Assembly: GCF_001748285.1 (NCBI RefSeq)
Contig: NZ_BDGT01000004.1
Location: forward strand, 62,001-126,000
Source: Thermogemmatispora onikobensis
Lineage (GTDB): Bacteria; Chloroflexota; Ktedonobacteria; Ktedonobacterales; Ktedonobacteraceae
Length of the DNA: 64,000 nt
Direction of reading: 5' to 3'
Position numbers and translations under genes: made by a program
The notes under the pieces: model-generated
Seen by the model: the letters and a program-made list of their open reading frames with translations, nothing else
The model's database searches: none
Told to the model about the DNA's origin: nothing
In this document: piece by piece, positions 1 to 64,000 of the stretch
How the letters are laid out: every line of letters starts with the position of its first letter
Position numbering within the stretch: the stretch's first letter is position 1

Positions 1-50
1 ACGCCAGTCATGAGAGGAGCTTGCGTGGCCTGAAGGGTTGAGTAGAAAGT

Positions 51-3000
51 ATGAGTGAAAGCGACATTTTAAGAGCACAGGAGAAGCCTCGATGCGGTGA
101 GAGCGGCAAAAAGCTGCTCCTGGTCGATGGACATGCTTTGATCCACCGAGCCTTTCATGCGCTGCCGGAGATGCTGACGACGAGCAGCGGCGAGGCTGTG
201 AATGCGGTCCTTGGCTTCGCCAGCATGCTGATGAAGGCTCTGGCCGACGTGCGGCCAGACTACGTCGCCGTGACCTTCGATCGCTCGGTGCCTACCTTCC
301 GTCATGAGGCCCTTCCAACGTACAAGGCGCAGCGCCCTCCGCTCCCACCAGTAATGCGCCCGCAGTTTGAGCGTGTCCGTGAGCTGGTGCAGGCTTTCAA
401 TTTTCCTGTCTACGAGCTGGACGGCTTTGAGGCTGACGATCTGCTCGGAACACTGGCACGGCAGGCCACGGAGCAGGGCCTGGAGACGATTATTCTGACT
501 GGCGATATGGATACGCTGCAGCTGGTCGATGAGTGCGTGCGCGTGATGGTGGCCAAACGTGGCATCAGCGAGGTAACGGTCTACGATCGGGCCGCGGTAC
601 AAGCACGCTATGGCATTGAACCGGCACAGCTGCCAGACTTCAAGGGCCTGGTCGGCGACCCGTCAGATAATATTCCTGGCGTGCCTGGGATTGGGGAGAA
701 GACCGCCAGCCGGCTGATCGCTACCTACGGCAGCCTTGAGGCGGTGCTGGAACACCTGGCCGAGCTGAAACCTAAAGAGCAGAAAGCCCTCAGTGAGGCA
801 CGCGAGCAGGCGATCCAAAGCAAGTACCTGGCTACAATTGTCCGCGACGCTCCCGTGCAGCTTGATCTGACCGCTTGCGATATCAGACGCTTCAATCGCG
901 AGAAGACGCTGGCTCTCTTCCGCAGGTTGGAGTTTCACTCGCTGGTCGATCGACTGCCCGGTCCCAGTGGGACTTTCGGCTCCGGCGACACAAGGGGCAA
1001 CGAGAAGACAGGCAGCCAGGGACAGACCATTGCTCTCGCTACAGAACAGCCAGCCCCCAAGGAGTCGGCCAGCGTTCAACGGGGGGATGAGGCTCACGAC
1101 GAGCAGGCCGCACCGCTGGGCCTTGTTCCCATTCTGGAGCCCCCTCCTCCACCAACTCAGCTCACTCAGGCTGGCCAACCAGGGAGAGCAGTGGAATTCG
1201 CTTCGGCATCTCAGAAGCCTGCCAGCAGGTTGCCGTCCCAGCAGAGGGAGAGGGACCACTCCCACGATCAGGTAGAGCAACTGGCGCTCTTTGAGCTGGC
1301 AGCTCAGGCAGAGGCAGAGGTGCGCCATCTCCGCCTGCCAGCCGTTGGTGAAAGTCTTCCGCTTCCGCTCCTTGAGCCGGTTAGCGAGAAAACAACCAAT
1401 ACGCTGCTCATCACCAGCGAGGAGGCGCTCACAGTCCTGGTGCACAGTCTACGCCAGGCGGGAGCCTTCGCCTTTGACATCGAAACCTCCTCTGAAGACC
1501 CGTGGCGGGCCGAGCTGGTCGGGCTGGCTTTCAGTATGGCCCCCGGCGAGGCCTACTATGTCCCTCTTGGCCACCAGCGAACACTCGACGGCGAAGAGCC
1601 ACCGACTCAGCTTCCCTTACCACTCGTCTTGGAGCGACTGCGCCCAGTCCTGGAGGATGTGCACATCGCCAAATATATGCATAATGCGAAGTACGATCTG
1701 CTGGTGATGGCACGCTACGGCGTACGCATTCAGGGACTCACGTTCGATACGCTCCTGGCTGCCTATCTGCTCGACCCAGGCCGGCGCGGTCTGGGACTGA
1801 AAGAGCAAGTCTTCCAGCGCCTGGGCTACGTGATGACCCCCATTGCTCAGCTCATCGGCAGTGGTAGCAAGGCCATCAGCATGGCCCAGGTTTCGGCAAT
1901 GCGCGCCGCCGAGTACGCGGGAGCCGACGCCGACATGACCCTGCGCCTGGTAGAGCCGCTGCGACGCGACCTGCAGCGCCAGGGCCTGTGGAAGCTGTTC
2001 GAACGCATCGAGACGCCGCTTGTGGATGTGCTGGTTCAGATGGAACTGCATGGGGTGGCCCTGGATGCCGACTTTCTACGCGACTTCGGGGAGCGTCTCA
2101 ACGAGCAAATTCGCCTCCTGGAGCAGAAGATCTACGACGCAGTCGGACATCGTTTCAACATCAATTCAACGCGACAGCTCGCTGAGGTTCTCTTTGGTGA
2201 GCTAAAGCTGCCCACAGGACGCAAGACACGTACTGGGTATTCCGTCAGCGCCGAGGTCATTGAAAGCCTCAAGGGCCTTCATCCAGTGGTTGATGCTTTG
2301 CTGGAGTACCGCCAGCTCACGAAGCTGAAATCTACTTACGTCGATGGCTTGCTGGCCCTGATGGACCCCGTGACCGGGCGCGTGCACACGTCGTTCAATC
2401 AGGCAGTGACTTCTAGCGGACGGCTGTCGTCCAGCAATCCTAACCTGCAGAACATCCCTGTGCGTACGGAGATCGGGCGTCAGATTCGGCGCGCCTTCAT
2501 TGCGGACCCGAGCTACCTCCTGCTCACCGCCGACTATTCCCAGATCGAGCTACGCATTCTGGCACGCATCACAGGCGAGAAGCGCCTGGTGGAAGCCTTC
2601 CAGCGGGGCGAAGATATTCATACGATCACTGCCGCCTCCCTCTTCCATGTGCCAGTGAATCAGGTAACGCCTGAGCAGCGCCGCCTGGCCAAAACCGTGG
2701 TCTATGCCATTCTCTATGGTCAGTCGGCCTTCGGGCTGGCCCAGGTGACCGGCATGAGCAACTCCGAGGCCAGCGACTTCATCAAGCGCTATCATGAGAC
2801 CTTCCCCGAGGTACGGCGCTATGTAGATGCAACCTTGAACCAGGCTTACAAGCAAGGCTATGTGAATACGCTCTTTGGGCGCAAGCGCTTCCTGCCAGAC
2901 TTGCGAACGCTCAGCGGACCGGAGCGCCAGGCCCTGGAGCGTGAGGCGATCAACATGCCCATCCAGGGTACTAACGCAGATGTGATCAAGATCGCCATGA

Positions 3001-3221
3001 TCCGCATCCACCATGCCCTGCAGGAGCGTGGCTTAAAGACGCGCATGATCCTTCAGGTGCATGACGAGCTGGTGTTTGAGGTACCAGTGGAGGAGTTGGA
3101 GGCGACCCGCCGCCTGGTACGGACTATTATGGAGGACATCCCGGAGATTACGGAGAAGGTCCCGCTTAAGGTGGAAACCAAAGTGGGGCGGAACTGGTAC
3201 GAGGCCGCTCCTGCCGAGTAG
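51..3221 (+). CDS. polA: DNA polymerase I
   Basis: Family A polymerase for Okazaki-fragment maturation and repair. All three classical domains are present. The 5'-nuclease domain spans about residues 20-305. A 3'-5' exonuclease domain (about 450-640) keeps the acidic residues FDIET near 474, the N-x3-YD segment and YAGADAD, so proofreading is probably active. The polymerase domain has motif A DYSQIELR near 827, the O-helix RRLAKTVVYAILYG near 876 and motif C QVHDELVFE near 1001. At 1056 aa it is longer than usual because of a roughly 140-residue low-complexity linker (about 310-450, rich in Gln, Pro, Glu) between the nuclease domains. The O-helix carries Tyr where E. coli Pol I has Phe762. 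The ATG at 51 has only a weak ribosome-binding site; the first 20 residues may be an extension. Confidence 0.96.
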   Translation: MSESDILRAQEKPRCGESGKKLLLVDGHALIHRAFHALPEMLTTSSGEAVNAVLGFASMLMKALADVRPDYVAVTFDRSVPTFRHEALPTYKAQRPPLPPVMRPQFERVRELVQAFNFPVYELDGFEADDLLGTLARQATEQGLETIILTGDMDTLQLVDECVRVMVAKRGISEVTVYDRAAVQARYGIEPAQLPDFKGLVGDPSDNIPGVPGIGEKTASRLIATYGSLEAVLEHLAELKPKEQKALSEAREQAIQSKYLATIVRDAPVQLDLTACDIRRFNREKTLALFRRLEFHSLVDRLPGPSGTFGSGDTRGNEKTGSQGQTIALATEQPAPKESASVQRGDEAHDEQAAPLGLVPILEPPPPPTQLTQAGQPGRAVEFASASQKPASRLPSQQRERDHSHDQVEQLALFELAAQAEAEVRHLRLPAVGESLPLPLLEPVSEKTTNTLLITSEEALTVLVHSLRQAGAFAFDIETSSEDPWRAELVGLAFSMAPGEAYYVPLGHQRTLDGEEPPTQLPLPLVLERLRPVLEDVHIAKYMHNAKYDLLVMARYGVRIQGLTFDTLLAAYLLDPGRRGLGLKEQVFQRLGYVMTPIAQLIGSGSKAISMAQVSAMRAAEYAGADADMTLRLVEPLRRDLQRQGLWKLFERIETPLVDVLVQMELHGVALDADFLRDFGERLNEQIRLLEQKIYDAVGHRFNINSTRQLAEVLFGELKLPTGRKTRTGYSVSAEVIESLKGLHPVVDALLEYRQLTKLKSTYVDGLLALMDPVTGRVHTSFNQAVTSSGRLSSSNPNLQNIPVRTEIGRQIRRAFIADPSYLLLTADYSQIELRILARITGEKRLVEAFQRGEDIHTITAASLFHVPVNQVTPEQRRLAKTVVYAILYGQSAFGLAQVTGMSNSEASDFIKRYHETFPEVRRYVDATLNQAYKQGYVNTLFGRKRFLPDLRTLSGPERQALEREAINMPIQGTNADVIKIAMIRIHHALQERGLKTRMILQVHDELVFEVPVEELEATRRLVRTIMEDIPEITEKVPLKVETKVGRNWYEAAPAE

Positions 3222-3312
3222 GCCGCCGCCCCGGTGAGCCGCTGCCGCCCGCCGTAGGAATGCTGGCGGCTTCGGCTTGATCTTGCTTGCGAACGCAAAA
3301 GGAGAGCCATCC

Positions 3313-4491
3313 GTGCAGCTATCACGCCTTGTTCAGAGTCTCCCCCCCTATCATTTTGCTGAAACCCAGAAGAAGCTGGCCGCCCGCCAGGCGGCAGGGG
3401 TTGATGTGATCAATCTGTCGATGGGCGATCCTGATTTGCCTGCCCCCACCCCTGTCATTGAACGGCTCTGCCAGGCGGCCCACGATCCAGAGAACCATCG
3501 CTATCCCGAGTATCGCGGCCTGCGCGCCCTCCATGAGGCCTTCGTCTCCTGGTTCCAGCGGCGCTTCGGCGTGACACTGACACCGGAAGAGGAAACTCTG
3601 CCGCTCCTGGGATCAAAAGAGGGTTTAGCCTATGTGGCGATGGCAGTGCTTAACCCAGGCGATGTGGCCCTCGTGCCCGATCCCAACTACACCGTTTATG
3701 TGACGGGCACGACCAGTACTGGCGCTCACCCCTATTTGCTGTCGCTGCGCGAAAGCCATGATTATCTGCCCGACCTGGACAGCATTCCTTCCTCGGTGCT
3801 GCAACAGGCCCGCCTCCTTTGGCTGAACTATCCAAACAACCCAACTGCCGCCTGCGCCGACCGCGCTTTTTTTGAGCGCGCAGTCGCTTTCGCTCGTCGA
3901 CACGACCTGTTGATCGTGCACGACATGGCCTACGCCGAAGTGTATTTCGAACAGCGCCCCCCGAGCATTCTGGAGATTCCAGGGGCGCGCGAGGTGGCCG
4001 TTGAGCTGCACTCGCTCAGTAAGACCTACAATATGGCTGGCTTCCGCGCCGGCTGGCTCGTTGGCAACCGCGAGGTTGTGGACGCTGTGGGACGGCTCAA
4101 GAGTAATGTCGATAGCGGGATGTTCCGCCCAATCCAGTATGCAGCCATCGCGGCTTTGCAGTTGCCCGATTCCTGGATACAGGAGCGAAACGCTGTCTAC
4201 CGCCGCCGCCGTGATTTGCTTGTGGCAGGCTGCAATTCCTTGGGGCTGCGCACGCGCCAGACGCAGGCTGGCCTCTACGTCTGGGCTGCGGTGCCCGCAG
4301 GCTCAGGCTTTAAGGCTCGCGATTTTGCCAGCTGGCTCTTCGATCAGACCGGTGTGCTGCTGACCCCCGGGTCAAACTTCGGCGCCGCCGGTGAGGGCTA
4401 TCTGCGCATCTCAATGACCGCTCCCGAGGAGCGCATCGAGACCGCGCTGCAGCGAATGAGGGCCGCTCTGCGCGAGCTACCACGCTCCTAA
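3313..4491 (+). CDS. PLP-dependent class I/II aminotransferase, LL-diaminopimelate aminotransferase-like
   Basis: Fold-type I aminotransferase of about 392 aa. The PLP lysine lies in SLSKTYNMAGFRAGW, preceded by the LNYPNNPT loop and DMAYAE, the pattern seen in LL-diaminopimelate and alanine/aspartate-type transaminases; the substrate cannot be fixed from sequence alone. I start at GTG 3313, because GGAGAG ends six bases upstream; a TTG at 3277 opens the same frame but has no ribosome-binding site. The gene follows polA by 91 bases on the same strand and may be co-transcribed with it. No terminator is obvious in the 270 bases downstream. Confidence 0.88.
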   Translation: MQLSRLVQSLPPYHFAETQKKLAARQAAGVDVINLSMGDPDLPAPTPVIERLCQAAHDPENHRYPEYRGLRALHEAFVSWFQRRFGVTLTPEEETLPLLGSKEGLAYVAMAVLNPGDVALVPDPNYTVYVTGTTSTGAHPYLLSLRESHDYLPDLDSIPSSVLQQARLLWLNYPNNPTAACADRAFFERAVAFARRHDLLIVHDMAYAEVYFEQRPPSILEIPGAREVAVELHSLSKTYNMAGFRAGWLVGNREVVDAVGRLKSNVDSGMFRPIQYAAIAALQLPDSWIQERNAVYRRRRDLLVAGCNSLGLRTRQTQAGLYVWAAVPAGSGFKARDFASWLFDQTGVLLTPGSNFGAAGEGYLRISMTAPEERIETALQRMRAALRELPRS

Positions 4492-4764
4492 GCCCCTGAC
4501 CGGTGCAAGAGCAGAGCAGGCTGCTTTCTATCACCTGACGGGCCGGCTTCGCCAGGCCACTGGCTGGGTCGTCCATAAGCCAGCTAGATCGATGCCTATT
4601 TCAAACGCTGCCTCGCTTGACCAGCGCTCGTGCAGCAACAAGAGCGATGGATGGAGAGATCACTAGCAGGATCGGGGAGGCAGGCGCACGCCTGAAATGG
4701 AGCTTGCCCGAGAGCACTTCGGCGGCGCCCACGCCTCCATCTTAGCGCCAGGGGAACGAGGGCC

Positions 4765-6909
4765 ATGATGCAACAGTCTGAGACCAGCGCAATGAAGCGC
4801 ACTTCGCTGAATGCATGGAATCTCTCGCTTGGTCGCGCCATCTGCGGCGACGTTCAGGCGGGCCTGGAACGCGAATGGCTGGTTACAAACGGCCTTGGCG
4901 GCTATGCCGCTGGCTCACTTCTCGGAGCCACCACGCGCAGCTATCACGGCTTGCTGGTCGCCGCCCTTCGCCCGCCGGTTGAGCGTTGGGTACTCGTGAC
5001 GAAGGTCGATGAGGAGCTTCGCCTCCCCCAGGGCACAGTCTTGAAATTGGGGGTCAACGAGTATCACGATGGCACCCTTGACCCACAGGGAATGTCGTAC
5101 CTCGACAGCGTCTGTCTCGAAGGCGACATTCCCTGCTTTCGTTATCGCCTGGGTACTGCTCTTCTTCTAGAGAAGCGCATCTGGATGGAATACGGACAGA
5201 ATACAACGTACGTGCAGTATACTTTGCATGGTAGCTATGACGAGGGTGGCGAGCAAGCGCGGGAACCATCGCTGTTGACCTTGCTGCCGTTTTGCGTCGC
5301 GCGTAGCCATCATAGCACACTGCGCGGCGATCCTGGCTGGCACTTCCAGGTCGGACAGGATGGGAACCGCTACCGTATCCGCGCTAGCGCTGACACCCCC
5401 GTTTGTCAGTTGATCGTCGGTCCTTCAGCCCGCTTTGAACCACGGGGTCTCTGGTATTGGCGGGTCCTCCACCGTCATGATCGCGATCGTGGCCTGCCAT
5501 GCGAGGAGGATGTCTATCTGCCTGGCGTTTTCCATCTCCCGCTGACCCCCGGCGACCGGGTGACGCTCGTATTGAGTGCTGAGCAGGAGCCACCCGCTGC
5601 GTTGGGCGGCCCGCAGCACGAGGAGCAGGTCGCCCAGGCTTATGCGCACCATCGTCGCCGTCTTAAGCAGCTCCTTGCTGTGGCAGATCGCAGCGTTGAG
5701 GATCTGGCCCAACGCGATCCTGTCCGCGCCCGCCTGGCAGTGGCCGCAGACCAGTTTATTGTGGCTCGTCCGCAGTATGTGCTCACTCCTACGGGAAAGC
5801 GCTATTTGCAACTCTCGCCCGATCACAAGACGATTATTGCCGGCTATCCGTGGTTCGAGGTCTGGGGGCGCGACGCCATGATCGCTCTCCCCGGCCTGCT
5901 CTTGAGTACTGGCCGCTACAGCGAGGCCCGCGGCCTGCTGAAGGCCTTCGCCTCGTCTGCCAATCAAGGTTTGCTGCCGAACCGCCTCCCCGAGAACGCC
6001 ACGGCTCCAGAGTATAATACCGCCGATGCCTCGCTCTGGCTCTTCCGCTCCCTCGATCGCTACCTGGCCGCCACCGGTGACTGGACCTTGCTGAAGGAGC
6101 TGTTTCCCGCCCTCGAGGAGATCTTGCAATGGTATATTCGCGGGACGCGCTACGGTATTGGCATGGACAAGGGCGATGGCCTGCTGTTTGTAGGATTGGG
6201 AACAAGCGATCTGCAGCTGACCTGGATGGATGCGCGCGTCGATGGCTGCCCGGTGACGCCGCGTCGCGGCAAGCCTGTGGAGATCAATGCGCTCTGGTAC
6301 AATGCCCTGGCCTGCATGGAGAGCTGGGCAGTGCGCCTGGCCGTTGATGCCACGCGCTATAGTCAGCTGCGCATCCAGGTGCGCAAGCATTTCGCTGAGC
6401 GCTTCTGGTACCCCGAGGGGGGCTATCTCTACGATGTGGTCGATGTCGATGGACAGGCAGGCGAGAACGATACTGCTCTCCGCCCCAACCAGCTCTTTGC
6501 TGTGGCTTTGCCGCGTCGTTTGTTGAGCGACGAGCAGGCCCGCAGCATTGTTGAGCGTGTGCGGGCCGAGCTGCTGACACCGCTTGGGCTACGTACGCTC
6601 AGCCCCCGTGATGCTCGCTACCGCTCTCGCTTCAACGGCGATCAACACCAGCGCGACAGCGCCTATCACCAGGGGACAGTCTGGCCCTGGCTCATTGGCG
6701 CCTATATCGATGCCTACCTTCATGTCTACAAAGACAACCAGGCCATCCTGCCTTTGTTGGAGCCGCTGGTGCGCCACCTCTGGGACGCCTGCCTGGGAAC
6801 AATCAGCGAGGTGGCCGAGCCAGAGCCACCTTTTACGCCTGCCGGCTGCTTCGCTCAGGCCTGGAGTGTGGCCGAGGTGCTGCGCTGTTGGACGCTGGTG
6901 ACTGAGTAG
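4765..6909 (+). CDS. Glycogen-debranching enzyme, amylo-alpha-1,6-glucosidase type (GH133)
   Basis: 714 aa, cytosolic, no signal peptide. The N-terminal domain begins with the family signature LGGYAAGSLLGATTRSYHG (about residues 45-65). The C-terminal catalytic (alpha/alpha)6-barrel has YPWFEVWGRDAMIALPG, NTADASLWLF and DSAYHQGTVWPWLIGAYIDA, typical of bacterial and archaeal debranching glucosidases that hydrolyse alpha-1,6 stubs of glycogen or amylopectin limit dextrins. A GGGGAACGAGG stretch precedes the start; ATG 4768 is an equal alternative. It stands alone between the aminotransferase and hsp20 on the same strand, with no other glycogen genes near, so its role in glycogen turnover is inferred from family membership. 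Confidence 0.92.
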   Translation: MMQQSETSAMKRTSLNAWNLSLGRAICGDVQAGLEREWLVTNGLGGYAAGSLLGATTRSYHGLLVAALRPPVERWVLVTKVDEELRLPQGTVLKLGVNEYHDGTLDPQGMSYLDSVCLEGDIPCFRYRLGTALLLEKRIWMEYGQNTTYVQYTLHGSYDEGGEQAREPSLLTLLPFCVARSHHSTLRGDPGWHFQVGQDGNRYRIRASADTPVCQLIVGPSARFEPRGLWYWRVLHRHDRDRGLPCEEDVYLPGVFHLPLTPGDRVTLVLSAEQEPPAALGGPQHEEQVAQAYAHHRRRLKQLLAVADRSVEDLAQRDPVRARLAVAADQFIVARPQYVLTPTGKRYLQLSPDHKTIIAGYPWFEVWGRDAMIALPGLLLSTGRYSEARGLLKAFASSANQGLLPNRLPENATAPEYNTADASLWLFRSLDRYLAATGDWTLLKELFPALEEILQWYIRGTRYGIGMDKGDGLLFVGLGTSDLQLTWMDARVDGCPVTPRRGKPVEINALWYNALACMESWAVRLAVDATRYSQLRIQVRKHFAERFWYPEGGYLYDVVDVDGQAGENDTALRPNQLFAVALPRRLLSDEQARSIVERVRAELLTPLGLRTLSPRDARYRSRFNGDQHQRDSAYHQGTVWPWLIGAYIDAYLHVYKDNQAILPLLEPLVRHLWDACLGTISEVAEPEPPFTPAGCFAQAWSVAEVLRCWTLVTE

Positions 6910-7153
6910 ATAGCCCGCAGCATCGGGGGCGAATCTCTCTGCTCCTGGCGGGAATAAAGTCCCCCTGGTCATTGTTTCTAAAGGGTGGAAAGGCCGGAAG
7001 GAGGTCAGCCAGCGCAGCATATGACTGGCTGGCAGTGGAGTGCGCGCAGGCTCTTCGCTCTTGCGCTGCGCGCGCTTCCACAGAAGCTGATGCTCTTGTG
7101 GCCTGACATCGCTACGTGACGAGGTAGTCATATCACGAAGGAGGTGACGGACC

Positions 7154-7639
7154 ATGACGACGATGGTTCGCTTCGATCCCTGGCGTGAGATGATGAGCCT
7201 GCGCGAGGCGATGGACCGGCTGTTTGAGCAGACCGTTGTGCGTCCGTTCTTCGGCACACCCTTCAGCCCAACCATGCCCCTGAACGTCTATGAGACGGAT
7301 CAGGGCTACCAGGTGCAGGCGCTGTTGCCGGGCGTCAAGCCGGAGGACATCGATCTGACAGTCCAGGAGCATACCCTGACGATTAAGGCGCGCTATCCGG
7401 CCCTGGTGGATGAGGGGAAGCAGGTGAACTGGCTGCTGCACGAAATCGGCTCCGGCGAGTACGTGCGCAGCATCACCTTTGCTAAGCCGATTGTGGCCGA
7501 TCAGATCGAGACGCACTACGAGCATGGTCTGCTGACGATCACTGTCCCGGTGAGCGAGGCCAGTCGGCCAAAGCGCATCGCGATCACAGCCGGTCAGCCT
7601 GAGCCTCAAAAGGAGCTGGCAGCCGCTAGCACCCGCTGA
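7154..7639 (+). CDS. Hsp20/alpha-crystallin family small heat-shock protein
   Basis: 161-aa ATP-independent holdase chaperone. A short N-terminal arm (FDPWREMMSLREAMDRLFEQ) is followed by the alpha-crystallin domain (about 45-145) with PGVKPEDIDLTVQEHTLTIKA and a C-terminal GLLTITVPV strand. It ends with a short polar tail rather than a clear I-x-I motif. The start is set by a strong ribosome-binding site, GAAGGAGGTGA, ten bases upstream. I found no CIRCE or other heat-shock operator upstream. A GTGTGA/TCACAC hairpin begins right after the stop and leads into the structured stretch at 7688-7924. Confidence 0.95.
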   Translation: MTTMVRFDPWREMMSLREAMDRLFEQTVVRPFFGTPFSPTMPLNVYETDQGYQVQALLPGVKPEDIDLTVQEHTLTIKARYPALVDEGKQVNWLLHEIGSGEYVRSITFAKPIVADQIETHYEHGLLTITVPVSEASRPKRIAITAGQPEPQKELAAASTR

Positions 7640-7687
7640 GGTGTGAGGACAGTTCACACGTGGCGGATCAGAGAGCGGGCTACTCCT

Positions 7688-7924
7688 CCGCCCGTGTCAC
7701 GCGCTCCCACCGGAAGCGGCACAGGAAGGCATGCAGGAGGACCACGTGGGAAGTGACGCCGGTGAGCTGGTAGCTGAGACCGGTCCTGTGGGCGGCTGAC
7801 CCGTCAGTCGCGTCGCGACGCATTGAGCGCGCGCTTCCGGTGAGAGCCACGCCTCGTGTGACACCAGTCTGGCGGGTGGCTGTTGGCACTATGCTTTACC
7901 AGGCTTGGAGGCCTGGTTTTTTTT
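7688..7924 (+). ncRNA. Candidate structured RNA or structured 3' UTR, class unknown
   Basis: This 237-base stretch has no convincing ORF but folds strongly on paper. A closing helix is built from CCGCC 7688-7692 with 7871-7875, GTGTCAC 7694-7700 with GTGACAC 7858-7864, GCTC 7703-7706 with GAGC 7844-7847, and an 11-bp perfect helix CACCGGAAGCG 7708-7718 with 7832-7842. Inside lie a 7-bp helix CACAGGA 7720-7726 with 7784-7790, hairpins CCGGT/ACCGG (7759-7783) and CTGAC/GTCAG (7796-7807), and the palindrome GCGTCGCGACGC (7810-7821). A canonical terminator closes it. I could not match it to 6S, SRP, RNase P or tmRNA consensus. It could be an independent sRNA or the hsp20 3' UTR; no promoter was identified. 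Confidence 0.42.
7898..7924 (+). terminator. Intrinsic terminator
   Basis: ACCAGGC (7898-7904) pairs with GCCTGGT (7911-7917) around a six-base loop and is followed by an uninterrupted T run to 7924. The orientation serves the plus strand, ending hsp20 and/or the structured RNA before the convergent kinase gene. Confidence 0.85.
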
Positions 7925-8019
7925 GTGCTCTGCTCTCTGGCCGGTCAGGTCCTGCTGTCCCCCACGCAGGCAAGAGCCAGCGCAGGCGGAGAAGACGCAA
8001 GACGAGCGTTCTGAGCGTT

Positions 8020-9909
8020 CTATTGCACGCGCACCAGGATAACGCTGATGTTGCCTTCGCCGCCGGCGCGATTGGCCTCATCAACCAGCAAGCGAGCCAG
8101 CTGTTGGAGGTCCCCCCCACGTGCCAGCAACTCGCTCAGACGCTCATCGCGGAGCATGTGCCAGAGGCCATCGGTACAGAGCAGAATCAGATCACCTACC
8201 GCTACCTGCCGACTGAAGAAGTCCATCTGCAGGTGAGGCGCCAGACCCAAATAGCGGTAGAGGCGATGGCGACGGGCACTGCTGTAGAGATCGTCAGGTG
8301 CCAGTAGCTCTGCTTCAACCAGGTTAGCAGCCAGCGAGTGATCACGGGTGATGCGCTCCAGTCCTCTGCCGGGAACAAAGTGATAGGCCCGGCTATCGCC
8401 AATGCTGGCCACATAGAGATGGTGGCAATGAAGCAGAGCCACAGTCAGCGTGCTGGCCATGAATGTGTTGTAGTCAGCATTAGAGTGGTAGATGACCTGG
8501 TTGGCGCGTAGGACACTTTCCCGCAGCCAGAACTCAGCTTGCTGTGCAGCTTGCAGGTGAGCTCCATTCTGCCCTCTGAGCGGCAGGGCGGTCAGACGCG
8601 GGATGAGGACGTCAGCCACCGTGGCAATGGCCAGATGACTGGCTTCATGTCCCCCGATCGAGCGCCCTTCCGGCCCGCGCAGGCCATCGGCAACACCGAA
8701 CAGGCCGAACGGACGTGGCGGCAGCCCAAGACCAAGGCCAAGCCCCTGAACCACAAGCAGCATGTCTTCGTTGTCTTGGGCGACATAGCGCCGTCCTACG
8801 TCGCTTATATAGCCGACCTGGCAGACGTCAATCACGAGCGGTGAGGTTCCATTGAGAGCCTGGCCGCAGTGCCGACAGTAGCGCGAGCCGGGACGGTTCT
8901 CTCGTCCACAGGCTCCACAGGGATTTTCAGGGATGAGAGTACGCACCAGTACATTGGCGCCGCTGCGTAAGGGACTGCTGCGCTCCGGCGGCGGCACAAT
9001 CACGGTTGGGGCCTCGGCAAGAGCCTCCTTCACAGCTTCCGCGAAGGCGCGGGCGCTCGGCCAGCGCTGGGCGGGGTCAATGTGCATGGCCCGGAGCATA
9101 GCAGCATCTACCCCGGGATTGAGGGCCGGGTTGAGCTGGCTCGGCGGCGGCAGCTCGGCTGAGTGACTGCGCACGATAGCCTGAAAAGGCAGCAGGCCCG
9201 TGAACATCTGATAGACGACGACCCCCATTGAGTAGATATCGCTCGCCGGCTCAGCATGCCCTTTCTCCTGCTCAGGAGCAATATAGTGTTGGGTACCCAA
9301 AGCCCAACCTCGCTGCGTCAGCGGCACCTCCTTTTCCATGGCGCGCGCAATACCAAAGTCAGTCAGGACCAGCCGCCCGTCGTCCTGGTGAATGAGGAGA
9401 TTCGATGGCTTGATATCGCGATGGACAATGCGTTGCGGATGGGCATGCACCGCATCTACTGCTTCAGCGAGGTCGCCGAGATAGCGCAGAGCCAGCTCTA
9501 GCGACAGCGGCTTCTCATCCTTAAGCAAGGCTTTGAGCGTCCCCCCAGTGACAAGGGGCATGGCCAGGTAGAGCAGACGCCCATCTTGACCGAAATTGAG
9601 GACTGGGACAATATTTCTGTGCCGTAGCTGATGGGCATAGCGAGCCTCACGCTTGAAACGCTCTACCGCAGTGGAAATATCCATGTTCGAGATGTGGAGC
9701 GAGAGGATCTTGAGTGCGACCTCCTGCTCATCAAAAGCATCTTTGGCCCGGTAGACCGCTCCCATCCCTCCAAGCCCAAGGAGCTGCTCAATGGTGTAGC
9801 GCCCTGCAACAACTGCCCCAGGAAGCAAACACTGACAGAAGGGCTTGCTGCACTGGAAGGTGCCATCAGGATAGCTGGCCTGACAACGCGGATTCGGACA
9901 ACGAAGCAT
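8020..9909 (-). CDS. Ser/Thr protein kinase fused to a PP2C-type phosphatase domain
   Basis: 629-aa fusion. An N-terminal zinc ribbon with CPNPRC and further cysteines (4-27) precedes a Hanks-type kinase (about 37-300) with G-loop GLGGMGAVYRAKD, VALKIL lysine, HRDIKPSN and DFGIAR, all catalytic elements intact. A second zinc ribbon, CGACGRENRPGSRYCRHCG, leads to a C-terminal PP2C domain with NED, VADGL, GDSRAY and CTDGLW motifs. The last PP2C metal-ligand motif, normally G-x-DN, reads GEGNIS, so an Asp is replaced by Gly; phosphatase activity may be weakened. There is no transmembrane segment, so it is cytosolic. I start at ATG 9909, eight bases after GGGAGG; a longer frame lacks such a site. 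Kinase and phosphatase in one chain suggests a self-contained on/off signalling switch; targets are unknown. Confidence 0.9.
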   Translation of the reverse strand: MLRCPNPRCQASYPDGTFQCSKPFCQCLLPGAVVAGRYTIEQLLGLGGMGAVYRAKDAFDEQEVALKILSLHISNMDISTAVERFKREARYAHQLRHRNIVPVLNFGQDGRLLYLAMPLVTGGTLKALLKDEKPLSLELALRYLGDLAEAVDAVHAHPQRIVHRDIKPSNLLIHQDDGRLVLTDFGIARAMEKEVPLTQRGWALGTQHYIAPEQEKGHAEPASDIYSMGVVVYQMFTGLLPFQAIVRSHSAELPPPSQLNPALNPGVDAAMLRAMHIDPAQRWPSARAFAEAVKEALAEAPTVIVPPPERSSPLRSGANVLVRTLIPENPCGACGRENRPGSRYCRHCGQALNGTSPLVIDVCQVGYISDVGRRYVAQDNEDMLLVVQGLGLGLGLPPRPFGLFGVADGLRGPEGRSIGGHEASHLAIATVADVLIPRLTALPLRGQNGAHLQAAQQAEFWLRESVLRANQVIYHSNADYNTFMASTLTVALLHCHHLYVASIGDSRAYHFVPGRGLERITRDHSLAANLVEAELLAPDDLYSSARRHRLYRYLGLAPHLQMDFFSRQVAVGDLILLCTDGLWHMLRDERLSELLARGGDLQQLARLLVDEANRAGGEGNISVILVRVQ

Positions 9910-10159
9910 CAGGGGTTCCTCCCAACACAGGCCGCGCGCACCGGGCGAGCGGTCTTGGCCTTGCTCGGGTATGCAGGTCAAGCGCGAGAGCAGGCAGATG
10001 ACCGACTTCTCCCGCTTCTCGCGCTATAAGTCTAGGGAAGTTGTTGCTTCGCTGTCAATTGCTTGTGCTCAGCGCGCACAAGCTGAGCCTTGCTGCAACC
10101 CGGGCAGCGCCTCCTGGCGGTCTCCTTCTTCTTCTTCTTCTTCTCCTCCTCCTAATCTC
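9910..10159. other. Intergenic spacer with a CTT/CTC microsatellite
   Basis: No gene is supported. A pyrimidine tract of repeated TTC then TCC triplets lies at about 10126-10152 on the plus strand. On the transcribed minus strand it is a GGA/GAA-rich stretch between the RidA gene and the kinase gene. I see no clear promoter or terminator. Confidence 0.5.
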
Positions 10160-10567
10160 CTACAGAGCATCCCCCGGGAGAAGGGCATCGGCTTCAATCT
10201 CTACCAGCCATTGGGGATCAAGTAAGCGCGCCACCTGCACCATAGTAGAGGCCGGACGCACCGTGCCAAAGAACTCACCATGAACACGGCCTACCTGCTC
10301 CCAGTCTTCTGCGCGCGTCAGAAAGATACGGGTGCGCATCACCGCTGAGAGATCGGCGCCAAGTTGCTCCAGGGCCGCCTGAATAATCTCCAGGCAACGT
10401 CGCGTCTGAGCAGCGGCATCGCCAGGGGCCACTGTTTTTCCATCTGGGCCAAGCGGTGCAGTGCCCGAGACAGCGATCACATTGCCCAGACGGACAGCCC
10501 GCGCGAAGCCGATGACTGGCTCATAGGGTGAGCCAGAGGAAACGATTCGACGCTCTAAGCCACTCAC
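10160..10567 (-). CDS. RidA/YjgF/UK114 family protein
   Basis: 135-aa member of the Rid family, trimeric proteins that hydrolyse reactive enamine/imine intermediates or bind small ligands. The sequence has the family core GFARAVRLGNVIAVSGTAPLGPDG, the MRTRIFLT segment, VRPASTMVQV and the VEIEADAL end. The conserved Arg expected next to the proline of RPAR-S/T is Ala here (RPAST), so classical imine deaminase activity is uncertain. It lies upstream of the kinase gene on the same strand but 250 bases away, so co-transcription is not assured. Confidence 0.88.
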   Translation of the reverse strand: MSGLERRIVSSGSPYEPVIGFARAVRLGNVIAVSGTAPLGPDGKTVAPGDAAAQTRRCLEIIQAALEQLGADLSAVMRTRIFLTRAEDWEQVGRVHGEFFGTVRPASTMVQVARLLDPQWLVEIEADALLPGDAL

Positions 10568-10669
10568 TTGCCCCTTTCATTCTCCTTTCACCTTTTTGAT
10601 CACCGTTCTGCTTATGATCAAGCAGTAACGTTTGCAAGGACAAGAGTCTTGAGATGTTCCTTGAGATAT

Positions 10670-11722
10670 TCAGGGAAGAGCTGGGCCTGCGCGGCGGACT
10701 GTGACGCTACCAAGATTGGTATGCAGCTGCAACTGGGCCCGGGGAGGAGCGCCGACAGGGGCCTGCCCGAACTCATTGGTCACGCCCCCCAGGTTGGAAG
10801 AGGCGGCAAGCAGCAGCGGCGTGTCGGACGGCAAGGTAACATCAATTGTACCCGCGTTCGTTGTCATCTGATAATGCCCTCCGGGCTCCAGGGTTCCACC
10901 AAAGGAGATCGCACCAGCGTTCGTGTGGCAGTAAACCTGCCCGCAGAGCCGACTCTGCTGGACAGTGATGGTGCCAGCATCCGTCTCCAGTCTTGAGCGA
11001 TCTTCAAGTGTGGCCTGCAGCACGGTAATCGTGCCTGCATTCGTCTTGACCGTCAGTCGTCCCTGCCCGCCCAGGACCTGAACAGAGCCAGCGTTACCCT
11101 CGATCTGCAGGTCACAGACTGCAGGCACCCAGATATCCAGACGGACATAGCCCAGGTTTGCAGGCAAAAAGGAAGGCCGGTAGAGGCCCGAGACGTCAAC
11201 ACTGACCGTGTTCTCCCTCTGCTGGCAGTCGACAACGAGCTCGTCGCGTTCGCCCACGAGGCCGCTGAGATATTTGGTTGCCAGAATCTCAATCGTATTG
11301 GTGGAGCTGTCCCCGCGATGAATGGAGATGGGGCCAGCCGGATTGCGAACGATGAGCGTCGGACGCCCAGTGACCTCGAAGCGGCTGACGGGCAGGGCGA
11401 CGACCCTCCTAAAGCCCCAGAAGGCTACGATACCCCCCAGCACGATGAGGGCAACCAGCGCGAGCCCCAGGCCAAGGAGGTTATTGAGATAGCTGATAAA
11501 GAGACTACCAATAATGACGATGACGACAACTATCAAAACAAGCTGCCAGGCTGGCAACGAAGAAGAGCCTGGTTGCACTTTCCCAAAAGCCGCGTGGGCC
11601 TCATAACCCGCGTCCCAAAAAGAAGGTGGAGGATGGCGCGGCTCCCTCTCGGTTTGGGCCTGCTCTTCTCTCGCTGGCTGTGGCTCTTCACCTGGCGGGA
11701 ACATCATATGCTGCTGGCTCAT
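10670..11722 (-). CDS. Membrane protein with DUF4097-like beta-repeat domain
   Basis: 350 aa. A polar N-terminus of about 75 residues is followed by two hydrophobic segments (about 78-100 and 104-125), a short linker, then a beta-repeat domain in which TNAGTITV, TDAGTITV, TNAGAISF, TNAGTIDV and TNLGSVTV recur about every 20-25 residues. That repeat resembles the DUF4097/putative-adhesin beta-helix found in many bacterial envelope proteins of unknown function. The start ATG is preceded by AAGGGAGAG. I infer a membrane anchor with the repeat domain on one face of the membrane; the function is unknown. The next gene (RidA) is about 100 bases downstream on the same strand. Confidence 0.78.
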   Translation of the reverse strand: MSQQHMMFPPGEEPQPAREEQAQTEREPRHPPPSFWDAGYEAHAAFGKVQPGSSSLPAWQLVLIVVVIVIIGSLFISYLNNLLGLGLALVALIVLGGIVAFWGFRRVVALPVSRFEVTGRPTLIVRNPAGPISIHRGDSSTNTIEILATKYLSGLVGERDELVVDCQQRENTVSVDVSGLYRPSFLPANLGYVRLDIWVPAVCDLQIEGNAGSVQVLGGQGRLTVKTNAGTITVLQATLEDRSRLETDAGTITVQQSRLCGQVYCHTNAGAISFGGTLEPGGHYQMTTNAGTIDVTLPSDTPLLLAASSNLGGVTNEFGQAPVGAPPRAQLQLHTNLGSVTVRRAGPALP

Positions 11723-12314
11723 AGCCGATTCTCTCCCTTGCGTCCATCTTCTTCTACTTCTTCAGAAAAGCTCTTCCTCTTCTCCCCATCGCTCTCGGAT
11801 CTCGGAATAGCTCTCAATACCACGACCCTCCTCCACCCCCGACCTTTCGTGATCAACAGCCAGAGAGCCTTTCTCTTCTCCTGGCCACGTGCCCGTTCCC
11901 TGGAGTGACCTGGACGGCAGCAGATCGCACCATCTCGCACCCTCTACAGCTGCAGCGCAGGTCTCCTAACACCACACCCCCCAGAAGACCAGAGATACAA
12001 CCAACGTTACTGTTACGCCGCCAGCTTGCGTTCTCTCTGCCGTTGCCGTAGCAAATACGCGAGGCTGGGAGAAAAGTTGCAAAGGCAGCGGAACCATAAA
12101 CTCTCTTCCCGGAACAGTGGAAGGCCAGATCAGAGAGGCAGGCAGCCAGCCAGCCAGCCACAAGGTTAGCAAGAGAGCGACAGCCTGGTCCACCGCCAGA
12201 TTGCCCCGGCTAGCGAAGGAGGAGTATAATCTGTCAGGGTGAGGGCCGCTGCTGCTCTCTGTTTGTCGGCATCACCCCAATGGAAGACGCGAGCTAAAAG
12301 GATATGTTTCCGGC
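11723..12314. other. Intergenic region between divergent genes
   Basis: About 590 bases with no reading frame I trust. The part next to 11722 is pyrimidine-rich on the plus strand (TTCTTC/CTCTTC tracts). The only supported signal is the promoter-like pair at 12201-12230 facing the membrane-protein gene. Short antisense frames here lack ribosome-binding sites. Confidence 0.5.
12201..12230 (+). promoter_or_regulatory. Sigma-70-like promoter for the 12315 gene
   Basis: TTGCCC at 12201-12206 and a perfect TATAAT at 12225-12230 are separated by 18 bases. Transcription would start near 12238, giving a leader of about 75 bases before ATG 12315. Confidence 0.6.
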
Positions 12315-13307
12315 ATGATACAGACACTCCCACTGGTGCTTTCAATTGTCATGAGCGAGCTGGCCATCGGCTCGTTCCTGTTGCTCTATGTGCTGGACTG
12401 GCGTAGTGAGGTGCGGCGCAGCTTCCTTCTCTTTTTCTCTATCATCTATCTCCTCTTTACCGCTCTCACCTATCTTTTCCAGCAGAGCTTCGCCTCTCAA
12501 CCATTGCTGGACAGTTTTGTGCGACTCGATAAGCAGTGGACTGGCTATACCGGCCCGGCGCTTCTGGCCTTTTTGCTATTGCAGCTTCCCTATTTGCTCT
12601 TCCTGATTCTGGACCGGCGGGCCGGCGTCGATGGGAAAGAGAAAGCTGCGCAGGCCGGAGCCGCAGGGCAATTTTCTGTGGTACGTCTCCTACGACTGCT
12701 CAGCGGCGGCCTGGCTTCAGTGGCAGGCTTGTTTATGCTCTTGGTTCTGGGCATGATTTACCGTCCGCTGGCGCCCTCTCCGCTCGGGGAAGCCCTGGCT
12801 GTCCTGAGCTTCTTTATCGCGGCCCTGGCCGTCGGTGGCGTGATGACCTCGATGTGGCTCGGCCACTGGTATCTTGTCACACCGGCCCTGAGCGAGCGTC
12901 CACTCCTGTTCAGCACGGCAGTGGTCCTGATCGCCATAGTGCTCCAGATTATCCTGACGCTGGTCAGTTCTACTGTGGCTGGCCCTGCGGCCTCGACCGC
13001 CGTTACTCACTCAGCTCAGGCCACAGCGACAGCTATTGCTACCTCGGTGCCCACGCCAGTCGCCTCAAGTACAGCTACCGCTGTCAAGCCAGCTGGCGCC
13101 CCGACGGTCAGTCCCTTGAGCATGGACGTCCTTGGCTGGCTGCGCATTCTGCTTGGCTTCGCCTTCCCTCTCGTGCTGGGGGCCCTCACCTGGAAGCTGG
13201 CACGCGAGCGCTCTTTCCAATCGGCCACGGGCATGCTCTATCTGATCGTTGTCATGACGCTGGCAGGCGAGGTTTTGGCCCGTGGTATGTTCCTGAGCAC
13301 GCTCTAA
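12315..13307 (+). CDS. Polytopic membrane protein of unknown function
   Basis: 330 aa with roughly seven to eight hydrophobic segments (for example about 5-27, 38-56, 75-97, 118-145, 158-180, 195-215, 265-285, 305-327). A Thr/Ala/Pro-rich, probably exposed stretch lies at about 220-260, between the last two groups. I do not recognise a family: there are no transporter signature motifs, no nucleotide-binding loop and no conserved charged residues within membranes that suggest a mechanism. The start ATG has AAAAGGA upstream, and a good promoter precedes it. It appears to be a single-gene unit, with a G+C-rich hairpin downstream. Confidence 0.75.
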   Translation: MIQTLPLVLSIVMSELAIGSFLLLYVLDWRSEVRRSFLLFFSIIYLLFTALTYLFQQSFASQPLLDSFVRLDKQWTGYTGPALLAFLLLQLPYLLFLILDRRAGVDGKEKAAQAGAAGQFSVVRLLRLLSGGLASVAGLFMLLVLGMIYRPLAPSPLGEALAVLSFFIAALAVGGVMTSMWLGHWYLVTPALSERPLLFSTAVVLIAIVLQIILTLVSSTVAGPAASTAVTHSAQATATAIATSVPTPVASSTATAVKPAGAPTVSPLSMDVLGWLRILLGFAFPLVLGALTWKLARERSFQSATGMLYLIVVMTLAGEVLARGMFLSTL

Positions 13308-13463
13308 GATCTGGCTGGTGGAGTCTGCCACGCCACGAATCGCGCAGATCGAGCACAAGCCAGCAAGGAAGTCACCAGATCGCGGGTGCCTCAAAAGGCA
13401 GGGTGAGAGTGGTCTCCTGGCAGGTGCCAACGCTCCCACCCTGTTTTTCAGCTAACATCTCTC

Positions 13464-13484
13464 GCAGGCCCGGCATCGGCCTGC
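13464..13484. terminator. Hairpin between convergent genes
   Basis: GCAGGCC (13464-13470) pairs with GGCCTGC (13478-13484) around seven bases. It lacks a clear T tract on either strand, so a terminator role between the membrane-protein gene and the acyl-CoA ligase gene is only plausible. The rest of 13308-13612 holds nothing I can support. Confidence 0.3.
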
Positions 13485-13612
13485 TTCACCTGAGATACAC
13501 CTTGTCCGCTGCTTGCCTGGAGCTGGCCTATGTCCGTCAGCCTGGAGCAGGCAGGCAGAAAGATCGGCGCTGCCTGCCTGCTGGCCCTTGCTACGGCCTG
13601 CTACTGCTCGGG

Positions 13613-15232
13613 TTAGAGCGCCTGCTGTTCGGCGGCACGGCGCGCGCGCTCGCGCTCCTTCAGCTCGCGACGGAGGATCTTCCCAGAAGCGACTTTGGGG
13701 ATAGCGTCGATGAACTCCACAAAGCCCAGGCGCTTGTAGCCAGCCAGGCGTCCATTGACAAAGGCGATCAGCTCATCGGGCGTCACGCTCTGACCTGGAC
13801 GCAGGACGACAAAGCCTTTAGGCACCTCACCGGCCTCGGGATCGGGCACGGGGATCACCGCCGCATCCACGACCGCGGGATGCTCTAGCAACAGGGCCTC
13901 GATTTCTGCAGGGGCAATGCCAAAGCCCTTGTACTTGATCATCTCCTTCTTACGATCAACAATGTAGGTGTAGCCGTCCTCGTCGACATGGCCGATGTCA
14001 CCCGTATAGAGCCAGCCATCGCGCAGGGTCTGAGCCGTCTCCTCGGGCGCCTTCCAGTAGCCCTTCATCACCTGGGGGCCACGGATGATGATCTCTCCAT
14101 CCTCGCCCACCGGCAGCTCGCGCGTGCCGGTCTCGAGGTCGACAATCTTCTGCTCAGTATTGTGTACGGGCAGGCCGACGCTCTCCAGCCGCACCAGGGC
14201 TGGATCTTTCGGCTGAGCATGAGTGAGCGGCGAGGCTTCGGTCAGACCATAGCCCTGGACAACCTGAATGCCAGTCTTTTCCTGGACTTTGCGGGCTGGC
14301 TCCGGCGCCAGCGGGGCCGCTCCAGAGAAGATGTATTTGACGCTCTTGAGCTTGCCCAGGTCAATGGGAGCATTTGCCAAGGCCAGGATAATCGGGGGAA
14401 CTGCGAAGTAGTAGGTCACATTGTATTTCTCACATAGCTCAAGAGACTGGAGCATATCGAAGCGCTCCATGACAATCTGCGTCGCCCCACAGGCCAGGAA
14501 ACCGCCGGTCAGCATGACACCATAGATGTGGTAGAAAGGTAGGAAGAGCAGAGCTACATCGGTGAAGGTCGTTTGAAGCGCCGTGGTGAACTGCAGATTA
14601 TTGGAGACCAGATTGCGGTGGGTGAGCATCGTTCCTTTGGGCAGGCCAGTCGTGCCCGAGGAATAGGGGAGCGCCAGCAGATCATCGGGATCGATCGGAA
14701 CCGCCGGCGGCGCCTTCGGCGAGGACTCGCGCAGCAGGCGCCCAAAGGGGATCGCCTGGGGCAGGCCCTCGGGTACGTGGCTGCCGGTGACAATGATATG
14801 CTTCAGATTGGGCAGCGACTTCTGCCCCAGCACTGCCTGTAGCAGCGGTAGTAGCTCGCGCTGCACCAGGATGGCGCTGGCCTCCGAGTTCTCTAGCTGA
14901 TAGGCAATCTCGCGCTCTTTGTAGGAGGGATTCATCGGAGTGACAACCAGACCAATGGAGGCCGCGGCAATGAAGGTAATGGTGTACTCCGGTCGATTGA
15001 GGGTAAATATGCAGAGCCGCTCGCCTTTGCGCAGCCCCAGATTGTACAGCCCGTTGGCAATGCAGTTCACCATCGAGACAACCTCTCGATAGGTCAGGCT
15101 GAGGTCATGGTAAATGATGGCCCGCCCATCGGGATTACGCTCCGCCGCTCTGCGCAGCAGGTGATCATAGGGAACTTCCGGGAACTCGACGGGAGGCCTG
15201 AACAGCTCGGGAGCAAACATTTTCTCTGGCAT
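13613..15232 (-). CDS. AMP-forming acyl-CoA ligase (4-coumarate-CoA ligase/long-chain acyl-CoA synthetase group)
   Basis: 539-aa ANL-superfamily enzyme that activates a carboxylic acid to an acyl-AMP and then an acyl-CoA. Motifs in order: P-loop YSSGTTGLPKGTMLTH (about 185-200), GYGLTEASP, YTGDIGHVDEDGYTYIVDRKKEMIKYKG, and the C-terminal catalytic lysine in PKVASGKILRREL. Length and order are normal for the family. GAAAGGA precedes the ATG. The gene is divergent from the GxGYxYP-mftF unit across about 400 bases. With the thiolase and dehydrogenases at 29-32.5 kb it could activate acids made by the local alcohol dehydrogenases; this is inference from context, and the acid is unknown. Confidence 0.92.
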   Translation of the reverse strand: MPEKMFAPELFRPPVEFPEVPYDHLLRRAAERNPDGRAIIYHDLSLTYREVVSMVNCIANGLYNLGLRKGERLCIFTLNRPEYTITFIAAASIGLVVTPMNPSYKEREIAYQLENSEASAILVQRELLPLLQAVLGQKSLPNLKHIIVTGSHVPEGLPQAIPFGRLLRESSPKAPPAVPIDPDDLLALPYSSGTTGLPKGTMLTHRNLVSNNLQFTTALQTTFTDVALLFLPFYHIYGVMLTGGFLACGATQIVMERFDMLQSLELCEKYNVTYYFAVPPIILALANAPIDLGKLKSVKYIFSGAAPLAPEPARKVQEKTGIQVVQGYGLTEASPLTHAQPKDPALVRLESVGLPVHNTEQKIVDLETGTRELPVGEDGEIIIRGPQVMKGYWKAPEETAQTLRDGWLYTGDIGHVDEDGYTYIVDRKKEMIKYKGFGIAPAEIEALLLEHPAVVDAAVIPVPDPEAGEVPKGFVVLRPGQSVTPDELIAFVNGRLAGYKRLGFVEFIDAIPKVASGKILRRELKERERARRAAEQQAL

Positions 15233-15484
15233 GCTTCAATCCTTTCTCGACCCGGCCCTGGGTCTCAACAGCAATGCAGAATGTAGATGCCCTTGCACGT
15301 AGTAACAGCAGGAGGAAAAAGCTACCGAGTGTTGAGGCGACGCGGTAGCCAGGTTCTGCTCAGCTTCGCTGCTTTCGCAGGCTTGTATAGTAGCATACTC
15401 CAGAGATGTGAGCTGGTCAATACAGCATTCATTCTGGCTTCAGACATTTCGAATCGTCCCCAGGCGAGGATGAGCTTCCTTCCC

Positions 15485-15513
15485 TTGACGAAGGCTGCTT
15501 GATACCCTATAAT
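15485..15513 (+). promoter_or_regulatory. Strong sigma-70-like promoter for the GxGYxYP-mftF unit
   Basis: TTGACG (15485-15490), a 17-base spacer and perfect TATAAT (15508-15513). Transcription would begin near 15521, inside the longest open frame, which argues that translation starts further downstream at ATG 15641. Confidence 0.75.
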
Positions 15514-15640
15514 CCTCTTGCAGAAAGTACTGTCCGCCTGTGCCATTCACTGCCCACCACTGCCTAACGATGGCCCAACCGCTGCCCGGCGAGGCAGCAG
15601 ATGGCACCGGCCTCTGTCCAGAAAGGACCTGTTCCCCTCT

Positions 15641-17272
15641 ATGGATGCCGAGCGGGGCGCGGCGTCGTCCTCTCTTGACTGGCCAGCAACTGCTTTTTTT
15701 CCACACTGGCAAGTGCCTCAAAACCTGGTCGTGGCCGATTTGCGCGATGCTTCCTTCGCGATCAAGCTGGCCGCCAGTACGCTGGCTGGCCTGGTCAATG
15801 TGCCACAGCCACAGCTCTATCTGGCAACCTATGAGGATGATCTTTTCTGGCTGCAAGCCGCCATCGCTCCTTGGCCTGTGCTGCTGGAGAGGCTGGAAGG
15901 GCAGGGGGAGATCCTGCTCAGGGAGCTGATCGCTCGCTTTCAGACACGCATTGCTGGCTTCATCGTCTACGACCCGCGACGCCCGGCCAGCGTGAATGTG
16001 GCGACCACCCTGGCCGGTATCCAGAGAGGGGTGGTGGCAGCCCCTGAGCTGCTGCCGCTGCTGCAACAAGCAGCAGGAGAGAAGCCAGTGTTGCTGGATC
16101 TGCGCCTCTCACACTGGCCGAGTGAGTACCTGGCTTATCGCTGGGCCAGCGCGGCCAGCGCGCGCCAGAGGTCGCGGAGATCGCTGGCTGGCATGAACCC
16201 GGCAATTGCCAGCGGCCTGCGCTCGTTTCTGGTGGCTACGCGCACCTTTGTCCACTGGCTCGATTCGCGCCTCTGGCAACCCTTTACAGGCCAGCAGCGC
16301 CAGCTGCTGGAGGAGTTGTTAGCCGAGCTTCTCCCCGGCAGCGTCCACCTGGGCTGGTTTCCAGACGAGGGAAGTGGGGTCACACTGGCCTCGGAGCGGA
16401 CCGTGGCGGTCCTGGCTAGCGACCACTGCAGCAACCTGGAGGTCTGGAACGCGCTGCAACCCCCAGAGCTGATTAACCACCTCCAGGCTCTGGCCCAGCG
16501 CTATCGTCGTCAGCAGGACGAGCGCCCTCTGCCAGCTCTGGAGCCACGTGTCTATCTTTCTTTAACGATCAGTGATGGCGATAACCTGCAATACACGCAA
16601 CACCGTCTGCTGCATCTGTGGCGCGATCCGGCCCGCGGCAGGCTGCCGCTCGGTTGGACAATCGCCCCTGCACTCTTGGAGGCCGCTCCCGCTCTGGCCG
16701 CCTATTATCTGGAGACGGCCAGCCCCCAGGACGAGTTGATCGCCGGCCCCAGCGGCGCTGCCTACATTTTTCCTTCGCGCTGGCCAGCCACTCAGCTTCC
16801 AGCCTTTCTGGAGCATAGCCAGCGCTTGCTGTCAGGGATGGGCCTCTCCCTGCTGCAGGTGCTCGACGGCGATTGGCGCCAGCAGCTGGGCCTCCCACTC
16901 CCGACCAGTATGCGTATGTCTAGCGCTGCGGGCCAGCGCGCCTTCATCGAGGCTCTTCAGCCTGCGGGGCTGCGCGGCCTGCTCACAGGCGCTGGCGGTC
17001 TGACGCTAAGCTATAAGAAAGTCAGGGGGCTGCCCGTCTATCACAATCTGGGCCTTGTCAGCAGCAGATCTCAGCTGGTGCAGCTTGTCAGAGGCCTGCA
17101 GGCCATCCATCGTCGGCGTCCGCTCTTCCTCCAGCTCTATGTACTGGCCTGGCGCCTGACGCCCACTGTCCTCTGGGAAGCGCTCCAGGACCTGGGTGAG
17201 ATTGTCTCTCCTGTGACCCCAGGTCAGCTGTTGCAGCTCATTGCCCAACAAGGAGAAGGTGCGGAGTCGTGA
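15641..17272 (+). CDS. GxGYxYP-family protein (putative glycoside hydrolase-like), coupled to mftF
   Basis: About 543 aa. The N-terminal part (NLVVADLRDASFAIKLAAST) and the central and C-terminal signatures YLSLTISDGDNLQY and GPSGAAYIFP match the GxGYxYP protein family, whose members are thought to be polysaccharide-active but lack a defined reaction. Here the name-giving motif is varied (GAAYIFP). I start at ATG 15641 with GAAAGGA upstream at a somewhat long spacing; the TTG at 15518 lies within the promoter region. No signal peptide is evident. The stop overlaps the GTG of mftF by four bases (GTGA), so the two are almost certainly translated together. This suggests, but does not show, action on the glycan that MftF attaches. 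Confidence 0.72.
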   Translation: MDAERGAASSSLDWPATAFFPHWQVPQNLVVADLRDASFAIKLAASTLAGLVNVPQPQLYLATYEDDLFWLQAAIAPWPVLLERLEGQGEILLRELIARFQTRIAGFIVYDPRRPASVNVATTLAGIQRGVVAAPELLPLLQQAAGEKPVLLDLRLSHWPSEYLAYRWASAASARQRSRRSLAGMNPAIASGLRSFLVATRTFVHWLDSRLWQPFTGQQRQLLEELLAELLPGSVHLGWFPDEGSGVTLASERTVAVLASDHCSNLEVWNALQPPELINHLQALAQRYRRQQDERPLPALEPRVYLSLTISDGDNLQYTQHRLLHLWRDPARGRLPLGWTIAPALLEAAPALAAYYLETASPQDELIAGPSGAAYIFPSRWPATQLPAFLEHSQRLLSGMGLSLLQVLDGDWRQQLGLPLPTSMRMSSAAGQRAFIEALQPAGLRGLLTGAGGLTLSYKKVRGLPVYHNLGLVSSRSQLVQLVRGLQAIHRRRPLFLQLYVLAWRLTPTVLWEALQDLGEIVSPVTPGQLLQLIAQQGEGAES

Positions 17273-18855
17273 CAAGCACGAAGAGCTACCGCTATCCGGC
17301 ACCGGGCTGTTATCGCCTGGCCCCGGGCCTGCGCCTGCTAGAGGGGACAGACGGTCAGTCCGGAGGGCTGGTTATCACTGCCTATCCATTGCGCGTCTTG
17401 CGCCTTGGTCAGCATGCCTGGCAATTGCTCAGCTTGTGCCGTCAAGAACGCAGCGGCGCAGAACTGGCCCGCCTGAGCGGACTCTCCAGCGAGCGGGTCT
17501 CTGCCCTTTGCCAGCAGCTCAGTGCCAGAGGATTACTGGAGGCCGGCCCACCGCCGCCACCGCGGTCGTGGCCAGGTGTCTCCGTGATCGTGCCTACCAG
17601 CAACCGCGCCAGCCAGCTTGCACGCTGCCTGCAGGCCATCCTTGGGCTGCGCTATCCTGCGCAGGCCCTGGAAGTCATCGTCGTCGACGACGCCTCACAC
17701 GATCAGACGTCGGCAGTGCTTGCCAGCCTCGGCCCAGCTTTCGCCAGTCGCGGGATGAGACTGCGTCTCCTACGCCATGCCCGGCGTCAGGGCGCCGCTG
17801 GTGCCCGCAATAGCGGCGCTGCCTCGGCCCGCTATGAGCTTCTGGCCTTCGTCGATGACGATTGCGTCGTGACGCCAGACTGGCTTACGACCCTGGTGCC
17901 ACTCTTCGCCGAGGCAAAGGTGGCCGCCGTCGGCGGTCAAATCCGCGCCTATGAAACCGGCAGTGCGTTGGGCCGCTATGAGGATGTTCGTTCTTCGCTC
18001 TTCATGGGCCTGCAGCCACAGGAGGTGCGCTTGAGCGGCCCGCTTACCTATCTTCCTACAGCTTGCTTGCTCGTGCGCCGCGAGATCTGGCAGGCCCTGG
18101 GAGGCTTTGCCCCCCTGACCTATGGCGAGGATGTTGATTTCTGCTATCGGCTGTTGGCCCAGGGCTGGCGCATCCGCTATTGGCCCGCTCCAGAGGGCAT
18201 GGTCTATCATGACTACCGTACGCGCCTCTGGACGTTCCTGGGGACGCGCGTGCACTATGCCTCTGCTGAGGCCGTGCTCCAACAGCTTCACCCACAGCAG
18301 CGCCGGGTTTTGCTGCTCCCGCCGCGCGAGGCGAGTTTTGCTGCTCTGACAGTCGGCAGTCTCTGGCGGCTCTTCAGTCCCGTGCTGGCGACCAGTCGGC
18401 GGCGCCAGCACAGGAATCTACACCGCACAAGCAAGGCGGGGCGCGCAAGCTTCTCGCTCTTGCTGGCACTGTTGGCACTGCTGCTGCCAGCTGCCAGCGT
18501 CTGGCAGCGCCGTCGGCGTCTCCACCTGGCTCAGGTGCCGCTGACAGCCTGGCAGCTCTGGCAGGCCACGCTGCGCAGCTACCTGGCCTACACCTATCAC
18601 CTGTGTCGCCATCTGACGCGCTACTACACGCTCGCGCTACTGGCAGCGAGTCTACTCTTTCCACCGCTGCTGGTGCTGGTTGGCCTGCTCCAGGCCATCG
18701 TAGTAAGCGTTGATTACGCCCGCCTGCGTCCGCGCCTGGGCCTGTTAGCGTTTGCCTGCTACTCTCTGTTAGAGGATTGCGCCTATGCCTTCGGCCTGCT
18801 GCTTGGCTGCTGGCGACAGCGCACCTGGCGGCCATTGCTAGCCGTGATACAATGA
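17269..18855 (+). CDS. mftF: Mycofactocin glycosyltransferase MftF
   Basis: 528 aa. A PqqD-like N-terminal domain (about 1-95, with PLRVLRLGQHAWQLLSLC and SGLSSERVSALCQQL) is fused to a GT-A family 2 glycosyltransferase beginning VSVIVPTSNRASQLARCL. The nucleotide-sugar residues VVDDASHD, FVDDDC (DxD, near 195) and EDVDFCYRL (near 286) are all present, followed by C-terminal hydrophobic segments that suggest membrane association. This two-domain arrangement is the hallmark of MftF, which in mycobacteria adds an oligo-glucose chain to premycofactocin. It starts with GTG overlapping the upstream stop. The rest of the mft set is split, with mftBC and mftA 2.5-5 kb downstream. Confidence 0.88.
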   Translation: MTSTKSYRYPAPGCYRLAPGLRLLEGTDGQSGGLVITAYPLRVLRLGQHAWQLLSLCRQERSGAELARLSGLSSERVSALCQQLSARGLLEAGPPPPPRSWPGVSVIVPTSNRASQLARCLQAILGLRYPAQALEVIVVDDASHDQTSAVLASLGPAFASRGMRLRLLRHARRQGAAGARNSGAASARYELLAFVDDDCVVTPDWLTTLVPLFAEAKVAAVGGQIRAYETGSALGRYEDVRSSLFMGLQPQEVRLSGPLTYLPTACLLVRREIWQALGGFAPLTYGEDVDFCYRLLAQGWRIRYWPAPEGMVYHDYRTRLWTFLGTRVHYASAEAVLQQLHPQQRRVLLLPPREASFAALTVGSLWRLFSPVLATSRRRQHRNLHRTSKAGRASFSLLLALLALLLPAASVWQRRRRLHLAQVPLTAWQLWQATLRSYLAYTYHLCRHLTRYYTLALLAASLLFPPLLVLVGLLQAIVVSVDYARLRPRLGLLAFACYSLLEDCAYAFGLLLGCWRQRTWRPLLAVIQ

Positions 18856-18969
18856 AAGAACACCACTGTCCCACAATCACCCAACTCGCTCAACCATCCG
18901 ACCCAGACCAACCATCTCTACCTTCGGTAGCCGAACGGTCACGCTGAAAGGAGGTGACGCAGACAGATA

Positions 18970-19791
18970 ATGGCGGGAACACTGCAACCTGAATGGGGTT
19001 TTATTGAGGCTCACGGCACCCAACTCTACTACGAGGTCGCCGGACGCGGCCACCCGCTCGTCCTGCTTCACAGCGGGTTGCTTGACCATCGCTCCTGGGA
19101 CCCGCAGTTCATGGAGTTTGCTCAGCACTACGAGGTCGTACGCTACGATCGGCGCGGCTTCGGTCGCTCGGCTATGGGCAACGTCGAGTACTCAGATGTC
19201 CGCGATCTTTACGACGTTCTCAACGATCTGGCCATTGATCACGCTTACCTGCTGGGTCTGTCGCTGGGCGGCAGGGTAGCCATCGATTTCGCTCTGACCT
19301 ATCCCGAGATGGTCGATGCTCTGATTCTGGCCGCCGCCAACATCAGCGGCTACGATAACTATACGCCGGAGACGCGCGAGCGTGGAGCGCGCATCGCTGC
19401 CGCCGCCCGGGCCGGGGACAGGGAACAGCTTTATGAGCTGTGGGCCAATGACCCGGCGATGCCCCAGGAGAACGAATATCCAGAAGCCGCTCAGCGCTAC
19501 CGCGAGCTGCTGCGCGACTACAGCTTTGTGCACTATCTGAATCCAGCACCCAGGCAGCCACTCAAGCCACCTGCCTTGCAGCGCCTGGCCGATATCCGCC
19601 AGCCGACGCTGATCCTGATCGGCGATGCCGACTCGCTGGAAACGCAAGCCCAGGCCGATCTCCTGGAAGCCGGTATCATCGATGCCAGGAAGGTGGTCAT
19701 CCACGGCGCCCGCCACATGCTCAACCTCGAACGCCCCGAGACCTTCAACCGTGCCGTGCTGACCTTTCTGCGCAGCCTCGAACGCCGCTAG
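18970..19791 (+). CDS. Alpha/beta-hydrolase fold protein
   Basis: 273 aa. It has the oxyanion region HSGLLDHRSWD, nucleophile elbow GLSLGG (Ser near 97), acid GDADSLE and catalytic His in HGARHMLNLERPE, so the Ser-Asp-His triad is complete. The cap is short. It resembles 3-oxoadipate enol-lactonase/carboxylesterase-type hydrolases, but the substrate cannot be named. AAAGGAGGTGA provides a strong ribosome-binding site about twelve bases upstream. It follows mftF by 114 bases on the same strand and converges on mftC. Confidence 0.9.
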   Translation: MAGTLQPEWGFIEAHGTQLYYEVAGRGHPLVLLHSGLLDHRSWDPQFMEFAQHYEVVRYDRRGFGRSAMGNVEYSDVRDLYDVLNDLAIDHAYLLGLSLGGRVAIDFALTYPEMVDALILAAANISGYDNYTPETRERGARIAAAARAGDREQLYELWANDPAMPQENEYPEAAQRYRELLRDYSFVHYLNPAPRQPLKPPALQRLADIRQPTLILIGDADSLETQAQADLLEAGIIDARKVVIHGARHMLNLERPETFNRAVLTFLRSLERR

Positions 19792-20018
19792 GCAGGCAGC
19801 GGCAGGTCAGCAGCGATAAGAGGAAAGGGAGAAGCTGTACAAGCTGTACACGCTACCCGCCCCTCCAGTACTGCCCACCTCCGAGCAGTGCCCGGCCTGA
19901 CCTGACCACCGCTGCCTGTGAGCGACGTTTCGTTCAAGGACCCTGATTGGCGTGCTCGTTCATCGACGATCTTCCAGCCACTCTAAGGCTCTTGTTCTCT
20001 TTTCCTCCCCTATGCTTG

Positions 20019-21242
20019 TTACGGGAGAGCGTACTCCGATCCGGCTGGCGACGAGCACGAGGCCTCTTGCAACACGAGCTGTATATGGCGAGGGACGTCA
20101 GCGAGCACGCACTCGGGGTCACGCACTCGCAAACTGCGCTGGACGAACCACTTGGTGGCTGGACAGCCACCATGACAAAGGTCGTAGCGCGAGCAACCGC
20201 CACAGGAGCCGGCTCCCATCTGGCGGTAGAAAGCAAAGACCGGCGAGTGCTGCCAGATCTCACGAAAGCTCTGTTCGTGTAAGTTACCAGCCTCGAATTC
20301 GGGCGTTTGGAAGAAGGCGCAGGGATAGACCTCGCCTTCAGGACAGATACAGCAGGTGGCGGTCGCCGCGCCGCACATGTCCAGGCCCGCCAGGCGCTCG
20401 CCAAAGGCATTCAGGTGGAAAAACGAGTCAGCAGTCAACACATCGGGATGCTCCCGCAGCCAGGCCACAAAGCCGCGATACTGCTCGCGTGTGGGATGTA
20501 GCTCTTCCCATACTGCGCGCCCGCGTCCAGAAGGGCGCAGACGTGTCACGCGCAGTTTGGCCCCAAAGCTGCTGGCGATCTCATAGAGGCGATCCAATTC
20601 GGGGAAACTATAGCGCGTCAGGACGCTATTGACGGTTAAGCTCAGGCCCTCGGCAGCCAGACGCTCCAGACCGCGCATGGCTCGTCGAAAGGCATCTTGC
20701 CCACGAATCCGATCATTGGTCTCAGGGGTGGCACCGTCCAGGCTGACCTGAAAATAAATCGGCTCCAGAGCAGCCAGGCGGCGAGCGCGCTCAGGCGTGA
20801 TCAGGGTGCCATTCGTGCTGACGCACATCACCAGGTCACGCTCACGGCAACGCTCCAACACACGCCAGATGCCCGGATACATGAACGGCTCGCCGCCTCC
20901 AAAGTGGATCTGGAAGACCTGCATCTCAGCCAGCTCATCGACCACTGCCAGGGCTTGCTCTGTCGTCAGCTCACGCCGACGGCGCTTCCCCGAGGATGAG
21001 AGGCAATGCACGCACGTCAGATTGCAGGCCGCCGTGATCTCCCAGGTTACCGTGATGGGCGCCGAGAGTCCTCCCTGCAGGAAACGCTGCGAGCCGCTGG
21101 TCTGTGTGAGTGAGGGCGGGCTGCCGGTCTCGGCAAAGGCAGCTTTGGCCAGAGGGTGAAGAGCACCAGGCTCAGGCCGCCCTTGGCCCCCGCTCCCGCT
21201 CCGCCCACGGTGACGCCCATGAAACTGTACGAATTGGGTCAT
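20019..21242 (-). CDS. mftC: Mycofactocin radical SAM maturase MftC
   Basis: 407 aa. The radical SAM cluster motif CNLTCVHC lies near residues 71-78, followed by GGGEPF and the SPASM-type auxiliary-cluster cysteines in the C-terminal third (CCICPEGEVYPC, CGGCSRYDLCHGGCPATKW and a final PEC). In the known pathway MftC oxidatively decarboxylates the C-terminal Tyr of MftA and then cross-links it to the adjacent Val. The start ATG has GAAGGAG upstream; the first 45 residues (Gly/Arg/Pro-rich) are not part of the conserved fold. It lies 106 bases downstream of mftB on the same strand, the usual B-C order. The extra N-terminus and a 20-residue tail are oddities. Confidence 0.9.
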   Translation of the reverse strand: MTQFVQFHGRHRGRSGSGGQGRPEPGALHPLAKAAFAETGSPPSLTQTSGSQRFLQGGLSAPITVTWEITAACNLTCVHCLSSSGKRRRRELTTEQALAVVDELAEMQVFQIHFGGGEPFMYPGIWRVLERCRERDLVMCVSTNGTLITPERARRLAALEPIYFQVSLDGATPETNDRIRGQDAFRRAMRGLERLAAEGLSLTVNSVLTRYSFPELDRLYEIASSFGAKLRVTRLRPSGRGRAVWEELHPTREQYRGFVAWLREHPDVLTADSFFHLNAFGERLAGLDMCGAATATCCICPEGEVYPCAFFQTPEFEAGNLHEQSFREIWQHSPVFAFYRQMGAGSCGGCSRYDLCHGGCPATKWFVQRSLRVRDPECVLADVPRHIQLVLQEASCSSPAGSEYALP

Positions 21243-21348
21243 GCCCTTCTGCTCCTTCTTCTACGAGTGCTTCGCCCGGCTGCTTGTGGCTATCCTGCCC
21301 GCCGTAGAGAGACAGGCCGGGGTCTAGACAACTGTCACCTTGCTCGCT

Positions 21349-21678
21349 CTATTGCGCCGCTGCCTCGCCAGGCGCCAGCTCAGCCACTGGCTCGGCCTCT
21401 AGATAGCCGCGTTTCAGCAGCTCAGCGAGTGCCGCAGAGAGGCGGGCTTTGGCTTCTGCCGAGAAGACTTGCTGTTCGATGGCCGCGCTGAGATCGCCTG
21501 CAAACTGCTCTCGTGCCAAGAGCAGTAGCTCTATCAGACGTGGAGAATTGATGAACGAGAGCGAGCCTCGATCAGCACAGCCATATTTATAGAGGATGCC
21601 GCCAAAGGCTTCACGCCGAATCTTGACCTCGGGTAGCAAACGATAGCGGGAGCCTGCCGAATGTGCAGTCATGGTCAT
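21349..21678 (-). CDS. mftB: Mycofactocin precursor chaperone MftB (PqqD-like RiPP recognition element)
   Basis: 109 aa. RYRLLPEVKIRREAFGGILYKYG followed by GSLSFINSPRLIELL and a helical C-terminal part matches the PqqD-like MftB pattern: a winged-helix peptide-binding module that delivers the MftA leader to MftC. The C-terminus (AEPVAELAPGEAAAQ) is acidic and Ala-rich. I start at ATG 21678, with GGAAGG and AGGAGG 6-10 bases upstream; a longer frame upstream to 21816 has no support and runs through a palindrome. Upstream gene of a probable mftB-mftC operon. Confidence 0.85.
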   Translation of the reverse strand: MTMTAHSAGSRYRLLPEVKIRREAFGGILYKYGCADRGSLSFINSPRLIELLLLAREQFAGDLSAAIEQQVFSAEAKARLSAALAELLKRGYLEAEPVAELAPGEAAAQ

Positions 21679-21779
21679 AGGAGTCCTTCCTCCTACCTGG
21701 TAGCCTGGTAGGTAGTCAGACAGATAGGCAGCCTGTCTATAGAACGATCTGGAAACCATTGGTTCCCTGCACGCCACCT

Positions 21780-21812
21780 CAAGTCCGCTCACACAGTACG
21801 CGAGCGGACTTG
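21780..21812. promoter_or_regulatory. 11-bp inverted repeat upstream of mftB (candidate operator)
   Basis: AAGTCCGCTC (21781-21790) and GAGCGGACTT (21802-21811), extended by one flanking C/G pair, surround 11 bases. It lies about 100 bp before the mftB start in the gap shared with the divergent penicillin-binding protein gene. No T tract follows on either strand, so a repressor site is more likely than a terminator. Mycofactocin clusters often carry a TetR-type regulator, but none is encoded here. Confidence 0.45.
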
Positions 21813-21945
21813 GCAAGTACCCTATACAGAGGAAGCATACTCAGAGATCTATCCCAGCGTCAAGGCCGCGGCTCCGAAGCGTTAGATACTCTAGGGGAGA
21901 GTGCAAGAGACCCCGTCCACGGCTCCCCTTTGTTAGCTAAAAGAC

Positions 21946-21974
21946 TTGGCAGACAAGAGACCGCGTGCTACACT
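21946..21974 (+). promoter_or_regulatory. Sigma-70-like promoter for the penicillin-binding protein gene
   Basis: TTGGCA (21946-21951), 17 bases, then TACACT (21969-21974). It would give a leader of about 95 bases before ATG 22075. Confidence 0.5.
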
Positions 21975-22074
21975 TGCCTGGATCTTAACTAACAGTAAGC
22001 AAGATCGATAGAAGAGGCACAACAGGCAAGAGAGCACCAAAACTGTTTCGAGATAGACGCAAGGATCGAACGTC

Positions 22075-23709
22075 ATGAATATCCATTCGGCCATACGCCG
22101 TCTCAACCAGGTCTTCATCGTGCTCTTCCTCGGGCTAAGCCTTGGGCTGGTCTACTGGCAAGTGGCAGTTGCGCAACAGGTTACGTCGAATATTCATAAT
22201 ATTCGCCAGTGCATGAAGGATCATGCTCCAGTACGTGGCAAGATCTATGACCGCAATGGGGTACTTCTGGCCGAGTCCAAGCCGATTGACCCCAACAACC
22301 CCTTTAAGGGGGCGCTCTGCGGCTACCAGCGCCACTACTATCTGGATGGCATGCCCTCCCTCGCCAACTTGATTGGCTTCTACATCAGCCCACTCTTTAA
22401 CTCGACAGGGATCGAGCACGCTTTTGACGACTATCTGAGCGGGCGGGCCGGTTTAACGGAACTGACGAACAACCTTAACCTGATCCTACACCGCCCTCCC
22501 GTGGGTGATAATATCTACCTGACTATCGACACGCGCATCCAGAAAATTGTCGAGCGCGATTTCGATAAGTATGCACCGAGCTATAACCCGGCGGTGCCGG
22601 AACTCAAGATCGATAACGAGAATGTGTTTGCCACCAACCGCGGTGCGGTGATTGTCACCGACCCTCACACAGGCGAGATTCTGGCGATGGTAACGCGCCC
22701 AACCTACGACAGCAATCGCGTGGCCGCCGGAGATCTGACCTACTATAACCAGCTCCTACGCAATCCAGATGCGCCGCTCCTAGAGCGTCCCACCCAGGGT
22801 CAGTACGTGCCTGGTTCGGTGTATAAGGCGATGACCTTGCTGGCGGCGCTGGACACCGGTACTTACCAGTTGAATACGCCTTCGTTTGACTACCAGCATG
22901 CAGTCGGACCAGTGACGATCGGTGGCGAGGTCTTCGCTCCCCAGCTGAGCAACATCTACCGTGCCAGCTACGCGCGCACGTTCCCAGTGAGCATGAATAT
23001 GGGCTTCTCTCACTCGGATAACGTGATGTTCGCCGTTATCGGCTCTAAGCTGGGGGCAGATACCTGGCTAGAATACAATAAACGCTTCTACGTAGGCCAG
23101 GACATTCCCTTTGATTTGCCAGTGGCCCGTAGCTCGGTCCTCCCAGCCAATGGGCAGCTGCCCCCGAATTTGCTGGCGGAAAACGCCTTCGGTCAGGGCG
23201 TCGACCTCGTGACGCCCATGCTCATCTCGCTGATCGATGATGCGATCGCCAACAATGGTCAGCTGATGCGTCCGATGTTGGTCTCGCGTATCCAGGCTCC
23301 GGACGGCACGATCATTAAGTCAATGTCACCTCAGACCCTGAGTACGCCGATTTCGGAGCAGACAGCCAGCTCCGCCCGTGAAGCGATGTATGGCGTGGTG
23401 CGCTGCGGTTCGGGATCGGTGATTCCCGAACTCTACAGCTCCCCCTGGAACATTATTGCGAAGACCGGCACCGGCCAGGTCGGTGGTGGTAAGGGCGCCC
23501 ACGGCTGGCTGATGACCCAGGCTCCTTACCAGGACCCGCGCTTGACGATCGTGAGCATGCGCGAGAATGCTGGCGAGGGCGCCAACGTCAACGGTCCCGC
23601 GGTGGCGGCAATGTATAACGACATTTATACCAGCGTCTTAAAGCTGCAGCAGCCAGCGCCCGCCGATCCCTCAGTACCGTACTGCACACAACACGGCCTG
23701 TGGACCTAG
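22075..23709 (+). CDS. Penicillin-binding protein, transpeptidase (FtsI/PBP2-like)
   Basis: 544 aa. One N-terminal membrane anchor (about 12-32) is followed by a short dimerisation region with VRGKIYDRNGVLLAES and a transpeptidase domain with all three active-site motifs: S-V-Y-K near 247 (PGSVYKAMT), SDN near 312 and KTGTG near 462. It is a class B enzyme that cross-links peptidoglycan; there is no glycosyltransferase domain. AAGGA lies nine bases before ATG. It sits between the mftBC pair and mftA without an evident functional link. Two pairs of cysteines in the extracellular part (CMKDHAP, LCGYQ, VRCGSG, YCTQH) could form disulfides. Confidence 0.92.
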   Translation: MNIHSAIRRLNQVFIVLFLGLSLGLVYWQVAVAQQVTSNIHNIRQCMKDHAPVRGKIYDRNGVLLAESKPIDPNNPFKGALCGYQRHYYLDGMPSLANLIGFYISPLFNSTGIEHAFDDYLSGRAGLTELTNNLNLILHRPPVGDNIYLTIDTRIQKIVERDFDKYAPSYNPAVPELKIDNENVFATNRGAVIVTDPHTGEILAMVTRPTYDSNRVAAGDLTYYNQLLRNPDAPLLERPTQGQYVPGSVYKAMTLLAALDTGTYQLNTPSFDYQHAVGPVTIGGEVFAPQLSNIYRASYARTFPVSMNMGFSHSDNVMFAVIGSKLGADTWLEYNKRFYVGQDIPFDLPVARSSVLPANGQLPPNLLAENAFGQGVDLVTPMLISLIDDAIANNGQLMRPMLVSRIQAPDGTIIKSMSPQTLSTPISEQTASSAREAMYGVVRCGSGSVIPELYSSPWNIIAKTGTGQVGGGKGAHGWLMTQAPYQDPRLTIVSMRENAGEGANVNGPAVAAMYNDIYTSVLKLQQPAPADPSVPYCTQHGLWT

Positions 23710-23895
23710 CTCCCACTTCGATCTGGCCAGCTTTGCAGCTGGTTTTGTCAGGCTTCAGGCTCTACGCAGGATCGGACCCGGCCAGGCTTCGCACAGAGGC
23801 CCCCGGTCCAGCGTGGAGCCTGCTGCTTTGCAGCAGCGGTGCTGGCTACCTACCTGCGGGCAGGCGGAGCTGTTGCTCTCCTGCCTGGCATGACC

Positions 23896-23924
23896 TTGTC
23901 AGCCTCTCCCAGGGATGGTATCCT
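23896..23924 (+). promoter_or_regulatory. Sigma-70-like promoter for mftA
   Basis: TTGTCA (23896-23901), 17 bases, TATCCT (23919-23924). Transcription from here would give a leader of about 120 bases before mftA and carry the overlapping SDR gene. The remainder of 23710-24051 shows no gene. Confidence 0.5.
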
Positions 23925-24051
23925 TGAAGAAGACAGACAGGCATGAGGCCGTCGAGAAGCGACAGAGAGGCCGTTACCAGATGTCTGTGAGCGTTCGTTT
24001 CCCTGGCTGCGGTACTTCGCCAGGCTAGTCCAAGAAGGAGCAATAGCAGGT

Positions 24052-24243
24052 ATGGAATCCCTCTTTGAGCACGATTGGTCCTTCCCAGAGACAGAAGAGC
24101 AGCCTGCCTACAGCCAGACAGAGCCAGTGCTGCCCTCCTCGCTGGCAGATGAACAGGCCACAGGAGCCGAGGTCGGGGAGGAGTTTGAAGAGGAGCTGAT
24201 TATCGAGGACTTCACTATCGATGGCATCTGCGGAGTCTACTAG
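24052..24243 (+). CDS. mftA: Mycofactocin precursor peptide MftA
   Basis: 63-aa ribosomally made precursor. The C-terminus ends in TIDGICGVY; the GVY end is the hallmark of MftA, whose terminal Val-Tyr is modified by MftC and released as the redox cofactor core. The usual core is DGMCGVY; here Met is replaced by Ile. The leader is strongly acidic (EEFEEELIIED just before the core), as expected for recognition by MftB, but is about twice as long as the roughly 30-residue mycobacterial precursors. AAGGAG lies 11 bases before ATG. Its last 23 bases overlap the start of the SDR gene in another frame. Confidence 0.92.
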   Translation: MESLFEHDWSFPETEEQPAYSQTEPVLPSSLADEQATGAEVGEEFEEELIIEDFTIDGICGVY

Positions 24244-25087
24244 CCCGCCGGCTAGAGGGCGCTTTGCCGATCGCGTAGTCCTGATCACCGGTGCAGCGCG
24301 CGGCCAGGGTCGCGCGCATGCTCTGGCTTTTGCCCGCGAAGGGGCACGCCTGGTGATCTGCGATGCCTGCCGCCAATATCGCACCGTCCCTTATCCGCTG
24401 GCTCACCCCGAGGAACTGGCTACCGTGGCCAGGGAGATCGAAGCCCTGGGGCGCCCGGTGATCGCTGCTCAAGTGGATGTGACCAACCTCCCGGCTATGG
24501 AGGCCCTGGCCGAACGCGCGCGCCGCGAGCTGGGACCGATCGATGTGGTGGTAGCCAATGCCGGTCTCTACTCCTTCGCTTTAAGCTGGCAGATGACCGA
24601 AGAGCATTGGGACGAGACCGTCAATGTCGATCTCAAGGGGGTCTGGATTACCTGCAAGGTGGCCATTCCTCAGATGCTGGAGCGGCGTCAGGGGAAAATT
24701 ATCTGTATCGGCTCAACTGCCAGCTTTAAGGGAATGGATCACCTGGCTCACTATGTGGCCGCCAAGCATGGTGTCATCGGGCTGGTAAAGACGCTGGCAC
24801 GCGAGCTGGCTCCCTACAATATCAATGTCAATGCCGTCTGCCCCACCAGTGTGGCTACCTCCATGTGCCTCAACCAGGCACTCTATGACCTCTTCGCCGG
24901 CGGCCCCGGCCCTCAAGCTACGTACGAGCACATGGTCAGCCAGATGAACCAGATGAATCTCTTTAGCGATCGTAATCTGCTGCCACCCGAGGATGTCAGC
25001 GCCGCTGTACTCTGGCTAGCCTCCGATGAGGCACGCCACTTAACAGGCTGCGCCCTGCCCGTTGATGCCGGCTATCTGACTCGCTAG
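24221..25087 (+). CDS. Mycofactocin-coupled SDR-family oxidoreductase
   Basis: 288-aa Rossmann enzyme. The nucleotide loop TGAARGQGR (near 24), NAG (VVANAG) and catalytic Tyr-x3-Lys (YVAAK, Tyr near 177) are intact. An insertion after the second strand, CDACRQYRTVPYPLAHPEELATVAREIEALGRPV when read across about residues 45-80, is the feature that marks mycofactocin-associated SDRs, which hold their NAD(H) non-exchangeably and pass electrons to mycofactocin. It begins inside mftA, so the precursor and its presumed partner enzyme are translationally coupled. The likely substrate is a secondary alcohol, identity unknown. Confidence 0.9.
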   Translation: MASAESTSPPARGRFADRVVLITGAARGQGRAHALAFAREGARLVICDACRQYRTVPYPLAHPEELATVAREIEALGRPVIAAQVDVTNLPAMEALAERARRELGPIDVVVANAGLYSFALSWQMTEEHWDETVNVDLKGVWITCKVAIPQMLERRQGKIICIGSTASFKGMDHLAHYVAAKHGVIGLVKTLARELAPYNINVNAVCPTSVATSMCLNQALYDLFAGGPGPQATYEHMVSQMNQMNLFSDRNLLPPEDVSAAVLWLASDEARHLTGCALPVDAGYLTR

Positions 25088-25242
25088 CCGCGCGCCCACC
25101 ATTCTTCTTCTTTTGTCCTTCCCCCGCTATTGCCTTTGGCCCCTCTCTAAAGCGCTTTGCCTCTTTTCAGAGAGCGGCCCGGCAGAGAGATGTGTAATCA
25201 CTCTGGCTCTTCCTTCACCGAATATACTGCTTGCTTAACATA

Positions 25243-25271
25243 TTGACAGATAGAGAATTGTATACTACCAT
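25243..25271 (+). promoter_or_regulatory. Possible promoter for the DIP1984-family gene
   Basis: Consensus TTGACA (25243-25248) with TACCAT (25266-25271) at 17 bases. A better-looking TATACT at 25261 sits only 12 bases from TTGACA, so the -10 assignment is uncertain. CCAGCAT (25322) and ATGCTGG further down could form a leader hairpin. Confidence 0.35.
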
Positions 25272-25378
25272 AGCAGCGTAATCAGCGGGCATAACTTCAG
25301 TATGCTAGAACCGATCGTTTTCCAGCATGGTAGGAACAGGCTCATTTCAGGTGTTATGCTGGCAGGAAAGGAATTGCT

Positions 25379-25837
25379 ATGAAGCTCGCAGAGGCGCTCG
25401 TGTTGCGCGCCGACATGAAAAAGCAGCTCAACCAACTGCGTAATCGCCTCAAGAGGAGCGCAATCGTTCAGGAAGGGGATCAACCGCCCGAGAAGCCCGA
25501 GGCGCTGCTGCATGAGGTCGAGGAGATTCTTCAGCAGTACCGCCAGCTCATGGTTCGCATCAACCGTACCAACCTGGAAAGCAGGTTACCGGATGGCCGG
25601 ACCTTGACCGAGGCAATGGCCGAGCGGGATGTGCTTGATCTGCAACATAGTATCCTCAGCGATCTGGCAGCCACAGCCTCCGAGCGCTTTGATCGCTATG
25701 GGCGGGCAGAGATCCGTCGGCTGCCAACGGTAGACACCGCAGCCATTTACCGCCAGCTTGACCGCATCGCCCGCCAGCGCCGCGAGCTGGATACGGCAAT
25801 CCAGGCGACAAACTGGGCTGTCGATCTGCTGGAATGA
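25379..25837 (+). CDS. DIP1984 family protein (septicolysin-like)
   Basis: 152 aa, soluble and mostly helical with coiled-coil character (MKLAEALVLRADMKKQLNQL, RTNLESRLPDGRTLTEAMAERD, RRELDTAIQATNW). These segments match the DIP1984 family, a widespread group of helical proteins without an established function; some members are labelled septicolysin, but toxin activity has no support here. GGAAAGGA precedes the ATG. It is a single gene between the SDR and the VOC gene. Confidence 0.82.
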   Translation: MKLAEALVLRADMKKQLNQLRNRLKRSAIVQEGDQPPEKPEALLHEVEEILQQYRQLMVRINRTNLESRLPDGRTLTEAMAERDVLDLQHSILSDLAATASERFDRYGRAEIRRLPTVDTAAIYRQLDRIARQRRELDTAIQATNWAVDLLE

Positions 25838-26208
25838 GCGAGAACGCTCCGTCGGTCCGTTTCCTGACGGAGCAGAGGGAACAGGGTACCTCTCTCACTG
25901 GCAGAGAGAGACCCAGCAGGAAAGGCAGAGCCTTGGGCACGGCCCGCAGGATATATAGCTTTCTTAGCTGGTAGCGAGCGAATCTTCGGCAGCGAACACG
26001 AAGGCGGCAACGGCCTGAAGCGTTGCAAGCAGCTCGTCACTGCTAGCCCCTAGGCAGGCTTTTGGGTACTGTTACGCCCGGACTGCGCACAAGGGCACCG
26101 CGAACAGCACAGCGCGCACTACCACGTGTTGGGCCGAAATTCGCTGGCGAGGGTGGGTCAGGGGACTCCTGCGGGCCGCGCCGGCTCTCTCAACCCGACC
26201 AGGAGCGC
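25838..26208. other. Intergenic region with a GC-rich hairpin
   Basis: GCTCCGTC (25846-25853) pairs with GACGGAGC (25866-25873) right after the DIP1984 stop; no T tract follows, so it is at best a weak terminator between convergent genes. Nothing else in the 370 bases is supported. Confidence 0.35.
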
Positions 26209-27174
26209 TTAGGGAAGCCAGCCCTGTAGCTCGTCAGGCTGACGCTTTCCTTCAGGCATGAGCAGTAAAAGATGATTCCAGGGATCGCGGACAGCGATCG
26301 TCTCGTTATGAGACACAAAGGGCCAGCGCGCCTGCTCTAGACGCTCGGCGACACGTTCGACGTCCTGCCGGGCTGGCAGTTCAATGGAGAAGAGACGCAA
26401 GCCCAGGCTCCCTTCAGGCGGCGGGGGTGCCCCACGGCTCTCCCAGGTGTTCAGGCCAAGATGATGATGGTAGCCGCCCGCCGAGACGAAGAGCGCCCCA
26501 GGCATGCGCGCGGTAATCGCAAAACCGAGGAGTTGATGATAGAAGTGCTCGGCCTGGCGCAGGTCAGCCACTCGCAGGTGCACATGACCAATAGTGGTGC
26601 CAGTCGGTAGCCCTTGCCAGGGCTGCTTGCCTAACTCGCTCCGTCCCTCAGCAAGCATGGCCTCCAGATCAATGGGATCGGTGGCCATCGCGATCTGTCC
26701 GTTTTGCCAGCGCCAGCTTTCACGCGGGCGATCACGATAGATTTCAATGCCGTTGCCTTCAGGATCGGAGAGATACAGCGCTTCGCTGACGAGATGGTCA
26801 GCATAGCCTCCCAAAGGGTAACGGCAGGTGGCCAGCCGAGCCAGCGAGCGTGCTAAAGCTGGCCGCGAGGGGACCAGGATGGCGAAGTGGTAGAGACCCG
26901 TGCTCCAGGACGGTGGCCGCGGCGCCTCAGCTTGTTCAAGTAAGAGCAGCAACGGCTGTCTCTGGCTCTCCGGCCCTTGTGCCTGACTCTCCCCGCTGGC
27001 TGCCTCCAGCCAAGCCCACCGCTCACCCTCTTCCAGGAGACGAAAGCCGAGGACCTCCTCGTAGAAGTGTCGCTCACGCTCTAGTCTGGCCACCGTCAAG
27101 GCAACCAGGCCAATGTGTGTGGCCGCGGGCAGGACAGCATCCCCATGCATACCGCTTTCATCTTGCCTCTTCAT
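26209..27174 (-). CDS. Two-domain VOC (glyoxalase/extradiol dioxygenase-like) protein
   Basis: About 321 aa with two tandem vicinal-oxygen-chelate modules: THIGLVALTVARLERERHFYEEVLGF to DPEGNGIEIY (about 18-155), and GTTIGHVHLRVADLRQAEHFYHQLLGF to DPWNHLLLLM (about 190-305). This is the layout of CatE-type catechol 2,3-dioxygenases and related proteins. Likely metal ligands His and Glu are visible, but the final Glu position of the second module appears to be replaced (WNHLLLL), so the reaction is uncertain. The longest frame runs to 27501 with an unrelated Arg/Ser-rich extension; I start at ATG 27174, and a second ATG at 27149 is possible. Divergent from the alcohol dehydrogenase gene. Confidence 0.8.
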   Translation of the reverse strand: MKRQDESGMHGDAVLPAATHIGLVALTVARLERERHFYEEVLGFRLLEEGERWAWLEAASGESQAQGPESQRQPLLLLLEQAEAPRPPSWSTGLYHFAILVPSRPALARSLARLATCRYPLGGYADHLVSEALYLSDPEGNGIEIYRDRPRESWRWQNGQIAMATDPIDLEAMLAEGRSELGKQPWQGLPTGTTIGHVHLRVADLRQAEHFYHQLLGFAITARMPGALFVSAGGYHHHLGLNTWESRGAPPPPEGSLGLRLFSIELPARQDVERVAERLEQARWPFVSHNETIAVRDPWNHLLLLMPEGKRQPDELQGWLP

Positions 27175-27272
27175 AGCTGGTGCACGGCTCCCGGCAGCTG
27201 CGCCGTGCCTTCCCTCCTTTCTTCTCGTCCTTGCTGACGGCGACTTGGCCGACGAGGATTCCGCCCGCTCCT

Positions 27273-27297
27273 CCTTACTTACAAAATAAAAGTAAGG
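27273..27297. promoter_or_regulatory. 8-bp inverted repeat in the divergent VOC/alcohol dehydrogenase gap
   Basis: CCTTACTT (27273-27280) and AAGTAAGG (27290-27297) flank nine A/T-rich bases. It lies about 100 bp before the VOC start and 100 bp before the -35 of the dehydrogenase promoter. Its symmetry suggests a dimeric repressor site, but there is no other evidence. Confidence 0.35.
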
Positions 27298-27375
27298 GAG
27301 AGCATAGCAGTATACAACATGGGGGAGGTGGGCGCAAGGCCAGCGAGGTTGGTGGGTAGTGGCTCCAGAGCGACA

Positions 27376-27405
27376 TTGTAGAAAATACATCCTTTCCAGT
27401 ATACT
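27376..27405 (+). promoter_or_regulatory. Sigma-70-like promoter for the alcohol dehydrogenase
   Basis: TTGTAG (27376-27381), 18 bases, TATACT (27400-27405), about 100 bases before ATG 27504. Confidence 0.5.
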
Positions 27406-27503
27406 TATGGATGATCGTATTTGTTGCTGACTTGGGCAGCCAGTCCGGGCGGCGCGTCGGCCCGGGGATCTCAGCGTTCCCAAGAGAAGAGAGGACTTCA
27501 ACG

Positions 27504-28610
27504 ATGAAAACCAGAACCGCCGTCATCTACGAACCTGGTACCCCCATCCGCGTTGAAGAGATCGAACTTGACCCACCCAAAGAGCAGGAAGTGCTTGTCC
27601 GTATGGTAGCTGCAGGCGTCTGCCATTCCGATTACCACGTGGTCAAAGGTGACCTGCCAGCCTACTTGCCAATGGCGCTTGGGCATGAAGGGGCCGGCAT
27701 CATCGAGCAGGTCGGCCCTGGTGTCAGCGACCTGAAGCCGGGCGACCACGTACTCATGAGCTTCATCCCGGCCTGCGGCAGCTGTCCCTCCTGCGTCTCC
27801 GGCCACAGCAACCTCTGCGACAAAGGGGCGGGCACGCTGAACGGTCCTTTGCTGGACGGCACTTTCCGCATGCACGGCGAAAAAGGCGATATTGGCCAAT
27901 TTTGCTACATTGGCAGTTTCAGCGAATACACCGTCGTCCCTGCTATGTCGGTGGTCAAGATCGCTGACTACTATCCCCTGAGCCGAGCCGTGCTGGTGAG
28001 CTGCGGCGTCCCCACCGGCGTCGGCTCCGTCATCCACCGGGCCCGCGTTACGCCCGGCAGCACCGTTATGGTCATCGGCTGCGGCGGCATCGGCATGAAC
28101 ATCGTGCAGGGAGCAGCCATCGCCGGGGCGCGCATGATCATCGCGGTCGATATCCACGATTTCAAGCTGGAGAAAGCCAAAGAGTTCGGCGCCACCCACA
28201 CCATCAACTCCAGCCAGGAAGATCCCGTCAATAAGACCCTGGAACTGACCTGGGGCGTCGGCGTCGACTATGCCTTTGAAGCGATCGCCACACCGGAGAC
28301 CATCGCCCAGGCTTTCAATGCTACCGCCAAGAATGGGACCGTGGTGGTGGCCGGCCTCTCGCCCTTCCTGGCGCAGGCCATTCCCATCTCTCCGCTCAAC
28401 CTGGTCCTTTACCAGAAAACCCTCATGGGCACCCTCTTCGGCGATTCGCAGCCGCGCAACGACATTCCTCTGCTGCTGCGCATGTACGAGAGCGGTAAGA
28501 TCAAGCTCGATGAGCTGGTGACGCGAACCTACAAGCTGGATCAGATCAATGAGGCTTACGATGATCTACTCGCCGGGCGGAACATCCGGGGCGTGATCGA
28601 GTTCAGCTAG
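27504..28610 (+). CDS. NDMA-dependent-type zinc alcohol dehydrogenase (mycofactocin-associated)
   Basis: 368-aa zinc-dependent medium-chain dehydrogenase. Catalytic-zinc Cys in GVCHSDYH and the GHEGAG segment, structural-zinc cysteines CGSCPSCVSGHSNLC, and the NAD loop GCGGIGMNIVQGAAIAGA are all present. The overall sequence resembles the group of alcohol dehydrogenases that use tightly bound NAD(H) and need an artificial acceptor (NDMA) in vitro, known to co-occur with mycofactocin. Its place beside mftA, mftB, mftC and mftF supports that reading. It probably oxidises primary alcohols. ATG 27504 has AGAGGA upstream; the frame extends to 27411 without a ribosome-binding site. Confidence 0.87.
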   Translation: MKTRTAVIYEPGTPIRVEEIELDPPKEQEVLVRMVAAGVCHSDYHVVKGDLPAYLPMALGHEGAGIIEQVGPGVSDLKPGDHVLMSFIPACGSCPSCVSGHSNLCDKGAGTLNGPLLDGTFRMHGEKGDIGQFCYIGSFSEYTVVPAMSVVKIADYYPLSRAVLVSCGVPTGVGSVIHRARVTPGSTVMVIGCGGIGMNIVQGAAIAGARMIIAVDIHDFKLEKAKEFGATHTINSSQEDPVNKTLELTWGVGVDYAFEAIATPETIAQAFNATAKNGTVVVAGLSPFLAQAIPISPLNLVLYQKTLMGTLFGDSQPRNDIPLLLRMYESGKIKLDELVTRTYKLDQINEAYDDLLAGRNIRGVIEFS

Positions 28611-28666
28611 CTCGCCTTTGCTCGCGGCTTCCTGCTCCGGCCCAAGCCTCGGCTGTCAGACAGGCG

Positions 28667-28696
28667 AGGCGATGCAGAGGCGTTTCTGCATCGCCT
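28667..28696. terminator. 12-bp perfect hairpin after the alcohol dehydrogenase
   Basis: AGGCGATGCAGA (28667-28678) pairs fully with TCTGCATCGCCT (28685-28696) around six bases, 57 bases after the stop. No T run follows, so it may end transcription inefficiently or protect the 3' end. The rest of the gap to 29077 is without genes; a lone TACAAT at 28963 could be a -10 for the thiolase operon. Confidence 0.45.
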
Positions 28697-29077
28697 GCAG
28701 GAAAACGCTCACGTAGATGGAAGATAAGCCTGGCGATGTATTCTCCGCAGCAGCGTGACGGCGAATGCAGCGCCAGGCTGCACTCAGCGTGCGCAATGTG
28801 CGTCTCTCTTCTAGATCGGTCCTCCTTCCCAGGAAGAGACCTGGCACAGCGCTCGCGCAGAGCTGCTCGCCTCTCTCGCCCCATCTAGTGGTTGGCAGAC
28901 ACATCCAAGCGGGGTTTGCTCTGTTGTTAGCTGGCTACTAGTAAAAATTCGCAGCGATCACGTACAATAACTCCAGTGGAGGCGTGATTGTCTGTCCCGA
29001 CTGCCGCCGTCAGAGACGACTGCCCAGCGAGCGGGCAGCGGGCGAGAGACGAGGCAGCCAGCAAAGGAGCAAGGACC

Positions 29078-30241
29078 ATGAAGCACCAGGAAGCTGTCAT
29101 TGTTGCAGCAGTTCGTACCCCCATTGGTATCGGCAAGCCTGACAGAGGGAAGCTCACAGGTATCCGTCCCGACGAGCTGGCCGCTATGACCCTGGCCGAA
29201 GTTGTACGCCGGGCCGGCATCGAGAAAGGGCTTGTCGAGGACGTGATCATGGGCTGCGTGACCCAGATCGGCGAGCAGGGCCTCAACATCGGACGGGTCG
29301 CCCCCCTGATCGCAGATTTCCCCGTTGAGACCTGTGGCGTCAGCGTGAATCGCATGTGCGGTTCCAGCGAACAAGCCATCCACTTTGCCGCTCAGGCCAT
29401 TATCTCTGGCACTGTCGACGTCGCCATCGCTGCCGGCGTTGAGAGTATGAGCCGGGTTCCAATGGGTTCAGACAAGGCCGGCGCCAGCTTCAGCGAGAAG
29501 CTCATCGCTCGCTATCCGTTGGTCCCCCAGGGCATTTCGGCTGAGCTGGTAGCAGAGAAGTGGCACATTACGCGCGAAGAGGCCGACGCCTTCTCGTTAG
29601 AGAGCCACCGTCGCGCCGCCGCCGCTACAGCAGAAGGTCGCTTCAAGCCAGAGATTATGCCGATAGAGGTGACCCTGCCCGATGGCAGCCGCGAAGTCAT
29701 GACCAGCGACCAGGGTATTCGCCCCAATACCTCGCTAGAGCAGCTTGCTGCTCTCAAGACTGTCTTCAAGCCCGATGGCATTATCACTGCGGGCAACTCC
29801 AGCCAGATCAGCGATGGCGCCGCCGCTGTTCTCTTGATGTCTGACAGCAAGGCTCAGGAGTTGGGCCTCAAGCCCCTGGCGCGCATCGTCGCTATGGCCA
29901 CAGCCGGCGTTGATCCTGTAATGATGCTCAGCGGCCCCATCCCCGCGACACAGAAGGTCCTCAAGAAGGCAGGTCTTCGTCTGGCCGATATCGATCTCGT
30001 GGAAATCAACGAGGCCTTCGCTTCCGTCCCGCTGGCCTGGGCCCGCGAGCTTGATCCTGATATGAGCCGCGTCAATGTCAACGGCGGAGCTATCGCCCTG
30101 GGCCATCCCCTGGGCGCCAGCGGCGCTCGGCTGATGACAACGCTCGTTCATGAGCTGCAGCGCCGCAGCGGACGCTACGGCCTGCAGACCATGTGCATCG
30201 GCCACGGCATGGCCACAGCTACGATCATCGAAAGGATCTAG
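29078..30241 (+). CDS. Thiolase family protein (acetyl-CoA C-acyltransferase)
   Basis: 387-aa thiolase with the acyl-accepting Cys in [16 protein letters not shown] (near 90), the NEAFAS segment, [16 protein letters not shown] with catalytic His, and the second Cys in [12 protein letters not shown]. It catalyses thiolytic cleavage of 3-oxoacyl-CoA or the reverse condensation. AAAGGAGCAAGGA precedes ATG 29078; the frame upstream to 28988 is not used. Three bases separate its stop from the first acyl-CoA dehydrogenase, so the three genes 29078-32539 form one operon with a terminator at 32608. Confidence 0.93.
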
Positions 30242-30244
30242 CCT

Positions 30245-31351
30245 ATGCTCGACTTTGCCCCAACTGAAGAGCAGGAGGAGATTCGCAAGCTCGCCCAGAG
30301 CATCGCCCTTGATCATCTGCGGCCCCATGCCCGCAAGGCCGAGGCTGAACATGACAGCTCTACCGAGCTGCGGCTGACTCTGGCCCAGACCGGCCTGACG
30401 ACTCCTTTCCCCGAGGAATATGGCGGCTCTGGCCCCCTGGAAGCCGTGACCTACACCCTCATCGCCGAGGAGCTGGCTTACGGCGACCCGGGGCTGGCGC
30501 TCAACATCATCGGCTCCCTCATGGGGCCGCTCACGGTCTGGCTGGCCGGCAGCCGCGAGCAACAGGAGCGCTATCTGCCCCCCTTCGGCGATCCTACTAG
30601 CGGCTACTTGCAGCGTGGCAGTCTGGCCTTTGCCGAGCAAAGCGGCGGCTATACCCTGGCAGATGTCCACCTGCAAGCCCGCCGCACCGGCGAGGGCTAC
30701 CTGCTTAACGGCACCAAGCGCGATGTCGTGCATGGTCAGCGCGCCGACCTGCGCGTGGTTCTGGCACGCCTGGCAGAGAGTGAGGACGAGAGCAGTGAGG
30801 GCAGGCTCTGCGCCTTCGTGCTCCCCGGCGTTCAGGAGGGACTGCGCATTCAGGACGAGGAGGAGAAGCTCGGGCTACAGGCCGCTCCCAGTGCTACCTA
30901 TCACTTCAACCAGGCTCAGCTGCCAGCTGAGGCCCTGCTCGGCGAGGCCGGCAGCAGCGGGGTCGTGCGCGCCGCTACCCTCTATCAGATCCTGCGCGCC
31001 GCCATCGCCTGCGGCACCGCGCGCGCCGCCTTCGAATATTGCTCAGCCTACGCCCGCGAACGCATCGCCTTCGGACGCCCGATCGTCTCCTACCAGGGCA
31101 TCGCCTTTATCATCGCCGAAATGGCTATGAAGCTCGATGCCGCCCGTCTGCTTACCTGGCGTGCCGCCTGCTCTTGGGACCGTGGGGAAGCCGATGAGAC
31201 GCTGATCTACGAGGCAGAGAGTGCGCAACGCCAGGCTGTCAAAATGGCTCAGGCAGCCACAACGGATGCGATTCAGGTTATGGGTGGCGCCGGCTTCATG
31301 CAGGATCACCCCGCCGAAATGTGGATGCGCGATGCAGCCGCGATGGAGTGA
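30245..31351 (+). CDS. Acyl-CoA dehydrogenase family protein lacking the C-terminal catalytic segment
   Basis: 368 aa. The N-terminal helical domain, beta domain and C-terminal helical domain of the acyl-CoA dehydrogenase fold are recognisable (RERIAFGRPIVSYQGIAF; AIQVMGGAGFMQDHPAEMWMRDA). It stops right after MRDAAAME and lacks the usual EGT-x-x-IQ-x-x-x-AR tail, which holds the common catalytic Glu. The typical ALTEP-GSD flavin segment is also degenerate (AFAEQSGGYTLADV). The stop is real in all frames; no frameshift restores the tail. The next gene has what this one lacks, so an obligate heteromer with it is plausible. Confidence 0.85.
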   Translation: MLDFAPTEEQEEIRKLAQSIALDHLRPHARKAEAEHDSSTELRLTLAQTGLTTPFPEEYGGSGPLEAVTYTLIAEELAYGDPGLALNIIGSLMGPLTVWLAGSREQQERYLPPFGDPTSGYLQRGSLAFAEQSGGYTLADVHLQARRTGEGYLLNGTKRDVVHGQRADLRVVLARLAESEDESSEGRLCAFVLPGVQEGLRIQDEEEKLGLQAAPSATYHFNQAQLPAEALLGEAGSSGVVRAATLYQILRAAIACGTARAAFEYCSAYARERIAFGRPIVSYQGIAFIIAEMAMKLDAARLLTWRAACSWDRGEADETLIYEAESAQRQAVKMAQAATTDAIQVMGGAGFMQDHPAEMWMRDAAAME

Positions 31352-31357
31352 TGTCCT

Positions 31358-32539
31358 ATGATCGATTTTACTCTGAGCAAAGCGCAACAGGCGGCCCGCG
31401 ACTACGCCCACCAGGTGGCACTGGAGGAGATGCGCCCGCTCTCGCTGGAATGCGACCGCACCGAAGAGATTCCTGAGTCGTTTTTCTGGAACATGCAGCG
31501 CCGTTACTGGGGTGGTGCTGCCGCTCAAGCACGGGCCTACGGCCAGGATGAAGGCGTCAGACAGGAGAACCTGCTGAGTGTCATCTCACAGGAAGAAATG
31601 GCCTGGGGTGATGCGGCTCTGGCCACGGCTATTCCCGGGCCAGGTCTGGCGGCTCCGCCGATTCTATCGCAGGGTACCCCCGAGCAGCAGGCGCGCTTCC
31701 TGAGCATCTATATGGATGGCCAGCTTCACTGGGGCGCCCTGGCCCTGACCGAGCCAGGCATCGGCTCCGATGTAGCTGGCATGTCGACCACCGCCGTGCT
31801 CGACGGCGATGAGTGGGTCATTAACGGCCATAAGCACTATATCACCAATGGCGCCCGCGCCGACCTGATCGTGACCTTCGCCACGATTGATAAGAGCCTG
31901 GGGCGCGAGGGCATCCGTCCTTTCGTGGTTCCCAAAGGCACGCCGGGCCTGATCGTGGGTCGCATTGAGAAGAAGATGGGTCTGCGCGCCTCCCAGACGG
32001 CAGAACTCATTTTTGACAACTGCCGCATTCCCAAAGAGAACTTGCTCGCGGGACGCGGCGAGAGGAAAGCGGGCTTCAAAGCCGCAATGGGCACACTCGA
32101 CGCCACCAGGCCAATGGTGGGTGCCCTGGCGGTGGGCATCGCTCGCGCGGCTTACGAGGCTGCTTGCGAGTGGCTACGCGAGGAGCTGCCCGCCGGCTAT
32201 CCTCCACAGAAACGACGCGCCTGGGAGGAAGAGCTGAAGGAGCTGGGCCAGGAGATCGAGATGGCCCGTTTCCTGGTCTGGCGCGCCGCCTGGATGGCCG
32301 ATCGCCGTATTCCTAACTCGAAAGAGGCTTCGATGAGCAAGGCTTACGCCGGTGCTTTGGTGATGAAGGCCACGGCCACCGCGGTGCGCATCACCGCTCC
32401 TGGCGAGGAGAGCGAGCGGAAATTGCTGATCCAGAAGTGGTTCCGCGACGCTAAGGTCTTCGACATCTTCGAGGGCACCGCCCAGATTCAGCGCCTGGTC
32501 ATCGCCCGGCGCCTCTTCCCCAACATCGATATTCCTTAA
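31358..32539 (+). CDS. Acyl-CoA dehydrogenase
   Basis: 393-aa flavoprotein dehydrogenase. It has LALTEPGIGSDVAG, INGHKHYITNGARAD and the C-terminal WFRDAKVFDIFEGTAQIQRLVIAR with the catalytic-type Glu in EGT. The segment that usually reads GG-x-G before RDAK is replaced by ITAPGEESERKLLIQKW, while that GGAG is present in the upstream partner. The two genes are six bases apart, with GGAGTGATG of the first stop region acting as ribosome-binding site. Together they look like the two halves of an alpha2beta2 acyl-CoA dehydrogenase such as those known from mycobacterial steroid catabolism; this is inference from complementarity. Confidence 0.88.
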   Translation: MIDFTLSKAQQAARDYAHQVALEEMRPLSLECDRTEEIPESFFWNMQRRYWGGAAAQARAYGQDEGVRQENLLSVISQEEMAWGDAALATAIPGPGLAAPPILSQGTPEQQARFLSIYMDGQLHWGALALTEPGIGSDVAGMSTTAVLDGDEWVINGHKHYITNGARADLIVTFATIDKSLGREGIRPFVVPKGTPGLIVGRIEKKMGLRASQTAELIFDNCRIPKENLLAGRGERKAGFKAAMGTLDATRPMVGALAVGIARAAYEAACEWLREELPAGYPPQKRRAWEEELKELGQEIEMARFLVWRAAWMADRRIPNSKEASMSKAYAGALVMKATATAVRITAPGEESERKLLIQKWFRDAKVFDIFEGTAQIQRLVIARRLFPNIDIP

Positions 32540-32607
32540 CTTAAACGAAGCGATAAGCAGCAGGGAGGCAGAGACGAGAGGAAGCAAGGCGGGCCAGAAT
32601 CGTCAAC

Positions 32608-32626
32608 CGGCTGATCAGCCGTTTTT
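32608..32626 (+). terminator. Intrinsic terminator of the thiolase-dehydrogenase operon
   Basis: CGGCT/AGCCG around GATC (32608-32621) followed by five Ts (to 32626). An outer GGCGGGC (32588-32594) and GCCCGCC (32627-32633) could form an enclosing helix. The remaining bases of 32540-32931 show no gene. Confidence 0.7.
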
Positions 32627-32931
32627 GCCCGCCCCCTCTCGTCGTAATCCGGCTCCAGAGGTCCGCCATAGGCAAAAAAACGGCACTGTCGGAAGTCCTC
32701 GATCCTGAGCAAGCCGACTCTCTGCCCTGGCCCGCAGTCAGTCTGGCCGGCAAGGCTACAGCCAACGAGAGCGGCCTTTGAGACCCTCGGTCAGGAGTCG
32801 TTGACCTCTCTCTCCTGCGTGCCCATCGGCACCTTTTTGCTCCCCCCACCCTGTCCAGGATCAGTTGACCAGCGTTCGCTTTTCAGCCCTGGTCGGGTCG
32901 AGGTCCTCCGACATGCGCCGCCTTTCTGACC

Positions 32932-33144
32932 TTAGCGCGTGGCTCCTTCCTCGTCGAACGGCACTTCTTCGTCCGACGGGTCCAGCATTTCGTCCTCCAG
33001 CTGCTCGTCAAGCCACTCGTCCAGGTCGCGATAGTCGCGTTTGACGAGGCGACGTCGCCCCTCAAATTCGCGCTCACGCTCCCGCTTGAATTTGAAGCGG
33101 GAGCGCTTCATGTCGACGCGCTTGTCACGCAGCTTTCCTCGCAC
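32932..33144 (-). CDS. Small highly charged protein, unknown
   Basis: 70 aa. The N-terminal half is strongly basic (KLRDKRVDMKRSRFKFKREREREFEGRR when read over residues 4-31) and the C-terminal half strongly acidic (DEWLDEQLEDEMLDPSDEEVPFDEE over about 43-67). It starts at GTG, seven bases after a near-perfect AGGAGG, which is the main reason to believe it. It could bind nucleic acid or the ribosome, but no family is recognised. It stands alone, convergent with the dehydrogenase operon. Confidence 0.62.
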   Translation of the reverse strand: MRGKLRDKRVDMKRSRFKFKREREREFEGRRRLVKRDYRDLDEWLDEQLEDEMLDPSDEEVPFDEEGATR

Positions 33145-33912
33145 GCTCTCACCTCCTCTCTACACGGGATTGGCACAAATTGAACCAGACACCACCGGGC
33201 AGAGGTCTTAGCGTGCTATCCCTGCAACGCGCAAGCCTCTCCGTCAGCGTAAGCCGCTCCATCTTGTGTACAGAGTACATCTCAGGTCAGAACATAGAGC
33301 CAATCTGGTAAGGATAGGAGTAGAGGAATCGTGCAGCATGGTGAATGCCAGGCCCATACCGTCTTCACATCATCAGAGCAGCGAACCCTTCCCTTCCTGG
33401 AGGAGAACTGAAGAGACAACGGGAGGGAACAGAGGGGAAGCCAGCAGCCGGTATCGACTGGGCCGGCCTGTCAGGCTCTGTCGTCGATAGGAGGGAACCT
33501 TCATCATTGTCGCACCCTCACGAGGGTTGTCCTCCGTAGAGTAGACCTCCTCGTAGGCGTTACTCCTGTGCATGGTTCCTGCAATGGACTGAGAAATAAG
33601 CATAAAAGTCTGAGAATGAGTGTACCTACAGGGACCCTAAAAGTCAAGAGCCTCTTCGCCGGTTTCGCCCTTTCATCCTGGCGATTCGACCTGCTTCGGC
33701 CCTCTGCCGCAGCCAGTGCACTGGTCAGGGCAACCACTGAGCGATAGCCGACGCCGATGCTCAAGAGGCAAACCGCGTCACCCAGCCAGCATGCAGGGGA
33801 AGAAGGGAGGGAAGGCCAGTAGCGCCATCCAGGCGGGAACACGCAGGCTCCCGTTTGCTTCTGCAAGCAGCGTGAAAGAGAGCGTGCTCCCCCCCTTCTG
33901 CCCCGATTCGCT
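33145..33912. other. Gene-free stretch of about 770 bases
   Basis: No reading frame has both coding character and a ribosome-binding site. Small symmetric elements are visible: ACCCTC/GAGGGT near 33512-33526 and the palindrome CCAGTGCACTGG (33713-33724). None has a T tract or other sign of function. Confidence 0.45.
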
Positions 33913-34293
33913 TCAGGAGCGTCGATAGTTCCAGCTATCGGTCAGAAAGATCTTCAGCAGTCCTCGGGCGATCAAGGCCGCGATCACCACCTCGATCACA
34001 ATCATCGTGATCCACAACCAGGCCAGAGGAATCCCCTGGTGAGTCGCCGCGGACTCCGTGCTGAAGGAAGTCGTCACCAGCAGCGTGATTAAGAGCACTA
34101 GAGGCACTAAGAAAAGGGCCACCGAAGCCAGAATGACGAAGGCCGGAATGGCAATGCGCCACCAGCCAGAATCTCGCAGGCTCTCAGTCTTAGCCGTGCC
34201 AAAGGCATGGCGCTCTTCCGTCGGCTGCCCCGCCGTTCCTGCAGGCTGAGCCCCGACGCCTGTGGTGGCAGCCTGCTGTTCCTGTGCGCTCAT
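33913..34293 (-). CDS. Small membrane protein, two transmembrane segments
   Basis: 126 aa. A polar, Gln/Ala/Thr-rich N-terminal tail (1-40) is followed by two hydrophobic segments (about 47-74 and 90-114) and a short C-terminus ending SWNYRRS. It starts at ATG 34293, eight bases after GAGGGG; seven residues upstream in frame are unlikely to be translated. The function is unknown. It is divergent from comF; TATAAT- and TATACT-like -10 hexamers occur on the minus strand between 34330 and 34370 without convincing -35 boxes. Confidence 0.6.
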   Translation of the reverse strand: MSAQEQQAATTGVGAQPAGTAGQPTEERHAFGTAKTESLRDSGWWRIAIPAFVILASVALFLVPLVLLITLLVTTSFSTESAATHQGIPLAWLWITMIVIEVVIAALIARGLLKIFLTDSWNYRRS

Positions 34294-34477
34294 CGAGAAA
34301 ACCCCTCTTTCCATAAGGCGTGATGATGGCTGGTTTCAGTATACCATATCGCAGCACCAGCGCCGCATTATACCGCCCGTCTCTTGCATAATCCAGACGG
34401 ACAGCATATCCTCCCTCTCGTGGGCCGCATAGCCAGCGCCCGCTGGCCCACCGTCGATAGTTCCAGCCGCTGGCCTG

Positions 34478-35278
34478 ATGCCCGGGACCGAGGACCTGAC
34501 TGGCCCCATTCACGATCATGATGGGCCAGACCAGCTCCTCTCGTCGAGAAAGGAGAGACCTACCCTGAGAAGAAGACCCGACTTTACCCACTGGACAGAG
34601 CGCTTGCTCGATCTACTCTTTCCGCCACGCTGTGCCGGCTGCGCCAGCAGTGGCAGCCTTCTCTGTCCTGCTTGCCTGCAGGCGATCGCCCGCCTCCAAG
34701 AGCAGCGCTGCTTGCGTTGTGCTCTGCCATGTCACGGCTCCCCCTGCCGACGTTGCCGCTTCTCTGGCGCCAGCCTGTTCGCCCTCCAGGCCGTTGCCCT
34801 TTACGAGGAACCGCTGCGCTCCTGCATCCACCACCTGAAATATCAGGGTCTCACACGGCTGGCTCAGCCTCTAGGAAGCATGCTGGCCTCGTGCTACCGC
34901 CGCTACCACCTGCGAGCCGACCTCGTGGTGGCTGTCCCGTTGCACCCTGAGCGCGAGCGCCAGCGTGGCTACAACCATGCCCGCCTGCTGGCAGACGTTT
35001 GTGCGCACGAGCTGGGGCTTCCTTGCGCCCATTCGTTGCTACAGCGTGTACGAGTCACCGCCGCGCAGGCTGGCCTCTCCACCAGCGAGCGTCGGCAGAA
35101 CGTGGTTGGCGCCTTCTACTGTCAGCCCCAAGAGAGAGACCTCTCGCTGCCAGGGAGCACTGTCCTGCTGATCGACGACGTCTGCACGACAGGGGCAACG
35201 CTGGAGGCCTGCGCTACCGCGCTTCTTCAAAGAGGAACGGGCATGGTCCAGGCCCTCGTCCTGGCTATCCCTGGTTAG
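34478..35278 (+). CDS. comF: ComF family phosphoribosyltransferase-like protein
   Basis: Up to 266 aa. An N-terminal four-cysteine zinc module (CAGCASSGSLLCPAC, then CLRC and CRRC) precedes a type I phosphoribosyltransferase fold with PLHPERERQRGYNHA and the PRPP-binding loop VLLIDDVCTTGATL. ComF proteins take part in uptake or processing of transforming DNA in naturally competent bacteria; the biochemical activity is unclear. The start is unsure: ATG 34478 lacks a ribosome-binding site, while AAAGGAG at about 34548 would fit a non-ATG start near 34566, just before the conserved part. The 3' end overlaps the convergent lipoprotein gene by 14 bases. Confidence 0.85.
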   Translation: MPGTEDLTGPIHDHDGPDQLLSSRKERPTLRRRPDFTHWTERLLDLLFPPRCAGCASSGSLLCPACLQAIARLQEQRCLRCALPCHGSPCRRCRFSGASLFALQAVALYEEPLRSCIHHLKYQGLTRLAQPLGSMLASCYRRYHLRADLVVAVPLHPERERQRGYNHARLLADVCAHELGLPCAHSLLQRVRVTAAQAGLSTSERRQNVVGAFYCQPQERDLSLPGSTVLLIDDVCTTGATLEACATALLQRGTGMVQALVLAIPG

Positions 35279-36251
35279 GCTGGCCAGGAATGGTAACCAC
35301 GATGGCCCCCGGGTTCTCGACGCCCGTTGGTCCGACAGAGAAGATCGCGTAGGCGATGCCTTTCATCGAATGGAGATTCTGACGCGCAAGCGCGGAGCTG
35401 TCAGTGTAGGAGGTCCCTTTCACGGTCGCTAGCAGGTGAAACTGCTGGTCGACATCAGAAATCTGCCGATAGACTTCGTAGGTCACCGCGTGCTGACCGA
35501 CCTGCCAGGTCAGGACAATCGCCCCATTCGGGTCCAGATGATAGCTCCCGTTTCGGGGAGCAGCCGGAATCTCCGTCGGCGTAATCCATCTGATGCGCGT
35601 GACGAAGGTGACAACGACATCGCTGGCATTGGCGTTGATGAATGCCGAAGGGTTATAGTACTGCTCGTAGTGTACGGTTAATTGCTCCTTGAGCAAGGTC
35701 CCCTCAAAGGCAATGGAGACAGTACCAGCCTGCGAGTCAACACTTTGGCTATAGGTGATCTGCACTCCCCCATTGGCCGCGACTCCAAGATGGGCACTAA
35801 CGGGCGAGACCCCAGGGCTGTAGACCTTCATCGTGCTGTTACTGTCAACGACGAAGAGTAGATGACGCAGCTCTTCGGTGATTTCATTGCGAACGGTCTG
35901 TTCGTCGAGAGGTGTGACATTACTGTCGCTGATAATCACACCTCGCGCAAGAGTGAATTGCAGAGGGAGAACGAGCACGAAGTTGCCTGGCACGTGCAGA
36001 TCCGCATTGTCCCAGGCCGGAGCCGGAGGTACCGTGGCGTCAACACTGGCGCTGGCCGTGCTGGTCGCAGTTCCAGGCGCGGCGCCGCTGGCCTTCTGTG
36101 TGGCTGTCGTATTCACTTGCCCAGGAGCCGTGCCGCAGGCTGCCGTTACAAGCAGACAGCTAAGAGCTATACCTGCCATCACAAGCCTGAGCGCTCGCCA
36201 GCCAGGCGATTGGAAAAAGATCATCTGCTGCTCATATGATTTGTTCTGCAT
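35265..36251 (-). CDS. Secreted lipoprotein of unknown function
   Basis: 328 aa. Residues 18-40 form a signal peptide with lipobox LVTAAC (Cys about 39), followed by a Thr/Ala/Ser-rich tether and a mostly beta domain. The last 90 residues (PRNGSYHLDPNGAIVLTWQVGQ... YEVYRQISD) look like a fibronectin-III-type module. No enzyme motif is visible. The start is uncertain between ATG 36251 and an internal ATG nine codons later; neither has a strong ribosome-binding site. Its 3' end overlaps comF. It is divergent from the GH48 gene, with 610 bases between. Confidence 0.7.
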   Translation of the reverse strand: MQNKSYEQQMIFFQSPGWRALRLVMAGIALSCLLVTAACGTAPGQVNTTATQKASGAAPGTATSTASASVDATVPPAPAWDNADLHVPGNFVLVLPLQFTLARGVIISDSNVTPLDEQTVRNEITEELRHLLFVVDSNSTMKVYSPGVSPVSAHLGVAANGGVQITYSQSVDSQAGTVSIAFEGTLLKEQLTVHYEQYYNPSAFINANASDVVVTFVTRIRWITPTEIPAAPRNGSYHLDPNGAIVLTWQVGQHAVTYEVYRQISDVDQQFHLLATVKGTSYTDSSALARQNLHSMKGIAYAIFSVGPTGVENPGAIVVTIPGQPNQG

Positions 36252-36591
36252 TCTTATTGGCTATGTTCCCTATCTGCTGCGCTAGAGAGGCGGGAGAAGG
36301 CAGCCTACGCCCAACGAACGGCCCAGGAACAGAGAGTACTATACCTGAGAGGCAGGCCTCTTGCCAGAGCAGGTAGTAGACAGCTACTAAGCAGGCTTGA
36401 ACAGAAGAAGGTGGATGATCCCTTCTTCATGCATCCTCATACACAGCTTCAGCCTCTCGCGCGGACCCTGCGCTTACTATCTGCTCACAGGCTGCCTAGT
36501 AGCTGCCGTTGTTCCCGCCGATTCGCCCCCCTACAATAGGGGTACCACAGGTTCATCTTCGAGCCGTTTGCTTTTTTTCAGCAGCGTTTTC

Positions 36592-36615
36592 GTAACCGGT
36601 CACGTAAGCGGTTGC
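36592..36615. promoter_or_regulatory. Tandem LacI-like operator upstream of GH48
   Basis: Two abutting 12-mers, GTAACCGGTCAC (36592-36603) and GTAAGCGGTTGC (36604-36615), each an imperfect CG-centred palindrome as bound by LacI-family repressors. The same arrangement lies upstream of GH74 at 45573-45596; 18 of 24 positions are identical. The rest of 36252-36862 contains no gene. Confidence 0.6.
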
Positions 36616-36862
36616 GGAAAGGCGGGCAGGAGCAGGCAAACGGGGCGAAGGAGCAGAGAGGTTCGCTAGCTTCACAAGAGGGCGCAAGGAGGTGAGAGCG
36701 AGCAGGTATGCTGCTCGGAGCTTTTCCGAAGGGAACGGCCCTGCCCTCGTCCAGGAGAACGAGCAGAAGGCAGCGATGCACACCATATCTTGCGAGCAAG
36801 AGGGCAGCAAGAAGACCTGCCATTGAAGCTTTCCGACGCAGTCTGATAGCAAGGAGGTTAGT

Positions 36863-39436
36863 GTGAATCGTAAAAGGATTTTGCGCACCGCGTCGCTGGC
36901 GCTGGTGATGCTCGCCCTGTTAGCTGGAGGAGTACTTGGCCTGCAGCAGCTAGCAGTTACCCGGGCAGCCAACCAGAGTGCCAGTGCTGCCCAAGCCACA
37001 TCGGTCTACACGCAACGCTTTCTGACGCTCTATAACGAGATCAAGAACCCGGCGAACGGCTACTTTAGCTCTCAGGGTATTCCCTACCATTCGGTAGAGA
37101 CGCTGATTGTCGAGGCCCCTGACTACGGGCACGAGACAACCTCCGAGACTTTCAGTTTCTGGATCTGGCTGGAGGCGACCTACGGCGAGGTGACGGGCAA
37201 CTGGCAGCCTTTCATCAACGCCTGGCAGACTATGGACACGTACATGATTCCTGCGCATGCTGACCAGCCGACCAACAGCGGCTACAACCCTAGCAGCCCG
37301 GCCCAGTATGCGCCGGAGTCTCCCAATATCACCGACTATCCAACCCAGCTCGATTCGAGCGTATCAGTTGGACAAGATCCGCTTTTCAACGAACTGCAGC
37401 AGACCTACGGCACGCCTGATATCTACGGCATGCCCTGGCTTCTCGATACCGACAACTGGTACGGCTACGGCCATTGTGGCGATGGCACGACCAAGCCTTC
37501 TTTCATCAACTCCTACCAGCGTGGCTCATCGGAGTCGGTCTGGAAGACGGTCGTGCATCCCGAGTGCGAGACCTTCACCTGGGGGAGGAACGACGGCACC
37601 GGCTTCCTGAGCCTCTTCAACAAGCCTGCCTCTGGTGGCAGCTACCAGCAGCAGTGGCGCTACACTGACGCCCCTGACGCCGATGCGCGTACCGTTCAGG
37701 CCGCCTACTGGGCCTATACGTGGGCCAGCGCTCAGGGTCAGGCCAGCGCAATCTCCGCGCAGATCGCCGAGGCTGCCAAGATGGGCGACTATCTGCGCTA
37801 CAGCCTGTTCGATAAGTACTTTAAGACGATGGGCTGCCAGAGTCCGAGCTGTCCGGCAGGCTCTGGCAAGAACAGCGCTACCTATCTGCTTGGCTGGTAC
37901 TATGCCTGGGGCGGCGCCCTGCCTTCTGCAGGTAACTGGGCCTGGCGCATCGGCTCCAGCTCTGCCCACCAGGGCTATCAGAACCCCCTGGCCGCCTGGG
38001 CTTTAAGCAACGTGCCCGCCCTCGAGCCAAAGTCTCCGACCGCGCCGAGCGACTGGGCGACGAGCCTGCAGCGTCAGCTGCAATTCTACCAGTGGCTCCA
38101 GTCCGCCGAAGGCGCTATTGCCGGCGGGGCCACTAATAGCTGGGACGGTCACTACGGAACCCCACCAGCCGGTGATCCAACTTTCTACGGCATGGCCTAC
38201 GACTGGGAGCCAGTCTATCATGATCCTCCCAGCAATAACTGGTTTGGCTTCCAGGCCTGGTCGATGGAGCGCGTGGCCGAGTACTACTATGTAACCGGCA
38301 ATGCGACCGCCAAGTCGATCCTCGATAAGTGGGTCGCCTGGGCCAAGTCGGTGACAACGGTCAACTCGAACGGCACTTACTCGATCCCCTCCACCCTCAA
38401 CTGGAGCGGCCAGCCCTCACAAAACTGGACGGCGAACTCGACGCCTGTGACCAATACCAATCTGCACGTGACGGTGGTCGATACGACCACGGACGTGGGC
38501 GTGACAGCAGCGCTGGCCAAGACGCTGCTCTTCTACGCCGCGAAGTCGGGCGATACCTCTTCGCGTACGTTGGCGCAGACGCTGCTCGACGATATGTGGA
38601 ACAACTATTCGGATAGCATCGGCGTCTCTAATCCTGAGACCCGCACCGACTATAACCAGTTCAATGACTCTGTGTCTATCCCCTCGGGCTGGACCGGTAA
38701 GAACGCCCAGGGCGCAACCCTGAACTCGTCAACAACCTTCCTGACCGAGCGTCCGAAGTATACACAAGACCCGAACTGGTCCAAGGTGCAGGCTTATCTG
38801 AATGGCGGCCCGGCTCCCACGTTCAACTACCATCGCTTCTGGGCCCAGGCCGATATCGCGATGGCAATGGCCGACGTCGATATCCTCTTCCCGCCCTCAT
38901 CTTCCGGGACGCCGACCCCCACGGCTACGGCCACCAGCACGCCGGGTGTGACGCCAACGGCGACCTCCACCCCGCGGCCTACTGTAACACCCACTGCCAC
39001 CCCGACGGCGACTGCGACCAGCACACCGACTCCAACGCCAACGCCGCGACCCACTGTCACACCGACTCCAACGCCCAGCCCGACCCCGAGCCCGACGCCT
39101 ACAGCGGGCCTAAGCTGTCGGGTGCAGTACGTGATCACGGGCCAGTGGCCGGGAGGCTTTGGGGCGATGATCACCATCACGAATACGGGGACGACGACGA
39201 TCAACGGCTGGACGTTGAAGTTTACGTTCGCGAATGGGCAGACGGTGACGCAGGGGTGGAATGGGAGCTTTAGCCAGTCGGGCAGCACGGTGACGGTGAC
39301 GAACCTGTCCTACAACGGGACGATTCCGCCGGGGACGACGCTGAGCAATGCGCCGGGCTTCAACGGGACATGGACAGGGACGAACACGGCACCGACGAGC
39401 TTTACGCTCAACGGCGTGACCTGTAGCACCAGTTGA
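36863..39436 (+). CDS. GH48 processive cellulase with C-terminal CBM2
   Basis: 857 aa, secreted. A signal peptide (about 1-34, basic start then hydrophobic core) precedes a full GH48 catalytic domain (about 45-680). The proton-donor Glu lies in the family motif YGHETTSE (near 90). A Thr/Pro-rich linker (about 682-748) connects to a family 2 carbohydrate-binding module with the typical aromatic residues and paired Cys (SCRVQY near the start, TCSTS at the end). GH48 enzymes release cellobiose from cellulose chain ends and are key enzymes of cellulolytic bacteria. GTG start with AAGGAGG upstream. Linker and CBM2 DNA are almost identical to those of the GH9 gene. Confidence 0.95.
38988..39432 (+). 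repeat. Inverted repeat arm A: GH48 linker-CBM2 DNA
   Basis: Nearly identical, in opposite orientation, to 41232-41688 in the GH9 gene. The match covers the Pro/Thr linker and the whole CBM2 module; a short indel lies at the linker/module boundary, and the last codons differ. About 1.8 kb lies between the arms. Confidence 0.85.
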
Positions 39437-39474
39437 GCCACGATTGTATGAGTCTGCGTGAGGCAAGGACCAGC

Positions 39475-39512
39475 GAAGGCGGCGGAGCACTCCGCCGCCT
39501 TCATCCCTTTTT
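39475..39512 (+). terminator. Intrinsic terminator of GH48
   Basis: A 12-13 bp perfect GC-rich stem, GAAGGCGGCGGAG (39475-39487) with its complement (39490-39502), followed five bases later by TTTTT (39508-39512). Confidence 0.75.
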
Positions 39513-39551
39513 AAGGTCAACAATTTATCCAGGATAAGAGGAGTTCAGTGC

Positions 39552-40817
39552 ATGATGGGAGAACAGCACACACCGCCTTACACATCCTACGTATCTCAGA
39601 CCTCTTCTCCTCTGCCAGATATCAGACCGCCCATCGAGAACAAGAAGGAGCCACCGCGCGGCCTGCCAGGCCGTGTCAAGCTTCTCACCATCTTGCTGCT
39701 GATGGTCTGTCTTCTCGCTGGCGGCACCTTTTTCCTGCTACAGAGCTGGCATGGATCGGGTCCCGCCTCTGGCGGGCCAAATTCAGCCCAAGCGCCAGCC
39801 AGGCCGTGGTGCGCCTCACCACAAGGGCTGTCCACCAACTTCACAGGCTTTGGCATTACAGGCCTCTCCTCTCATGATGTCTGGAGCATTGGCGCAGGCA
39901 TTATGCACTGGGACGGCAGAAAGTGGAACGTGTCTTTCCGACCGCTCTCGGCCCAGCTTGTGTTACGCAATATTGTCGAGATCGCGCCAGATAATATTTG
40001 GGCTGTGGGCGAGCAGCTGACGAACGGCCTTGCTTCCCACCCCTTTACGGTCCACTACGATGGCAAGAACTGGAGCGTCCTCAGCGCTCCCGATGGCGCG
40101 CCCGGCGGCAAGAATACCCTGGTGGCTGTCTCGGGAACTGCCAGCGATAACGTTTGGGCTGTGGGTTTCCAGGTGCCTACCCGGGGACCGCTCAGCTCGC
40201 TGATCGAGCACTGGGACGGCAAGCACTGGACCATTGTTAAGCATCCCGAGCCAGTGAGTGGCCTGCAGTTCACAAGCATCAAGGCTTTGGCGAGCAACGA
40301 TGTCTGGGCCGTAGGCTATGGTAGCGTGCTCCGCGACGGCAAGGGCGTGAATCAGCCAGTGATCGAGCACTGGAACGGCCAAAGCTGGAATCCGGTGGCC
40401 AGCCCCGACCTGACTCCTTCCGGGGGCGGCACGCTCTACGCTATCGATGGGACCAACAGCAGCAACCTGTGGGCGGTGGGCAGCGCCAGTAACCGGTTGC
40501 TGAGCGAGCACTGGGATGGCCAGAACTGGAAGATCATTGACACCCCAGCCGTGTCCCCTGACAGCAGCAACTGGCTAGCCAGTGTGGCCGTCAGCAGCTC
40601 TGGCAGCGTCTGGGTGGTCGGGCGCGTCCGTGATGGCAGCAACACCTTCCAGCCTTTCCTTGGTCACTGGGATGGCCATCAGTGGCAAATGCTTCAGGAT
40701 ACGGCGGACAACGCCGGCGAACTTGATCAGATCGCCCAGATCGATGGGCAGTACTGGATTGTAGGCATCCCCCGTAGTAGCGGCGGTCATGCTTTCATCC
40801 ACGTGCTCTGTCCCTGA
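39552..40817 (+). CDS. Membrane-anchored beta-propeller-like repeat protein
   Basis: 421 aa. One transmembrane segment (about 43-64) anchors an extracellular domain built of six to seven repeats of about 50 residues, each with HWDGKxW and DNVWAVG-like blocks (for example HYDGKNWSVL, DNVWAVGF, HWDGKHWTIV, NDVWAVGY, HWNGQSWNPV). The spacing and aromatic pattern suggest a beta-propeller. No catalytic motif or CBM is visible. It lies between GH48 and GH9 and inside the inverted CBM2 repeat; a role in binding or sensing polysaccharide at the cell surface is only a guess. GAGGAG precedes the ATG; ATG 39555 is an alternative. Confidence 0.75.
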   Translation: MMGEQHTPPYTSYVSQTSSPLPDIRPPIENKKEPPRGLPGRVKLLTILLLMVCLLAGGTFFLLQSWHGSGPASGGPNSAQAPARPWCASPQGLSTNFTGFGITGLSSHDVWSIGAGIMHWDGRKWNVSFRPLSAQLVLRNIVEIAPDNIWAVGEQLTNGLASHPFTVHYDGKNWSVLSAPDGAPGGKNTLVAVSGTASDNVWAVGFQVPTRGPLSSLIEHWDGKHWTIVKHPEPVSGLQFTSIKALASNDVWAVGYGSVLRDGKGVNQPVIEHWNGQSWNPVASPDLTPSGGGTLYAIDGTNSSNLWAVGSASNRLLSEHWDGQNWKIIDTPAVSPDSSNWLASVAVSSSGSVWVVGRVRDGSNTFQPFLGHWDGHQWQMLQDTADNAGELDQIAQIDGQYWIVGIPRSSGGHAFIHVLCP

Positions 40818-40916
40818 CTTACCAGCCTTCTGATCCTCCGCCAGCGCCAATTCTGCCGAAAGACTGTACAGAGAAAGAAAAGCCAGGCTTCCTACTCCGC
40901 TACAGAGAGTAGGAGG

Positions 40917-40950
40917 CCAACCCAACCTAACCTAACCCAACCTAACCCCA
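40917..40950. repeat. Short CCTAACC/CCCAACC tandem repeat
   Basis: Five to six imperfect copies of a 5-6 base unit (CCTAA, CCCAA). The unit resembles a telomere repeat but is short, degenerate and inside a convergent intergenic gap. Confidence 0.55.
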
Positions 40951-41006
40951 TAGCTGCCCCCAAAGGAAGAGGAGCATGTAAACGGGTTGAGACAAGAGAC
41001 AAAAGA

Positions 41007-41041
41007 AAGGGGAAGAGAGCCAAAGGCTGACTCTTCCCCTT
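41007..41041. terminator. Hairpin between convergent GH9 and propeller genes
   Basis: AAGGGGAAGAG (41007-41017) pairs with CTCTTCCCCTT (41031-41041), and AGCC/GGCT pair within the loop, giving about 15 bp. It is symmetric enough to serve both strands; T tracts are weak. Confidence 0.5.
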
Positions 41042-41227
41042 CCTCGCAGCTAGAGGCGACGGGATAGAAGAGAGGAGGTGTATCTGCCCTCGTCCTCACC
41101 ACGCGCTAGAGACGGCGCTCACTCGATCAGTCTACAGACCTGCTGACCGGCTCTGCGCGCTCCCAGCGGTGCTTCTCTTCTCTTCCCAGCAGATAGCAGA
41201 CAAGCCTGAAGCAGCCAGCTCACCCGG

Positions 41228-44055
<2,828 letters not shown>

Positions 44056-45354
44056 CTAGTCCTGCCAGAGCACAATCTGCGTGTAGGTGGTGCCCGAAGA
44101 TGGGATCATGAAGGTAAAGGAGAGATGGCCCTGCTGACCAGGGTTGCTCACAATGTAGGTGATGACCTCAAACGGCTGCCCCGGGGTACAGCTGCCACCA
44201 GGAGGATTGAAACGCACAGGGAGATCACGGCTGCTGGCTTGCCAGGAGAGCTTACCAGCCTGGCCAGTGAAAGGCCACAGCGTTAGAGTGCAACGATAAC
44301 CAAGGGCCTCAAGGACGCAGTCGCGTGGCGTCAGTCTATCCGGGGTGACCGTAATCATGAGAGCCGCAGAGGCCGCAGCGGCGGTCGGCGAGGCCTGGAC
44401 CAGAGCCGTGGGGGAGGAAGTGGGCTGCGGGGACTGAGACGCCTTTGCAGTGGGAGCCGCCGTCGCAGTGGGAGTAGAGAGCGTTGTCCTCTCCGCCGGC
44501 GAGGAAGAGGCGGGGACCGTGGCAATAGTACGGGCATCCTGCCCTGAGCCAGCAAGGCGAGGTGAGGAAAGAACAGTAGGCTGGAGCTGGCCTAATGAGA
44601 GCCCACAGAGGACTACCGCAGCTACCATCATCAGCACCAGGAGGAAACCTAGACTTCTCCCATAGCCAAAGCGCCGAATAGCCCCGACTGGCTTCTCAGA
44701 GGCTCCAGATCCGGCCCCTGGAACCGAGACGGCAGACGCTGGCTGCTGGTGCGACTGCGACACCGAGGGCTCGGCTACCGCACCAGCCGAGGAAGATGGG
44801 GGCGGCGACGAGGAGGTGAGCAGTCCATGCTGCCGCAACCACTCGCGCAGAACAGCAGCATTCATGTGCCCAACTTGCTCGAAGGCAGTCAGACTGGCTT
44901 CCCCCGAGCGCTGGGCCTGCGCCCGTTGACCTTGCAACACCCGTACATAGGCCTCCTCCCAGAGAAGATGCGCCTGCACATCATGCACCGCACTCTGCAA
45001 AATATAGGCAAAGGTGTCCGTGCGTTGCTGCCATGACGGCGCTTGGGGCGGCATTGCTCCCCAGGGAAGCGTATGGCCGTTCTCCCCTACCTCCGTCCCT
45101 ACCATCGCCGGCGCCATTGCCGCTACTCCTCCCTCCCCAGACTGCTCCTTGCCACTGTCGAGCAGCCCTAGCTCCTCGGCGTTCTTGCCAAAGAGCTGAC
45201 AGAGCTTCTCGCGAAAGTAGGGGGTCGGGGAAAATAATCCTCGCTCCCAACGGCTCACTGTGGTGGCATCGGTACCAATCTGCTCCGCAACTTTGGCCTG
45301 GGACCAACCTCGTAGTTCGCGTGCCTGCCTAAGGCGACGATTTGGGGTCGGCAT
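44056..45354 (-). CDS. Membrane-spanning XRE-family regulator with extracytoplasmic beta domain
   Basis: 432 aa. An N-terminal Xre-type helix-turn-helix (about 5-60: RLRQARELRGWSQAKVAEQI, TTVSRWERG) is followed by a helical region, one transmembrane segment (about 225-250, LGFLLVLMMVAAVVLCGLSL), a Ser/Thr/Pro/Ala-rich stalk (about 255-335) and a beta-sandwich-like domain (about 335-432) with a Cys pair (RDCVLEALGYRC). The layout suggests one-step transmembrane signalling from an external ligand to DNA. It lies between GH9 and GH74, so control of cellulase genes is a reasonable guess. ATG 45354 follows GGAGGAG by eight bases; the frame upstream to 45504 is not convincing. Confidence 0.82.
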   Translation of the reverse strand: MPTPNRRLRQARELRGWSQAKVAEQIGTDATTVSRWERGLFSPTPYFREKLCQLFGKNAEELGLLDSGKEQSGEGGVAAMAPAMVGTEVGENGHTLPWGAMPPQAPSWQQRTDTFAYILQSAVHDVQAHLLWEEAYVRVLQGQRAQAQRSGEASLTAFEQVGHMNAAVLREWLRQHGLLTSSSPPPSSSAGAVAEPSVSQSHQQPASAVSVPGAGSGASEKPVGAIRRFGYGRSLGFLLVLMMVAAVVLCGLSLGQLQPTVLSSPRLAGSGQDARTIATVPASSSPAERTTLSTPTATAAPTAKASQSPQPTSSPTALVQASPTAAAASAALMITVTPDRLTPRDCVLEALGYRCTLTLWPFTGQAGKLSWQASSRDLPVRFNPPGGSCTPGQPFEVITYIVSNPGQQGHLSFTFMIPSSGTTYTQIVLWQD

Positions 45355-45572
45355 GCGTGTCTCCTCCAAAGACCTCGCAGCATTGGCTGATCTGCTGAGA
45401 GCATCCTGCTCTGCAGTCCTGTGACGGCCTTTGCTTGCTAATCGCAACCTCACAGCATCCCGTTGCTCTCGGCATTGCCTACTCTCTCGATTGTACACTC
45501 CCAACCCACCCTTGCACCGTACAATGAGAGAGGCTTCCTAACAATGCAGATCGCAACAGTTTCATTCGTTAT

Positions 45573-45596
45573 GTAACCGATTACGGAACCGTTTAC
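45573..45596. promoter_or_regulatory. Tandem LacI-like operator upstream of GH74
   Basis: GTAACCGATTAC (45573-45584) directly followed by GGAACCGTTTAC (45585-45596). Same order, spacing and core as the element at 36592-36615. It lies about 300 bp before the GH74 start and 220 bp before the XRE gene start, so it could control either or both. Confidence 0.6.
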
Positions 45597-45767
45597 GATT
45601 GCTATTGTAGCATTACCGTCCGCCAGTAGCAACCTCTAGCCGCGCCAATGAATCCCAATTGTATATTCATACATTTCAATCATCTTGATCCCGACCCTCT
45701 GCCGCTTCCCGAACAGGAGGCGCTCCTGCTGCCCATCTGCCTATTACCTGCTCAGCCCTTGCTCTTG

Positions 45768-45793
45768 TGGTATCGCTCCCGGGAGCGATACCA
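45768..45793. promoter_or_regulatory. 26-bp perfect palindrome upstream of GH74
   Basis: TGGTATCGCTCCC (45768-45780) is followed at once by its exact reverse complement (45781-45793). It lies 100 bp before the GH74 start, with no T tract. The GGGAGCG half-element recalls actinobacterial CebR/CelR cellulase operators, but the half-sites are arranged outward, so the likeness may be accidental. Confidence 0.5.
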
Positions 45794-45891
45794 TCACGAA
45801 TAGTAGCCGGAGCAGCAAGGTTCCCCATGTCTGTGTCGACTGAGCGCTCAGCCTGTTTCTTCATGACTACCGCTGCAAAGGAGTGCTTGCT

Positions 45892-48876
45892 ATGGTAGAA
45901 CACGTTTCACCTCCCCGCAAGTGGTCCAGATGGCCCTGGTGGACTAGAGGGGTTGGCTGGACCCGCCAGGCCGTGCCTCTGCTGGCCCTTTGTGTCATCC
46001 TTCTGCCCACCATTATTCTGACCAGTCTCCACTCGCGCGCAGCCGGGGCCGCTCCGGCTGCCAGCCAGTCCTATACCTGGCAAAATGTGGTGACGGGCGG
46101 TGGGGGCGGCTTTGTCGTCGACGTGGTGTTTAATCCCAAACAGAAGGATCTGATCTACGCGCGCACAGACATCGGCGGAGCCTATCGCTGGAATCCTGCA
46201 ACTGGTACCTGGACGCAACTGATGGCCTGGGTGACTCCTGACAACTGGAACATGGCCGGCGTCGAGAGCATCGCCACCGATCCCGTCCAGCCCAACCGCC
46301 TCTACATTGCTGCCGGCCTGTACACCAATAGCTGGACCAACCAGAACGGGGTCATCCTGCGCTCGACCGACTACGGCAATACCTTCCAGATCACGCCAAT
46401 GCCTTTTAAGATGGGGGGCAATATGCCCGGGCGCGGCATGAGCGAGCGCCTGGCGATTGATCCCAATGACGACGCCATCCTCTACTTTGGTGCCCGCAGT
46501 GGCAACGGCCTCTGGCGCAGCACCGACTACGGGGTGACCTGGAGCAAGGTGACGAACTTCCCCGACACTGGCCCCTTTGCAGAGAACCCCAACGATTCGA
46601 GCGGCTATCTCAGCGACCCGGTGGGGGTCGTCTGGGTGACCTTCGACCCCTCGACCGGTACCTCGGGCAGCCCTACCAAGACCATCTATGTCGGTGTCGC
46701 CGATAACCGCAGCGGCGCTTACAACATCTATCGCAGCACCGACGCGGGCGCAACCTGGTCCCCGATCCCGGGCGAGCCGACCTGCAGCGTCAGTGGTACG
46801 ACGGTGACCTGCACTGGCGGGGCCACCTGGAGTACGACCAGCGACGCCTCTACTGGCTATCTCCCCCACCAGGGCAAGGTCGATTCGCAGGGAACGCTCT
46901 ACGTGACCTACAGCGATTGGGAAGGCCCCTACAATGGGAGTCGCGGCGATGTCTGGAAGTTTACGCCCAGCACGGGCACCTGGACAAAGATCAGTCCCGT
47001 GCCCGGCTCCGATAGTTCCAACGACTACTTTGGCTACGGCGGTCTGGCTGTCGACTGGCAGCATCCCGGCACGATCGTGGTAGCCAGCGTCAATTCCTGG
47101 TGGCCCGACGCTCAGCTCTTCCGCACCACTAATGGCGGCGCTAGCTGGGAACCGATCTGGAGCTGGGCCAGCTATCCGAACCGCAATCTCTACTATACGA
47201 TCGATGTCTCTAATGCCCCCTGGCTCGACTTCGGCAACAAAAACCCGGTGCCGCCAGTACCAGCGGTGAAGCTGGGCTGGATGATCGAGGGCATGAACAT
47301 CGACCCTTTCAATCCGAATCGTCTGATGTATGGCACCGGCGCTACACTCTACGCGACCAATAATCTGACCGCCTGGGATAACTATCAGAATGGTGGCATT
47401 GTCAATTTCAAGAGTACTGCGCTGGGCATCGAGGAGGAGTATGTTTCTGATTTAGTGAGTCCGCCGGCCAACGCTCACCTCTATAGCACGATGGCCGACG
47501 TGAGCGGCTTCCGCCACGATGATCTGACGAAGTCGCCCCCGGAAATGTACTACATCCCTTACGCTGGCTCATATGCCGCCATTGACTACGCCGAGCTGAA
47601 CCCGAACTTTATGGTGCGTGTTGGCTATGGCAATCCAAGCGCCAGCCCGCCGGTGACGAGCACGGCTTTCAGCTACGATGGTGGCGCTACCTGGTTCGCC
47701 GGGAACAAGGATATCTCCGGCGTCTCTCAGAATGGCGGTACTGTGGCCGCCGCCGCTGACGCCAGTCGCGTGCTGTGGGCCCCAGTCAATGCCCCGGTCT
47801 CCTATTCGACCGATAATGGCAATAGCTGGGTGGCTTCGGCCAACGTCCCCCAGAATGCCGTTGTGGCTTCGGATCGTGTCAATGCGAAGAAGTTCTACGC
47901 CTACGGCCAGGGAAAGTTTTGGTACAGCACCGATGGCGGCGCGACCTTCACGGCATCAGCGGCCACGGGCCTGCCCCAGGCCGGCGATTCGGTGGTGGTG
48001 AAGGCTGTACCGGGCCGCGAGGGCGATGTTTGGGTGGCCGGCGGCAATGCTGGGACCAGTGACTACGGCCTCTGGCATTCGACTGATGGCGGCCAAACTT
48101 TTACGAAGCTGACCAGTCTGGCCGGCGCCGATAAGATCGGGTTCGGGATGGCCGCCCCTGGCCAGAGCTACCCGGCCCTCTACATCAGTGGGATCGTCGG
48201 CAGTGTGCGCGGCATCTTCCGCTCCGACGATGGCGGCAATAGCTGGGTGCTGATTAACGATAGCCAGCATCAGTATGGGAACATCACGACGATCACAGGT
48301 GATCCGCGGATCTACGGTCGCGTCTACCTCGGCACGAATGGCTTCGGCATTGTCTACGGGGATATCGCTGGGGCCGCGACGACCCCCACTCCAACAACGG
48401 CAGTGACCGCGACTCCTACTCCAACCGCGGCTGTTACTCCGACACCAACCAGTACACCGACTCCTACACCAACGCCGCGCCCAACAGTGACGCCCACACC
48501 TACGGCAGCGGCTACTCCAACGCCCACACCTACACCGACTTCGACTCCGACAGCCGGGCTGAAGTGCAGCGTCCATTACGCCGTGAATCAATGGCCAGGT
48601 GGCTTCACGGCCAATCTGACGGTGACCAACACCGGGTCGACGACGATTAATGGCTGGACGTTGACCTTTACTTTCCCTGGCAACCAGACAGTGACTCAGG
48701 GCTGGAACGGGGTCTTCTCGCAGCAGGGAAGCCAGGTGACGATCACCAACGCCAGCTACAATGGATCGATCGCGCCAGGCTCGTCGGTCTATCCAGGCTT
48801 CAATGGGACCTGGAGCGGCAGTAATCCATCGCCGACCGCCTTCTATCTGAACGGCACTGCCTGTACGATCGTCTAG
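45892..48876 (+). CDS. GH74 xyloglucanase with C-terminal CBM2
   Basis: 994 aa, secreted (signal peptide about 20-55). The catalytic part is a tandem seven-bladed propeller pair (about 60-830) with repeated S-x-D-G-G-x-T-W blocks; the early [10 protein letters not shown] (near 90) holds the probable catalytic Asp. A Thr/Pro linker (about 831-889) leads to a CBM2 (890-994) that is clearly diverged from the GH48/GH9 copies. GH74 enzymes cut the xyloglucan or other beta-1,4-glucan backbone. ATG 45892 has AAAGGAG eight bases upstream; GTG 45883 in the same frame overlaps that site. An intrinsic terminator follows. Confidence 0.94.
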
Positions 48877-48944
48877 CGCCTCCGCTTCTTCATTAAATGG
48901 CCGGTCCTGTTGCGGTCTCCGCCGCACGGACTCCCACCCTCCCA

Positions 48945-48982
48945 ACGGAGCAGGCTCCCGCTTGAGTCTGCTCCGTCTTTTT
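48945..48982 (+). terminator. Intrinsic terminator of GH74
   Basis: ACGGAGCAG (48945-48953) pairs with CTGCTCCGT (48968-48976), followed by CTTTTT. Confidence 0.85.
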
Positions 48983-49016
48983 CGCCCCTGGCTTGTGCTC
49001 GCAGGCTGATGTGACG

Positions 49017-50081
49017 CTAAGGCTGCTGGCGACGCTCAATTACGAGCAGCCCTCCAAGCAGGTCCTCGCACCAGTAGACCGCCTCCTCCTCCAGTTGCTC
49101 CAGACACCATTTCCCCCAAAACTGGAGTTTAGCGGGTGAGAAGACTTGACGATGCCCATAGCAAGCCTGAGCTTGCTCCTCATAGGGAACGGCAATGAGG
49201 AGGCGACGACGGGTGACCTTGAGCAGCTGGCTCAAGGCCAGTGGCAGCTCGCTCTCTTCCAGATGCTCCAGGAGGTGGATGGCCGTGACGGTATCAAACT
49301 GTCCCAGGCGCAGAAAGGCCGGCTGGCAGAGGTCCTGCTGCTCAAGGCGTAGCTGAGTGGCCAGTCCCAGCGTTTCAGCCAGGAGCGCTGATAAGCGCAG
49401 CGCCTCGGCCCGCCGATCAACGGCGACAATGGACCCCGGCAAGCAGTGACCGCCTTTGGCGACGAGCAGTGGCCAGTAGGCACAGGCACAGCCGACATCA
49501 AGCAGGCTCTTCCCACATAGCAGAGAGTGCAGGCGGCGATAGATGGCAGCAAAGGCAGCAATGGTCTCGCTTCCCTCGTTGTTCTCGATGCTGGTCGCGA
49601 GACTCGCGGGACTTTGAGCGATCCGCTCGCTCAGCTGAGTGAAGGTGTTCAGGGCAAAGAGGCGCCAGGCTCGTAAGGGCGCTGTTGGTTCAAAGGAGAC
49701 AATGAGGGCGTTCAGGACAGCACTAAAGTCGGCTTCGCTCTGCAGCCAGCCACTCCTCACCAACTCCTGTTGAAGATAGTCAACGAGCCGATTATCGCTC
49801 TCCTGCTCACTCAGCCAATGGGCCAGGAGCCGCTCCTCCAGTACAGGCTCCTCTGCCGCCTTCGCCCGCCGGGCAAGCAGAAAATGGGACGTTCGCCGAA
49901 TGCTCCAGCCCTGGCGTAATAGCTGGCGTACAAGTAGCTCTCGCTCATATTCGTCAGCCAGAGCAAGGACGCGCACATTCCCCGCTTTGATGGCCCGGAG
50001 ACGACGCGCTCTCCCGTCTGACCGGCGCTCTCCCTCAGCTCTCTCGCTGGCCTTCTCGATGATTCCCCTCCCTCCTTGCAT
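49017..50081 (-). CDS. SAM-dependent methyltransferase, possible mycofactocin-glycan methyltransferase
   Basis: About 354 aa. The N-terminal 170 residues are helical and not recognised. A class I methyltransferase domain follows, with SAM loop SLLDVGCACAYWPLL (near 218), VAVDRR and the post-I motif FDTVTAIHLLEHLEE. The end has PYEEQAQACYGHRQVFSPAKL and LLGGLLVIER. The arrangement recalls MftM, which methylates the glucose chain of mycofactocin, and the window has mftF; that assignment is tentative, and another small-molecule or glycan methyltransferase is equally possible. I start at ATG 50081 with GGGGTGAG upstream; the longer frame begins with TTG and no ribosome-binding site. Confidence 0.68.
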   Translation of the reverse strand: MQGGRGIIEKASERAEGERRSDGRARRLRAIKAGNVRVLALADEYERELLVRQLLRQGWSIRRTSHFLLARRAKAAEEPVLEERLLAHWLSEQESDNRLVDYLQQELVRSGWLQSEADFSAVLNALIVSFEPTAPLRAWRLFALNTFTQLSERIAQSPASLATSIENNEGSETIAAFAAIYRRLHSLLCGKSLLDVGCACAYWPLLVAKGGHCLPGSIVAVDRRAEALRLSALLAETLGLATQLRLEQQDLCQPAFLRLGQFDTVTAIHLLEHLEESELPLALSQLLKVTRRRLLIAVPYEEQAQACYGHRQVFSPAKLQFWGKWCLEQLEEEAVYWCEDLLGGLLVIERRQQP

Positions 50082-50226
50082 GCTCAGCTCACCCCAATGC
50101 CTCCTCCGATGTTGTCGCTCAGAGGCTGTCTGCTGGGCTGCAGGCCGCAAGGCAATTGATTCTTTCTAGAGAGTAATATCAGTTTAACTACTACAGTAGA
50201 TCTTTGAAGATCAAGCAGAGATGGAC

Positions 50227-50255
50227 TTGATTGACTCACGGGAGTCTGGTATACT
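50227..50255 (+). promoter_or_regulatory. Sigma-70-like promoter with a very long leader
   Basis: TTGATT (50227-50232), 17 bases, TATACT (50250-50255). The next plus-strand gene starts at 50890, about 625 bases away. The leader contains a 15-bp stem with one mismatch (CGCCAGGCCAAGAAG near 50451 with CTTCTTGACCTGGCG near 50482), and the stretch AACCGATCAACCGG near 50786-50799 resembles the LacI-type sites seen elsewhere. Confidence 0.5.
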
Positions 50256-50889
50256 TATCACATACTATCACAGATCCTCAGTACTCTGCTTCCAGAGCGA
50301 AGCACCGGGCACTGAGAGCCTCAGCACGGGCCACTGAGGCTTGCGCTGCAGCGTACGTGTGCCAAGCCCGGGTCAGGCATAGGTACTTCCTCCCACCCTT
50401 CTGAAGCTTTTGACGTGATCAAGGGCAGAGTTCTGTCACTGCCCAGCGGGTCGCCAGGCCAAGAAGGGAGGTGAAGGAAAGCTTCTTGACCTGGCGCCGA
50501 TGCACCTGTGCGGCTGGTAGACCGGTTCTGACGCCTGGCAAGCAGCCTGGGGCCCGTCTCTCTCCTTCACTGCATCAATCTGGCTGAGCACAGGCCAGAG
50601 GAGGGCCTTGCTGATCGAGGAAGCAGTCAACTGTGAGTCGAATCGTCTGACACTCTGCCGTGCTGCCACAGACTGGCATACTCTGCCTGCGTCCATCGCT
50701 GAGCAGCGTCGGCTCCTGCCCTCGGTCAGCTCAGCCGAAGAGCCGCTATTTCCCTTCAGGTTCGTACTGACTGATAGTCATGAGCAACCGATCAACCGGT
50801 AACGGTGAGCAAGCAGGTCTGGCGTCGCAGCCAGATGAGCAGAGCAAGGCTGCTAGTAGGCAAGACTAGTGGCCAGAAAGGATGAGCTT

Positions 50890-52167
50890 ATGGCGACCGC
50901 AACCTCGACGACGCAGGTACGCAATCGCTGGATCATTGTCATCGCAGCCATTGTGATGCAGCTCGCGCTCGGCTCTGTCTACGCCTGGAGCGTCTTCTCC
51001 TCCCAGTTGCAAAAACTCTATGGCTGGGATAACACGCAGGCAACGCTGCCTTTTACGATCGCCATCCTCGTTCTTGGTATTGCCGCGGCCATCGGCGGCT
51101 TCTGGATGGACCGCGTTGGGCCGCGCATTGTAGGAACAACCGCGGCTGTCTGCTACGGCTTAGGTGTCTTTTTGGCTGGTTTCACCGGCAATCAGCTCGC
51201 ACTCCTCTGCCTGGCCTACGGGGTCCTTGGGGGTCTGGGCATGGGTCTTGGCTATATTGTGCCTGTGGCGACCCTGGTCAAGTGGTTCCCCGATAAGCGT
51301 GGCATGGTGACCGGTCTGGCCGTCTTCGGCTTTGGCGGCGGAGCGGTGATTGTCTCGCAGGTAGGGCCGCTGCTGATGAGCGCCTATGGTGGAGGGGTTC
51401 AGGCCCGCGGCATTGGTCCGGCCTTCATGACCCTCGGCATCATCTACCTGATCCTGATTGGTCTCGCCTCCCAGTTCTACGCCAATCCCCCGGCGGGCTA
51501 CCGTCCTGCTGGCTGGACTCCGAGTGCTCAGGTCATCGCCCAGCGGGCCACCCGCGATCTTACTCCGGGCGAGGCGCTGACGCGCTGGCAATGGTATGCG
51601 CTCTGGGGCATTCTGGCCCTCAACGTGACCGCCGGCATCGCCATGATCTCTCAAGCCAAACAGATTGCCCTTGGCGGCGGGGCCCCTGATGCTCTGGCCA
51701 CGCTCTTTGTCAGCCTCATCTCTATCTTCAATGCCTGTGGGCGCTTTGTCTGGGCCTGGCTCTCGGATCTCATCGGGCGTCGCCAGGTTTTTATGATTAT
51801 GTTCGCCCTGCAGGTGGTGCTCTTTCTGCTGATGGCGGTCTTCGTCAAGTCGTTCGCCATCATCCTGGTGCCAGCCTTGCTGGTGGCCCTCTGCTATGGC
51901 GGCGGCTTCGGCACCATGCCAGCCTTCACGGCGGACTACTTCGGTCCGAAAAATTCCGGCTCGATCTACGGTCTGATGCTGACCGCCTGGAGCGCCGGCG
52001 GCGTGCTCGGGCCGATCCTGATCGCCCAGGTCAAGGATCGCACCGGTGGCTACGTCGTGGCCCTGGTGGCTCTGGCCATCATCATGGTTCTGAGCTTCCT
52101 GCTGCCACTCCTCACGCGCCCGCCGCGCATCGAGGTCGAGGCCACGGGTGAGGCCGCTCCAGCATAA
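50890..52167 (+). CDS. OFA-family MFS transporter (oxalate/formate antiporter-like)
   Basis: 425 aa, 12 predicted transmembrane segments. It opens with RWIIVIAAIVMQLALGSVYAWSVFSSQL, the OFA signature, and has DRVGPRIVG after segment two, KWFPDKRGMVTGLAVFGFGGGA in the middle and DLIGRRQVFMIMF in the second half. Family members exchange oxalate for formate or carry other monocarboxylates. ATG 50890 lies seven bases after AAAGGA; the GTG at 50869 is less likely. The molybdopterin oxidoreductase follows on the same strand after 188 bases, suggesting import of oxalate or formate and its oxidation. Confidence 0.9.
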   Translation: MATATSTTQVRNRWIIVIAAIVMQLALGSVYAWSVFSSQLQKLYGWDNTQATLPFTIAILVLGIAAAIGGFWMDRVGPRIVGTTAAVCYGLGVFLAGFTGNQLALLCLAYGVLGGLGMGLGYIVPVATLVKWFPDKRGMVTGLAVFGFGGGAVIVSQVGPLLMSAYGGGVQARGIGPAFMTLGIIYLILIGLASQFYANPPAGYRPAGWTPSAQVIAQRATRDLTPGEALTRWQWYALWGILALNVTAGIAMISQAKQIALGGGAPDALATLFVSLISIFNACGRFVWAWLSDLIGRRQVFMIMFALQVVLFLLMAVFVKSFAIILVPALLVALCYGGGFGTMPAFTADYFGPKNSGSIYGLMLTAWSAGGVLGPILIAQVKDRTGGYVVALVALAIIMVLSFLLPLLTRPPRIEVEATGEAAPA

Positions 52168-52355
52168 GCGAGTTGGACCCGTCAGCCAGGGTACAGGCCA
52201 GCCTGCCGCCAAAGCCCGAAGCCAGAGCGGCTGGTCTGTGCCCCTGTCAGCGAAGGAGAGCGTTCCATCTCTCCTGCCTCTCCTTCCTTGTATAGACTTC
52301 AATCATTGGCAGTATGGGAGCGTCACGACGCTTCAAGAAGAGAAAGGGCGAGGCT

Positions 52356-54623
52356 ATGGCTGCAAGCAAACCCATTGCACCGCATCTGTGGGCCAGTTGG
52401 AAGCCCTTCGGCCTGGGCGAGCGCAAGCCTCATCACTTTACGGAGATCGCGCGCACCATCTGGCAGAATCGGCGCCATCCACTCTACGCCTGGCGCATTC
52501 TGACGCGCGGCTGCTGCGATGGCTGCGCCCTCGGCACCTACGGCATGCATGACTGGACGATGGACGGCATCCATCTGTGCACCATCCGTCTTAATCTACT
52601 GCAGCTGAATACAATGGAAGCGATGCCCTGGGAGCGGCTAACTAACGATTTAGAGAGCCTCAAGCAGCTCTCCAGTCCTCAGCTACGTCAGCTCGGTCGT
52701 CTTCCCTATCCAATGGTACGACGCCGCGGTGAAAGTGGCTTTCGGCGCGTCTCCTGGGACGAAGCGCTCGATCTGATCGCTGAACGTATCCGCGGCACCC
52801 GCCCGGATCGTCTGGCCTTCTATCTGACCTCGCGCGGCATCACCAACGAGGTCTACTATGTCGCCCAGAAGGTGGCCCGCTTCCTGGGCACCAATAATAT
52901 CGATAATGCCGCCCGCGTCTGTCATTCCCCCAGCACAGTCGCCCTCAAGCAGACGTTGGGCGTTGGCGCCTCCTCGGTCTCCTACAAAGATTGGATCGGC
53001 ACCGATCTGCTGATCCTGCTCGGCAGCGATATCGCCAATAACCAGCCGGTGACGACCAAATATCTCTACTACGCGAAAAAAGCCGGCACGCGCATCGTCG
53101 TGATCAATCCCTACAAGGAGCCGGGCCTGACGCGCTACTGGGTGCCCTCGGTCCCCGAGAGCGCCGTCATGGGCACCAGGCTGATGGACGACTTCTTCCA
53201 GGTTTCGACCGGCGGCGACATCGCCTTCCTCAACGGCACCCTGAAGTATCTGATCGAACAAGGCTGGGTCAATAACGACTTCATTGCCCGCCACACCGTG
53301 GGCTGGCCGGAGCTGCAGGCCGAGCTGGCTCAACAAGATTGGGAGACGCTAGAGCGCTACAGCGGCCTGTCGCGCGATGAGATGCGTCGCTTCGCCGAGT
53401 TAATTCACCAGGCGCGCAGCGGCATTCTCATCTGGAGCATGGGTCTGACCCAGCACACCTTCGGCGTCGACAACGTCAAGGCCGTAGTCAATCTGGCCCT
53501 TTCGCAGGGTTGGGTCGGCAAGGAGCACTGCGGCGTCGTACCCATCCGTGGTCACAGCGGCGTCCAGGGTGGAGCCGAGGTCGGCGCCGTGCCAGACCTG
53601 CTGCCAGGCGGAGCCTCCGTCAATAAGCCAGCCGATGTCGAGCGCTTCAGCCAGCTTTGGGGCTTCGAGGTGCCAGAAGGTACAGGGCTGCGCGCCGTTC
53701 AGATGATCGACGCCGCCTATGATGGTGATCTCGATGTGCTCTACTGCAGCGGCGGCAACTTCCTGGAGGTACTGCCTGATCCAGACTACGTGCGCCAGGC
53801 CCTGGAGCGCATCCCGATGCGCGTCCACCAGGATATCTTTGTGACCAGTCAGATGCTGGTTGATCCCGCGGATACAGTCGTGCTCTTGCCCGCCCAAACG
53901 CGCTATGAGCAGCCAGGAGGCGGGACTGAGACCAGCACAGAGCGGCGCATTATCTTTACGCCTGAGATACCCGGACTACGCATCGGCGAGGCGCGCTGCG
54001 AGTGGGAGATCTTCCAGGAGGTCGCCGCCCGCGTCTCTCCCGAGCGCCGCGAGCGCATCGTCTTCCCCAATGCTCAGGCAATCCGCGAGGAAATTGCGCG
54101 CGTGATGCCGCTCTACGCGGGTATCGAGCGTCTCCGTAAGCCGGGCGATCAGGTGCAGTATGGCGGGCGTGTCCTCTACCGCGATGGCCAGTTCAAAACT
54201 GCTGACGGCAAGGCCCATTTCTCCGTGCTGCGTCCGCCCGAGCTGAACCTGCCCGAGGGACGCTTTATGCTCTCAACCCGCCGCGGCAAGCAGTTCAACA
54301 GCCTGATCTATGGCAAAAAGGATACCATGAGCGGGGCCCCGCGCGACAGCCTCTTTATCTCTGCTGAGGATGCCGCCGCCCTGGGCCTGCATCACGGCGA
54401 TCGCGTGCTGGTCAAGAGCGACAACGGCCAGAGCATGCCGTGCCGCATCTTCATCGACGAGATTAAGCCGCGCAACGTGCAAGCCTTCTGGCCGGAATGC
54501 AACGTCCTCCTTCGCCGGCGAGTCTGCGATACCGCCGCCGGCATGCCCGACTACAACGCGATTGTTGAGATCGTGCCTCTGACGACGCCTGCCCTGGCAA
54601 CAGCGAGCAGCAGGAGCCACTAA
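52356..54623 (+). CDS. Molybdopterin oxidoreductase, formate dehydrogenase/YdeP-like
   Basis: 755 aa, cytosolic. A cysteine motif (CCDGCALGTYGMHDW then HLC) near 50-75 is a likely iron-sulfur site. The bis-MGD enzyme fold follows with RVSWDEALDLIAERI, RVCHSPSTVALKQTLG (Cys in the position of the molybdenum ligand), GTDLLILLGSDIANNQPV, PIRGHSGVQGG and the C-terminal dinucleotide-binding domain (FMLSTRRGKQFNSLIY). This is the pattern of the FdhF/YdeP-like alpha-subunit family; formate is the natural guess, reinforced by the OFA transporter, but related enzymes use other substrates. No partner subunits lie next to it. ATG 52356 has AAAGGGCGAGG upstream; 42 bases of extra frame are unlikely to be used. 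Confidence 0.85.
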   Translation: MAASKPIAPHLWASWKPFGLGERKPHHFTEIARTIWQNRRHPLYAWRILTRGCCDGCALGTYGMHDWTMDGIHLCTIRLNLLQLNTMEAMPWERLTNDLESLKQLSSPQLRQLGRLPYPMVRRRGESGFRRVSWDEALDLIAERIRGTRPDRLAFYLTSRGITNEVYYVAQKVARFLGTNNIDNAARVCHSPSTVALKQTLGVGASSVSYKDWIGTDLLILLGSDIANNQPVTTKYLYYAKKAGTRIVVINPYKEPGLTRYWVPSVPESAVMGTRLMDDFFQVSTGGDIAFLNGTLKYLIEQGWVNNDFIARHTVGWPELQAELAQQDWETLERYSGLSRDEMRRFAELIHQARSGILIWSMGLTQHTFGVDNVKAVVNLALSQGWVGKEHCGVVPIRGHSGVQGGAEVGAVPDLLPGGASVNKPADVERFSQLWGFEVPEGTGLRAVQMIDAAYDGDLDVLYCSGGNFLEVLPDPDYVRQALERIPMRVHQDIFVTSQMLVDPADTVVLLPAQTRYEQPGGGTETSTERRIIFTPEIPGLRIGEARCEWEIFQEVAARVSPERRERIVFPNAQAIREEIARVMPLYAGIERLRKPGDQVQYGGRVLYRDGQFKTADGKAHFSVLRPPELNLPEGRFMLSTRRGKQFNSLIYGKKDTMSGAPRDSLFISAEDAAALGLHHGDRVLVKSDNGQSMPCRIFIDEIKPRNVQAFWPECNVLLRRRVCDTAAGMPDYNAIVEIVPLTTPALATASSRSH

Positions 54624-54694
54624 TCAGGCGCTGATCAGCCGCGATCTGATCACCCCGCCAAGCCCAGGCTAGCCAGTGCGCAAGAGAACAAGAG

Positions 54695-54731
54695 GGGCGG
54701 CTGCGGCCCGCAGAACAGGTCACAGCCGCCC
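54695..54731. terminator. GC-rich hairpin between convergent genes
   Basis: GGGCGGCTG (54695-54703) pairs with CAGCCGCCC (54723-54731) around 19 bases, between the oxidoreductase and the GH5 gene. No T run is seen. Confidence 0.35.
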
Positions 54732-54882
54732 GCCCTTCCTCCCGGGGACAGGGAGGCAAGTGCGAGAGCCTCGCGGCTCTCTTAGGAAAGGGAGCCAGGG
54801 TCGGGTACCGCGGTGCTCAAGGGGGTGAAATCTGCTCGCTGCACTCGCTCGCCCGCCGGCTCTCTCCCTGTGTCAGCATCGG

Positions 54883-56268
54883 TCAGCGATTAGCATACTC
54901 CCTGAGAATGTCGTTGAGCGGCTCTCGCTGGATACATTGCTCGAAGCGGAACGACTGGAGCAGGCGATCAAGCTCAGCCTCGCTCAGGCCAGCAAAGAGC
55001 GCAGCAAATTCCCCCAGCAGCGGCTCCGCCAACAGAATGTGGCGCACCAGCCGACGAATCAGCCAGCCCGCCCCAAACGGGAAAGGAGCATAGTCAGGGA
55101 ACTCACGCGCAAAGGTCTCCTCCAGCGGCTGCATGATATGGCGGATCTGCGTATCCAATGTCCCCCAGGTATCGACGCCGAGACGGGCCTTCTTCTCCAG
55201 GAAAGGACGCAGCAGCTCGTTCCAGGGGGAGTCGGGCGCGGTATAGACCAGGCCCTGGAGACCGATATCCTTGTAGGTCCAGATGGACCAGCTCGCTCCA
55301 TAGCGCTGGTAGATCTCCAGCTGATCGCGCAACAACTGATAGCGCATGGCATCGCTCTCTGGCTCGCCGCGGTAGACTGGGCCAAACTCGCCGATCCAGA
55401 TCGGGCTGCCCTTCTCACGCATGAAGGCCGTGCGCTTCAGAAAGACCTCTTCAACAACGCTGGCATCAAAGTACTGGCCATCGGTATAACCCGGGTAGGG
55501 GCCTCCGTGGATGAAACCAGGCTCAGCATAGTCGTGGGCCGTAAAAACCGTATTGGGCCAGAGCTCCTGGAACATGTGAAAATCTTGTGAATAGTGGTTC
55601 CCATCGAAAAAGATGATATGGTGGGGATCGACCGCGCGAATGGCCTCGTAGAGGCGGCGATAGAAGGGCTCAATCAGCTCGCCTGTTGGATCGCCAGGCT
55701 CGTTCATTGGATTGTAGCCCGCTACCCAGGGATGGTCTCGATAATGGCTGGCAAGCGCCTGCCAGAGATGCACCGCTCGATCCTGGAAATGGCGATGCTT
55801 CCAGAACAGCGCCTTGTGCGTCGGATTATCGCTATGCCAGTCCTGGTTTTGGTAGCCCGGCAAAGCGTGCAGATCGAGAATGGTATAAATCCCCTGCTCC
55901 GCACAGAGATTGACCACCCGATCCAGATGCTGGAAGCCCTCTTCTTTGACGACAAAAGGCTCCATATCTGACTCAAAGTGCCGATAGTTGATCGGAATGC
56001 GCACCAGATTGAGCCCGAGCGAGGCAATGAAGCGCGCATCTTCTGGACCAAAGAAGTAGTCCAGGAAGCGGTCAAAGAAGAAGCGATAGCGCTCGGGGCC
56101 AAGCACCTTGTATAAGGCTTCACGCTGCGCCTCCTCATTGGCCGGATAGCCAGTAATGAAGTTCTCCATGTTCATCCAGCCACCCAGGCCGACGCCGCGT
56201 AAGATCACGGGCTGGCCCTCAGCGTTAACAATCTGTGACCCCTGCGTAGTGAGCATACCTGATGTCAT
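54883..56268 (-). CDS. GH5 family glycoside hydrolase, cytosolic
   Basis: 461 aa without a signal peptide or CBM. The (beta/alpha)8 domain begins VILRGVGLGGWMNMENF; the acid/base Glu is in YNPMNEPGDP (near 185) and the nucleophile Glu in IWIGEFGPVY (near 295). An extra C-terminal helical region (about 370-461, WLIRRLVRHILLAEPLLGEF) is unusual. As the last gene of the ABC importer operon and lacking export signals, it probably hydrolyses imported beta-gluco- or manno-oligosaccharides inside the cell. ATG 56268 follows GAAAGGATAAG; seven upstream in-frame residues are not needed. Confidence 0.9.
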   Translation of the reverse strand: MTSGMLTTQGSQIVNAEGQPVILRGVGLGGWMNMENFITGYPANEEAQREALYKVLGPERYRFFFDRFLDYFFGPEDARFIASLGLNLVRIPINYRHFESDMEPFVVKEEGFQHLDRVVNLCAEQGIYTILDLHALPGYQNQDWHSDNPTHKALFWKHRHFQDRAVHLWQALASHYRDHPWVAGYNPMNEPGDPTGELIEPFYRRLYEAIRAVDPHHIIFFDGNHYSQDFHMFQELWPNTVFTAHDYAEPGFIHGGPYPGYTDGQYFDASVVEEVFLKRTAFMREKGSPIWIGEFGPVYRGEPESDAMRYQLLRDQLEIYQRYGASWSIWTYKDIGLQGLVYTAPDSPWNELLRPFLEKKARLGVDTWGTLDTQIRHIMQPLEETFAREFPDYAPFPFGAGWLIRRLVRHILLAEPLLGEFAALFAGLSEAELDRLLQSFRFEQCIQREPLNDILREYANR

Positions 56269-56481
56269 CTTATCCTTTCTCGTTCTCATGGTTGTGACGA
56301 GCCGGGTTTTGCCAGCTCAGCTGTTCGCCTGTCCCTTTGCCTCGGCATTGCCTCCTCTGCCTCGCCTCCCTCTGCCTTGCCGGAGATCGTAGCCTCAGCG
56401 AGGAGGCGACTGCCAGCCTCCCCCGGCTCCAGGAGCGCAATGCTGCCCTGCAATCGCCGCTCCTTTGTCTGTCAGACGGCC

Positions 56482-57465
56482 TCAGCGGCTGAAACCGGCC
56501 AACAAGCCCGTCAGCAGCTGTCGTCTGCCGAAGATATAGAGCAAGAGCATCGGCACCGCCGAGAGGAAGACAGCGGCCATAATGGCAGGCACATCGGCAG
56601 CATACTGCCCCTGGAAGCTCCACAAAGCGAGCGGCAACACGCGCACCTCCGGGCTTTGGGTCAATACCAAGGGAAAGAGGAACCCGTTCCAGACCTGGAT
56701 CGACTCATAAATGGTCACCGTGATCAAGGCCGGGCGCGAGAGTGGAATGACGAGCCGCCAGAGAATCTGCCAATGGCTGGCGCCATCCAGGCGCATCGCC
56801 TCATGCAACTCGGCAGGAATATCACGAATAAAGGTCACCAGTACCAGCACCGACAAAGGTACTCCAAAGGCCACATAGGGCAGGATCAGGGCAAAGAGCG
56901 TATCATAGAGACGCATGCCACTGATGAGGGCATAGATCGGAATGATCACGGCCTGCAAAGGGATGGCCAGACCCAGCAGGAACAGGCTGAAGATGGCTCG
57001 CGTCAGCCGGTTGCGCATGCGCGCGATTGCGTAGGCCGCCGGGACCGAGATCAACAGGATCAGAGCCACACTGATCACCAGCACAAAGAGACTGTTGAGC
57101 AGATACAGGCCAAAGCCATTCTCCCAGACCCTGCTATAGTTTTCCAACGTCGGCTGTGATGGAGGCAGCCAGGGATTATCGAGATAGAAGCCAGCCTGTG
57201 AGCGGAAGCTGCTCATCAGCATGTAGAACAGCGGGTAGAAGGCCACCACAAACCAGAGCAAGCCGCAGAAAGCTGGGATCAGCTCAACCAGCCGACTCGT
57301 CCGGAAAGGCCGCTGTTGGTGCGGGGGCTGCTCCGTCGGCACACGCTTCTTCTCCAGGTCTGCTTCACCGGACGGTGCCGGCGCCACCCTGGCTGCGGCC
57401 CTCATCGGCGCGCTTTGCCCCCCAGCAAAGGGAAGCCCGCTCAGAAGTGCACGGTTCAGCCGCAT
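56482..57465 (-). CDS. ABC sugar transporter permease, MalG-like
   Basis: 327 aa. After a polar N-terminus of about 60 residues come six transmembrane segments and the permease EAA loop EAMRLDGASHWQILWRLVIPLSRPAL, which contacts the ATPase. It is the second permease of a carbohydrate uptake type 1 system. ATG 57465 is preceded by GGAGGCGAGGCG. No ATPase (MsmK/MalK type) is encoded in the operon; a shared one elsewhere is usual for this transporter class. About 60 bases separate it from the upstream permease gene. Confidence 0.92.
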   Translation of the reverse strand: MRLNRALLSGLPFAGGQSAPMRAAARVAPAPSGEADLEKKRVPTEQPPHQQRPFRTSRLVELIPAFCGLLWFVVAFYPLFYMLMSSFRSQAGFYLDNPWLPPSQPTLENYSRVWENGFGLYLLNSLFVLVISVALILLISVPAAYAIARMRNRLTRAIFSLFLLGLAIPLQAVIIPIYALISGMRLYDTLFALILPYVAFGVPLSVLVLVTFIRDIPAELHEAMRLDGASHWQILWRLVIPLSRPALITVTIYESIQVWNGFLFPLVLTQSPEVRVLPLALWSFQGQYAADVPAIMAAVFLSAVPMLLLYIFGRRQLLTGLLAGFSR

Positions 57466-57524
57466 CGCCTCGCCTCCTTCTCTTCTGCTTTCCATTCTTT
57501 CCTTTCCTCTCTCCGCCAGGCCGC

Positions 57525-58451
57525 TCAGAGACCTTCTAGCTGGCTCGACATACGCAAGAAACCGGTCACCCGCAGCAGCAAGAGAGAGAGCGCAATGCCG
57601 CTCGCAGCCAGGACCAGAGCGATGACGCTGCCGTAGCCAACCTGCTCATTCACAAAGGCCGTGACATACATGTGCAACGGCAGGATGCGCGTTGCGTAGC
57701 CTGGCCCGCCGCCAGTCATCACCCAAATCAAATCGAAGTAGGTCAGCGAGCCGGTCAGCATAAAGATTGAAGAAGTGATAATGGTATACTTCAATTGCGG
57801 CAGCGTGATCGAGAAGAACTTACGCAATCTACCGGCCCCATCAAGCTCGGCGACATCATAGAGCTCGCGGGGGATCTGACGTGCACCCGTCATATAGAGT
57901 AGAGAATGGAAGGGAATGAACTGCCAGGCAATGACAATGGCCACAACATAGAAAGCCAGGTTTGGGTCGCCAAGCCAGCCACGCGCCCAAGAAGAGAGGC
58001 CGACGGCGCGCAGGGTCACATTGATCAGGCCGAAATTGGGATCAAGGATCGAGACCCAGGTGATCCCAATCGCCACGGTTGAGAAGAGCAAAGGCAAGAA
58101 GTAGAAGACGCTCAGCACAGCGCGATAACGCTGTTGGCCCGCCATAAAGACCCCGAGCAGCAGACTCAGCGGCGTCTGCAGGACCCAGGTCAGAATCATC
58201 ATCTCGATGGTCAGACCCACAGCGTGCAGCGTCAGCGGATCGGAGAAGAAATGGAGCCAGTTTGCAGGGCCGACCCAGGCCGCCTGGGCAATACCATTCC
58301 AGTTCGTAAAGCTCAGGTACAGGGCCACCAACAGGGGGAAGAGCGCGAACAAAGCATAGAAGCACAGGGCCGGGGCCGTCCACAGGAGCGCCGGCCAGGA
58401 AGCAGGCCCTCTTCTGGTAGGGGCAATGCGTGCGGTCACACTCATACTCAT
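57525..58451 (-). CDS. ABC sugar transporter permease, MalF-like
   Basis: 308 aa with six transmembrane segments (first about 22-44, FYALFALFPLLVALYLSFTNW) and the EAA loop ELYDVAELDGAGRLRKFFSITLPQL. It pairs with the MalG-like permease to form the membrane channel of the oligosaccharide importer. It starts at ATG 58451; a second in-frame ATG follows two codons later. A strong stem-loop lies between it and the upstream binding-protein gene. Confidence 0.92.
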   Translation of the reverse strand: MSMSVTARIAPTRRGPASWPALLWTAPALCFYALFALFPLLVALYLSFTNWNGIAQAAWVGPANWLHFFSDPLTLHAVGLTIEMMILTWVLQTPLSLLLGVFMAGQQRYRAVLSVFYFLPLLFSTVAIGITWVSILDPNFGLINVTLRAVGLSSWARGWLGDPNLAFYVVAIVIAWQFIPFHSLLYMTGARQIPRELYDVAELDGAGRLRKFFSITLPQLKYTIITSSIFMLTGSLTYFDLIWVMTGGGPGYATRILPLHMYVTAFVNEQVGYGSVIALVLAASGIALSLLLLRVTGFLRMSSQLEGL

Positions 58452-58642
58452 GGCTTTAGCCTCAGCTCAACCAACGGAGAACAACAGGTGCTAGCAACGC
58501 CTCCTGGCCTCCCCGACAACGCAGACGATCAGTCAAACGACTGGCGCCCAGAGAAGCGGCCAGCACTCAGCGCTCAGGCAATCCACCCGCTGCGGGTAGC
58601 ATCCAGCAGGCGACAAGGGAGGCACATGGAAGAAAGGATAGA

Positions 58643-58689
58643 TGGGTGGAACAGGGAACCCTCCCCGCTCGTAGACCCTGTTCCACCCA
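58643..58689 (-). promoter_or_regulatory. Intercistronic stem-loop after the binding-protein gene
   Basis: GGGTGGAACAGGG (58644-58656) pairs perfectly with CCCTGTTCCACCC (58676-58688), plus a T/A pair outside, around 19 bases. It lies 46 bases after the stop of the sugar-binding protein gene and 190 before the permease. Such hairpins in importer operons often protect the upstream mRNA and attenuate read-through, giving more binding protein than permease. Confidence 0.6.
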
Positions 58690-58734
58690 CCGCCACGCTA
58701 CAGCTACCGCTGCGAGTAGCCAGCCTGCGCTACA

Positions 58735-60060
58735 TCAGGTACCGATCGTTTGATTCATGTTGGCCGAGAACTGCTGTGGCGAGATCTGGCGCAAGAAGAG
58801 CTGGTCCAGATTGGTCAGCAGGGCCTGGGCTGGCTGCGGAGGCAGGGCCTGGTCCCAGGCCAGCTGGAAGTGGGCAGCCTTCTGTACCAGGCGATAGACG
58901 AAGAGCAGCCAGTCGCTATGTGGTGCATTGCTCAGCTTATTCTCGATGCCCTTGACTGGGGGGATCTCGCCGAGGGCAATGCGCCGATCGACCGCTTCGT
59001 CGTTCAGTACGGCATCCTTGAGATAGGTTACGCAGGCCTGGATAGCCTTCGACGTCTTGGCAACCGAGTAGTAATTGCAAGGGACGCCCGTCAGATTGGA
59101 GGGATCGCCGACGCCGCCCTCAACCGCCGGGAAGGGGAACCAGCCCAGCTTTCCCTGTTGGATAAAGGCCGGATCATCGTTCGTGATGGTGCCGAAGTCC
59201 CAGGTGCCCATCAGGTGCATGGCCGCCTTGCCGGTATAGAGCAGGGCGCTCGCCTGGCCAGTATCGTAGCTCACCGAGGCAAAACCGCTGCCGAACGCCC
59301 CAGCAGCCACCAGGTCCTGAATCATCGTATTGGCCTTGATAATGGCCGGGTTTGACCAGGCATTGGGCTGATTGGCCATGATGGCATCAAAGACCTGCGG
59401 GCCGCCAAGGCGATCGACCAGGTACATCTCATACATCAAATAGGTCCACTTACTGGCCCCACCGAGGGCAATCGGCTGCAGACCCTGCTGCTTCACCGTC
59501 TTCACCAGAGCGAGCAGGTCACCCCAGGTCTGAGGAATCGAGAGCTTATACTTTGCGAAGATATCCTTATTATAGAGAAAGACCACCGGCTGCACCCCAT
59601 CGTTGGGAATGCCATAGATGTGGTTGTTGAAGGTGGCAGCGCCGAGTGAAGAAGGCAGGAAGCGATCGCGCCAGGCTGGATCAGCGTTGAGATCGGGGGT
59701 CAAATCGTAAACATCGCCGGCATCGATATAGGACTTGAGGATGCCACCGCCCCAGCCAAAGAAAATATCGGGCGGCTGGTGCGCTCCCATCGCTACCTGG
59801 AGCTTCTGCTTATAGGGGTCATTCTGGAAGAATTGGACGGTGGCGTGAATCGAGGAATGTGTCTGGTTGAACTTCGCCGTGATGTCCTGAATCAGCTTCT
59901 GGTCATTGCCATTGCTGATATCCCAGACGACAATCGACTGGGAGTTGCTACTGCCGCCGCTCTGGCCACCCACGCCAAAGCAGCCCGAGAGCAACGCGGC
60001 CAGCGAGACCGCGCTGGTTGTCTGGAGAAAGTCGCGGCGAGAGAGTCTCCTTTGCTGCAT
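58735..60060 (-). CDS. Extracellular sugar-binding lipoprotein of an ABC importer
   Basis: 441 aa, solute-binding protein family 1. The N-terminus combines a twin-arginine motif (SRRDFLQTT) with a lipobox (LLSGC), so it is probably exported folded through Tat and lipid-anchored. The body shows the usual features: VVWDISNGNDQKLIQDI, FFQNDPYKQKLQVAMG, PDIFFGWGGG. It delivers sugars to the two downstream permeases; the cellulase context suggests cello-oligosaccharides. ATG 60060 follows AGAGGAGATGG; the frame upstream to 60261 lacks signal features. Confidence 0.92.
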   Translation of the reverse strand: MQQRRLSRRDFLQTTSAVSLAALLSGCFGVGGQSGGSSNSQSIVVWDISNGNDQKLIQDITAKFNQTHSSIHATVQFFQNDPYKQKLQVAMGAHQPPDIFFGWGGGILKSYIDAGDVYDLTPDLNADPAWRDRFLPSSLGAATFNNHIYGIPNDGVQPVVFLYNKDIFAKYKLSIPQTWGDLLALVKTVKQQGLQPIALGGASKWTYLMYEMYLVDRLGGPQVFDAIMANQPNAWSNPAIIKANTMIQDLVAAGAFGSGFASVSYDTGQASALLYTGKAAMHLMGTWDFGTITNDDPAFIQQGKLGWFPFPAVEGGVGDPSNLTGVPCNYYSVAKTSKAIQACVTYLKDAVLNDEAVDRRIALGEIPPVKGIENKLSNAPHSDWLLFVYRLVQKAAHFQLAWDQALPPQPAQALLTNLDQLFLRQISPQQFSANMNQTIGT

Positions 60061-60510
60061 AGTTCCATCTCCTCTGGCATCTTTGCTCGCCCGTCGTGAT
60101 TGAGGCCCACGCACGCAGTGGCATGGCGCTGCACATGGACAGACCCGGAAAACATCCTTGCTTGGCCGGAAGAACAGGGCAGCCGTCTGGCTGGCCAGGC
60201 TCCTGCTGCCGTCCCGGGACGGGGGCCAGACAGAAACAGAGAGACCGAAGCGAGCCGACATCGGAGCCGCCGCCAGAGCGGCTGCCTTGTGAGCAATAGA
60301 TCAGGCGCTCGTCGTTGAGAAGAGCCTCCTTTCTGCAGCAGCAGCTGCTGCGACTGCCTGCGCCGCCGGCCCTGGCGGCTGGCAGGATGCAGACGAATCC
60401 GCCTGCCATCCTTACATGCATACAGCCAGACGTGTATACATACTGATGTGTTTTCTACCAGTGATTTATGAGCACACGCCTCCCTGCGATGATCGGCGCC
60501 CTGGCGAGCG
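60061..60510. other. Leader/promoter region of the importer operon
   Basis: 450 bases between lacI-type gene and binding-protein gene. A TGTATACA palindrome with flanking symmetry (GTGTATACAT) lies near 60429-60440, but no CG-centred LacI-type site and no convincing -35/-10 pair were found. Short plus-strand frames here are not supported. Confidence 0.4.
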
Positions 60511-61539
60511 CTAGCGATCAGGCGATGGTGGGGGCGCGCAGGACTCACGCACAACCAGGGAGGTCGCCAGCTCCACGCGCATGCTATCGAGGAGTTCGCC
60601 TGCAATCAGGCGCAACAACATCGCTGTTGCCATGCGACCCATTTCGGCCAGAGGCTGGCGGATCGTCGTCAGCGCTGGGGAGACCATTGTTGCGATCGGC
60701 ACATCGTCGAAGCCGACCACGCTCACATCGTCAGGGACGCGCAGGCCATGTGCCCGCAGAGCAGCGTAGACACCCATCGCCTGCAAATCGCTGCCGGCGA
60801 AGATGGCCGTCGGCGGCTGGGGCAAAGCCAGCAGCGCGCAGGTCTGATCGTAGCCTGTCTGCTGGCGAAACTCGCCGGGGCGGATCAGCTCCGGATCGAC
60901 CGGCAGGCCCGCCTCCTCCAAAGCCGCCCGATAGCCTGCAATGCGATCCTGACTGCAGCGGAGATTAGGCCAGCCGGCAATAATCGCGATGCGGCGATGC
61001 CCCAAGGAGAGCAGGTACTCGGTTGCCGCTCGCCCGCCAGCCCAGTTTGTGGCGCCTACCGAAGGAACATCGGGTCCCAGCTCGCCGCGATGGTCCACCA
61101 CCACAAAGGGGATACGATGCCGACGTAGCTCGTCGAGGCGATCAGACTGGCCTTGCGCAAGCACCAAAATGGCCCCATCAGTCGCTCCCTCAATGACCTG
61201 GCGCAACCACAGTCGCTCACGGCGCGACTCGTCGTGCGTCGTCGAAAGGGCCATGCGCAGCTCGGTGCGCTCCAGCACCTCCTCCACCCCACGAATGATC
61301 TCGAAATAATAGGGGCTATCCAGATCCGGCACCACGAGGTCGATAATGCCGCTGCTCCCTCTTCTCAGGGCATTCGCTACCCGACTGCGCACATAGCCAG
61401 CCTCACGAATGACCCGCTCGACGCGCTCGCGCGTCGCCGGGGCCACGTCCGGGCGGTTATTCAGGACCCGGGAGACGGTCGGTATCGATACCCCGGCACG
61501 GGCCGCGATCTCGGCGATGGTGCTGCGTCGCCGATTCAT
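60511..61539 (-). CDS. LacI-family transcriptional regulator
   Basis: 342 aa. The DNA-binding helix-turn-helix and hinge (TIAEIAARAGVSIPTVSRVLNN, about 7-55, with VANALRRGSSGIIDLVV) precede a periplasmic-binding-protein-like sensor domain (IPFVVVDHRG, GHRRIAIIAGWPNL, PTAIFAGSDLQAMGV, VSVVGFDDVPIATMVSPALTTIRQP). Gene order places it directly before the importer-GH5 operon, so it is probably the repressor released by an imported oligosaccharide. I use ATG 61539 with GAGGCAG upstream; ATG 61563 is possible but would overlap a probable operator. Confidence 0.93.
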   Translation of the reverse strand: MNRRRSTIAEIAARAGVSIPTVSRVLNNRPDVAPATRERVERVIREAGYVRSRVANALRRGSSGIIDLVVPDLDSPYYFEIIRGVEEVLERTELRMALSTTHDESRRERLWLRQVIEGATDGAILVLAQGQSDRLDELRRHRIPFVVVDHRGELGPDVPSVGATNWAGGRAATEYLLSLGHRRIAIIAGWPNLRCSQDRIAGYRAALEEAGLPVDPELIRPGEFRQQTGYDQTCALLALPQPPTAIFAGSDLQAMGVYAALRAHGLRVPDDVSVVGFDDVPIATMVSPALTTIRQPLAEMGRMATAMLLRLIAGELLDSMRVELATSLVVRESCAPPPSPDR

Positions 61540-61562
61540 GCTCTGCCTCGACTTTGCATTCA

Positions 61563-61726
61563 TTACCGGTAACCTTATCGCCACAGTGGTTGTTTGAATC
61601 ATACCTGGGAATCAGCCTTCTGTCAAGGGTAATCTTCAAGCAGTTGCTCCGGCTTCTCACAATGAAAGCGCTTACTGGTGAAAAAAAATTCGACCTTCCA
61701 GGCGATATTTTTCCGATAACGTTATC
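61563..61726. promoter_or_regulatory. Cluster of three LacI-type palindromes upstream of the regulator
   Basis: TTACCGGTAA (61563-61572), TGAAAGCGCTTACT (near 61663-61676) and the perfect palindrome GATAACGTTATC (61715-61726). All are centred on CG as expected for LacI-family sites, suggesting autoregulation; the middle one is close to a catabolite-response element. The rest of 61540-62013 has no gene. Confidence 0.6.
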
Positions 61727-62013
61727 AGAGACAGAAGGCCCAGGATGGCCCTCTGATTCGCCTGGTCCGGGGTCGCTATGCTACCATACATGTCAGGAGG
61801 CCGCAGGCAGGATCGTCCGCGTCAGGCTCCAGCCCGCGCCCTGTCCTGGCCAGTCTCGGCTTCAACCAGCGGTCAGCGATGGCTGCTGCATGGGTAGACG
61901 CTATCTGTTGTGATTGGGCCCGAGTGGAATGGCCGCTTAATGAGTGGGTGGGTCTCCGAGAGAGTTCGGCGTTTCCGAGCGTTTTGCTCTGCTGAGAGGG
62001 AGGTATCGAGAGC

Positions 62014-62484
62014 GTGGAGCAGCACAATGACAGGCCGCTTGCGCAGGCTGTACAGGAGTTCGAGGTCTCGCTGGTCGATATGGACCCGTTCTTCATCCAC
62101 TATACTGCCTATACGATGTGGATGGACCGCGGCTTTCTTCATCTGCTCAAAACCTTGGGGCATCCGCTGCATACACTGTTCGCTGAGGGTCACGGCTTTC
62201 CTGTTGTTCATTGCCAGCTTGATTTCTGGGAACCGGCGGCGCTTGATGAGCGCGTGCGCCTGACAACGGCCCTGGTGCGTTTGGGACGCACGAGCCTGAC
62301 GGTACGTTACGATTTCTCACGGGTGGAGGCCGATGGTTCGCTGACGCCCCTGGCCCGCGGCGAGAGTGTGCATGTGTATACCCAGCGCGCCACACGCCAG
62401 GCCCGGGAACTGCCGCCCTGGCTGCGGGCTTTGGCCGAGAGCGGGATGTCGACCACAGCGCAGCCCGAACCGGAGCAGCAGTGA
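62014..62484 (+). CDS. Acyl-CoA thioesterase, 4HBT hotdog family
   Basis: 156 aa. The hotdog-fold start VSLVDMDPFFIHYTAYTMWMDRG carries the Asp expected as the catalytic residue of 4-hydroxybenzoyl-CoA-thioesterase-like enzymes, followed by VRLTTALVRLGRTSLTVRYDF and a disordered Pro/Glu/Gln tail. Substrate unknown. It starts at GTG 62014, ten bases after GAGGGAGG. It is transcribed away from the LacI gene and precedes ftsH on the same strand by 375 bases. Confidence 0.85.
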   Translation: MEQHNDRPLAQAVQEFEVSLVDMDPFFIHYTAYTMWMDRGFLHLLKTLGHPLHTLFAEGHGFPVVHCQLDFWEPAALDERVRLTTALVRLGRTSLTVRYDFSRVEADGSLTPLARGESVHVYTQRATRQARELPPWLRALAESGMSTTAQPEPEQQ

Positions 62485-62551
62485 ACGGGAATGCCTGGTC
62501 TCTGCCGCCTGGGCTACCCCCTCTCTTCCACCAGGGCCGGGTGCTGAAGAA

Positions 62552-62579
62552 GTGATACTTTTTGTACAAAAGGTATCAC
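62552..62579. promoter_or_regulatory. 28-bp near-perfect palindrome upstream of ftsH
   Basis: GTGATACTTTTTGT (62552-62565) and ACAAAAGGTATCAC (62566-62579) are inverse complements except for one T/G position. It lies 68 bases after the thioesterase stop and about 280 before ftsH. It could be a regulator site or an unusual terminator whose T tract is inside the stem. Confidence 0.5.
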
Positions 62580-62732
62580 AATGGCGGCTCTGCTGAACGT
62601 TTGCTGCTTCTTCAAACCTGGGGGAGTCCATTCCTTCTACCTGGCTTGCCGGCGCTTTGGAAGAGGACGCAGCACGCTTTTAGGCGCACTCAGCGTTACA
62701 TCAGAATTCCGTGGAGAACTCAGGACCTACTA

Positions 62733-62741
62733 TGTTATAAT
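62733..62741 (+). promoter_or_regulatory. Extended -10 promoter of ftsH
   Basis: TGTTATAAT (62733-62741) is a perfect TATAAT with the extended TGn element; no good -35 is seen at the normal distance. The leader would be about 110 bases. Confidence 0.5.
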
Positions 62742-62859
62742 ACCCCTCGAATGAGTCTTCCATTGACACAGTGTAATGCGTCGTAATGCATAGTACAGCT
62801 CTCCTACATTCCTATACAAGATTGCCCGTTTTCAGGAGAGGATAGAGAGAGGAGCCTTG

Positions 62860-64000
62860 ATGCCAAGTACTGGGAAATGGCTCAGAAACAGCCTGCTGTG
62901 GCTGCTACTGGCAATCGCCATTGTCCTGATCCTCGTTGTCTTCTTCCGCCCCCAGAGCGGCGCTAAAACGGTGACGGTTTCGACCCTCCTGAGCGATCTG
63001 AAGGCGGACCTGCGCAATGGGGTTCAGGATACGCTGAACGTTGGAACGACGACCCTCACCTTGACGCGGGGGGCCTCTTCTTCGGCTCAGCGCGAGGTCG
63101 CGAATATCAACGATTCGTTTGATATTACCCGCGTGCTGCGGGATAATAACATTGATTACACGAATAATCGCCTGCTGACCGTGCAGTACGAGGCGCCAAG
63201 CTCGCTGGGTGCGTGGTTGAACCTCCTCGGCGGCCTGATCCCCTTCGTGTTGATCGCTGCGATCGTCATTATCCTCCTGCGCCAGGCTCAGGGCACAAAC
63301 AACCAGGCGCTCTCGTTCGGTAAGAGCCGGGCGCGCATGTTCCTGGGCAATAAGCCTACGGTGACCTTTGCCGACGTGGCCGGCGTAGATGAGGCGAAGC
63401 AGGAGCTGCAGGAGATCGTCGAGTTCCTGAAGTATCCCGATAAGTTTGCCGCCCTCGGGGCTCGCATCCCCAAGGGGCTGCTGCTGGTGGGACCGCCTGG
63501 CACAGGAAAGACGTTGATCGCTCGCGCTGTCGCCGGAGAGGCCGGCGTGCCATTCTTTAGCATTAGCGGCTCAGAGTTCGTGGAGATGTTCGTCGGCGTG
63601 GGGGCGAGTCGCGTGCGCGATCTCTTCGAGCAGGCAAAGCGTAACAGCCCCTGCATTGTCTTTGTCGATGAGATCGACGCGGTGGGTCGCCAGCGCGGCG
63701 CTGGTCTGGGCGGCTCGCATGATGAGCGCGAGCAGACGCTGAACCAGATTCTGGTGGAGATGGATGGCTTCGATTCGAGCACCAATGTGATTGTGATCGC
63801 GGCCACGAACCGACCCGATGTGCTCGATCCAGCCTTGCTTCGCCCAGGCCGCTTTGATCGCCAGGTGGTGCTCGATCGCCCCGATATCCGCGGTCGCATG
63901 GCTATCTTGCAGGTGCATGCCCGCGGCAAGCCGCTAGAGAAGGATGTTTCTCTGGAGACTATCGCTCGCCAGACTCCGGGCTTCTCCGGTGCCGATCTGG
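62860..64000 (+). CDS. ftsH: ATP-dependent zinc metalloprotease FtsH (5' part, cut by window end)
   Basis: The visible 380 residues contain the first transmembrane segment (about 10-28), the periplasmic domain (about 30-115), a second membrane segment (about 120-140) and the AAA+ domain with Walker A GPPGTGKT (near 210), pore motif FVGVGA, Walker B IVFVDEID (near 266) and the arginine-finger region RPGRFDRQ. The zinc-protease HExxH domain lies beyond 64000. FtsH degrades membrane and short-lived cytosolic proteins. ATG 62860 follows AGAGAGGAG by about five to seven bases. Confidence 0.95.

Follow-up and report, generated by a model that had tools for sequence, protein, structure and literature searches.

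A leaderless GxGYxYP gene overlapping mftF in Thermogemmatispora is most likely an older neighbour of the mycofactocin genes

In Thermogemmatispora onikobensis, a gene for a GxGYxYP protein lies immediately upstream of mftF, which encodes the mycofactocin glycosyltransferase. Close relatives devoid of mycofactocin (mft) genes carry this gene in the same place, so that it most probably represents an older neighbour and not a part dedicated to mycofactocin. The reading that we regard as probable is that it belongs to the old core of the family and specifies a cytosolic putative glycosidase, and that the mft genes took up their place beside it afterwards. The analysis concerns a stretch of 64,000 nucleotides, here called the window, from a genome of 5.56 Mb. 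The literature searched contains no mention of Thermogemmatispora and mycofactocin together.

The window holds a real mft locus, since mftA, mftB, mftC and mycofactocin-linked oxidoreductases are found in it besides mftF. The mftF gene (17269–18855, forward strand) encodes a GT2 glycosyltransferase scoring 373 bits against TIGR03965, for which the cut-off is 280. The radical SAM maturase gene mftC (20019–21242; TIGR03962, 425 bits) and mftB (21349–21816, start uncertain; TIGR03967, 72.9 bits) are on the reverse strand. They are followed on the forward strand by mftA (24052–24243), whose 63-residue precursor ends in IDGICGVY, by a mycofactocin-coupled SDR (24221–25087 as the longest reading frame, within which the true start may lie; TIGR03971, 338 bits) and by an NDMA-dependent, mycofactocin-linked alcohol dehydrogenase (27507–28610; TIGR03989, 500 bits). 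The mft loci of the family (G000, G050, G059, G108 and G236) hold mftA, mftB, mftC and mftF. In these five genomes no TIGR03964 match indicative of an MftE-like creatininase was detected, and no MftD scored above cut-off, the best candidate reaching 260 bits against 471; the MftD and MftE families are not universal (Haft 2011). Between mftF and mftC lies an alpha/beta hydrolase gene (18970–19791, forward strand), of which an intact homologue was seen only in Thermogemmatispora loci; it is a possible stand-in for a missing maturation step.

The GxGYxYP gene (15641–17272, forward strand; 543 codons) and mftF overlap by four bases in the motif GTGA (17269–17272), the TGA stop occupying 17270–17272 and the GTG start 17269–17271, as the first-pass annotation had described. 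Among 21 co-directional pairs in a rough gene set of the window, this is the only four-nucleotide stop/start overlap. The six genomes of the Thermogemmatispora-type genus all show this close junction: the overlap reads GTGA in five, four of which have an alternative TGATG start, and ATGA in the sixth. In G108, a member of a sibling genus whose GxGYxYP protein shares 43% identity with those of Thermogemmatispora, the gap is zero nucleotides, with a TTG start of mftF directly after the TAA stop. The overlap and the shared direction suggest coupling of the two genes, and in Thermogemmatispora and G108 their arrangement makes joint transcription and translation probable; the earlier description of the pair as translationally fused was an overstatement. 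In the MAG G124, the GxGYxYP gene has a one-base frame break (around position 4095 of locus L068), which is either an assembly error or a real loss.

The single strong promoter that had been placed before the pair is borne out by a near-consensus, sigma-70-type sequence, TTGACG-17-TATAAT (15485–15513, forward strand), which matches 11 of 12 consensus positions. A scan of both strands returned two promoter-like sites against a shuffle mean of 0.3. On the side of the divergent acyl-CoA ligase gene lies a promoter, TTGACC-17-TATGCT (15392–15420, reverse strand), which most genera of the family have conserved, G124 and G293 with a single-base variation. The GxGYxYP-side promoter is shared by all six members of the genus and was not found in other genera; it is genus-specific.

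The distribution of the gene within the family carries most of the argument. PF14323 is encoded in 26 of 29 family genomes, including all eight of high quality; the three genomes without it are fragmented assemblies. Two kinds of GxGYxYP protein occur, one secreted with an apparent signal sequence, the other leaderless and approximately 535 residues long. By contrast, mftF scores above cut-off in eight of the 29 genomes (the six of the genus, G108 and G236), and most of the family retains the GxGYxYP gene in the absence of MftF. In sixteen genomes that carry a leaderless GxGYxYP gene, mftF is missing and so is the NDMA-dependent alcohol dehydrogenase, whose family reportedly occurs in mft species alone; several of the sixteen (G272, G306 and G307) are assemblies of one or few contigs. 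In eleven of them (G022, G265, G272, G293 and G301–G307), among which Ktedonobacter, Dictyobacter, Ktedonosporobacter and Tengunoibacter are represented, the gene stands head-to-head with an acyl-CoA ligase of the type found in the window (AMP-binding; 13613–15232, reverse strand). Beyond the ligase these eleven genomes also share a membrane protein of 330 residues without a Pfam match (12315–13307, forward strand, in the window). In the other five (G172, G228, G258, G286 and G308) the ligase was not seen as a neighbour; in G258 the gene lies at a contig end. A conserved ligase neighbourhood by itself proves no function.

A further genome, G156, has the ligase, the GxGYxYP gene and then directly an NDMA-dependent alcohol dehydrogenase (locus L073, 2976–4082), with no mft genes detected. 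It was kept out of the mft-free count because of this dehydrogenase and because its assembly is 84% complete, so that mft genes may be unassembled.

Among the eight mft-positive family genomes, seven, from two genera, have mftF adjacent to the GxGYxYP gene. The exception is G236, in which the start of mftF is approximately 210 bp away from the ligase, the interval holds no GxGYxYP gene and the leaderless copy lies on another contig. The proposal that the gene is a new, dedicated component of the mycofactocin system can draw on this seven-out-of-eight adjacency, but fails elsewhere. PF14323 is absent from all 52 mft-positive Actinomycetota (the MftB carriers among 396 genomes) and from all seven mft-positive Chloroflexota sampled beyond the family; MftF therefore occurs without a GxGYxYP protein in most lineages. 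Conversely, none of 79 loci examined around GxGYxYP relatives contains mftF or mftC nearby, those of Thermogemmatispora excepted. GxGYxYP genes thus do not co-occur with mftC and mftF across lineages, and a universal mft gene is ruled out by these data. Since mft-positive genomes elsewhere have no counterpart, the mycofactocin glucan does not generally need the GxGYxYP gene. Conserved adjacency, which the first-pass annotation had made the test of its proposal, holds in the genus (6/6) and in G108 and breaks down beyond them. As the gene belongs to the family core, is linked to the ligase in eleven genomes where mft genes are missing, lies apart from mftF in G236 and is lacking in all mft-positive genomes sampled beyond the family, a dedicated and general mycofactocin role is unsupported and appears extremely improbable.

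The protein itself displays the features that define its family, namely N-terminal repeat domains, a C-terminal barrel domain, the Tyr and Pro of the motif and putative catalytic acids. All four Pfam profiles, PF16216, PF20957, PF20958 and PF14323, score above cut-off, the last with E = 5e-46. The name-giving motif at residues 372–378 reads GAAYIFP, in which G372, Y375 and P378 are retained; the equivalent in BT2193 is GSSYIFP. An AlphaFold2 model (mean pLDDT 92) has one strong full-length match in the PDB, 3SGG (BT2193), with E = 5e-31 and TM scores of 0.78/0.82. In the alignment the putative acids E272, D331 and D333 of BT2193 correspond to E243, D312 and D314, and N334 to N315. Across 30 aligned GxGYxYP proteins E243, D314 and N315 are invariant and position 312 is Asp or Glu; the proteins from mft-free genomes have the same triad residues, with D312 replaced by Glu in a few. 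No signal sequence is visible by eye, which points to a cytosolic location.

The GxGYxYP family has no demonstrated reaction (PMC4071793), in agreement with the first-pass annotation, and no glycoside hydrolase activity has been reported for it in the literature searched. This leaves room for a non-catalytic part beside MftF, in glycan binding or scaffolding, whose assembly could be aided if the two proteins are translated jointly. Such a role is nevertheless very unlikely: three putative catalytic acids are kept, three of the four site residues do not vary in the 30 proteins, and MftF occurs elsewhere without this partner. Hydrolase chemistry is suggested instead by analogy with BT2193. The triad proposed for the family superposes on that of a GH9 cellulase, an arrangement for which activity is putative (PMC4071793). 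By extension of the proposal for BT2193, D312 or D314 would activate water and E243 would act as proton donor.

A predicted cytosolic glycosidase site of this kind would suit a glucan substrate, and the glucose chain of mycofactocin is beta-1,4-linked and degradable by cellulase (PMC7491314). The mycofactocin glucan is therefore a chemically reasonable substrate, although beyond the operon the case for it is one of plausibility. An alternative reading is recruitment: in Thermogemmatispora and G108 the old cytosolic protein, which would be expressed jointly with mftF, may have become an enzyme that trims the beta-1,4-glucose chain built by MftF or determines how long it grows. The intact E/D/D putative triad and the inter-domain fold resembling 3SGG are consistent with such an enzyme, as are the tight operon of two genera and the genus-specific promoter. 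The sixteen mft-free genomes retain the gene with the same putative catalytic residues, G236 has it apart from mftF, and mft-positive genomes elsewhere do without it. On balance we consider recruitment unlikely, though distinctly less so than a non-catalytic role.

Phylogeny bears on both readings. The leaderless proteins form one clade with 100/100 support (n = 24, one per genome). Within it, the mftF-adjacent proteins constitute no separate clade on the best tree: those of Thermogemmatispora group on a long stem branch and that of G108 is placed elsewhere with moderate support. A topology that unites the mftF-associated proteins in one group could not be rejected (p-AU 0.13), which counts against the gene being a mere neighbour. 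So do the tight mftF adjacency kept in two divergent genera and the combination of the long Thermogemmatispora stem with a strong promoter of its own, which would fit a change of role in that genus and lends recruitment some further weight. Spread by a mobile element was also considered and rejected: a plasmid search for GxGYxYP yielded only two distant matches, and vertical retention beside the ligase fits the distribution better.

The older-neighbour reading can be put as a sequence of events. An ancient GxGYxYP gene, family-wide in Ktedonobacteraceae-type bacteria, would have encoded a cytosolic putative glycoside hydrolase, with the divergent acyl-CoA ligase as its ancestral neighbour. Its basic job would be independent of mycofactocin, and we infer that an mft-independent substrate exists. 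The mft genes would then have arrived at the GxGYxYP/ligase spot in the lineage ancestral to Thermogemmatispora, G108 and G236, with mftF coming to rest directly downstream of the GxGYxYP gene in Thermogemmatispora and G108.

The locus carries a caution: operon adjacency is not equivalent to pathway membership, because here the same gene occupies the same position in genomes from which the pathway is missing. Were the GxGYxYP protein a recruited beta-1,4-glucanase after all, it would provide the family with its first known substrate and mycofactocin with its first glycan-trimming enzyme. For a family with an available structure, the small, leaderless, single-clade set, its ligase partner and a neighbouring glycosyltransferase with a chemically known product offer a practical route to testing the substrate.

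Two known systems provide the closest comparisons. BT2193 (3SGG) resembles the window protein in its four domain models, predicted fold, putative triad and accompanying Asn. It differs in that identity is approximately 21% over the fold alignment and in that the window protein has neither a signal sequence nor a PUL context, sits in an mft operon and bears the GAAYIFP form of the motif. With the mftABCDEF locus (Haft 2011) the window shares mftA, mftB, mftC and mftF, together with the TIGR03971 SDR and the TIGR03989 alcohol dehydrogenase. It departs from that locus in that no MftD above cut-off and no MftE-like creatininase was detected in the genome, and in that the alpha/beta hydrolase and the GxGYxYP gene are added.
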